33,528 nt of DNA, taken from Verrucomicrobiales bacterium (GTDB taxonomy: Bacteria; Verrucomicrobiota; Verrucomicrobiia; Verrucomicrobiales; DEV007). This document shows, in pieces, positions 1 to 33,528 of the stretch. The notes below the pieces were generated by a model that saw only the letters and a program-made list of their open reading frames with translations, had not been told where the DNA came from and made no database searches. Position numbers and translations under genes: made by a program. The stretch's first letter is position 1, and every line of letters starts with the position of its first letter. The stretch lies in assembly GCA_028281705.1 (NCBI GenBank), contig JANQJH010000494.1:1-33528 (forward strand). Direction: 5' to 3'.

Positions 1-2496
1 TGCAGGGGCCCAGGTCGCGGGCCCTTCGTCCCGGGACGATCGTAGCGCCGCCGCAGAAGGACGCACCTTCGCCACAGCCGCCTTCCCCGTTCCCTGGACC
101 AGGTGAAATCGCGCTCCGGGCGAGACGCCGGTAAAGCGCTCCACGGACCCGCCAGCCCAGAACACCCGGACTCGCTCGACTTTCGCCGCCGGTGATCCAA
201 GGCCGAAGTGGAGCCACTTGCTCGACTGAGCGAGGTAGCCCTCGCCGGCCTTCAGGGTGCGCAACAACCGCCGTCCATCGTCCAACATCACCTCGACACG
301 ACTCCCGATCCCATCGCGATTCGATCGCGTCCCGCGAAGCTTGAGCGCCAACCATCCCTTTTCCGTGGGCAAATCATTCCGCACGAACCGCAGCATGGGC
401 GCCGTGCGATTGCTGATCCAAAAATCGAGATCCCCGTCGTGATCCCAATCCACCAACGCCGGTGAGCGCGCGTCATCGTCAAAATCCAATCCGAGAGCCG
501 CACTCGCGGTGACGAAACGGCGAGACACCGACCCATCCCCCAGCTTCAGCGGCACGTTGAGAAAGGCGCAGTTGCGTTCATGCCCGCTGAGGGAAACGCC
601 TTCATCAATGAGATCGTCAAGCTCTTCCAGCCCCTGACGGAACGGGCTTTCGTGATCCTCGACCTCCCCGGTGCTCCCATCGAGCGGCGATGACGGCACG
701 ACCTGCCGCCAGTAAAAACTTCACAAGTCATCCGGCACCTCGCCCGTGACGTATCCGTTGGCCACGACCAAGTCCTCCCAGCCGTCATTGTTCAAGTCGG
801 CAAAGACCGATCCCCAACTCCAACGCCCGACCGTCACGCCCGTCATCACACTCACATCACGAAAACTCCGGCCGCTTCCCAAATTGCGGAAGAGACTATT
901 GCCCCGCGCCATGTGCTGAAAACGCTGCAAGAGCTCGGGGGCGAGACCCGGCCGAAACTGCGGTTGCCGGGTCACGCGGCTCCCTGCGGCGGAAAACATG
1001 TTCCCCGCGTAGAGATCCGTTAGGCCGTCCCCATCGTAATCCCCCGAGGAGGCCGACATGCCAAAGCCGCCGTCATCGATCCCCGCCGCCCCCGCGATGT
1101 CCTTAAAGATACCTCTCTCATTGATGTAGAGATTCTTCAGCCCAAAGTCGTTGGCGACGAACAAGTCCTGATCACCGTCGTGATCCACGTCATCCCAGAC
1201 CGCGGCCAAGCTGAACCGGCGGTTGTTCTGACTATCCAAACCGCTGGCCACCGTGGCATCGGAAAAGTTCAACCAGTTGGCCGCGTTCTTCGCCGGGCCC
1301 TCGTTGCGGATGAGAAAATTCCTGCCGCCGTTGTTCGCATCGAAATAGGGCACGGGCACGGCCAAGCCGGCGCCTTCTTCTTTCTTGGCGAAGTAACGGC
1401 AGACATAGAGATCGAGATCCCCGTCATTGTCATAATCCGCCGCGCTCACGCCAAAGGCATTGCGCACCGTGGGATACCGCACCTTCGCTTCAAATCGCCC
1501 ACTGCCATCGTTGCGAAAAGCCAACAAACCGGTATCGGCGGCGAGCACGAGATCCTGATCGCCGTCGTTGTCCAAATCGACGAAGAGCGCCGAACGCGTC
1601 AGATCCAAAAAATCCACCCCGGCATCCGCCGCCACATCACTGGCCGTGCCATCCGGCTGTTGCACGAAGAGCCGGTTGGGCAAGCCGCCGTTCTGACATA
1701 CGTAGACATCATCCAGGCCGTCGCCGTTCACGTCGCCGATGGCCAATCCGTGATGCCCGAACTTGAAGAAGCGGTTGAAGAGTTCGATGCGTTGCCGCCA
1801 ATAGGTGTTGCCAAATCGAAGCTGATCACGATAGGCGGGCGACTGACCAATGACCGCCAGGGTGGCGTCTTGAAAAGCCCGTTTCCCCGATGCCGATTTG
1901 GCCAGCACTTCTTCAAAATCCTCCAGGGCAATCGAGCGGATTCGCGGAAGCGTCTCCTCTTCCTCGCCGTTCCATTGCCAAGTGATGCGCCAAGTCGCAT
2001 TCTGCTCGAGATAGCCAGACTCCGCCGGCCCGGCAAAGGTGACTAACTGACGCGTGACGGGAGACTCGGGCGAAGCCGCAAGATCGACCTCAATCACCTT
2101 GAACTTCACGAGATCCAGAGGACCGGTGAACGGTTCAAAGAGCCGCTTCCACACATCGCCGGGCGCTGCCGCCGTCGACTCCACCGGCTTCATCCGAGTG
2201 ACGCAGAAGCCGCCATCGTCCAGAACGACGGACACCGGAGGGCGCAAGACCCCCACCGTTGGTTGGGCGACCGTGAAACCTTCCGCGCCGCTCGCCGGCT
2301 TCCCCTTCTTGAGCAAACTTCCCCATTCCCCCAGCTGGGCCGTGACCGTGGCGCTGAACGATTCGCTACGCCAATCGGCATCCGGCCGGGGCGTAGCATC
2401 CTCACTCCGGAGTATTGACGACAGGAGGAAGAGACCGCCGAAAACAATTCCCATGAAGGCCAAGGCCCTCAAGTGACACCTCAGGAGACCGGCCAT
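1..2496 (-). CDS. Secreted FG-GAP/VCBS-ASPIC (CRTAC1-like) protein, probable selenoprotein with in-frame TGA; C-terminus beyond window
   Basis: The start ATG (2494-2496) is followed by a hydrophobic export or anchor segment (about residues 10-28). Residues 240-590 carry repeated calcium-binding FG-GAP/VCBS motifs such as GDVNGDGLDDVYV, DLDNDGDQDLVLA, DYDNDGDLDLYVC and DYDGDGLTDLYAG, typical of an extracellular beta-propeller. Codon 592 is TGA (721-723). The same frame then stays open for 240 codons to the window edge. It continues with SFYWRQVV, another DWDHDGDLDFWI repeat, and an ASPIC/UnbV domain (GIGSRVEV, KAGEGYLAQSSKWLHFGLG), which is the normal C-terminal partner of these propellers. 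The TGA is therefore inside the gene. A SECIS-like hairpin follows it. TGA is a normal stop elsewhere in the window (glpK, the PQQ-like gene, the RHS gene), so genome-wide code reassignment is unlikely. Alternatives are a recent nonsense mutation or a sequencing error. It lies 62 bp downstream of the DUF1501 gene, probably co-transcribed. The ligand or substrate is unknown. Confidence 0.8.
691..711 (-). promoter_or_regulatory. SECIS-like stem-loop immediately downstream of in-frame UGA
   Basis: On the minus strand, nine bases after the TGA (712-720), TGGCGGCA (704-711) pairs along its full length with TGCCGTCA (691-698), including one G-U pair. It encloses the five-base loop GGTCG. Bacterial SECIS elements, exemplified by E. 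coli fdhF, lie inside the coding region just after UGA and present a GGUC loop to SelB. Here the loop begins 17 nt after the UGA, against about 18 in fdhF by my count. The hairpin overlaps codons for WRQVV, so part of the match could be a coding coincidence. Confidence 0.6.
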
Positions 2497-2558
2497 GCTA
2501 GAAAAGCACGCTGGTAAGTAGGGATGACGTGCCGAAGACGAATCGTTTCTCTCTCTTG

Positions 2559-3998
2559 TTAGGCGAACAGATCCGTGACCGCCTTGGCCTTGACCAGCTC
2601 ACGAGGCTGATTGAGGTGGTTCATCACCACACTCTCCGGGTTGATCCCGAAGGCATGGTACACCGTGGCCAGGAGTTCTCCCGGGTGCACCGGATCCTCC
2701 AGAGGAGCCGAGCCGGTCTTGTCGGATTTCCCGTGCACGTAACCGCGCTTGATCCCGGCCCCGGCGATGCAGGCGGTGTAACAATAGGGCCAGTGATCGC
2801 GCCCATTGGCACTGTTTCCGTTGCCGCTCGTGGAAACCCCTTTCTCCGGGCTGCGCCCAAACTCGCCCACCGCGACGACCAAGGTTTCGTCGAGCATCCC
2901 GCGCTCATCGAGATCTTCGATCAAAGCGGAGAGACCGCCGTCTAACATCGGCGCCGATTGATTCTTCATCCGCTTGGGCAAGTCGACATGGACATCCCAG
3001 GAATGGTTGTCCGAGTTGGCCACCTTGGGCCAAATCACTTCGACGACACGCGTGCCGGCTTCCACCAAGCGACGTGCTAACAAACAACTTTCACCAAAGG
3101 TGTTCTTCCCATAGCGCTCACGCAGGTCGTCCGATTCCTGGTCCAGATTGAACGCTTCCCGGGCGCGGCCGGAGACGATGAGATTCAAGGCGCGATCGTA
3201 GTAGTCGTTCAGATTGTAGTCCTTGACGGCCCTATCAATGATCGGCATCTGCTTGTTGATCGCCGCCCGCAAGGTCGCCCGGCGGCGCAAGCGGACCGAA
3301 AAAATGTCAGGACGAAGCTGCAAGTCATCGATCTTGATCTTGCGCATCTTCGTCATGTCCATGTCGTCACCCTCCGGATAGAGCGTGTAGGGATCAAAAC
3401 CCTTGCCGAGAAAACCGGCGGTCCCTCCCTTGCCCACGACATTGCTTTCCTGCAGCGGCCGCGGGAGCATGACGAAGGGCAGCATGGGCTCCTCCGAAGG
3501 CTTGAGACGCACGATGTTGGAACCAAAGTTAGGAAAATCCTTGGGGCTCGGCGGCTCCAACTGACCCGAGGGGCTGACCTTGTCCGTGGTGTAGCCCGTC
3601 ATCATCTGGTAGATCGCGGCCGTGTGATTGAAGAGCCCGTTCGGCGTGTAGCTCATCGAACGGATCATCGTCATGCGGTCATTGACCTTGGCCAGCTTGG
3701 GCAGGAGTTCGGTGAAATGAGTGCCGGGGATCTTCGTCGGGATGGACTTGAACTCACTGCGGACGTTGTCCGGCACGTTCTCCTTGGGATCCCAGAGATC
3801 GAGATGGCTCGGGCCGCCCTGGAGATAGACGAGGATGACACTCTTGGCCTTCCCCCAACCGGGTCCCCCGCGGTGGGCGATCGCACTCGAGGCCTGGGCC
3901 TGGAGTTGCAGCATGGAGCCCAGGGAAAGCCCCAGCATACCCGCACCACCGACACGAAGCACGTCACGCCTCGTGGGGCCGATGTGGCTGTCACACAT
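2559..3998 (-). CDS. DUF1501 domain protein, Tat-exported
   Basis: A 479-residue protein of the DUF1501 family, abundant in Planctomycetota and Verrucomicrobiota and distantly related to the sulfatase/alkaline phosphatase fold. The N-terminus has a twin-arginine signal ([20 protein letters not shown]), so it is probably exported folded. Family landmarks visible are [19 protein letters not shown] near residue 60, the [13 protein letters not shown] segment, [22 protein letters not shown] and [10 protein letters not shown] chose the ATG at 3998, which puts [12 protein letters not shown] at the start as in relatives, over an in-frame ATG at 4031 that adds 11 residues. It sits just upstream of the FG-GAP/ASPIC gene on the same strand. 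DUF1501 proteins often pair with DUF1549/DUF1553 cytochrome-type proteins; none is visible here. The biochemical function is not established. Confidence 0.9.
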
Positions 3999-4134
3999 AT
4001 CTTTTCCAGGTTCGCCAGGGACTCTAAACATGATGATTACAGAGGATTTTCCCTCAGACGATAGTGCCTATCCCGGAGAACGGAAGCGAAATCGGGCTCT
4101 CCCGGCGATCCGGAAAAGGCCGTCTAGCCTAAGC

Positions 4135-4758
4135 CTAGGGCACGATCTGGACCCGCGTCCCCGGCTCCACAGCCGCGTACATCGTCTCGATGGCCGCCGG
4201 CGGGATCCTCACGCAGCCGTTGGACTTGGGAAACCGGTGCACGTAGGCGCTGGCGTGAAGCCCGATCCCATCGTTGGTCAGGCGCATCCAATACGGAAGG
4301 GAGGCCCCGATGTAGCGGTCGTAGGACCCGCGGTAGCGGCGACGGTCCCCCCGGTAGACCTGGCGACCCCGGCGATAGAGTTTCCCAAAAATCGTGGAGC
4401 GCTTGTCCTCGATCTTCTCCACGATGGGAAACGAGCCCACCGGCGTCCGTTTTCCCGCCCTCCCGGTGCAACAAGGCGCATCGAGGGCCACCGCCTCATC
4501 CATCATGAGACGGGCGCGCTGTTCGCTGAGATCGATCCGGATCTCGCTCTCCCCATTCTTCTTCGCCCGAGCCAACAATTTGGCATCCCGAAACGTGTCA
4601 CTCGTCTCCGGATAGTCCGGCCGAGCCAGGAACGCCTTGTATTCGGCCGTGGCCAATCCCTTGCCGGCGACAAATTCCGTCGTGGAACAACTCGTGAAGC
4701 ACAACGAGCCGATCCCCGTGCAGCAGAGAAGGCGTAGGAGTAGAAGAGAGCCCCGCAT
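4135..4758 (-). CDS. L,D-transpeptidase (YkuD) lipoprotein
   Basis: A 207-residue envelope enzyme. The N-terminus is a signal peptide ending in LCFTSCS, an approximate lipobox, so it is likely a lipoprotein. The YkuD catalytic signature is complete: a histidine at about residue 168 ([10 protein letters not shown]) and SNGCVRI with the nucleophilic cysteine at about residue 182. Enzymes of this family form 3-3 peptidoglycan crosslinks or attach proteins to the wall. An arginine/tyrosine-rich insertion ([20 protein letters not shown]) precedes the catalytic region and is unusual; it could contact wall or nucleic acid polyanions, but that is speculation. It is divergent from glpK, with 94 bp between the starts. 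The DUF1501 gene follows about 136 bp downstream on the same strand. Confidence 0.9.
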
Positions 4759-4852
4759 CCCTTTTCCTTACGGAATCACACGGAACCTGCAAGTGAAGAT
4801 TCAGATGTCTTGTCTTGGGTGCCCGGCCTCCACTGTGATAGGAATCCTCATC

Positions 4853-6343
4853 ATGGCATTGATCCTATCTCTCGACCAAGGCACGACGAGTTCGCGAGCC
4901 ATCCTCTTTGATCATCGCGGCCTGATCCAGGGCACGGCTCAGGCGGAGTTTACCCAACATTTTCCCCAACCGGGTCTGGTCGAGCACGACGCCATGGAGA
5001 TTTGGGAGACGCAGCTCAAGACCGCCCAAGAGGTCCTGCGCGATACCGGAACCGCCCCCGGGGACATCGCCGCCATCGGCATCACCAATCAACGGGAAAC
5101 CACGGTACTCTGGGACCGCGCCACGGGTGAGCCCATCAGTCGCGCCATCGTCTGGCAGGACCGCCGCACCGCCGAATTCTGCGACTCTCTCAAAGCCGCG
5201 GGCCACGCTCCCGATATCCAAGAACGCACCGGCCTGGTGCTCGACGCCTACTTTTCCGGGTCCAAGGTCCGCTGGCTGCTGGATCACGTTCCCGGGGCCC
5301 GGGAACGCGCAGAGGCCGGCGAACTCTGCTTCGGCACCATCGACAGCTGGCTCATTTTCAAGCTCACCGGTGGTGAACAACACGTGACCGATGTCAGCAA
5401 TGCCAGTCGAACCCTGCTCTACAACATCCGCCAGGGCGCCTGGGACCCCGCCCTCCTCGAGCTGCTCCAAGTGCCTTCCGAAGTTCTTCCCCAGGTCCGC
5501 TCTAGCAGTGAAGTCTACGGCCACACCGAGACGGATCTGCTCGGCAAATCCATTCCCATCGCGGGCATCGGCGGCGATCAGCAGGCCGCCCTTTTCGGCC
5601 AGGCCTGTCACGCCCCGGGCCAGGCGAAGAACACCTACGGCACGGGCTGCTTCATGCTCATGCACACGGGGAACGAACCCTTGCGCTCGGATAACAATCT
5701 CCTCACCACCATCGCCTGGAAAACCGGCGAGCAAATCGAGTATGCCCTCGAGGGGAGCGTCTTCATCGCCGGCGCCACCATCCAATGGCTGCGGGATCAG
5801 TTAGGCTTTGTCAAATCGGCCCCCGAGATCGAAGCCCTGGCCAGCGAAGTGGAGGACAACGGCGGTGTCTATTTGGTCCCCGCCTTCGCCGGGCTCGGCG
5901 CCCCCCACTGGGACCCCTACGCCCGTGGCGCTCTCGTCGGACTGACGCGGGGCTCCAGCAAGGCGCACATCGCACGGGCCGCCCTCGAGGGCATTGCCTA
6001 TCAATCCCGCGATGTCCTCACCGCCATGCAAGCCGACTCCGGCATCCAACTGACCGAACTGCGGGTCGATGGCGGCGCCTCGAAGAACGATCTCCTCATG
6101 CAGTTCCAGGCCGACTTGTTAGACGTTCCCGTGGTGCGCCCCGCCGTCGCCGAAACCACCGCCCTGGGGGCGGCCTACCTCGCCGGCCTCGCCGTCGGCT
6201 TCTGGACCCACCGCGACGAGATCGCGAAAAACTGGCAGGAAGAGAAGCGCTTTCTCCCCAACATGGACGAGGCCACTCGGGAACGCCTGGTCCACGGATG
6301 GAACAAAGCCGTCCAGGCCGCCAGGGGTTGGGCTCAGGAGTGA
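4853..6343 (+). CDS. glpK: Glycerol kinase
   Basis: A 496-residue FGGY-family kinase that phosphorylates glycerol to sn-glycerol 3-phosphate with ATP in the cytoplasm. Family motifs are intact and in order: [16 protein letters not shown] at the N-terminus, [11 protein letters not shown] and [61 protein letters not shown] and [20 protein letters not shown]. Length matches the family. The open frame extends upstream into the divergent transpeptidase gene, but the ATG at 4853 gives the canonical [12 protein letters not shown] start, with AGGA about 8 bases before it. No glpF or glpD is adjacent. The last 75 bp are partly duplicated beyond the toxin-antitoxin pair at 7026-7097. Confidence 0.97.
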
Positions 6344-6436
6344 GTGGCCGGACGTCAAGCCTGGGCCCGGTGGAGAATAGTGATGGCGCGCAGAACGAAA
6401 GCCTCTACACTACAACAATACGCTACCGTCTGCATC

Positions 6437-6643
6437 ATGATGATCGCCGAAATCGAGAAGATGACCACAGCCGAGCGTCTCGAGACAATGGAGGCGCTTT
6501 GGGACGCTCTGTGCCACGAGGCAAATGAACCGGAATCGCCTGAATGGCATAAGGATGTGCTGGAGGAGAGAGCGCAGAAGATCAACTCAGGTGAGGCCAA
6601 GTTCATCTCGGTGCAAGAAGCCCGTCGGCGACTCCAGGAATGA
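6437..6643 (+). CDS. Type II antitoxin, addiction module (Unstab_antitox) family
   Basis: A 68-residue acidic protein (MMIAEIEKMTTAERLETMEA...) matching the short addiction-module antitoxins usually paired with RelE/ParE toxins: an N-terminal helix with the ERLETMEALWDAL pattern, a central PEWHKDVLEER segment and a C-terminal VQEARRRLQE helix. The start could be either of two adjacent ATGs (6437 or 6440); an upstream extension to 6344 is low-quality sequence. It overlaps the toxin gene by four bases (ATGA, 6640-6643), so the two are translationally coupled. The family normally neutralises the toxin by wrapping it and represses its own promoter. The pair sits between glpK and a second copy of the glpK 3' end. 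Confidence 0.85.
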   Translation: MMIAEIEKMTTAERLETMEALWDALCHEANEPESPEWHKDVLEERAQKINSGEAKFISVQEARRRLQE

Positions 6644-6906
6644 GTGTTTCGGACGTCGTCCTCATGGAAGAAGCCAGCGACGACCTTGAGGCAGGACGTC
6701 GATTCTACGAGCAAAGAGAACCGGGAGTGGGCCTTGACTTCGTAGAATCAGCACTCTCAGACATCGTGTCGCTCCGACTGTATGCGGGTATCCACTCAGT
6801 TTGGCACGGCTACCATCGCATGCTGATCAAGCGATTTCCTTTTGCGGTGTACTATGATATCGTTAGCGATCCTGCGAGAGTGGTGGCCGTTCTCGACATG
6901 AGGTAA
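6640..6906 (+). CDS. RelE/ParE-type toxin, probably truncated at C-terminus
   Basis: An 88-residue RelE/ParE superfamily protein. Visible features are an N-terminal helical hairpin (EEASDDLEAGRRFYEQREPGVGLDF), then strands with HRMLIKRFPFAVYYDIV and RVVAVLDMR, the family's core sheet. The usual C-terminal tail after VLDxR is RxNP or RRDP plus a short helix. Here TAA (6904-6906) follows the arginine, and the same frame then reads NPTSIRSLLSKRS before another stop at 6946-6948. That tail is what the family predicts, so the TAA probably arose from CAA (Gln). Relatives act as mRNA interferases or gyrase poisons; which applies here cannot be told. The toxin may be weakened or inactive. Confidence 0.8.
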   Translation: MSVSDVVLMEEASDDLEAGRRFYEQREPGVGLDFVESALSDIVSLRLYAGIHSVWHGYHRMLIKRFPFAVYYDIVSDPARVVAVLDMR

Positions 6907-7025
6907 AACCCAACGAGTATTCGATCATTACTCTCGAAACGAAGCTAACAACCGGTTCTGCCAACGTGTATCTCCTATAGCAATGCCTAAACTTGATGAG
7001 CTGACTGTCCTTGCGACGTTTGAAC

Positions 7026-7097
7026 GAGGCCACGCGAGAAAGCCTGGTCCTTCGTCGGAACAAAGCCGTCCAGGCCGCCAAGGGTTGGGCTCAGTGA
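7026..7097 (+). pseudogene. glpK 3'-end remnant (second copy)
   Basis: These 72 bases encode, in frame and ending in TGA, a 23-residue tail (EATRESLVLRRNKAVQAAKG...) nearly the same as the end of glpK (6269-6343). By eye about 63 of 72 positions agree, including 24 consecutive identical bases around the KAVQAA codons. Nothing upstream of 7026 resembles glpK, so this is a fragment. It lies just beyond the toxin-antitoxin pair, as if that module had been placed between two copies of the glpK end. Confidence 0.85.
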
Positions 7098-7122
7098 TCG
7101 ATTGACTGCCTGTTTGTTTACC

Positions 7123-7362
7123 ATGGACCTCCTGGAAATCAAAAGCGTGGAGATGGACGGCGCGCTCCTCTATTTTCGGAACGGCATGCACGGTCTCGTG
7201 CGCCAGAAAGAACAGCCCATCACCGCCGAATGGGTCGTGGGCGACCGCCTCAAACTCACCGAAGCTGAGTCCCCCGTCTTCCGCCTCGTCTCCCAGGATA
7301 CCGGAGAAACGGCCTACATTCTCCTCTACGATAACAATGAGCAGATTCTCACCCTCCCCTAA
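7123..7362 (+). CDS. Small protein of unknown function
   Basis: 79 residues from the ATG at 7123; an alternative TTG at 7102 adds seven. I do not recognise a family. Its alternating pattern of charged and hydrophobic residues (LLEIKSVEMDGALLYFRNG, ITAEWVVGDRLKLTEAES, AYILLYDNNEQILTLP) suggests an all-beta fold of about seven strands, soluble, with no signal peptide, no membrane segment and no cysteines. Codon use fits the GC-rich neighbours. It stands alone between the glpK remnant and the repeat-filled gap, so context gives no functional hint. Confidence 0.6.
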   Translation: MDLLEIKSVEMDGALLYFRNGMHGLVRQKEQPITAEWVVGDRLKLTEAESPVFRLVSQDTGETAYILLYDNNEQILTLP

Positions 7363-7433
7363 CTGCATTGGGTCGAGTTGATTGCAGACGAATGTGATGC
7401 GCCGACACAGCGCTAGAACTCCATCACCAGTTT

Positions 7434-7706
7434 GGCAAAATGATTTTGGGCAAAACGATTGATCCCAGATCTCCCAATTCTCAATTTCCTTAGCCGAGAG
7501 GCCTGCTCCTCACACGGCACTCACGGCAACGAGGCGCTTGCCCTACAAGTCCCCAAGTATTCTCGATGGTGTTGTAGGGCGGCTGCCACCCTTTTCGGAC
7601 AACACCTAGCCAGATGAAGCAGGATCCCAAGCCTGCCACCGCATCTCCCTTCAGCCCGACCACACTCTCAATCACCCCAAATCATTTTGCCCCCAATCAT
7701 TTTGCC
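7434..7706. repeat. Inverted-repeat-bounded noncoding element (MITE/REP-like)
   Basis: The gap 7363-7779 holds no gene. GGCAAAATGATT...GGCAAAACGATT at 7434-7460 matches the reverse complement of 7679-7706 at all but a few positions, and each arm is itself a tandem of two GGCAAAA-GATT units. Between the arms lies a hairpin pairing GCCCTACAA (7540-7548) with TTGTAGGGC (7572-7580), overlapping a second possible hairpin GGCAA/TTGCC (7525-7529/7538-7542). The layout is that of a small non-autonomous mobile element or a REP-type dispersed repeat; copy number is unknown. Confidence 0.6.
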
Positions 7707-7779
7707 GGAGCTTCCCCACGCACATACGCCCTGCTAGCGCAAACCATTGCACGCCGGTCAATCGGGTCTACGGTTCCCC

Positions 7780-10700
7780 ATGAAGGTCCCCTGGTCCCGT
7801 CTCTCATCTCTCCTCCTTCCACTCCTCCTCTCCCCCACCCTTCAGGCCGCCACGCCCGACCTCCGTCCTCAGGAAGGTCTGCGGGAGAACACCCCCAAAA
7901 CCCACGCCCTGGTCGGGGCCCGCGTCGTGCCGCGACCCGGCGAGACCTTGGACACGGCCACCGTCATCCTGCGAGACGGCCTCATCGTCGACGTCGGGCC
8001 CGATGTCACGCCGCCCGAGGATGCTCGCGTGTGGGATCTCCAGGGCATGACCATCTATCCCGGCTTCATTGATGCCTACGCCATCCTGGGCGAAAACCGG
8101 GAGACTCCCGAAGAGCTTCAGGAAGGACATTGGAACGCCAGTGTCCGCTCCTATCAGTCCGTCTTGGATCAGGTGTCTCTCGAGGAGAGCGATCTGGAAA
8201 AGCGGCGAGAGTTAGGCTTCACCACAGCCCATCTCGCCCCCCGTTCGGGCGCTCTCCGGGGCCAGGGCGCCCTCATCCAACTAACCAAGCCGGATGATCT
8301 CGGGCTCATTCTCAACCGCGAAGCGGCCCAGCATTTTGCCTTTGTTACCACCTCCAAGGACTATCCTCGATCCCTCATGGGCTGCATCGCGCTCATGCGG
8401 CAAACCCTCTCTGATGCCCAATGGTACCAACGTTATCAACAGGTCTACCAGCGGCACCCGGACAACGTTCGCCCCGGAGAAAAGGAAGCGCTCTCCGCCC
8501 TCTCGACCACAATCAAAGGCCCGCGCAAACCGGCCTTTTTTCGCCTGGGAAATGAGATCGACATCCAACGCGCCATCCGCATCGCCGACGAGTTCAAGCT
8601 CAAGCGCGTCCTCGTCGATCCCGGTTACGGTTACCGATGCTGGAAACCGCTGAAACGCGGGAAGAACAACCTCGTCCTCTCCCTTGCCTTTCCCGAGGCC
8701 CCCAGTATCTCGGATCCCGATCGCGCGCTCGACATCTCTCTGGAACGATTGCAGCACTGGGACGCCGCTCCGTCCAATCCGGCCATTCTGCAGAACCACG
8801 GCATCGCCTTCGCCCTCTCGACCTATCGCTTGGAGAAAAAGCTCGCAGATTTCTGGCCCAATCTGCGCCATGCCATCCAGCACGGCTTGAAGGAATCCAC
8901 CGCCCTGGATTCCCTGACACGCACACCGGCCCGATTGTTAGGCGAAGAGAAACGCCTGGGAGAGATCGCCGGCGGCCGCGTGGCCAATCTCGTGGTCACC
9001 TCCGGCAATCCATTCCTTCACAAGGAAGCCAAGATCCGCCAGGTGTGGATCGACGGCTCTCCCTGGCTGGACGAACTCGATCGCCTCGGCGGCGGAATCC
9101 AAGGCACCTGGGAAACCGCCTGGACGGGCGTCGAGGGGCCAAGACAACTCGAGTTTAGCGGCTCCGACAAGAAACCCAAACTCACCGTGCCAAGTGCGGA
9201 AAACGACGCTGAGGTGGAAGCCACCGTCACCATGGCGGCCAATGATGCCCTGAGTTTCACCTTGCCCGCCAAGCTGTTTGCCCAGCATGGAGAAGAAGAA
9301 GAAGGCACCGTCCGGCTCAGCGGCTATCTCAATACCAAGACCATCGTCGGTCAGGGAGCCCTGCCCGACGGCAGGCGATTCTCCTGGTCCGCCCGGCGAA
9401 GCGACGGCGCCCCATCACCCAAGGAGGCACCGGACAAGACCGACCCGCACGCCATCGCCGTCTTCGACCAATACCCCGCAGGCGCCTATCCGGGCAACCT
9501 CACGGGCAAAAAAGCTTCCCGTCCCCGCAGGGTCTTGATCGAAAACGCCACCGTGTGGACCTCCGGCCCTGAGGGCGTCTTGCAGAATGCCAGCATCTTG
9601 ATCGAAAATGGCCGCATCGCCGCCCTCGGCACCGATGTGGAGAAGCCTAACAAACCTTCGCATGTCATCGACGCCAGCGGAAAGCACATCACCCCGGGCC
9701 TCGTCGACTGTCATTCCCACACCGCCATCAGCCGGGGGGTGAACGAAGGCTCCCACGCCGTCACCTGTGAAGTGCGCATCGGCGATGTAGTCGACCCCAC
9801 GGATATCAGCATTTACCGCCAACTGGCGGGCGGCTTGACGACCTCCAATCTGCTCCACGGCTCGGCCAATCCCATGGGCGGCCAGAACCAGGTCATCAAA
9901 CTGCGTTGGGGCCACGATGCTGAAGGCCTCAAGCTTGAAGGAGCCAAACCGGGGGTGAAGTTTGCTCTGGGAGAAAATGTGAAGCAGGCAAACTGGGGCG
10001 ATGACTTCACCACGCGCTACCCGCAGACCCGGATGGGCGTCGAGCAACTCATGCGCGACACCTTTCTCGCCGCCCGGGAGTACGGTGAACGCAAAAGGGC
10101 CCACGCGGCTCGAGAAGAAAAGGGACTGCCCTTCCGCACCAACCTTCGATTGGAAGCAGTCTTGGAGATTCTGCGCGGCGAACGCATCGTCCACATCCAT
10201 TCCTACCGCCAAGATGAGATCCTCATGTTCGTCCGCCTGGCCCAGGAATTCGGCTTCACCGTGGGCACCTTTCAACACGTCCTCGAGGGCTACAAGGTCC
10301 CCCATCAACTCAAGGAAATCGACGCCGGAGCCTCCAGTTTCAGCGATTGGTGGGCCTACAAGTTTGAAGTCTACGATGCCGTCCCGCACAACGGCGCCCT
10401 GCTTCACCGCGCCGGTGTCCTCACATCGTTCAATTCAGACGACAACGAACTGGCCACGCGAATGAACACCGAGGCGGCCAAGGCGGTGAAATACGGAGGA
10501 GTCACCCTCGAAGAGGCTCTCAAGTTTGTCACCATCAACCCGGCCAAACAGTTGCGCATCGATCAGCGCGTTGGCTCCCTCGAAGTTGGCAAGGACGCCG
10601 ATCTCGCCATCTGGAGCGGCCCGCCGCTCTCCACCCTCAGCCGCTGCGAACAAACCTGGATCGAAGGAAAATGCTATTTCGACATCGAATCTGACCAGAA

Positions 10701-10947
10701 GCGCCGGGAGTGGGTCACTGCTCAACGACAAGCGCTCATCGCCAAGGTGATGCAAACGCCCAAGAAAAAGAAGAAGGACCAGTCCAAGGACGGCGAAGAG
10801 ACGGAGAAACCGGCGACCCTCGACTTCGCGACCAAGCTCCGGCTCCTCAGTCCCTGGGGCCAGTACGAACTCATCGACCATCAAGGCCTCTATCATGATG
10901 GCCAAAGCCTTCACGCCTGCACCGGTTGCTACTGCGACTTCCGTTAA
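7780..10947 (+). CDS. Secreted tandem amidohydrolase-superfamily protein
   Basis: A 1055-residue exported protein with a clear signal peptide (MKVPWSRLSSLLLPLLLSP...). It holds two amidohydrolase (imidazolonepropionase/DHO-like) modules. The N-terminal module (about residues 45-435) has the composite beta-sandwich and the typical RTPARLLGEEKRLGEIAGGR ending, but its metal-binding HxH is replaced (YPGFIDAYAILG), so it is probably non-catalytic. The C-terminal module (about 585-980) has DCHSHT (H645, H647), RIVHIHSYRQDE, GTFQHVLEGYK and SFNSDDNEL, a complete metal-site set. It closes with INPAKQLRIDQRVGSLEVGKDADLAIW. A lysine-rich linker follows near residue 1010. The next gene, 4 bp downstream, encodes a related but degenerate protein, so the two probably act together. 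Substrate unknown; a periplasmic peptidase- or prolidase-like role is a guess. The ATG at 7780 gives the signal peptide; an upstream TTG does not improve it. Confidence 0.88.
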   Translation: MKVPWSRLSSLLLPLLLSPTLQAATPDLRPQEGLRENTPKTHALVGARVVPRPGETLDTATVILRDGLIVDVGPDVTPPEDARVWDLQGMTIYPGFIDAYAILGENRETPEELQEGHWNASVRSYQSVLDQVSLEESDLEKRRELGFTTAHLAPRSGALRGQGALIQLTKPDDLGLILNREAAQHFAFVTTSKDYPRSLMGCIALMRQTLSDAQWYQRYQQVYQRHPDNVRPGEKEALSALSTTIKGPRKPAFFRLGNEIDIQRAIRIADEFKLKRVLVDPGYGYRCWKPLKRGKNNLVLSLAFPEAPSISDPDRALDISLERLQHWDAAPSNPAILQNHGIAFALSTYRLEKKLADFWPNLRHAIQHGLKESTALDSLTRTPARLLGEEKRLGEIAGGRVANLVVTSGNPFLHKEAKIRQVWIDGSPWLDELDRLGGGIQGTWETAWTGVEGPRQLEFSGSDKKPKLTVPSAENDAEVEATVTMAANDALSFTLPAKLFAQHGEEEEGTVRLSGYLNTKTIVGQGALPDGRRFSWSARRSDGAPSPKEAPDKTDPHAIAVFDQYPAGAYPGNLTGKKASRPRRVLIENATVWTSGPEGVLQNASILIENGRIAALGTDVEKPNKPSHVIDASGKHITPGLVDCHSHTAISRGVNEGSHAVTCEVRIGDVVDPTDISIYRQLAGGLTTSNLLHGSANPMGGQNQVIKLRWGHDAEGLKLEGAKPGVKFALGENVKQANWGDDFTTRYPQTRMGVEQLMRDTFLAAREYGERKRAHAAREEKGLPFRTNLRLEAVLEILRGERIVHIHSYRQDEILMFVRLAQEFGFTVGTFQHVLEGYKVPHQLKEIDAGASSFSDWWAYKFEVYDAVPHNGALLHRAGVLTSFNSDDNELATRMNTEAAKAVKYGGVTLEEALKFVTINPAKQLRIDQRVGSLEVGKDADLAIWSGPPLSTLSRCEQTWIEGKCYFDIESDQKRREWVTAQRQALIAKVMQTPKKKKKDQSKDGEETEKPATLDFATKLRLLSPWGQYELIDHQGLYHDGQSLHACTGCYCDFR

Positions 10948-10951
10948 GTCA

Positions 10952-12300
10952 ATGAACCCCGTTTCTCACGCCATGAAATTGTTCTGCACCTTCTCTCTTC
11001 TCGCTCTTGGATGCCTAACCAGTCTCGGCAACGACATCCTTCCGGCTCCAGCGGCGGCAAAGCCGATCCTGCTCCAGGGAGGCACCATTCATCCCATCAG
11101 CGGGGACAGCATCCCCAAGGGCAAGCTGCTTATCAGCGGCTCGAAGATCGTCGCCCTGGGTGGGGAAGGCGTCCCTTTGGAAGGCGAGGAAGCGGCCACG
11201 GCGATTTCTTTTGCCGGGCAGCATCTCTACCCCGGTCTCATCTCGGCCAACGGAACGCTCGGCCTGGTCGAGATCTCGGCCGTGCGCGCCACGCGTGACC
11301 TGAGCGAGCCTGGCGCCATGAATCCCAGCGCCCGTGCGGAAATCGCGGTCAATCCTGACAGCGAACTGATCCCTGTGGCGCGCGCCAACGGTGTCCTCAC
11401 GACCCTCACCGTACCGCAATCCGGCGGCCTCCTCAGCGGAAAGTCCGCCCTCCTGCAGCTCGATGGCTGGACCTGGGAGGACATGGTGCTGAAGTCGCCC
11501 GTGGGATGCACGCCTTCTGGCCCCGCATGCGCCACAGCTCGTCCGCCACCGCCGAATCGATGAAGGCCCAACGCGAACGTTGGGAAAAAAGGCTCAAAGG
11601 TCTCCAGCGCTTTTTGGAAGAAGCCCGTGCCTATCAGAAGTCCAAATGGGCCAAGCGCCCCGATTTCCGCTCCGACGTGCGTTTCGAAGCCATGCTGCCC
11701 GTTCTCGAAAAACGGCTCCCGCTCTTCATCCATGCACTCGGCGTGGTCGAAATCCAAAACGCCTTGCAATTTGTCGAAGCACACGATCTCGAGGCCGTTC
11801 TCGTCAGTGGTCAGGACGTCGCCCGCCTAACCGATTTGATCAAGGCGCGAGACATTCCCGTCATCCTCAGCACGGTGCAGGAACTGCCATTGCGGCGCTG
11901 GGAACCCTATGACTCCGCCATGCGCGTGCCGGCCAAACTGGCGGCGGCGGGCATTCCCTTTTGCATCGCCAATGGCTCGGGAAGTTCGGGCTCCAGCAGC
12001 GCGCGCAATCTTCCCTACCTCGCCGCCGCCGCCGTGGGATCCGGTTTTTCTCCCGCGGAAGCCCTCAAGGCCATCACCCTCTATCCCGCCCGGATCCTGG
12101 GCGTGGGCGATCAGTTAGGCTCGCTCGAGCCCGGCAAACTGGCCACCCTCATGATCACCGACGGCCATCCCCTGGAGATCACGACCAACGTCCAGCGCGC
12201 CTTTATCGCCGGCCGGGAGATCGACCTCGCAAGCAAGCACACCCAGCTCTACGAGAAGTATCTCGAGAAACAAAGACGCCGCGAAAAGCGTCCCCAGTGA
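10952..12300 (+). pseudogene. Secreted amidohydrolase-like protein, interrupted by one-base frameshift
   Basis: Two overlapping frames make one protein of about 449 residues. The first runs from ATG 10952 (or 10973, MKLFCTFSLLALGC, which gives a cleaner signal peptide) to about 11503. The second continues from about 11506 to the stop at 12300. The join falls at GTGGGATG: one extra G would give VGMHAFWPRM in frame. The N-terminal sandwich (LLQGGTIHPISGDSIPKGKL) and the C-terminal ITLYPARILGVGDQLGSLEPGKLA are classic for the superfamily. The HxH is absent (LYPGLISANGTLG) and other ligand positions are also lost, so even when intact it is probably a non-catalytic partner of the preceding protein. 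The cause may be a real mutation or a homopolymer sequencing error; the second half shows no other damage, which favours a recent event or an error. Confidence 0.82.
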
Positions 12301-12324
12301 AATAACCACCCGCCGCTCACCGCC

Positions 12325-13794
12325 ATGAGCTCCATCAAAGACTATCGCTCATGGGGAGATCTCCCCCCGCTCGCCGGGTTAGGCACCTTCGAAGAAGCCC
12401 TCGCGTCCGGCCTCAGCGTTCAGGCCTGCGTCGACCGCCACAAACGCACTCACTACGCCCTGCAACGATTCTGGGAGATCGCCCTCTCACGGCTCATCGC
12501 CGAACCCGTCTATGAAATCAAGATGGGCCTGAGCCATCACGCCCACCTCGCGGCCGAGCACATCGGCAAGCTGCGGGAACGCGTCGCCGAAATGCGCCAC
12601 CCGCCACTGGGCCTGGACGACGTTCCCCACGGCGCCCTGCAGACCTTCTTCGATGAAATTCAGGCAGCGCCTTGCACGCACGCACTCATCACCGGTCTCT
12701 ACGGCAAGGCCCTCCCCGCCATTCGCCAGGCCATGGAGTCCCACCTGCGCGAGACCAATCCACTGGCAGATGCCCCCAGTGTCCGCCTTCTCCGGCATGC
12801 ACTCTCAGAAGTGGACGACATGCTCCACTGGGGAGCCAAGACCATCACGGCCCTGACGCCGAGCCAGGACGCCGACTCCTGGCTCGACGAACTCGATCGA
12901 TGGCTGGAAGCCGCCGGAGGCCTCGATGGCACGCAAGAGTCACGTTCTGAGAAAAAGAAGGTCGATCTCCCCCAGCCCCGCTACAGCGCGAAGCCGTTCC
13001 AGTATCAACGTTCACCGGCACGGGACGAACGCTTTCCCGATCCCTACAACATGGGCGTTCACGCCGAGGAGTTCTTGCACGATGAGCGCTTTGCCGATCG
13101 CGACAAGGTGCTCATGATGTATTACCGTCGCCTGCGCGAGATCGACGTCCCGGAGATGATGGCCTCCATCCTCTTCGAAATGAGAAAAGCTTCCAGCGAC
13201 GAAGAGGCCGGCGGTTATCCCTGGGCCTTCTATCGGGAAATGACGCGGCAACTCTGGGACGAAGCCCGTCACGCCATGATGGGCGAGGTCGGCTTCGCCA
13301 AGTTAGGCATCGACTGGCCCAAATTGGTGCGCATCAACTTCACCTGGTCCAAAGCACTCAATGAACAGCTCACTCCCAAGGAGCGGCACGCCGTCCTCTG
13401 GTACATCGAACAGGGCCAGATGGGCAAGACAGGCAAACGCTACGAATGGGAAGTGGGACGTGATTCGGAAGACGCCTTCGCGGAACTCATCCAAGACTAC
13501 GACTGGGCCGATGAAGTCCTCCATGCACGCATCGGACGCGACTGGTATGTCCAAGGCTTCGAAAACGTCTCTGAGGCCTCGGCCTTCGGCAGCGCCTGCT
13601 GGGACAAAGTTTGCACCGACTGGGAACAGTGGAAGCGCGAGGGACTCACCGAACACTACAACTGGTGGCCCACCCTCTACCGCGAAGCCTGCCGCCTCCG
13701 TGGTGAGGAACCGGACACCGAGACGGAAGCCTTCAACACCTCGTACGCCGAAACACGAGCCGATCTGCAGCGCCTGTCCGCCGGCTCGGGATAG
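12325..13794 (+). CDS. Ferritin-like di-iron domain protein of unknown function
   Basis: A 489-residue cytoplasmic-looking protein with no signal peptide. The C-terminal two thirds is helical and carries ferritin-like metal motifs: a glutamate in VPEMMASILFEMRK (E277), TRQLWDEARHAMMGE (E313, H316) and YDWADEVLHARIGRDW (E397, H400), consistent with two E-x-x-H pairs of a di-iron site. The N-terminal 200 residues contain histidine- and leucine-rich helices (MGLSHHAHLAAEHIGKL) resembling the DinB/DUF455-type four-helix style. It starts 24 bp after the amidohydrolase pair and may share their transcript. The reaction is unknown; ferritin-like proteins include oxygenases, tRNA hydroxylases and peroxide scavengers. 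The ATG at 12325 is the first plausible start. Confidence 0.75.
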   Translation: MSSIKDYRSWGDLPPLAGLGTFEEALASGLSVQACVDRHKRTHYALQRFWEIALSRLIAEPVYEIKMGLSHHAHLAAEHIGKLRERVAEMRHPPLGLDDVPHGALQTFFDEIQAAPCTHALITGLYGKALPAIRQAMESHLRETNPLADAPSVRLLRHALSEVDDMLHWGAKTITALTPSQDADSWLDELDRWLEAAGGLDGTQESRSEKKKVDLPQPRYSAKPFQYQRSPARDERFPDPYNMGVHAEEFLHDERFADRDKVLMMYYRRLREIDVPEMMASILFEMRKASSDEEAGGYPWAFYREMTRQLWDEARHAMMGEVGFAKLGIDWPKLVRINFTWSKALNEQLTPKERHAVLWYIEQGQMGKTGKRYEWEVGRDSEDAFAELIQDYDWADEVLHARIGRDWYVQGFENVSEASAFGSACWDKVCTDWEQWKREGLTEHYNWWPTLYREACRLRGEEPDTETEAFNTSYAETRADLQRLSAGSG

Positions 13795-13828
13795 TGAGCT
13801 CCCCAACTCTGAGATCCTCATCCCGGAA

Positions 13829-13895
13829 ATAACGAAGGGACTAAAGTCCCTGCCACTTTCTTGGAATGTGGGAGGGATTTCAGTCCCTCGGTTAT
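13829..13895. repeat. 67-bp palindromic repeat
   Basis: ATAACGAAGGGACTAAAGTC at 13829-13848, extending to 13851, is matched by the reverse complement of 13873-13895 with a few substitutions. The centre (CCAC...GTGG) can extend the stem. Each arm is also internally palindromic (GGGACTAAAGTCCC; GGGATTTCAGTCCC), so the element can fold as one long hairpin or as two short ones. It follows the ferritin-like gene and could terminate transcription, but its structure is that of a dispersed REP/MITE repeat. Confidence 0.75.
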
Positions 13896-14164
13896 TTGGA
13901 AGCCGGTCGGTCGATTGGCGAGTGCCGGCGTGAAGCAGAGCATCCGGATGGGTGGACAGCGCGCCATTGGGCGGTATCCTCTTGATAGATAGGCCATTGC
14001 TCGCACGATTTTTTCGAGGACGAGCCGGTTTTTCCTTTTCGGCTATCCTCTAGCCTGGCTTCGGGCGTCTCCCGCAAGACCGGGGCGTCTACCCTATTAC
14101 GGTTCTCGGAGAATCGATCGGAGTCCTGCTTGAAGCCGGGACGAGCCTTTGAGAGAGTGGGCCC
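13896..14164. other. Noncoding stretch before the PQQ-like gene
   Basis: No convincing gene. Open frames here on the minus strand are extensions of frames antisense to the next gene. It presumably contains the promoter of the downstream beta-propeller gene, but I cannot single out boxes with confidence. Confidence 0.4.
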
Positions 14165-15502
14165 ATGAAATTCTCTCTCCGTCTTGCTCTCTTCTTTGGT
14201 TGCAGCCTCTCCCTCAGTCTGGCGGACGATTGGCCCCAGTGGTTCGGTCCGCAAAGGGACGGGGTCTGGCGGGAGTCCGGGATCTTGAAATCGTTCCCCG
14301 AGGGCGGGCCGAAACTGGTATGGAAGCGATCCTCGGGTGGGGCGGGCTACGCGGGCCCGGCGGTCCGTGACGGCAAGGTCTTTCTCTTCTCCAGGACTTT
14401 GGATGACGCGTCGGATCGGCCGGATAATCCCTTCGATCGAGGGGAGATTCCGGGAGAAGAACACGTCCTTTGTCTCGATGCGGAAACAGGCAAGCGGATC
14501 TGGAAGCGGTCTTATGCGAGTCCTTACACCGTGAGCTACGCCGCGGGCCCGCGGACGACGCCGGTGGTGGATGACGGCCTGGTTTACACCCTGGGAGCGG
14601 AGGGCCAGTTGCATTGCCTGCGGGCGGAGGATGGCAAGATCGTCTGGGCCAAGAACTACCTCACCGAGTTCGACGTCAAGGCGCCGGTCTGGGGCTTTGC
14701 CGCGACACCGTTGATCGAAGGCGACCAGCTCATCTGTCTGGCCGCAGGCGAGGGCTCGACCGTGATTTCCTTTGACAAGAAGACGGGTGAGGAACGCTGG
14801 CGGGCGCTGACGGCGAAAGAGCCGGGCTACTGCCCGCCGACGATTATCGAGCACGATGCTCAGCGTGTGTTAGTCATTTGGCATCCCGAGGCGGTCAACG
14901 GACTCGATCCGGCCACGGGTGAGGTGCTCTGGACGGTGCCCTGGAAGATTCGCTCCGGTCTCAGCATTCCCACGCCGCGTGTCGCGGGGAAGCGGCTTTT
15001 CCTAACCAGTTTCTACAATGGCGCCACGATGTTCGAGTTTGCCTCCTCGTTTACGGAGGAGCCCAAGATCGTCTGGCAGACTCGGCGCGCCAGTGAGAAG
15101 CGCACCGAGCATCTCAATAGCATCATGGGAACTCCGGTGATTCACGAGGGACACATCTACGGCGGATGCAGTTACGGTCAGTTTCGTTGCCTTCGGGTCT
15201 CTGACGGAAAACGGCTGTGGGAAACGCTGGAGCCCATCGTGAAGAAGGAAGAGCGCTGGGGAAATGTCTTTGTCACGCCGCACGAGGATCGTTTCTTTCT
15301 CTTCAATGAGCTCGGTGAGCTGATCATCGCCAATCTTTCGCCCGAGGGTTACGAGGAGATCAACCGGGCCAAACTGATCGAGCCCAACGGATCCGATATG
15401 AAGCGTCGGCCCATTGTGTGGTCGCATCCGGCGTATGCCGATCAGTGTATCTTTGTGCGCAACGACACCGAGATCCGGTGCTATTCACTGAAGTCGAGTT
15501 GA
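14165..15502 (+). CDS. Secreted PQQ-like beta-propeller repeat protein
   Basis: A 445-residue protein beginning with a Sec signal peptide (MKFSLRLALFFGCSLSLSLA) followed by DDWPQWFGPQRDGVW, a typical start of the outer-membrane-assembly/PQQ-like propeller proteins common in Verrucomicrobiota and Planctomycetota. Repeated blades end in tryptophan-docking motifs: VLCLDAETGKRIWKRSY, LHCLRAEDGKIVWAKNY, VISFDKKTGEERWRAL, VNGLDPATGEVLWTVPW and FRCLRVSDGKRLWETLE. There is no obvious alcohol dehydrogenase active site and no cytochrome haem motif, so a scaffold or binding role is more likely than catalysis. It is convergent with lysS, with a long inverted repeat between them. Confidence 0.9.
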   Translation: MKFSLRLALFFGCSLSLSLADDWPQWFGPQRDGVWRESGILKSFPEGGPKLVWKRSSGGAGYAGPAVRDGKVFLFSRTLDDASDRPDNPFDRGEIPGEEHVLCLDAETGKRIWKRSYASPYTVSYAAGPRTTPVVDDGLVYTLGAEGQLHCLRAEDGKIVWAKNYLTEFDVKAPVWGFAATPLIEGDQLICLAAGEGSTVISFDKKTGEERWRALTAKEPGYCPPTIIEHDAQRVLVIWHPEAVNGLDPATGEVLWTVPWKIRSGLSIPTPRVAGKRLFLTSFYNGATMFEFASSFTEEPKIVWQTRRASEKRTEHLNSIMGTPVIHEGHIYGGCSYGQFRCLRVSDGKRLWETLEPIVKKEERWGNVFVTPHEDRFFLFNELGELIIANLSPEGYEEINRAKLIEPNGSDMKRRPIVWSHPAYADQCIFVRNDTEIRCYSLKSS

Positions 15503-15525
15503 GGGCGGGCCATATCAAAAACGTC

Positions 15526-15607
15526 AACTTAAACCTGAACTTAAACTTCGTTAGTGCCCTGCGCGCTGATTGGAGTTTAAGTGAAAGTTTAAGTTTAGGT
15601 TTAAGTT
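15526..15607. terminator. Bidirectional terminator-like inverted repeat between convergent genes
   Basis: The 22-base arm 15526-15547 pairs with 15586-15607 with one G-T position, separated by a 38-base spacer. Both arms are built from repeated CTTAAAC/GTTTAAG units, and a further GTTTAAGTG lies in the spacer. A run of A precedes the left arm (15517-15521) and a run of T follows the right (15606-15610), so each strand reads hairpin then U-tract. It lies exactly between the stop codons of two convergent genes (15502 and 15620). Confidence 0.75.
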
Positions 15608-15619
15608 TTTGTTACGGAC

Positions 15620-17080
15620 TTACTCGCGCTTGCGCATGTGGGGGAAGAAGATGACGTCGCGGATGTTTTCCACCCCGGTGAGCATCATGACGAGGCGGTC
15701 GATGCCGATTCCGATACCGCCGGCGGAAGGCATGCCGTGCTCGAGGGCCGTGATGAATTCTTCATCGATGTCCTGAGTTTCCTCCCCGGCTTGGGCTTCA
15801 AGGCGGGCGCGTTGCACGATGGGGTCGTTCAGTTCGGAATAGCCGGGTGAGATTTCCTGGCCGTTGATGATCAATTCGTAGACGTCGACGACGGTGTCGT
15901 CCTCCGGGTTCTGCTTGGCCAGGGGCACGAGTTCCTTGGGCACGTGCGTCACATAACAGGGATCGAAGGTTTTCTCCTCGATGAGTTTTTCAAACACCTG
16001 TTGGGTGACCTCGTAGTCTTCCATGGCGGGCGAAATCTCCACCCCGAGTTCGCCGCAGCGTTCCCGCCGCTTCTCCGGCGTGTGCTCGAACCACTGGGGA
16101 TCGATCTCCCGGATGAGGTCATGATAGCGGGCGCGTCGCCAAGGTCGCTCGAGATTGATCGTGCGCGTGACCTCGCCCGCTTCGTTCTTGTGCTCGATCC
16201 GGAGGCCGCCGCAGAATTTTTCCGCCAGGTGACAGATCATTTCCTCCACGAGGTCGGCCATGGTTTCGAAATCGGCGTAGGCCCAATAGGCCTCGAGCAT
16301 GGTGAACTCCGGGTTGTGCCGCCGGGAAATGCCCTCGTTGCGGAAGTTGCGGTTGAGTTCGAAGACCTTGGTGAAGCCGCCGACCAACAGGCGTTTCAAG
16401 AACAGCTCGGGGGCGATCCGCATGAAGAGCGGCATGTCGAGTGCGTTGTGATGGGTCTTGAAGGGCTGGGCCGCGGCGCCACCGGCGACGGGCTGGAGCA
16501 TGGGAGTCTCCACCTCGAGGAAGCCGCGGTCCTCCAGGAAACGGCGCATTTCGGAGACCATGCCGATGCGTTTGAGGAAGACGTCCCGGCTGGCCTCGTT
16601 GGACATGAGGTCGAGGTAGCGCTGCCGGTAGCGGATCTCCTTGTCCGCCAGACCATGAAATTTGTCGGGCATGGGGCGGAGGGACTTCGAGAGCACGGTG
16701 AGAGCGCTGACCCGGACGGAGGGTTCGCCCTTCTTCGTGGTGAATGTCTGGCCTTCGACGCCGACCCAGTCACCGAGATCGAGCAGCTTAAAGACCTCGA
16801 AGGCGTCCTCGCCCATGGTCTTGGGATTGAGGAAGCACTGGATCCGGCCCTGGGCGTCGGCGATGTCGAAGAACTGGCTCTTCCCCATATCGCGATGGGC
16901 CACGATGCGTCCCGCGAGTTTGACCGGGAGGTCGTCCTCGAAGGCGGCCTTGAGGCGGCCGGGCTCGTGGGTCACGGCGTACTTGCCCCCGAAAGGGTTC
17001 ACGCCCTGGTCGCGCAAAGCCTGGAGCTTATCGCGGCGGATCTGGAGGAGTTGTTGTTCGGTGACACCGTCTTCCATCAT
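15620..17080 (-). CDS. lysS: Lysyl-tRNA synthetase, class II
   Basis: A 486-residue class II LysRS that charges tRNA-Lys with lysine using ATP. An N-terminal helix (TEQQLLQIRRDKLQALRDQG) leads into the OB-fold anticodon-binding domain (VKLAGRIVAHRDMGKSQFFDI to about residue 145). The catalytic core follows: motif 1 near FLEDRGFLEVETPMLQ, motif 2 with FRNEGISRRHNPEFTMLEAY, and motif 3 GGIGIGIDRLVMML near the C-terminus. Two adjacent ATGs (17080, 17077) are candidate starts; a further upstream TTG at 17092 is less likely. No strong Shine-Dalgarno is visible. A coiled-coil gene lies upstream on the same strand, and the 75-base gap holds a perfect 12-bp palindrome (17099-17110). Confidence 0.97.
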   Translation of the reverse strand: MMEDGVTEQQLLQIRRDKLQALRDQGVNPFGGKYAVTHEPGRLKAAFEDDLPVKLAGRIVAHRDMGKSQFFDIADAQGRIQCFLNPKTMGEDAFEVFKLLDLGDWVGVEGQTFTTKKGEPSVRVSALTVLSKSLRPMPDKFHGLADKEIRYRQRYLDLMSNEASRDVFLKRIGMVSEMRRFLEDRGFLEVETPMLQPVAGGAAAQPFKTHHNALDMPLFMRIAPELFLKRLLVGGFTKVFELNRNFRNEGISRRHNPEFTMLEAYWAYADFETMADLVEEMICHLAEKFCGGLRIEHKNEAGEVTRTINLERPWRRARYHDLIREIDPQWFEHTPEKRRERCGELGVEISPAMEDYEVTQQVFEKLIEEKTFDPCYVTHVPKELVPLAKQNPEDDTVVDVYELIINGQEISPGYSELNDPIVQRARLEAQAGEETQDIDEEFITALEHGMPSAGGIGIGIDRLVMMLTGVENIRDVIFFPHMRKRE

Positions 17081-17155
17081 AGAGGGGCACAAGAAGCACC
17101 TCTATAGAGGCTTACCAAGTAGAAAGTAGCGCGGCAGGACGGCTTGGCGGGTGGT

Positions 17156-17431
17156 TCACCCGTGGCGGATCTTTTCCTTTTCGTCCTCGCGCTTCTCCTC
17201 CAGTCGGGCAATCTCGCGCCGTTTCTGCTCTTCCAGCTGCGCCACTTCGTGGAAATCCTGGGCCTCCATGGCCTTGGCGATGAGATCGCTGAGGAAGACC
17301 TCCTTCTCCGCCACCTTGGACTGGTAGAGGGAGTCGACCTCGGCCAGCTTCGCTTTCTGTTCGTCTGTCAGGGAAGTCTGGGGCCCGTCTTGATTGAGAC
17401 GTTCCATGGCGAGTTCGTAGGCGGATTTCAT
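17156..17431 (-). CDS. Small charged coiled-coil protein upstream of lysS
   Basis: 91 residues starting MKSAYELAMERLNQDGP, highly charged and almost entirely helical, with a heptad-like pattern through residues 20-90 (LTDEQKAKLAEVDSLYQSK, QLEEQKRREIARLEEK). No signal peptide or cysteine. I recall similar short proteins with the MKSAYELAMERL start in Verrucomicrobiota, but I cannot name a function. The ATG at 17431 leaves 39 bases to the divergent secreted protein gene at 17471; the longer in-frame extension would run into that gene. It is probably co-transcribed with lysS. Confidence 0.75.
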   Translation of the reverse strand: MKSAYELAMERLNQDGPQTSLTDEQKAKLAEVDSLYQSKVAEKEVFLSDLIAKAMEAQDFHEVAQLEEQKRREIARLEEKREDEKEKIRHG

Positions 17432-17470
17432 GCGTTGCGGAAGGGCGGTGACTGCGTTCTGGTGATCATT

Positions 17471-18394
17471 ATGAAGACCGCAACGACGATACGCAAGTGG
17501 TGGATCCCCCGGTTCCACCTCCTGCTGATGCTGGGACTGGCTGCCGGCTGGGTGACCCCTGCCGGTGCCGAGGAGATCGGCCGCCCGGTGCCTTTGAAGC
17601 TTCGTCTGGTTTCGGAGAACACCGGGATTGAGCCCGGCACGTCATTCACCGTGGGGATATTCCTCCAGCATGCCCCGCACCACCACAGCTACTACAAGTT
17701 TCCCGGCATCGTCGGTGTCGGGACCAACATCACCTGGGAGCTGCCCGAGGGCTTCACGGCTTCGCCACTGCAGTGGCCCACCCCGGAGCGGGTCGACATG
17801 CGCGGGCATGGCGCCTACGGTTACCATGAGGATACGCTTCTGCTAGTGGAAATCACGCCTCCCGCGGCTCTGAGCGCCGACAAGGTGACTTTGAAGGGCC
17901 GGGTGGGTTACATGTGTTGTTCTCAGGAATGGTGCACGCCGGGTTTTGAGGATGTGGCCGTCACGCTTCCGGTGAGAGGGCAGGGGCAGGAGCTGGAGGA
18001 GAAGCGGGATTCGGTTTGGGGGCCGCGATTTCAGAAAGCGCGGGCTTGCTTGCCCCGGGCCTTGAAGGGGTGGCGATCCGAGGTGGAGGAGACCGAGTCG
18101 CACTTTGTTCTCCACGTGCGGGTGCCCGAGGGGATTCCCGCGGCGGACTGGCCGAAGGCGGCGGAGCTCTATTTCTTTAGCTGGAATGGATGGACGGCCT
18201 CGGACAAGCCGCACACCTGTCGCCGCACCGATGAGGGCTACGTCTTCACCATGCCGAAGCACCCCTACCCCGAGGAGGGAGCGACCCGGTTTCAGGGCGT
18301 GGTGCGTAGCGAGTCCGGATGGCCGGGCGGTGGCGACGTGATGAAAGGGCTCTGGGTCGACCTGCCTTTAGAGAAGGAGGCGCCGAAGAGCTAG
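17471..18394 (+). CDS. Secreted DsbD N-terminal-domain-like protein
   Basis: 307 residues. Signal peptide MKTATTIRKWWIPRFHLLLM with cleavage likely after TPAGA. The body resembles the immunoglobulin-like thiol-disulfide domain of DsbD (about residues 40-170): VGIFLQHAPHHHSYYKFPG, TWELPEGFTASPLQWPTPERV, then LKGRVGYMCCSQEWCTPGFE where DsbD has its redox cysteine pair. Here there are three cysteines (C149, C150, C155). No transmembrane electron-conduit domain and no C-terminal thioredoxin domain are present, so it is a free periplasmic version. The ATG at 17471 was chosen because the upstream extension overlaps the divergent gene. Its role, for example thiol relay or metal handling, is not shown by context. 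Confidence 0.75.
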   Translation: MKTATTIRKWWIPRFHLLLMLGLAAGWVTPAGAEEIGRPVPLKLRLVSENTGIEPGTSFTVGIFLQHAPHHHSYYKFPGIVGVGTNITWELPEGFTASPLQWPTPERVDMRGHGAYGYHEDTLLLVEITPPAALSADKVTLKGRVGYMCCSQEWCTPGFEDVAVTLPVRGQGQELEEKRDSVWGPRFQKARACLPRALKGWRSEVEETESHFVLHVRVPEGIPAADWPKAAELYFFSWNGWTASDKPHTCRRTDEGYVFTMPKHPYPEEGATRFQGVVRSESGWPGGGDVMKGLWVDLPLEKEAPKS

Positions 18395-18520
18395 TCCAGG
18401 CGACGGTGACGGGACCGGCGGGATGCCGGGATCACGATGGGGCTCGAACAAACGTCAGAGGTGTCGATCGGAGGGTTCTGACATCGTTCGAGGGTGCTTT
18501 CTCGCCTTAAAGATCCGACT

Positions 18521-18538
18521 TTGTGAAAAATTTCACAA
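18521..18538. promoter_or_regulatory. Rex operator (perfect consensus) upstream of ATP synthase operon
   Basis: TTGTGAAAAATTTCACAA matches the known Rex binding consensus TTGTGAA-N4-TTCACAA exactly, and the symmetry extends one more base on each side (18520-18539). Rex represses respiratory and energy genes until NADH rises. The site lies 108 bases before atpB, next to where a promoter is expected, and is the only such palindrome I noticed in the window. Confidence 0.72.
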
Positions 18539-18556
18539 ATTGATCTTGCCAAAGAA

Positions 18557-18612
18557 TTAGGTGTGTCCTAAACGGACTTCCTGCAGCTGCGCAGCGCCTC
18601 TCGCGGCGCAGC
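18557..18612 (+). promoter_or_regulatory. ATP synthase operon leader with two small inverted repeats
   Basis: Between the Rex site and atpB lie TTAGG-TGTGT-CCTAA (18557-18571) and a hairpin pairing GCTGCGC (18586-18592) with GCGCAGC (18606-18612). A promoter should lie here; TTGATC at 18540 is a possible -35 box, but no good -10 box is evident. The second hairpin would sit in the 5' leader. Confidence 0.4.
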
Positions 18613-18646
18613 GGAACTGCCGAATCGACCTGACTTTTATCAACGC

Positions 18647-19531
18647 ATGTTCTCTTCTTTAGGAGACTCTTCCGCTGCTCTGTTCCAACTGGCAGCCGTA
18701 TCCATTACGGCTCAGCCTTACATTGAATCGGGCTTCCTGGCGTCGTTGACGAATTCCATTTTCGTCGCCCTTGTGGTCATGGCCCTCATCTATTTTGTGG
18801 TGCGTGCGGGAACGCGCCGGGCGAGTCTGATTCCGGGGCCGGTGCAAAACGGCGTGGAGTTCATTTTCGAGTTTCTCTACGATCAGGTGGAGCAGGTCGT
18901 GGGCCCCAAGGTGGCGCCGCGGGCCTTTCCGCTTCTCTGCACCATTTTCGTATACGTCCTGGTGGCCAACTGGTTTGGCTTGTTGCCCGGGGTGGGGACC
19001 ATCGGGATTGGTCACGATGGTGATCGCATGCCCTTCATGGGATTGGCGGGCGAGCCGGAGATCCCCTTGCTTCGCCCGGCCACGGCAGACGTGAACCTCA
19101 CCTTGGGGATGGCGCTCTGCTTCATGATCGTCTGGTTCTACATCACCATGCGCGAGGCGGGGCCGATCGAGTTTCTCAAGCACACCTTTGCTCCCAAGGG
19201 TGGTCTCACCGGCTTCATCAATGTCATTCTCGTTCCCATCTTTTTCTTCGTCGGGATCATCGAAGTGATTTCCATTCTCTTTCGGCCGGTCTCACTGTCG
19301 CTCCGGCTCTTTGGCAACATCTTTGCGGGGGAGAATCTCCTCCATGCCATGAGTAGTTTGGGAGAACAGTTCGGACTCGGTACCGTCGGACAGTTTATCT
19401 CCAGCATTGTGCTTCCCCTGCCGTTTTACTTCATGGAACTGCTCGTCGGGGTGCTCCAAGCGACCGTCTTCGCGCTGCTCTGTGCGGTCTACATCCAACT
19501 CTCAACCGCGCACGACGAGGAAGAGCATTAA
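18647..19531 (+). CDS. atpB: ATP synthase Fo subunit a
   Basis: 294 residues, polytopic. Subunit a forms the proton half-channels beside the c-ring. The essential arginine is visible in VSLSLRLFGNIFAGE (R220). The C-terminal membrane helices (FISSIVLPLPFYFMELLVGV, ALLCAVYIQLS) match the family. An unusual soluble loop with acidic and glycine-rich sequence (about residues 120-145, GIGHDGDRMPFMGLAGEPEI) follows the second membrane segment. First gene of the operon: no atpI/atpZ-like gene precedes it in the window. The Rex site and leader hairpins lie in the 250-base gap upstream. Confidence 0.97.
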   Translation: MFSSLGDSSAALFQLAAVSITAQPYIESGFLASLTNSIFVALVVMALIYFVVRAGTRRASLIPGPVQNGVEFIFEFLYDQVEQVVGPKVAPRAFPLLCTIFVYVLVANWFGLLPGVGTIGIGHDGDRMPFMGLAGEPEIPLLRPATADVNLTLGMALCFMIVWFYITMREAGPIEFLKHTFAPKGGLTGFINVILVPIFFFVGIIEVISILFRPVSLSLRLFGNIFAGENLLHAMSSLGEQFGLGTVGQFISSIVLPLPFYFMELLVGVLQATVFALLCAVYIQLSTAHDEEEH

Positions 19532-19639
19532 CGAACTGACTCGGGAACCAATTTGCTTGTCGTGACCATGCGAAGTCAGTGGGCGGCAGGCTATCGAACG
19601 AAAAACGAACGAAACAAATAAAGAAGAAAGGAAATCACA

Positions 19640-19912
19640 ATGACTGACCTCTTATTCGCCGCCACGGAAATGGTCTCGCTGCTCGCAGCTGACGCCGCCA
19701 CGGACGTCCCCGGAGTCTCTGGTAGTTTGACTCTCGGTATCGCCGGCGCCGGTGCTGGCATCGGTGTGGGTCTCGTCGGAATGGGCGCCGCCCAGTCCGT
19801 GGGCCGCAACCCCGGTGCGTTTGGTAAGATCTTGACCATCGGCATTATTGGTATGGCCTTGGCCGAGGCTATCGCGATTTACGCGTTGATCATGGCCTTC
19901 GGTAAGTACTAA
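19640..19912 (+). CDS. atpE: ATP synthase Fo subunit c
   Basis: 90 residues, a two-helix hairpin that oligomerises into the rotor ring. TM1 is the glycine/alanine-rich LGIAGAGAGIGVGLVGMGAA; the polar loop is QSVGRNPGAFGKI; TM2 carries the ion-binding glutamate E76 in GMALAEAIAIYAL. The residue after E76 is alanine, not the serine or threonine of Na+-type rings, which favours H+ coupling. An N-terminal extension of about 25 residues (LLFAATEMVSLLAADAATDV) is longer than usual and could be a targeting segment or extra helix. A good Shine-Dalgarno (AAGGAAA) lies 7-10 bases before the ATG. Confidence 0.97.
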   Translation: MTDLLFAATEMVSLLAADAATDVPGVSGSLTLGIAGAGAGIGVGLVGMGAAQSVGRNPGAFGKILTIGIIGMALAEAIAIYALIMAFGKY

Positions 19913-19940
19913 GAAGAAAAGAAAGACACCTTTTTGATGG

Positions 19941-19971
19941 CCAGGTGGAGGTTTTGCCTCCACCTGGTTTT
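19941..19971 (+). terminator. Intra-operon hairpin with U-tract between atpE and atpF
   Basis: CCAGGTGGAGG (19941-19951) pairs perfectly with CCTCCACCTGG (19957-19967) around a TTTTG loop, followed by TTTT. This is an intrinsic-terminator shape inside an operon, or a 3' stabiliser of atpE mRNA. Either would raise c-subunit output over the downstream genes. Confidence 0.75.
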
Positions 19972-20004
19972 CACCTCGCTTCCTCAGAAATACGAACAGC
20001 TCTC

Positions 20005-20514
20005 ATGGACCAAATAGGAGAAATTCTCAGCAACCTCGGCGTCACCTGGCCAAAGTTTATCGCACAGATCATTATCTTTCTGATGGTCTACACGATCCTG
20101 AAGAAGTTCGCGTTCGGTCCCATCACCGCGATTCTTGAGGAGCGCCGCAAGCGCATCGAAGACACCGAGGCCGACCGGGCCAAGATCAAGAAGCAGCTGG
20201 CCGATTCCGAAAGCCTGGCCGCCGAGAAGGTGGCGGAGGCGAACGAGACCGCGGCTCGCATGATTTCCGAGGCGCGGGAGAGCGCCGCCGCGCTCGGTGA
20301 GAAGGAGAAGCAGCGCGCCACGCAGGAGGCGCAGGACATCATTGCCAAGGCCCACGAGGCGACCAAGCGCGAGCGCGAGCAGCAACTCGCCAGCTTGAAG
20401 AAAGATTTCGGGAAGCTGGTCATCGAGGCCACGGGGAAGGTGACCGGCAAGGTCCTCTCCGACGAAGATCAGAAAACGATCAACAAGGAAACCGCCGCCG
20501 AACTCGCGAGCTAA
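20005..20514 (+). CDS. atpF: ATP synthase Fo subunit b
   Basis: 169 residues. One N-terminal membrane helix (FIAQIIIFLMVYTILKKFAF) is followed by a long charged, alanine-rich coiled coil (EERRKRIEDTEADRAKIKKQ onward), the peripheral stalk that holds F1 against Fo. Starts at ATG 20005, MDQIGEILSNLGVTWPKF; an in-frame extension upstream to 19945 would run through the hairpin and is rejected. Only one b gene is present, so a homodimer is expected. It is 92 bases after atpE. Confidence 0.95.
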   Translation: MDQIGEILSNLGVTWPKFIAQIIIFLMVYTILKKFAFGPITAILEERRKRIEDTEADRAKIKKQLADSESLAAEKVAEANETAARMISEARESAAALGEKEKQRATQEAQDIIAKAHEATKREREQQLASLKKDFGKLVIEATGKVTGKVLSDEDQKTINKETAAELAS

Positions 20515-20576
20515 GCCGAGTGCCTTCATCGAGCGGCCGAACGATCTGTTACCTGTTTTTAGTTAGCTAGTTTCCC

Positions 20577-20972
20577 ATGAAAGGTTCCAAAGACGCGCTT
20601 CGCCACGCCAGGGCTCTCTTCCAGACCTGTGTCAAGGATGGCAAGCTGGATCACGATCGGGTGAAATCGATTGTGAAGCGCGTGGGCGAGGAAAAGCCTC
20701 GGGGTTATCTCGCCATCCTCACCGCCTTTCAGCGATTGATTCGTTTGGAACTGGAAAAACGTCATGCCGTGATCGAGAGCGCCGTGGAGCTGACTCAGGA
20801 TCTCAAGGATGACGTGTTGAAGAATTTGAAAGCCCGTTACAGCGACGATGTGACGAGCGAATTTAAAGTTGTGCCTGATTTGCTTGGCGGCATGCGCGTG
20901 CGTGTCGGCAGCGATATCTGGGACGGCAGCGTGAAGGCGCGCCTCGACCGTCTCAGCCAAGCCATTGCATAG
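20577..20972 (+). CDS. atpH: ATP synthase F1 subunit delta, short form
   Basis: 131 residues, against roughly 175-180 in most bacteria. The C-terminal third is typical (EFKVVPDLLGGMRVRVGSDI, DGSVKARLDRL). The N-terminal helical bundle, which caps the alpha3beta3 crown, is shortened: it begins MKGSKDALRHARALFQTCV, aligning with the first helix, and lacks about 45 residues compared with the standard form. The gene is otherwise intact and in the normal order, so I read this as a lineage-specific compact delta rather than decay. Joins subunit b to F1. Confidence 0.9.
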   Translation: MKGSKDALRHARALFQTCVKDGKLDHDRVKSIVKRVGEEKPRGYLAILTAFQRLIRLELEKRHAVIESAVELTQDLKDDVLKNLKARYSDDVTSEFKVVPDLLGGMRVRVGSDIWDGSVKARLDRLSQAIA

Positions 20973-21014
20973 AAGCCATTTTAGTTAAGTTAGAACTACT
21001 GAATACAACCGGAT

Positions 21015-22547
21015 ATGAGTAACATCCTTCAGGAACTGGAATCGGAAATCGGCGGTCTTAAGACGGCGGTTGCCAAGTCGAACGTCGGTGTCGTTCGCGA
21101 AACAGGTGACGGCGTGGCCAAGATCGAAGGGCTGACCGAAGTCATGCTCAACGAGATGATCGAGTTTCCCGGCGGCCGCTACGGCATCGCCCTCAACCTC
21201 GAGGAAACCGAAGTCGGTTGTGTGTTGCTCGGCGACGGACTCGACGTCAAGGAGGGTGACGAGGCCAAGACCACCGGTCGCCTCCTCTCCGTTCCCGTGG
21301 GCAAGGAGTTGTTAGGCCGTGTCGTCGATGTCATCGGTGATCCCCTGGACGGCAAGGGCGAGATCAAGGCGACCGAGACCTATCCGGTGGAAAAGATCGC
21401 TCCCGGCATCATTAAGCGGAAAGGGGTGTCGCAGCCGGTCCAGACCGGCATCATGTCCGTCGACGCCATGATTCCCATCGGCCGCGGCCAGCGGGAACTC
21501 ATCATTGGTGACCGTTCCACGGGGAAGACCACCATTGCGGTGGACACCATCATTTCTCAGGCCCGCCAGAACAAGGCGGCGGAAGAGGGCAAGCTGAAGG
21601 ATCATCGCCCGCTCTATTGCATCTACGTCGCCGTCGGCCAGAAGCAGTCCAACATCGCGCGGACGATCAAGGTCCTGGAAGACGCGGGCGCCCTGGAATA
21701 CACCATTGTCGTCTCGGCCTCGGCCTCGGACAGTGCCACCGCCCAGTACCTCGCCCCGTATGCCGGTTGCGCCATGGGCGAGTGGTTCATGGACAACAAC
21801 ATGGACGCCCTCATCGTCTATGATGATCTTTCCAAGCAGGCGGTGGCCTATCGCCAGCTGGCCCTCGTGCTGCGCCGCCCCTCCGGTCGTGAGGCCTACC
21901 CTGGTGACGTCTTCTACCTCCACAGCCGTCTGCTCGAGCGCAGTGCCCGTCTGAGTGAAGAGGCCGGTGGCGGTTCCTTGACGGCCTTGCCCATCATTGA
22001 GACCCAGGCGGGTGATGTCTCGGCCTACATTCCGACCAACGTGATTTCGATCACCGATGGTCAGATCTTCCTCGAGACGGACCTCTTTTATCAGGGGATT
22101 CGGCCCGCCATTTCGGTTGGTCTTTCCGTCAGTCGTGTGGGATCGGCGGCCCAGACCAAGGCGATCAAGAAAGTTTCCGGGACGACCAAGCTGGACCTGG
22201 CCCAGTTCCGCGAGCTGCAGGCGTTCGCCCAGTTCGGATCGGATCTCGATGAGGCCACGAAGGCGAAGATCGAACGCGGTCAGCGCATCGTCGAACTCTT
22301 CAAACAGAACCAATACAACCCGCTTTCTTTGGAGATGGAAGCGGCGCTCATGTGGGCCATGCAGAATGGCTACCTGGACGACGTCGACGTCGAAGAGGTC
22401 AAGGCGTTCCAGGGCAGGTTGGAAGAGTACCTTTCGACGCGGAAAGAATCGCTCCTGGGCAAGATCCGTGACGAGAAGGTCTTGACCGATGACATCGTCA
22501 GCGAGCTCAAGACCGCCTTGGACGACTTCAAGAAGAGCGCCCAATAG
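21015..22547 (+). CDS. atpA: ATP synthase F1 subunit alpha
   Basis: 510 residues, full length. Regulatory, mostly non-catalytic nucleotide-binding subunit. The N-terminal beta-barrel ([17 protein letters not shown]) is followed by the Walker A GDRSTGKT at residues 165-172, [37 protein letters not shown] and the ATP synthase alpha/beta signature [20 protein letters not shown]. The C-terminal helical domain is complete. Gaps to neighbours in the operon are about 40-60 bases. One leucine-glycine pair (21311-21316) uses the rare TTAGGC context seen across the window. Confidence 0.98.
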
Positions 22548-22603
22548 TTTTACATCGATAGAAGATCCGCCGACTGATCCTTTTCTAGCCTAAGACACTT
22601 CCA

Positions 22604-23491
22604 ATGGCCACCGCCCGCGACATCCGCCGACGCATCAAGTCGGTCAAGAGCACTGCCCAGATCACCAAAGCCATGCAGTTGGTGGCGGCTTCGAAGATGA
22701 AGAAGGCGCAGGATCAGGCACTGTCCGGACGTCATTATGCGGAGCTGATGAACAAGGTTCTGGTGAACCTGAAAGAGGCTTCGGTGGAAGAGGGGCACGC
22801 GCTCTTGGAGGATCGTGGCGAAGGCAAGGAGCTGGTCATTCTCGTCTCCTCGGACAAGGGCCTTTGCGGGGGCTTCAATACCAATCTCTTGAAGGCGGCC
22901 TTCAAGGCTCATCCCGATGCGCACTTCGTAACCATCGGAGCCAAGGGACGCCAGGCGGCGGCTCGCCTGGGCAAGGAGCTGTTGGCCGACTTTCACGTGA
23001 CCGACCCGGTGGATTTCGGGCAGGTCAAGACGGTCTCCAAGTTCGTGCGGGACAAGTTTCTCGAAGGTGAGTTCACGCGGGTGCATGTGGCCTTCACGAA
23101 TTTCGTCAATACCCTGAGCCAGATCCCTCACATCGATACCCTTCTGCCGGTCTCGCCGGTGACCCTGGGGAAAGCCAAGGACTACGAGGGTGTGGGTCTT
23201 GACAGCGATGCCGATGCCGGTGACGTGCCCGACGCCGGATACGAGTTCGAGCCCTCGGCCCAGGCGGTCTTCGACCATATCGTGCCGCAGTACATCGACT
23301 ATCAGATTTATCAAATGGTGCTCGAGTCCCGTGCTTCGGAGCACAGTGCCCGCATGGTGGCGATGAAAAGCGCGACGGACAACGCGGAGCAGCTCATTAA
23401 AGACCTTTCCCTCGAATACAACAAGCTGCGCCAGGCGGCCATCACCAACGAATTGCTGGAAATCACCACGGCCAGCTTGGCCCTCGAATAG
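22604..23491 (+). CDS. atpG: ATP synthase F1 subunit gamma
   Basis: 295 residues. Central stalk subunit. The family N-terminal coiled coil is clear (DIRRRIKSVKSTAQITKAMQ, LVAASKMKKAQ), as is SSDKGLCGGFNTNLLKA. The C-terminal helix ends SARMVAMKSATDNAEQLIKD and LEITTASLALE. A mid-domain insertion of about 20 acidic residues (VGLDSDADAGDVPDAGYEFE) is a modest addition. It starts 56 bases after atpA. Confidence 0.97.
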   Translation: MATARDIRRRIKSVKSTAQITKAMQLVAASKMKKAQDQALSGRHYAELMNKVLVNLKEASVEEGHALLEDRGEGKELVILVSSDKGLCGGFNTNLLKAAFKAHPDAHFVTIGAKGRQAAARLGKELLADFHVTDPVDFGQVKTVSKFVRDKFLEGEFTRVHVAFTNFVNTLSQIPHIDTLLPVSPVTLGKAKDYEGVGLDSDADAGDVPDAGYEFEPSAQAVFDHIVPQYIDYQIYQMVLESRASEHSARMVAMKSATDNAEQLIKDLSLEYNKLRQAAITNELLEITTASLALE

Positions 23492-23541
23492 AACACTCTT
23501 TTTTCCCAGACCCGCTCAAAACAACGAGTCTCTTCTCCTAA

Positions 23542-24966
<1,425 letters not shown>

Positions 24967-25000
24967 CTAACCAACCTTTCCACCACCTAGCTCCGCACCG

Positions 25001-25408
25001 ATGGCTATCCAGCTCGAAATCGTCACTCCAGAGAAGAAGATCTTTTCCGACGAGGTCGACGGTGTCGTCATTCCCGGGATCGAGGGTGAGATGGGCGTGC
25101 TCCCGCAACACGCCCCTCTGGTGACGACCTTGGTTCCCGGCGAACTTGCCTACACCAAGGATTCCAAGCAAGAGGAATTGGCCATTGGTGACGGTTTCGT
25201 CGAAGTGACGGCCCAGAAAGTGTCTGTCCTGACAGACATGGCGGTGAGCGACGACGAGATCGACGAAGCCGCGGTGGAAGCCGCCCTGGAGCGGGCACAG
25301 AGGTCCCTCTCGGAAAAGCTGACCGACGAAGAAGTGGCCGCCACTCAGGCCGCCATCATGAAGTCCATGGCCCAGCTTCACCTCAAGCGCCGCCGCAAGC
25401 GCGTTTAG
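25001..25408 (+). CDS. atpC: ATP synthase F1 subunit epsilon
   Basis: 135 residues. The N-terminal beta-sandwich (LEIVTPEKKIFSDEVDGVVI, GEMGVLPQHAPLVTTL) binds gamma and the c-ring. The C-terminal two helices (about residues 85-135, EIDEAAVEAALERAQRSL, QLHLKRRRKRV) are present and end in a basic cluster, so the inhibitory arm is intact. Last gene of the operon; a hairpin follows 24 bases after the stop. Confidence 0.96.
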   Translation: MAIQLEIVTPEKKIFSDEVDGVVIPGIEGEMGVLPQHAPLVTTLVPGELAYTKDSKQEELAIGDGFVEVTAQKVSVLTDMAVSDDEIDEAAVEAALERAQRSLSEKLTDEEVAATQAAIMKSMAQLHLKRRRKRV

Positions 25409-25431
25409 TTATCGTAGTCGTCTTTTGTGAT

Positions 25432-25449
25432 GCGGACACTCCTGTCCGC
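25432..25449 (+). terminator. Hairpin after atpC
   Basis: GCGGACA (25432-25438) pairs with TGTCCGC (25443-25449) around CTCC. There is no clear T-run afterwards, so it may be a mRNA 3' end or a REP-type repeat rather than a classical terminator. Its place after the last atp gene supports a transcript-end role. Confidence 0.55.
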
Positions 25450-25485
25450 CTCATTCTGCGTAGAAACTCAGCCTCTTAGCGGAAG

Positions 25486-25519
25486 CCGCAACGCTTCCTC
25501 CAAAGAATGCTCACGCATT
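25486..25519. repeat. REP-like short palindromic repeat, copy 1
   Basis: CCGCAACGCTTCCTC (25486-25500) is followed by AAAGAATGCTCACGCATT (25502-25519), the latter an AATGC/GCATT hairpin. Both blocks recur, each with one base changed and in the opposite order, at 33266-33298. Confidence 0.55.
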
Positions 25520-26260
25520 TCCCCTGCGGTGCTTCTGCCAGGAAACGCTTATGCGTCCCGCTACCGGGGGCGATGGAGAAATGCAGAATGAGCTTCCGAA
25601 CAGAGTCCTGTGGGGGCAGCAAACTCACGTTCAGGCAGGCAACCTGCTTAAGAGTCTCGGAGGAGATCTTTAGTGACTTCTCCACCGTCTTCATTTCGTT
25701 GAGGAATTGTTGGTGAAGATGTGGCAGGTGCTTCGGTGCTTCTGCCAGACCTATTTCAACCCGGCCGTTCAGCCGAGAATCAGCCCGGCCATGACAGGTG
25801 GTCCAGGCTACTGTTGATCGGGACCTCATCCACAGAGATTTGGGTGTCGTACATGCCATTGGCGTAATTGAGATTCAGATCGGCAAAGGACACTATATGA
25901 GGTTGATCTACCAGATAGACGAGGGCGCACGACGTCTTCTTTCCCTCAGGCCGGGACGAGATTTGTCCGCACAATTCGTCAGCACTCTATTTCAAGCCCT
26001 CGGCATCTTCATGAGCCGCCGACTACCCACAGATTCTGCTGAGGCGGTAAAACACATTACCCTAATCGTCTTTTGGAAAGTGTGAAAAAATATCAAAAAC
26101 GAGTTGCAATCTAGGTGAGCTTTTCCATTCTGTGCCATACATTTATCTGCTCTGCTTACGTGCTGTTATCTGACTTCGCTCGATGCTGTGCGTCTCTCTT
26201 TAGGTAGGGCTAGATCATGAGTCCATGCTCAACGACATAAAGAAGTTTACTCTGATTATT
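25520..26260. other. Long gap with no supportable gene before the RHS gene
   Basis: About 740 bases. Several short open frames exist on both strands, none with a recognisable family. On the minus strand, two adjoining frames (about 25974-25782 and 25859-25479) read as moderately protein-like (LVYLVDQPHIVSFADLNLNY, then LNEMKTVEKSLKISSETLKQ) and could be parts of a decayed gene. The last 150 bases before the RHS start are AT-richer and probably hold its promoter, but no clear boxes were identified. Confidence 0.35.
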
Positions 26261-29200
26261 ATGAGCAAGTCGCAACGTGCCTTTATAATAGCGCTGATTT
26301 TGGCGTTGACCTTAACCGATCCATCTTGGGCAGACCTACACAATCAAGGATCTGTTTCCTTACCCTCTTCCTATTTCATGGAGTACGAAATGCCGGAAGG
26401 CGGTATCGTCTATCGCTCCAATTTCGAAGACCCCGATGCCTTGGAACAACCGGGCTGGCGGATCGATCAGGGGGAGGCCAGTATCGTCGACGAGGGCTAC
26501 GAAGGTTCCTGTGTCCGGGTGGAACCCTCACCAGAAGGCAAGTTTGGTCAGGTCACTCTGACACTGGATCCGCCACCTGATCTGCCCGTGGTCTTTGTCG
26601 ACATGCAGGTGAAACCAGTGGCCTTTGCCGAAGGTCCGGAAGAATTTGCTGACGTCGCGGGCTCCGTCACGGGTGCCTTCCGTCTCGTAAAAGAAAGTGA
26701 GGCCGAGGAAGCCACGGCAGCCCTATACGTCCTCAACGGCAGTGGCGAGCGGGGAGGCGACTGGCTGGATACCGGCGTCACTTTCCGCCTCGATGAGGAA
26801 GGACGTCCCCTGGACTGGATGCGCCTCACATTTCGCCAGGAATTTTTTCGCACCGATACCATAGGCAGTCAGGACCGCTGGGATCTCTGGGTAGATGGTC
26901 GCCTTGTCAGCGCGGATTTGGGTTACTACGATCACGCCAATATCGATCCCGGTCGCGTCACTTTGTTGGGTCATCGCCTCACTCCTCTGTACATGGATAG
27001 CTTGACGGTCAGCTCAAGCAATCCGCTTTTCGTTGACAAGGACGCTGACGGCTTAGCGGATGCGTTTGAGCAAATCTATAATCTTGTCGGAGGTCGCGAC
27101 GGTGACCTCGATGACGATGGCCTTCTAAACTTCCATGAGTACATGCTCGGAACGAATCCTACTCTAGCGGATACGGATGGTGATGGTCTCAACGATCAGG
27201 AGGAGGTGGGCGATGACACGAGGGACCCGCTCGATAATTCAGATCGCACCCTTATCGGGGCCAGTGGCGGATTCGATGTCGGTGTCCTTTCCTTGAGTTA
27301 TACGGATTGCGACGACGCTTGGCTTGGTATTGCCGGTACCGCGATACTGACGTTTAGCTACAGTTCGCACGAAGTTGAGGTGGTCAGTGCCACGGCCACA
27401 GGATACGATGGCGACGCATTTTCATTGCTCATCGACAATAGCAGTGATGACGGCAAAATCATCATGATCGGGCTTTCTGAGCCAGAATTCGATGCGGGAA
27501 TGATTACGGTTAATCTTCGGTACAGATTCATTGGAGGCTCAACCTGGACCTACACAACAGAAGTGTTTGAGTGGTGGTGCGATTGCAGTTGCGGCTGCTT
27601 CGATGTTTATACTGCTACAAGTGTTCACGTAACGATTGGCCTTGGCCAAACCGATTTCGGTGATCGCACAGGCGAATTGAAAATCAATGAACGCAAATGG
27701 AGCGATCGTCTTTACTCCCGCGCATCGGTGATATACACCGGGCCTAAAGGCCCTGGTTTAATCGAGCAGAGTCCCGTGGAAATTAATGGGCGTGAGTACC
27801 TGGCTTACGACTGGATCAAGACTGCCACGAAATACGTGAGATTCACAGATCTAGAAAACGGCTATTTGATTGACATTTTCCCGTTGGACCAAGTCGACCG
27901 GAAGAATGATCCGAGGGGCGAGCCTATGAAGCGAATTCGCGTGACCAATCCGGACCCGACGAATCAATCAGGTATCAGGCGCGTGCAGTTTGTGCAAGAT
28001 ATCGGACGCTCCGCAGCGCGTGAGTTTCGCTTCTTTTCACGTGGCGGAAATGAGGTATGGGAAAAGTACGAGGGCTCGATTTCTTCCTTTCTTACGGAAC
28101 CGATGCGCTACGAGCGGGTGACCTACGACCGTTCGATCCCTACTACGAGAAAGGGCCGACCTCAACTCATTATGCGCAAAGAAGTCGGCCATTGGGATAC
28201 CCGTCAGAATCGCTATGTCGCGGACAGTGTTGTAGAATCGACGGAGGAACGCTTTGCCTTTGGCAATCGGCTGGTGAAGAAGGTAGTGGATCCCGATGGA
28301 GAAGCACTCGAAACTCGCTACGGGTATGACTCGAACGCGCCATCATTAAGTCCAAACGAAACCGGTTTAGAGCACGTGGGAAGTCGCTTGGTGCAGTGGG
28401 TGAGCTATCCTGATGGGAATTGGGAATGGTATCGCTATGATGATCAGGCGCGCCGTGTTGGTACTGCTCGGCCGGTCGGGAATCAGGTGCGTCCTGACGC
28501 CTTTCCTCAAGCGGGCCCTGGGTATGAAGTGGAGACTTTTGATTTTGATGGACCTGGATATCGAGTGCGATCAACTCTTACCCGGAACGGGCATTTCGTC
28601 AGACGAGAATTCCGTGACTGGAATGATGGTGACAGCGAAAGGCTCGTGGATGTGGCGCATAGGGTGGCGGTATCCTATGATCCCGAGGCGACAGCCAGCG
28701 ATCCACGAAATGAGATCCGACGAACTGTGCGGGGCCGCGATCATGGCAAGATCATCCGCTCGGAACAACCTGATGGGAGCTACACTACTCACTCTTATCG
28801 AGTGGACGGTGATCTGCGGGAACACGTCACCAAGCGATTCGACCGAGAGGGGCGTTTGGGTGTCCAAATCGAGGAACGGGTCCACCGATCAGGAACGGTT
28901 TTGGAACGAAAGCGTGTTGATGGCCCGTCCGGACTCGTGGTGGAACATTGGCGAGTAGAAGCGGTCGATTCACTGCATCGTCCTCTGATCACGATGGACG
29001 AAGTGCGGGGTGAGGTGTCGTCAAAGGGCTACGATTGCTGCGACGAGGCTTGGCGCACATCAGGAGATGGGCTGGCGACAGTGACCGTGCGCGACGTATT
29101 AGGTAGGGTAGTCGGTGAACGACAAGGGATTAAGGATGTCTATGACACAGGGAATCAATTGGAGAGTCAGTTGAGCGGCCAGACATATTTTCTGGATGGT

Positions 29201-32200
29201 CTTGATCGCCGGGTGACTACTACGACCTTGAGGGCTGATAGCGGCAAGCCGCTCACGAGTCACGTCCAATACAATCTCGCTGGCCAGCAAACCGCCAACG
29301 TGGACATGACTAATGTTCTTACTCAGTACAAGACCATTATACTCCCGGAGGGCGGCCGCATGGAACTCACTAGTTTGCCCAAGAGCGGTCGTGACCAACG
29401 GTATCGCATCGACTCTCGCACGTACAACGCCGAAGGTGAACTGGTTCGGGAGAGATCCTACGCTGCGGACGCTGCCCTCGGCACCGATCCGGCGCGCGGT
29501 ACCCAGACGAGCCATCGGCTCTTCAGGAAGGGACGTGATGCTCAGGGGCGCTACGCGGAGGTGACCGATATTGCCAACCTTTTTGACAGGCGAGTAACCC
29601 GCACCTATCTGGATGAGCGCGGTCGAAAGAAGGAAGTGATCAGGGCCTTTGGCACCGGCCTCGCCGCGAGGGAAAATTTCGATTACAACGAGGACGGCAA
29701 GTTGATCCGTCACATCGATCCTGATGGTGCCACCACGCGTTACGCCTATGACGGAAAAGGCCAGCGAATCGTAACCGCCCTTGATATGAATGTTGAACCC
29801 AATGAAGCGGTCGATCATATCGACTATGGAGTCGACCGAATCAATCGGGTGACGACGACCATGGCCACCACAAAGCGGGGGCAGGTGATCCTTCGAACGT
29901 CCAAGGAAGTCTTCACAGAATCTGGGCCGGTTGTCGTGTCCGTTCAAGAGCAGAGCCTCGATGGAAGTTATAGTGCTACTGTCGAAGGTGGTCAGCGTGC
30001 TACTCGCCAGCGGGCCGACGGTGAGGAACCTGGCCAGTGGTCGGTCGTGGTTACAAAGCCCGATGGTAGTCATTCGGTCCAGCGCTACGAAAACGGCCGC
30101 CTTGTTCGTAATACGCGTCATGCCTCCGATGGCACGGTCGTTTCTTGGACCTCTCGGGCCTATGACGGGTTTGGTCGCCTCTCCATGACAACTGATAGTC
30201 GTATTGGGACAACGAGCTATCACTATGACGGAAACGGTCGGAAGTGGAAGGTCAGTGCACCCAATCCGGAGACTGGTGAGAGCACTGGTGGGACGTTGGA
30301 TACTCTCTATTACTACGATTCGCTCGGTCAATTGGTGCGCACCATCAAGCCCAGCGGTGGAGTGATTCATCGGGTCTACAACGCGAACGGAACACTTTAC
30401 GGCATCCAGGGACATCACATCATCGACGTTACATTCGGTTACAATGGCCGGGGCGAGCGGACGCGTCTTTCGACCCAATACGGAGCCGATAAGAAGTCAG
30501 CTAGAACCCGATGGATATACGATACACGTGGTCAGTTGGCCATCAAAGAAGATGCTCTTGGGAGGCGTGTCCATTACACTTTCACGCCCGGTGGTAGGCC
30601 CAAAACACGCACATGGGCGCGGGGAGTTAAAACAACCTATGAGTACGATCGAGATAATGGAACTGATCTGCGAAACATAGACTACAGTGATGACACTCCA
30701 GACATTTCTTTTACTTATACCCGGATCGGACAGAAGAAAATAGTGACAGATGCTGGTGGGATTACTACTTACACATATCACTCTAAGGCACCGACCCAAG
30801 TCCTCTCAGTGACCGCTGGCACGGATCTCTATGCAGAGCCGAAGACGATCACCTATTTGCGAGATGATTTACACCGAATAGCCGGATTTCAGGTTGGGAA
30901 CGCGAGCAATCCTGATGGTGACTACTCGATTGCGTATCAATATGACACTGTCGGCAGGCTTGAGAGCGTTCACGGCCATGGGTATTGGTTTGATTACGCG
31001 TATGAGCCAAATTCGACAACAGATCGATTGAAAACTTTGACTGCTCCCTTCGTGAAACAAACCGAGTTCACATACGAGCGCGGTCGTGACACTATAGCCA
31101 GTGTATCGAACCGAGTAGGGTTCAACCTCGACAAGGTAGTTTCGCAGTACGATTACGCTATCGATGCCGACGGGAAGCGTGTGGCTCGTATCACGAACAT
31201 TGGTGACGACGAGAATTCTTACAAGGATCGCTTTTCGTATGATGTTGACACCGGCGGCCTTACTGCTCTTCAACGTAACAACGAAAACTTCAGTTCCACA
31301 TACGCCTACGACAAGATCGGGAATCGTAAGAGTGCGGCGATCAATGAATCGGAAACTGTCTACGAATCGAATGCGCTCAATCAATACACAGCGATCGGAG
31401 ATGATGCGCGATTCTATGATCCGGATGGGAATCTCATTGTGAACGGTGATCAGAGTTACACCTGGGACGCTGAGAATCGACTTGTCGCTATCCGAGAGCG
31501 CGGGGGTAGCGTGCGCGCCCAATACACCTATGATCATCAATCGCGTCGGGTTGCACGCAAGACCCAAGATGGGGTCGACGAACGCTACCTATTCCAGAGC
31601 TGGAATCTCATTTGTGTTTATGGTTCGAGTGAAATCTCACCAAGTGAGACCTATTTTTGGGGTAAGGATTTAGGCGGCAGTTTCCAGGGAGCAGGAGGCG
31701 TAGGCGGCCTTCTCTTTGCCAAGAAAGGAGATCATGGGAGCGATGCCTGGATTTACCACTACGATGCCAATGGAAACGTAACGACAATAAGCAACTCGAA
31801 AGGCAAGATATTGGAGAGCCTTGAATTTGATCCCTTTGGTAATCTGCTTGGCCGCCCCCGACTACCGGAGAATCGTTGGCGTTTTAGCACGAAACCGCAG
31901 GACGATGAAACTGATTTTTATTATTATGGGTACCGGTATTATGACGCCTCGAATGGAAAATGGTTATCGAGAGATCCTATTTCCGAACGGGGAGGAATGA
32001 ACCTTTACAGTATCTTGAGAAATGATTGCATTAATGAAACTGACTATCTGGGGCTAATTTGCGATAACATTAAGATTTATCAGGAAGACTTTAGCCCGCC
32101 CAATTATGGACACCGCTGGATAGAGTTTCAGTCTCCAGGGGAGCCCGTAGATGCATGGGGATATTGGCCAGTTGGGCATCCTGTGTACTCGGAAGGGCGA

Positions 32201-32479
32201 TTGTTTGAGGGAAACGATCCAAAAGGTGGAGACGCGGATGCTCAAGATAGAGTCTGGGGAATCAAGTGTAAGCGTGTCAGAAATGCGAAACAAAATGTTT
32301 TGAAATATGGGTCAGGAGCGGGGAAAAGATGTTGTGACGCAACTTGCGATGAGATCGAAGATTGTCTTAAGAAAGCCTTGAAAGAATACGCTGCGAATCA
32401 CGGCTATAGCATATTTTGTTCGAATTGCCGAACCGCCCTTGAGTTCGCTAAAGCTGAGTGTAAGGTTTCTAGTAAATGA
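26261..32479 (+). CDS. Giant secreted RHS-repeat protein with variable C-terminal domain
   Basis: 2072 residues from the ATG at 26261, which gives a Sec signal peptide (SKSQRAFIIALILALTLTDP); an upstream ATG at 26225 adds 12 residues. Order: a LamG-like jelly-roll (about 50-255), EF-hand/thrombospondin-3-like calcium repeats (about 259-315, DKDADGLADAF, DTDGDGLNDQEE), an all-beta region, a cysteine-rich spot (WWCDCSCGCFD, near 440), many RHS/YD repeats (about 600-1850), and the RHS core (DPFGNLLGRP to DYLGL, 1857-1932). The last 140 residues are unrelated to RHS. They place a histidine early (YGHRWIEF, H1951) and a cysteine late (FCSNCRTALEFA, C2056), the H-then-NC order of permuted NlpC/P60 or LRAT-type cysteine hydrolases. 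RHS shells encapsulate such toxins. No VgrG, T6SS or TcB/TcA gene is nearby. Confidence 0.9.
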   Translation: MSKSQRAFIIALILALTLTDPSWADLHNQGSVSLPSSYFMEYEMPEGGIVYRSNFEDPDALEQPGWRIDQGEASIVDEGYEGSCVRVEPSPEGKFGQVTLTLDPPPDLPVVFVDMQVKPVAFAEGPEEFADVAGSVTGAFRLVKESEAEEATAALYVLNGSGERGGDWLDTGVTFRLDEEGRPLDWMRLTFRQEFFRTDTIGSQDRWDLWVDGRLVSADLGYYDHANIDPGRVTLLGHRLTPLYMDSLTVSSSNPLFVDKDADGLADAFEQIYNLVGGRDGDLDDDGLLNFHEYMLGTNPTLADTDGDGLNDQEEVGDDTRDPLDNSDRTLIGASGGFDVGVLSLSYTDCDDAWLGIAGTAILTFSYSSHEVEVVSATATGYDGDAFSLLIDNSSDDGKIIMIGLSEPEFDAGMITVNLRYRFIGGSTWTYTTEVFEWWCDCSCGCFDVYTATSVHVTIGLGQTDFGDRTGELKINERKWSDRLYSRASVIYTGPKGPGLIEQSPVEINGREYLAYDWIKTATKYVRFTDLENGYLIDIFPLDQVDRKNDPRGEPMKRIRVTNPDPTNQSGIRRVQFVQDIGRSAAREFRFFSRGGNEVWEKYEGSISSFLTEPMRYERVTYDRSIPTTRKGRPQLIMRKEVGHWDTRQNRYVADSVVESTEERFAFGNRLVKKVVDPDGEALETRYGYDSNAPSLSPNETGLEHVGSRLVQWVSYPDGNWEWYRYDDQARRVGTARPVGNQVRPDAFPQAGPGYEVETFDFDGPGYRVRSTLTRNGHFVRREFRDWNDGDSERLVDVAHRVAVSYDPEATASDPRNEIRRTVRGRDHGKIIRSEQPDGSYTTHSYRVDGDLREHVTKRFDREGRLGVQIEERVHRSGTVLERKRVDGPSGLVVEHWRVEAVDSLHRPLITMDEVRGEVSSKGYDCCDEAWRTSGDGLATVTVRDVLGRVVGERQGIKDVYDTGNQLESQLSGQTYFLDGLDRRVTTTTLRADSGKPLTSHVQYNLAGQQTANVDMTNVLTQYKTIILPEGGRMELTSLPKSGRDQRYRIDSRTYNAEGELVRERSYAADAALGTDPARGTQTSHRLFRKGRDAQGRYAEVTDIANLFDRRVTRTYLDERGRKKEVIRAFGTGLAARENFDYNEDGKLIRHIDPDGATTRYAYDGKGQRIVTALDMNVEPNEAVDHIDYGVDRINRVTTTMATTKRGQVILRTSKEVFTESGPVVVSVQEQSLDGSYSATVEGGQRATRQRADGEEPGQWSVVVTKPDGSHSVQRYENGRLVRNTRHASDGTVVSWTSRAYDGFGRLSMTTDSRIGTTSYHYDGNGRKWKVSAPNPETGESTGGTLDTLYYYDSLGQLVRTIKPSGGVIHRVYNANGTLYGIQGHHIIDVTFGYNGRGERTRLSTQYGADKKSARTRWIYDTRGQLAIKEDALGRRVHYTFTPGGRPKTRTWARGVKTTYEYDRDNGTDLRNIDYSDDTPDISFTYTRIGQKKIVTDAGGITTYTYHSKAPTQVLSVTAGTDLYAEPKTITYLRDDLHRIAGFQVGNASNPDGDYSIAYQYDTVGRLESVHGHGYWFDYAYEPNSTTDRLKTLTAPFVKQTEFTYERGRDTIASVSNRVGFNLDKVVSQYDYAIDADGKRVARITNIGDDENSYKDRFSYDVDTGGLTALQRNNENFSSTYAYDKIGNRKSAAINESETVYESNALNQYTAIGDDARFYDPDGNLIVNGDQSYTWDAENRLVAIRERGGSVRAQYTYDHQSRRVARKTQDGVDERYLFQSWNLICVYGSSEISPSETYFWGKDLGGSFQGAGGVGGLLFAKKGDHGSDAWIYHYDANGNVTTISNSKGKILESLEFDPFGNLLGRPRLPENRWRFSTKPQDDETDFYYYGYRYYDASNGKWLSRDPISERGGMNLYSILRNDCINETDYLGLICDNIKIYQEDFSPPNYGHRWIEFQSPGEPVDAWGYWPVGHPVYSEGRLFEGNDPKGGDADAQDRVWGIKCKRVRNAKQNVLKYGSGAGKRCCDATCDEIEDCLKKALKEYAANHGYSIFCSNCRTALEFAKAECKVSSK

Positions 32480-32922
32480 ACTCGAGGCGAAAGAAGTATT
32501 GCTGGGCTCTGCTGTTTCTCGTCCTGGCATCGGTGATCGTGGCATATTTCTGGGTAGGGCGAAAACGCTCCTTCAGTTACGGGCGCATCGAATCAGCAAC
32601 GCTGTACGATGTTGATCCTCTGAAGCACGAGTGGAGTTATGATCTCGGGAAAAGGACCAAGTATGTTTTGAGTCGAGAGGAAATTGACAAATTATTTGCC
32701 TGTTGCGAGAAAAGCAGTCGATCTAGAATAGCTTACAAGGGGGGACCCTTGATGACGTTGAAACTGAGCAATGGGAGGGAAGCTGACATGGCCGTAAGTT
32801 ATTATGGTGAATTTGCTCTTCTTAGAGGTGGTGGAACTATCTATTTTTGCGGAAGCTCGAAACATGAGTTGCGCAGGTTTTTGGAAGGCGTCTTACGTGA
32901 TCGATTTCTACCCAACCGATAG
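32476..32922 (+). CDS. Membrane-anchored small protein, candidate immunity protein for the RHS C-terminal domain
   Basis: 148 residues, starting inside the RHS stop codon (ATGA overlap, 32476-32479), so translation is coupled. A basic N-terminus and one membrane helix (YCWALLFLVLASVIVAYFWV) place the remaining 120 residues outside the membrane, the compartment where a Sec-exported toxin would act on self. The body is mixed alpha/beta (YVLSREEIDKLFACCEKSSR, LMTLKLSNGREADMAVSYYG). I recognise no family. Base composition is AT-richer than the core genes, like the RHS tail. The stop abuts a transposase remnant, so the original C-terminus could have been altered. Immunity function is inferred from position and coupling only. 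Confidence 0.65.
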   Translation: MNSRRKKYCWALLFLVLASVIVAYFWVGRKRSFSYGRIESATLYDVDPLKHEWSYDLGKRTKYVLSREEIDKLFACCEKSSRSRIAYKGGPLMTLKLSNGREADMAVSYYGEFALLRGGGTIYFCGSSKHELRRFLEGVLRDRFLPNR

Positions 32923-33277
32923 GCTGACCCAAACGGCTGCGCTTTGGGATTACGATTCAGGCCTTTGGGCGCAGTGGTATTGGAGGAAAGTGGAGCGCTC
33001 AAGCCATGCGATCTCGCCTTGAACCGATCAGGAGGTTCGTCCGGATGATACGCCATCACGAGGAATTGATTTTCAACTTTCAACTACTGGGAGGCCCGCA
33101 AACAGTTCACATCGGGCGTCATTGAAGGGCTCAATCTTGCAACAAGAAAGGCATATGGCTTTCGAAGCCCGGAAATTCATCGAATTGCGCCATTTTCACA
33201 TGCTTGGAAACCGCCCAGATCCGCCCGGATCCCACGATTTCCATTGTGGAGCTGATGCTTCCTCAAAAGAATGCTAA
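32921..33277 (+). pseudogene. Decayed ISL3-family transposase, C-terminal part
   Basis: Four frame segments join into the C-terminal half of an ISL3-type DDE transposase: ALWDYDSGLWAQWYWRKV (about 32939-32992), RSRLEPIRRFVRMIRHHEEL (from 33009), FNYWEARKQFTSGVIEGLN and RKAYGFRSPEIHR (33079-33189), then HFHMLGNRPDPPGSH (from 33191) to TAA at 33275-33277. The GVIEGLN...R-YGFR block is the conserved family end. The second break is an exact tandem duplication of TTTCAAC (33071-33084); removing one copy restores IFNYWEARK. The third is a single-base shift near 33190. No terminal inverted repeats were located. Confidence 0.8.
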
Positions 33278-33298
33278 CGCATTCCGCAACGATTCCTC
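33266..33298. repeat. REP-like short palindromic repeat, copy 2
   Basis: AAAGAATGCTAACGCATT (33266-33283) and CCGCAACGATTCCTC (33284-33298) each differ by one base from the blocks at 25502-25519 and 25486-25500. The unit overlaps the end of the transposase remnant and the stop codon region of the next gene. Confidence 0.55.
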
Positions 33299-33528
33299 AC
33301 GAAGCCTCCAGGCGGTTCCAGACGCGGAAGAGTTCGGTCACGGACCAGGCTTGGGCGCCGCAGCCGCGTTCGGTGTGTGGGGCGTCGCCGTCGAGGATTT
33401 CGGGGATTTGGCCGAGGCAACCTTGATTGAAGAGCTGGGCGCTGCTCGAGAGAATGGCCTTGGCGGTGGAGGCCGCCTTGGCGCCGTAGGTCAATGAGAG
33501 GGCTTCGGCGTAGGAGGGGAACGGCCAG
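33297..33528 (-). CDS. Glycogen debranching enzyme (amylo-alpha-1,6-glucosidase), C-terminal end, partial
   Basis: The frame is open from the right edge to a TGA at 33297-33299, giving the last 76 or so residues of a larger protein. SSAQLFNQGCLGQIPEILDG, DAPHTERGCGAQAWSVTELF and RVWNRLEAS match the end of the GDE_C (alpha/alpha-barrel glucosidase) domain, whose conserved terminus is EI-DGDxPHxxRGCxAQAWSVAE. The enzyme removes alpha-1,6 branches during glycogen breakdown. The start lies outside the window. It marks the return to core metabolism after the RHS island and is convergent with it. Confidence 0.85.
   Translation of the reverse strand, partial: WPFPSYAEALSLTYGAKAASTAKAILSSSAQLFNQGCLGQIPEILDGDAPHTERGCGAQAWSVTELFRVWNRLEAS

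Follow-up and report, generated by a model that had tools for sequence, protein, structure and literature searches.

Analysis of the window, that is, the complete 33,528-nt stretch of Verrucomicrobiales bacterium DNA under study, raised the question of whether a TGA codon inside an FG-GAP/ASPIC gene on its minus strand ends the protein or is read as selenocysteine (Sec). An earlier reading of the letters alone, hereafter the sequence-only reading, had proposed a probable new selenoprotein, and the proposal is supported here by homologous TGA codons in the same alignment column, a Sec/Cys pair, a SECIS hairpin, and the presence of SelA, SelB and SelD. On these computational grounds, we consider it very probable (roughly 0.95) that the TGA is decoded as Sec, and it is in this way that we infer actual Sec insertion. 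The features discussed below are collected in Table 1.

Table 1. Positions of the predicted selenoprotein gene, its parts and other features of the window
Feature	Position	Strand	Remarks
Predicted selenoprotein gene	1..2496	-	832 codons; runs off contig end
Signal peptide/membrane segment, ~aa 1-32	2401..2496	-	Judged from sequence
NTF2-like (SnoaL/ketosteroid isomerase-like cone) domain, ~aa 43-200	1897..2370	-	Fold search of model
FG-GAP beta-propeller, Ca2+-type DxDxDG loops, CRTAC1-like, ~aa 245-707	376..1764	-	Domain search and model
In-frame TGA, predicted selenocysteine 592	721-723	-	Same column in every aligned TGA homologue
Helix aa 591-602, insertion between blades	691..726	-	Sec592 at N-terminus; AlphaFold secondary structure, block pLDDT 91
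Bacterial SECIS hairpin	691..711	-	8-bp stem; loop GGUCG at 703-699; UGA-loop 17 nt; MFE -13.0 kcal/mol
UnbV_ASPIC domain (PF07593), aa 729-795	112..312	-	E 5.9e-15; wholly downstream of TGA
DUF1501 protein gene	2559..4031	-	Directly upstream, same strand, 62-nt gap
F1Fo ATP synthase genes (a, alpha, beta)	18647-24966	+	
2084-aa ORF with RHS repeats	26225-32479	+	

The reading frame continues beyond a single in-frame TGA

Direct reading of the sequence placed the start of the ORF at the ATG at position 2496 of the minus strand, with 591 amino acids coded before the TGA; translation showed that the TGA (codon 592) is preceded by GYVTGEVPDDL and followed by SFYWRQVV. As the sequence-only reading had stated, one TGA interrupts the gene and the same frame then runs for 240 codons without a stop, reaching base 1 of the window. 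Because this base is the end of the contig (C280), the true stop codon and C-terminus of the gene are unseen. An open run of 240 codons has a chance probability of ~0.0014 at 64% G+C, and the remaining five frames of the same stretch contain 3-7 stops each. Downstream of the TGA lie the final FG-GAP repeat and the complete UnbV_ASPIC domain, in line with the calcium repeat and ASPIC domain claimed for this region.

We take the decisive point to be homology that extends across the TGA and not the length of the ORF. At 66-72% identity, close orthologues from three congeners share a TGA at this codon, so that neither a sequencing error nor a nonsense mutation private to this genome can account for it. 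In the closest orthologue pair (L009/L010), dN/dS was ~0.09 before the TGA (0.081/0.889) and ~0.11 after it (0.111/0.992); purifying selection thus acts alike before and after the TGA. The strongest conservation was found in the codons directly 3′ of the TGA.

The TGA marks one column of a large paralogous family

The host genome encodes 15 family members with an in-frame TGA, the relative G023 gave 14 pattern matches, and a search of 57 related genomes returned over 100 homologues, each of which has a single in-frame TGA. When 76 matches were aligned, the TGA of each TGA homologue fell into one column, within the motif DL-U-SFYWRQVV or the variant DL-U-SxLWRxVV. TGA-containing orthologues, which the sequence-only reading had named as support for Sec, therefore exist at this very codon, and no relative with TGG or CGA, which it had named as the mark of a nonsense mutation, was seen there.

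We also scanned 84,980 public species genomes with a motif pattern that permitted TGA, TGC or TGT. Among the matches listed, at least 109 stretches yielded 114 matches, all of them with TGA and none with TGC or TGT; because the pattern required GTCGTG, it favoured SECIS-bearing genes, and the Sec/Cys ratio obtained from it is not unbiased. All but one of the listed matches (113/114) are sequence homologues of the window protein. The carriers are labelled Verrucomicrobiota, Planctomycetota and Acidobacteriota (Holophagales, Thermoanaerobaculia, Terriglobia and Bryobacterales), joined by one metagenome-assembled genome labelled Myxococcaceae and one labelled Proteobacteria. The window gene is one member of a large family of paralogous, predicted selenoproteins that spans at least three phyla, Verrucomicrobiota, Planctomycetota and Acidobacteriota. 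A phylum-wide pattern search gave only chance-like matches outside the host genome and is uninformative because the carriers are confined to few families.

A pseudogene, a nonsense allele or two adjacent ORFs, with the propeller simply truncated, is extremely improbable although TGA serves as an ordinary stop in other genes of the window and the host assembly holds selC only as a truncated copy (see below), since the TGA recurs in one column across phyla and in 15 paralogues of one genome, the downstream dN/dS is ~0.11 with conservation peaking directly after the TGA, and the last blade and the ASPIC domain are encoded beyond it. The conserved same-column TGAs and the dN/dS values likewise ruled out a frameshift or sequencing error.

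Two side groups were observed within the family. A divergent paralogue in the host genome (L104, on contig C44) has the TGA in the same column followed by another motif, DLULPYVKAAV, and L118, L128, L130, L143, L147, L148 and similar sequences form a second subgroup with the motif DLUSxLWRxVV.

Cysteine in the predicted selenocysteine column of a single clade of paralogues

Exactly in the Sec column, 16 paralogues that lack the TGA and come from the same set of genomes have Cys (KDYCTRFWCHDLYTG), in line with the expectation of the sequence-only reading that homologues with Cys at codon 592 would support Sec. In a FastTree phylogeny of 165 sequences (148 Sec, 16 Cys and 1 other), these Cys paralogues form a single clade with a support of 1.0. 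Because M480, S502, R507, W559, D590, W596 and R677 are common to the Cys proteins and most Sec proteins, the entire site is old, with the Se/S atom among its constant parts. Near-invariant across the Sec and Cys groups are M480, S502, W559, D590, E640 and R677.

The absence of a cysteine next to the Sec residue had already been remarked on, and indeed none lies within four residues of codon 592; the protein has no CxxU or UxxC redox motif, which is common in selenoproteins and not obligatory. Cys597 is exclusive to the Cys paralogues, which have Cx4C. Cys643 and the pair Cys267/Cys366 are conserved mainly in the main Sec subgroup; Cys267 and Cys366 are conserved neither in the second Sec subgroup nor in the Cys clade.

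A covarying SECIS hairpin follows the TGA

The hairpin downstream of the TGA agrees with four of the four published criteria for a bacterial SECIS element, namely a loop of 3-9 nt with G in the first two positions, a stem of 4-16 bp, a spacing of 16-37 nt and an MFE ≤ -7.5 (PMC13188914). Columns 15-20 after the UGA pair with columns 26-31 around the GGUCG loop, and in 30 distinct sequences 96.1% of the pair cells hold standard pairs. The covariation score was 0.359 compared with 0.151 for shuffled alignments (reached in 0/500) and at most 0.172 when the helix was slid. The hairpin is therefore conserved, which the sequence-only reading had named as support for Sec, and covarying as well.

The signal extends to synonymous positions. 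Covariation links the third base of the Arg597 codon to the first base of codon 601 (44/53 paired; 0/20,000 permutations reach this value). Val599 is encoded by GTC in 45/53 sequences, compared with 33% of the other Val codons in these genes, and Val600 by GTG in 39/42, compared with 43%. None of the Cys paralogues examined has a comparable hairpin.

In Escherichia coli fdhF, the SECIS is a hairpin directly after the UGA with a GGUC apical loop, and this loop stands at nearly the same spacing from the UGA as in the window hairpin. Several members of the second subgroup have a 4-nt GGUC loop in a shifted register, closed one base earlier, which we take to resemble that of fdhF. The proteins themselves are unrelated: in E. 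coli FdhH, a molybdoenzyme of the cytoplasm, Sec is a ligand of Mo.

Selenocysteine machinery and its co-occurrence with the family

The host genome encodes SelA on contig C171 (E 2.8e-122) and SelB on C423; the SelB gene is cut by the contig end, and its product matched the SelB barrel and SelB-wing_2 but not SelB-wing_3. SelD is encoded on C92 (L263, 2391-3314) and carries an in-frame TGA of its own in the catalytic motif (CGUAAK), followed by sequence able to form a GGUC-loop hairpin. The host genome thus encodes at least one established kind of selenoprotein. This SelD shares the decoding system with the window gene, whereas it belongs to a known selenoprotein family and is unrelated to the window protein in fold and role.

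Of the genes selA, selB, selC and selD, which the sequence-only reading had singled out, only selC was not recovered intact. An Rfam search of the host genome for tRNA-Sec returned only tRNA-Ser, Leu, Gly, His and similar, and a DNA search with a congener's selC found a 65-nt 3′ fragment with a UCA anticodon (L262, C483:18553-18617), which passes into unrelated DNA immediately behind the anticodon arm. Intact selC was found neither in the host assembly (91% complete) nor in that of the congener G003 (88% complete); G001, G002 and many carriers have an intact tRNA-Sec. The fragment could be what is left at an integration site, with the true selC lying in the 9% that the assembly lacks, or is possibly an assembly chimera. 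In the proposed mechanism, SelA would make Sec-tRNA-Sec, and SelB, bound to the SECIS within the coding sequence just downstream, would deliver it to the UGA.

Among the 57 relatives, the TGA family was present in 20/26 SelA-positive and 0/31 SelA-negative genomes (Fisher p 1.9e-10), with lone pattern matches in G021, G038 and G050, which lie off the motif context, scored as chance. SelA with E < 1e-50 was found in 28/30 carriers identified by the motif scan, including Acidobacteriota and Planctomycetota, and in 17/289 genomes of the phylum sample; the other two motif-found carriers have no convincing SelA. A few genomes belong to both sets of carriers.

We also considered that the UGA is read without selenium as Trp, Cys or a near-cognate residue, through programmed readthrough or a UCA-anticodon tRNA. 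Since Cys fills the column in paralogues, the protein should still work if a Cys tRNA read the UGA, and the incomplete selC of the host assembly could be taken in the same sense. Against this stand the co-occurrence with SelA in both sets of genomes, a SelB-type SECIS with a GGUC loop that is confined to the UGA genes, and a SelD in the same genome that is itself a Sec protein, all of which make non-Sec readthrough highly improbable.

Domain organisation and predicted structure

In the 832-aa product, domain searches matched four FG-GAP_3 stretches, one FG-GAP repeat and UnbV_ASPIC. The FG-GAP repeat (PF13517/PF01839), the C-terminal UnbV_ASPIC domain and the CRTAC1-type propeller were all present; an NCBIfam search gave no model above the cut-off for the window protein. 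An AlphaFold model spanning the TGA, built with 35 aligned members, reached a pLDDT of 87.8 and a pTM of 0.90. The N-terminal domain modelled alone resembles NTF2-like/ketosteroid-isomerase cones weakly (E ~1e-2).

Murine CRTAC1 (cartilage acidic protein 1, PDB 9etn), which shares the FG-GAP propeller and the ASPIC domain with the window protein, was the best structural match (E 4.8e-27, TM 0.75 by target length) and also the best sequence match in the PDB, with an identity of only 16%. In contrast to the shared domains, no segment of the profile alignment to CRTAC1 covers the Sec region or the N-terminal NTF2-like domain of the window protein. The model places Sec592 in an inter-blade insertion, which fits the position between propeller blades that had been proposed from the sequence.

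With the TGA read as a residue, the gene would yield an exported protein in which the signal peptide leads into an NTF2-like domain, followed by a Ca2+-stabilised FG-GAP/CRTAC1-like propeller and, at the C-terminus, an ASPIC domain.

Possible roles of Sec592

Sec592, at the N-terminus of a helix in the inter-blade insertion, could serve as nucleophile or redox centre in an enzyme that acts outside the cytoplasm. The placement of a selenolate at the start of a helix, in a family rich in near-invariant polar and aromatic residues, speaks for a catalytic site; we give a catalytic-redox role, as suggested by the model, about an even chance. Most likely, the chemistry would be a peroxide- or thiol-type redox reaction or involve a Sec-metal site. 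The many paralogues argue for substrate diversification, and they may differ in substrate. An exported selenoenzyme superfamily, with a helix-N-terminal selenolate between Ca2+-stabilised propeller blades and ~15 paralogues per genome for different extracellular substrates, is a reading whose chances we likewise see as evenly balanced.

Because the protein lacks CxxU and because conservation of Cys643 and Cys267/Cys366 is largely confined to the main Sec subgroup, a metal site has to be taken seriously as an alternative. Sec would then be genuine and act as a metal ligand or structural element, its selenolate lying above the propeller channel with Cys267, Cys366 and Met500 on neighbouring blades. 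Such a role would suit the lack of CxxU or UxxC, the Cx4C of the Cys paralogues and the Cys and Met that other blades of the main subgroup conserve at the equivalent places in their loops. It is opposed by the lack of conservation of Cys267 and Cys366 in the second Sec subgroup and the Cys clade, and by the prevailing view that most known selenoproteins are redox proteins (PMC13188914). We regard a metal or structural role as rather unlikely.

Relation to known selenoproteins

A 2026 catalogue comprises 119 prokaryotic selenoprotein families and subfamilies (PMC13188914), and no FG-GAP, VCBS, UnbV/ASPIC or CRTAC1 protein is among them. The catalogue does include some large, probably exported members, for example UshA-like and TonB-dependent receptor selenoproteins, and many of its motifs pair Sec with a nearby Cys, which the window protein lacks. 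A 2025 deep-Sep paper names nine families, all other than the FG-GAP/ASPIC family. A search of the open literature (5.39 million papers) for selenoproteins with UnbV, FG-GAP, CRTAC1 or VCBS yielded nothing relevant; single members may be among the predictions in the supplement of PMC4807772, part of which concerns selenoproteins in two planctomycetes. The statement that no selenoprotein had been described in the FG-GAP/ASPIC family thus held for both the catalogue and the open literature. The decoding appears to be ordinary; what seems new is the protein family, together with its fold and the extent to which it has expanded.

It appears that a family of selenoproteins, spread over three phyla and reaching ~15 members in a genome, has been overlooked, one likely reason being that gene callers cut each gene at the UGA and split off the ASPIC domain. 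The family adds a CRTAC1-like propeller, a fold outside the current selenoprotein catalogue, and would extend the selenium chemistry of soil and marine bacteria beyond their cytoplasm. Selenoproteome estimates rise for lineages that are not named as selenoprotein-rich in PMC5029168, the main text of which does not mention Planctomycetes, Verrucomicrobia or Acidobacteria. If the reading as an exported superfamily is true, some Verrucomicrobiota, Planctomycetota and Acidobacteriota would rank among the most selenoprotein-rich bacteria through one family. No stated function for bacterial CRTAC1/ASPIC proteins was found in the literature, and Sec and natural Cys paralogues of one fold offer an experimental handle on it.

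Gene neighbourhood

No conserved neighbour of the family genes was found, and the DUF1501 gene next to the window gene is absent at the orthologue loci examined. DUF1552, DUF1592, sulfatase and FG-GAP paralogues are occasional neighbours only at the family loci examined. At L159, L175, L190 and L213, family members adjoin sulfatase or DUF1592-type cytochrome genes; in these few cases, the sulfatase and DUF1592 neighbours would fit extracellular polymer degradation.
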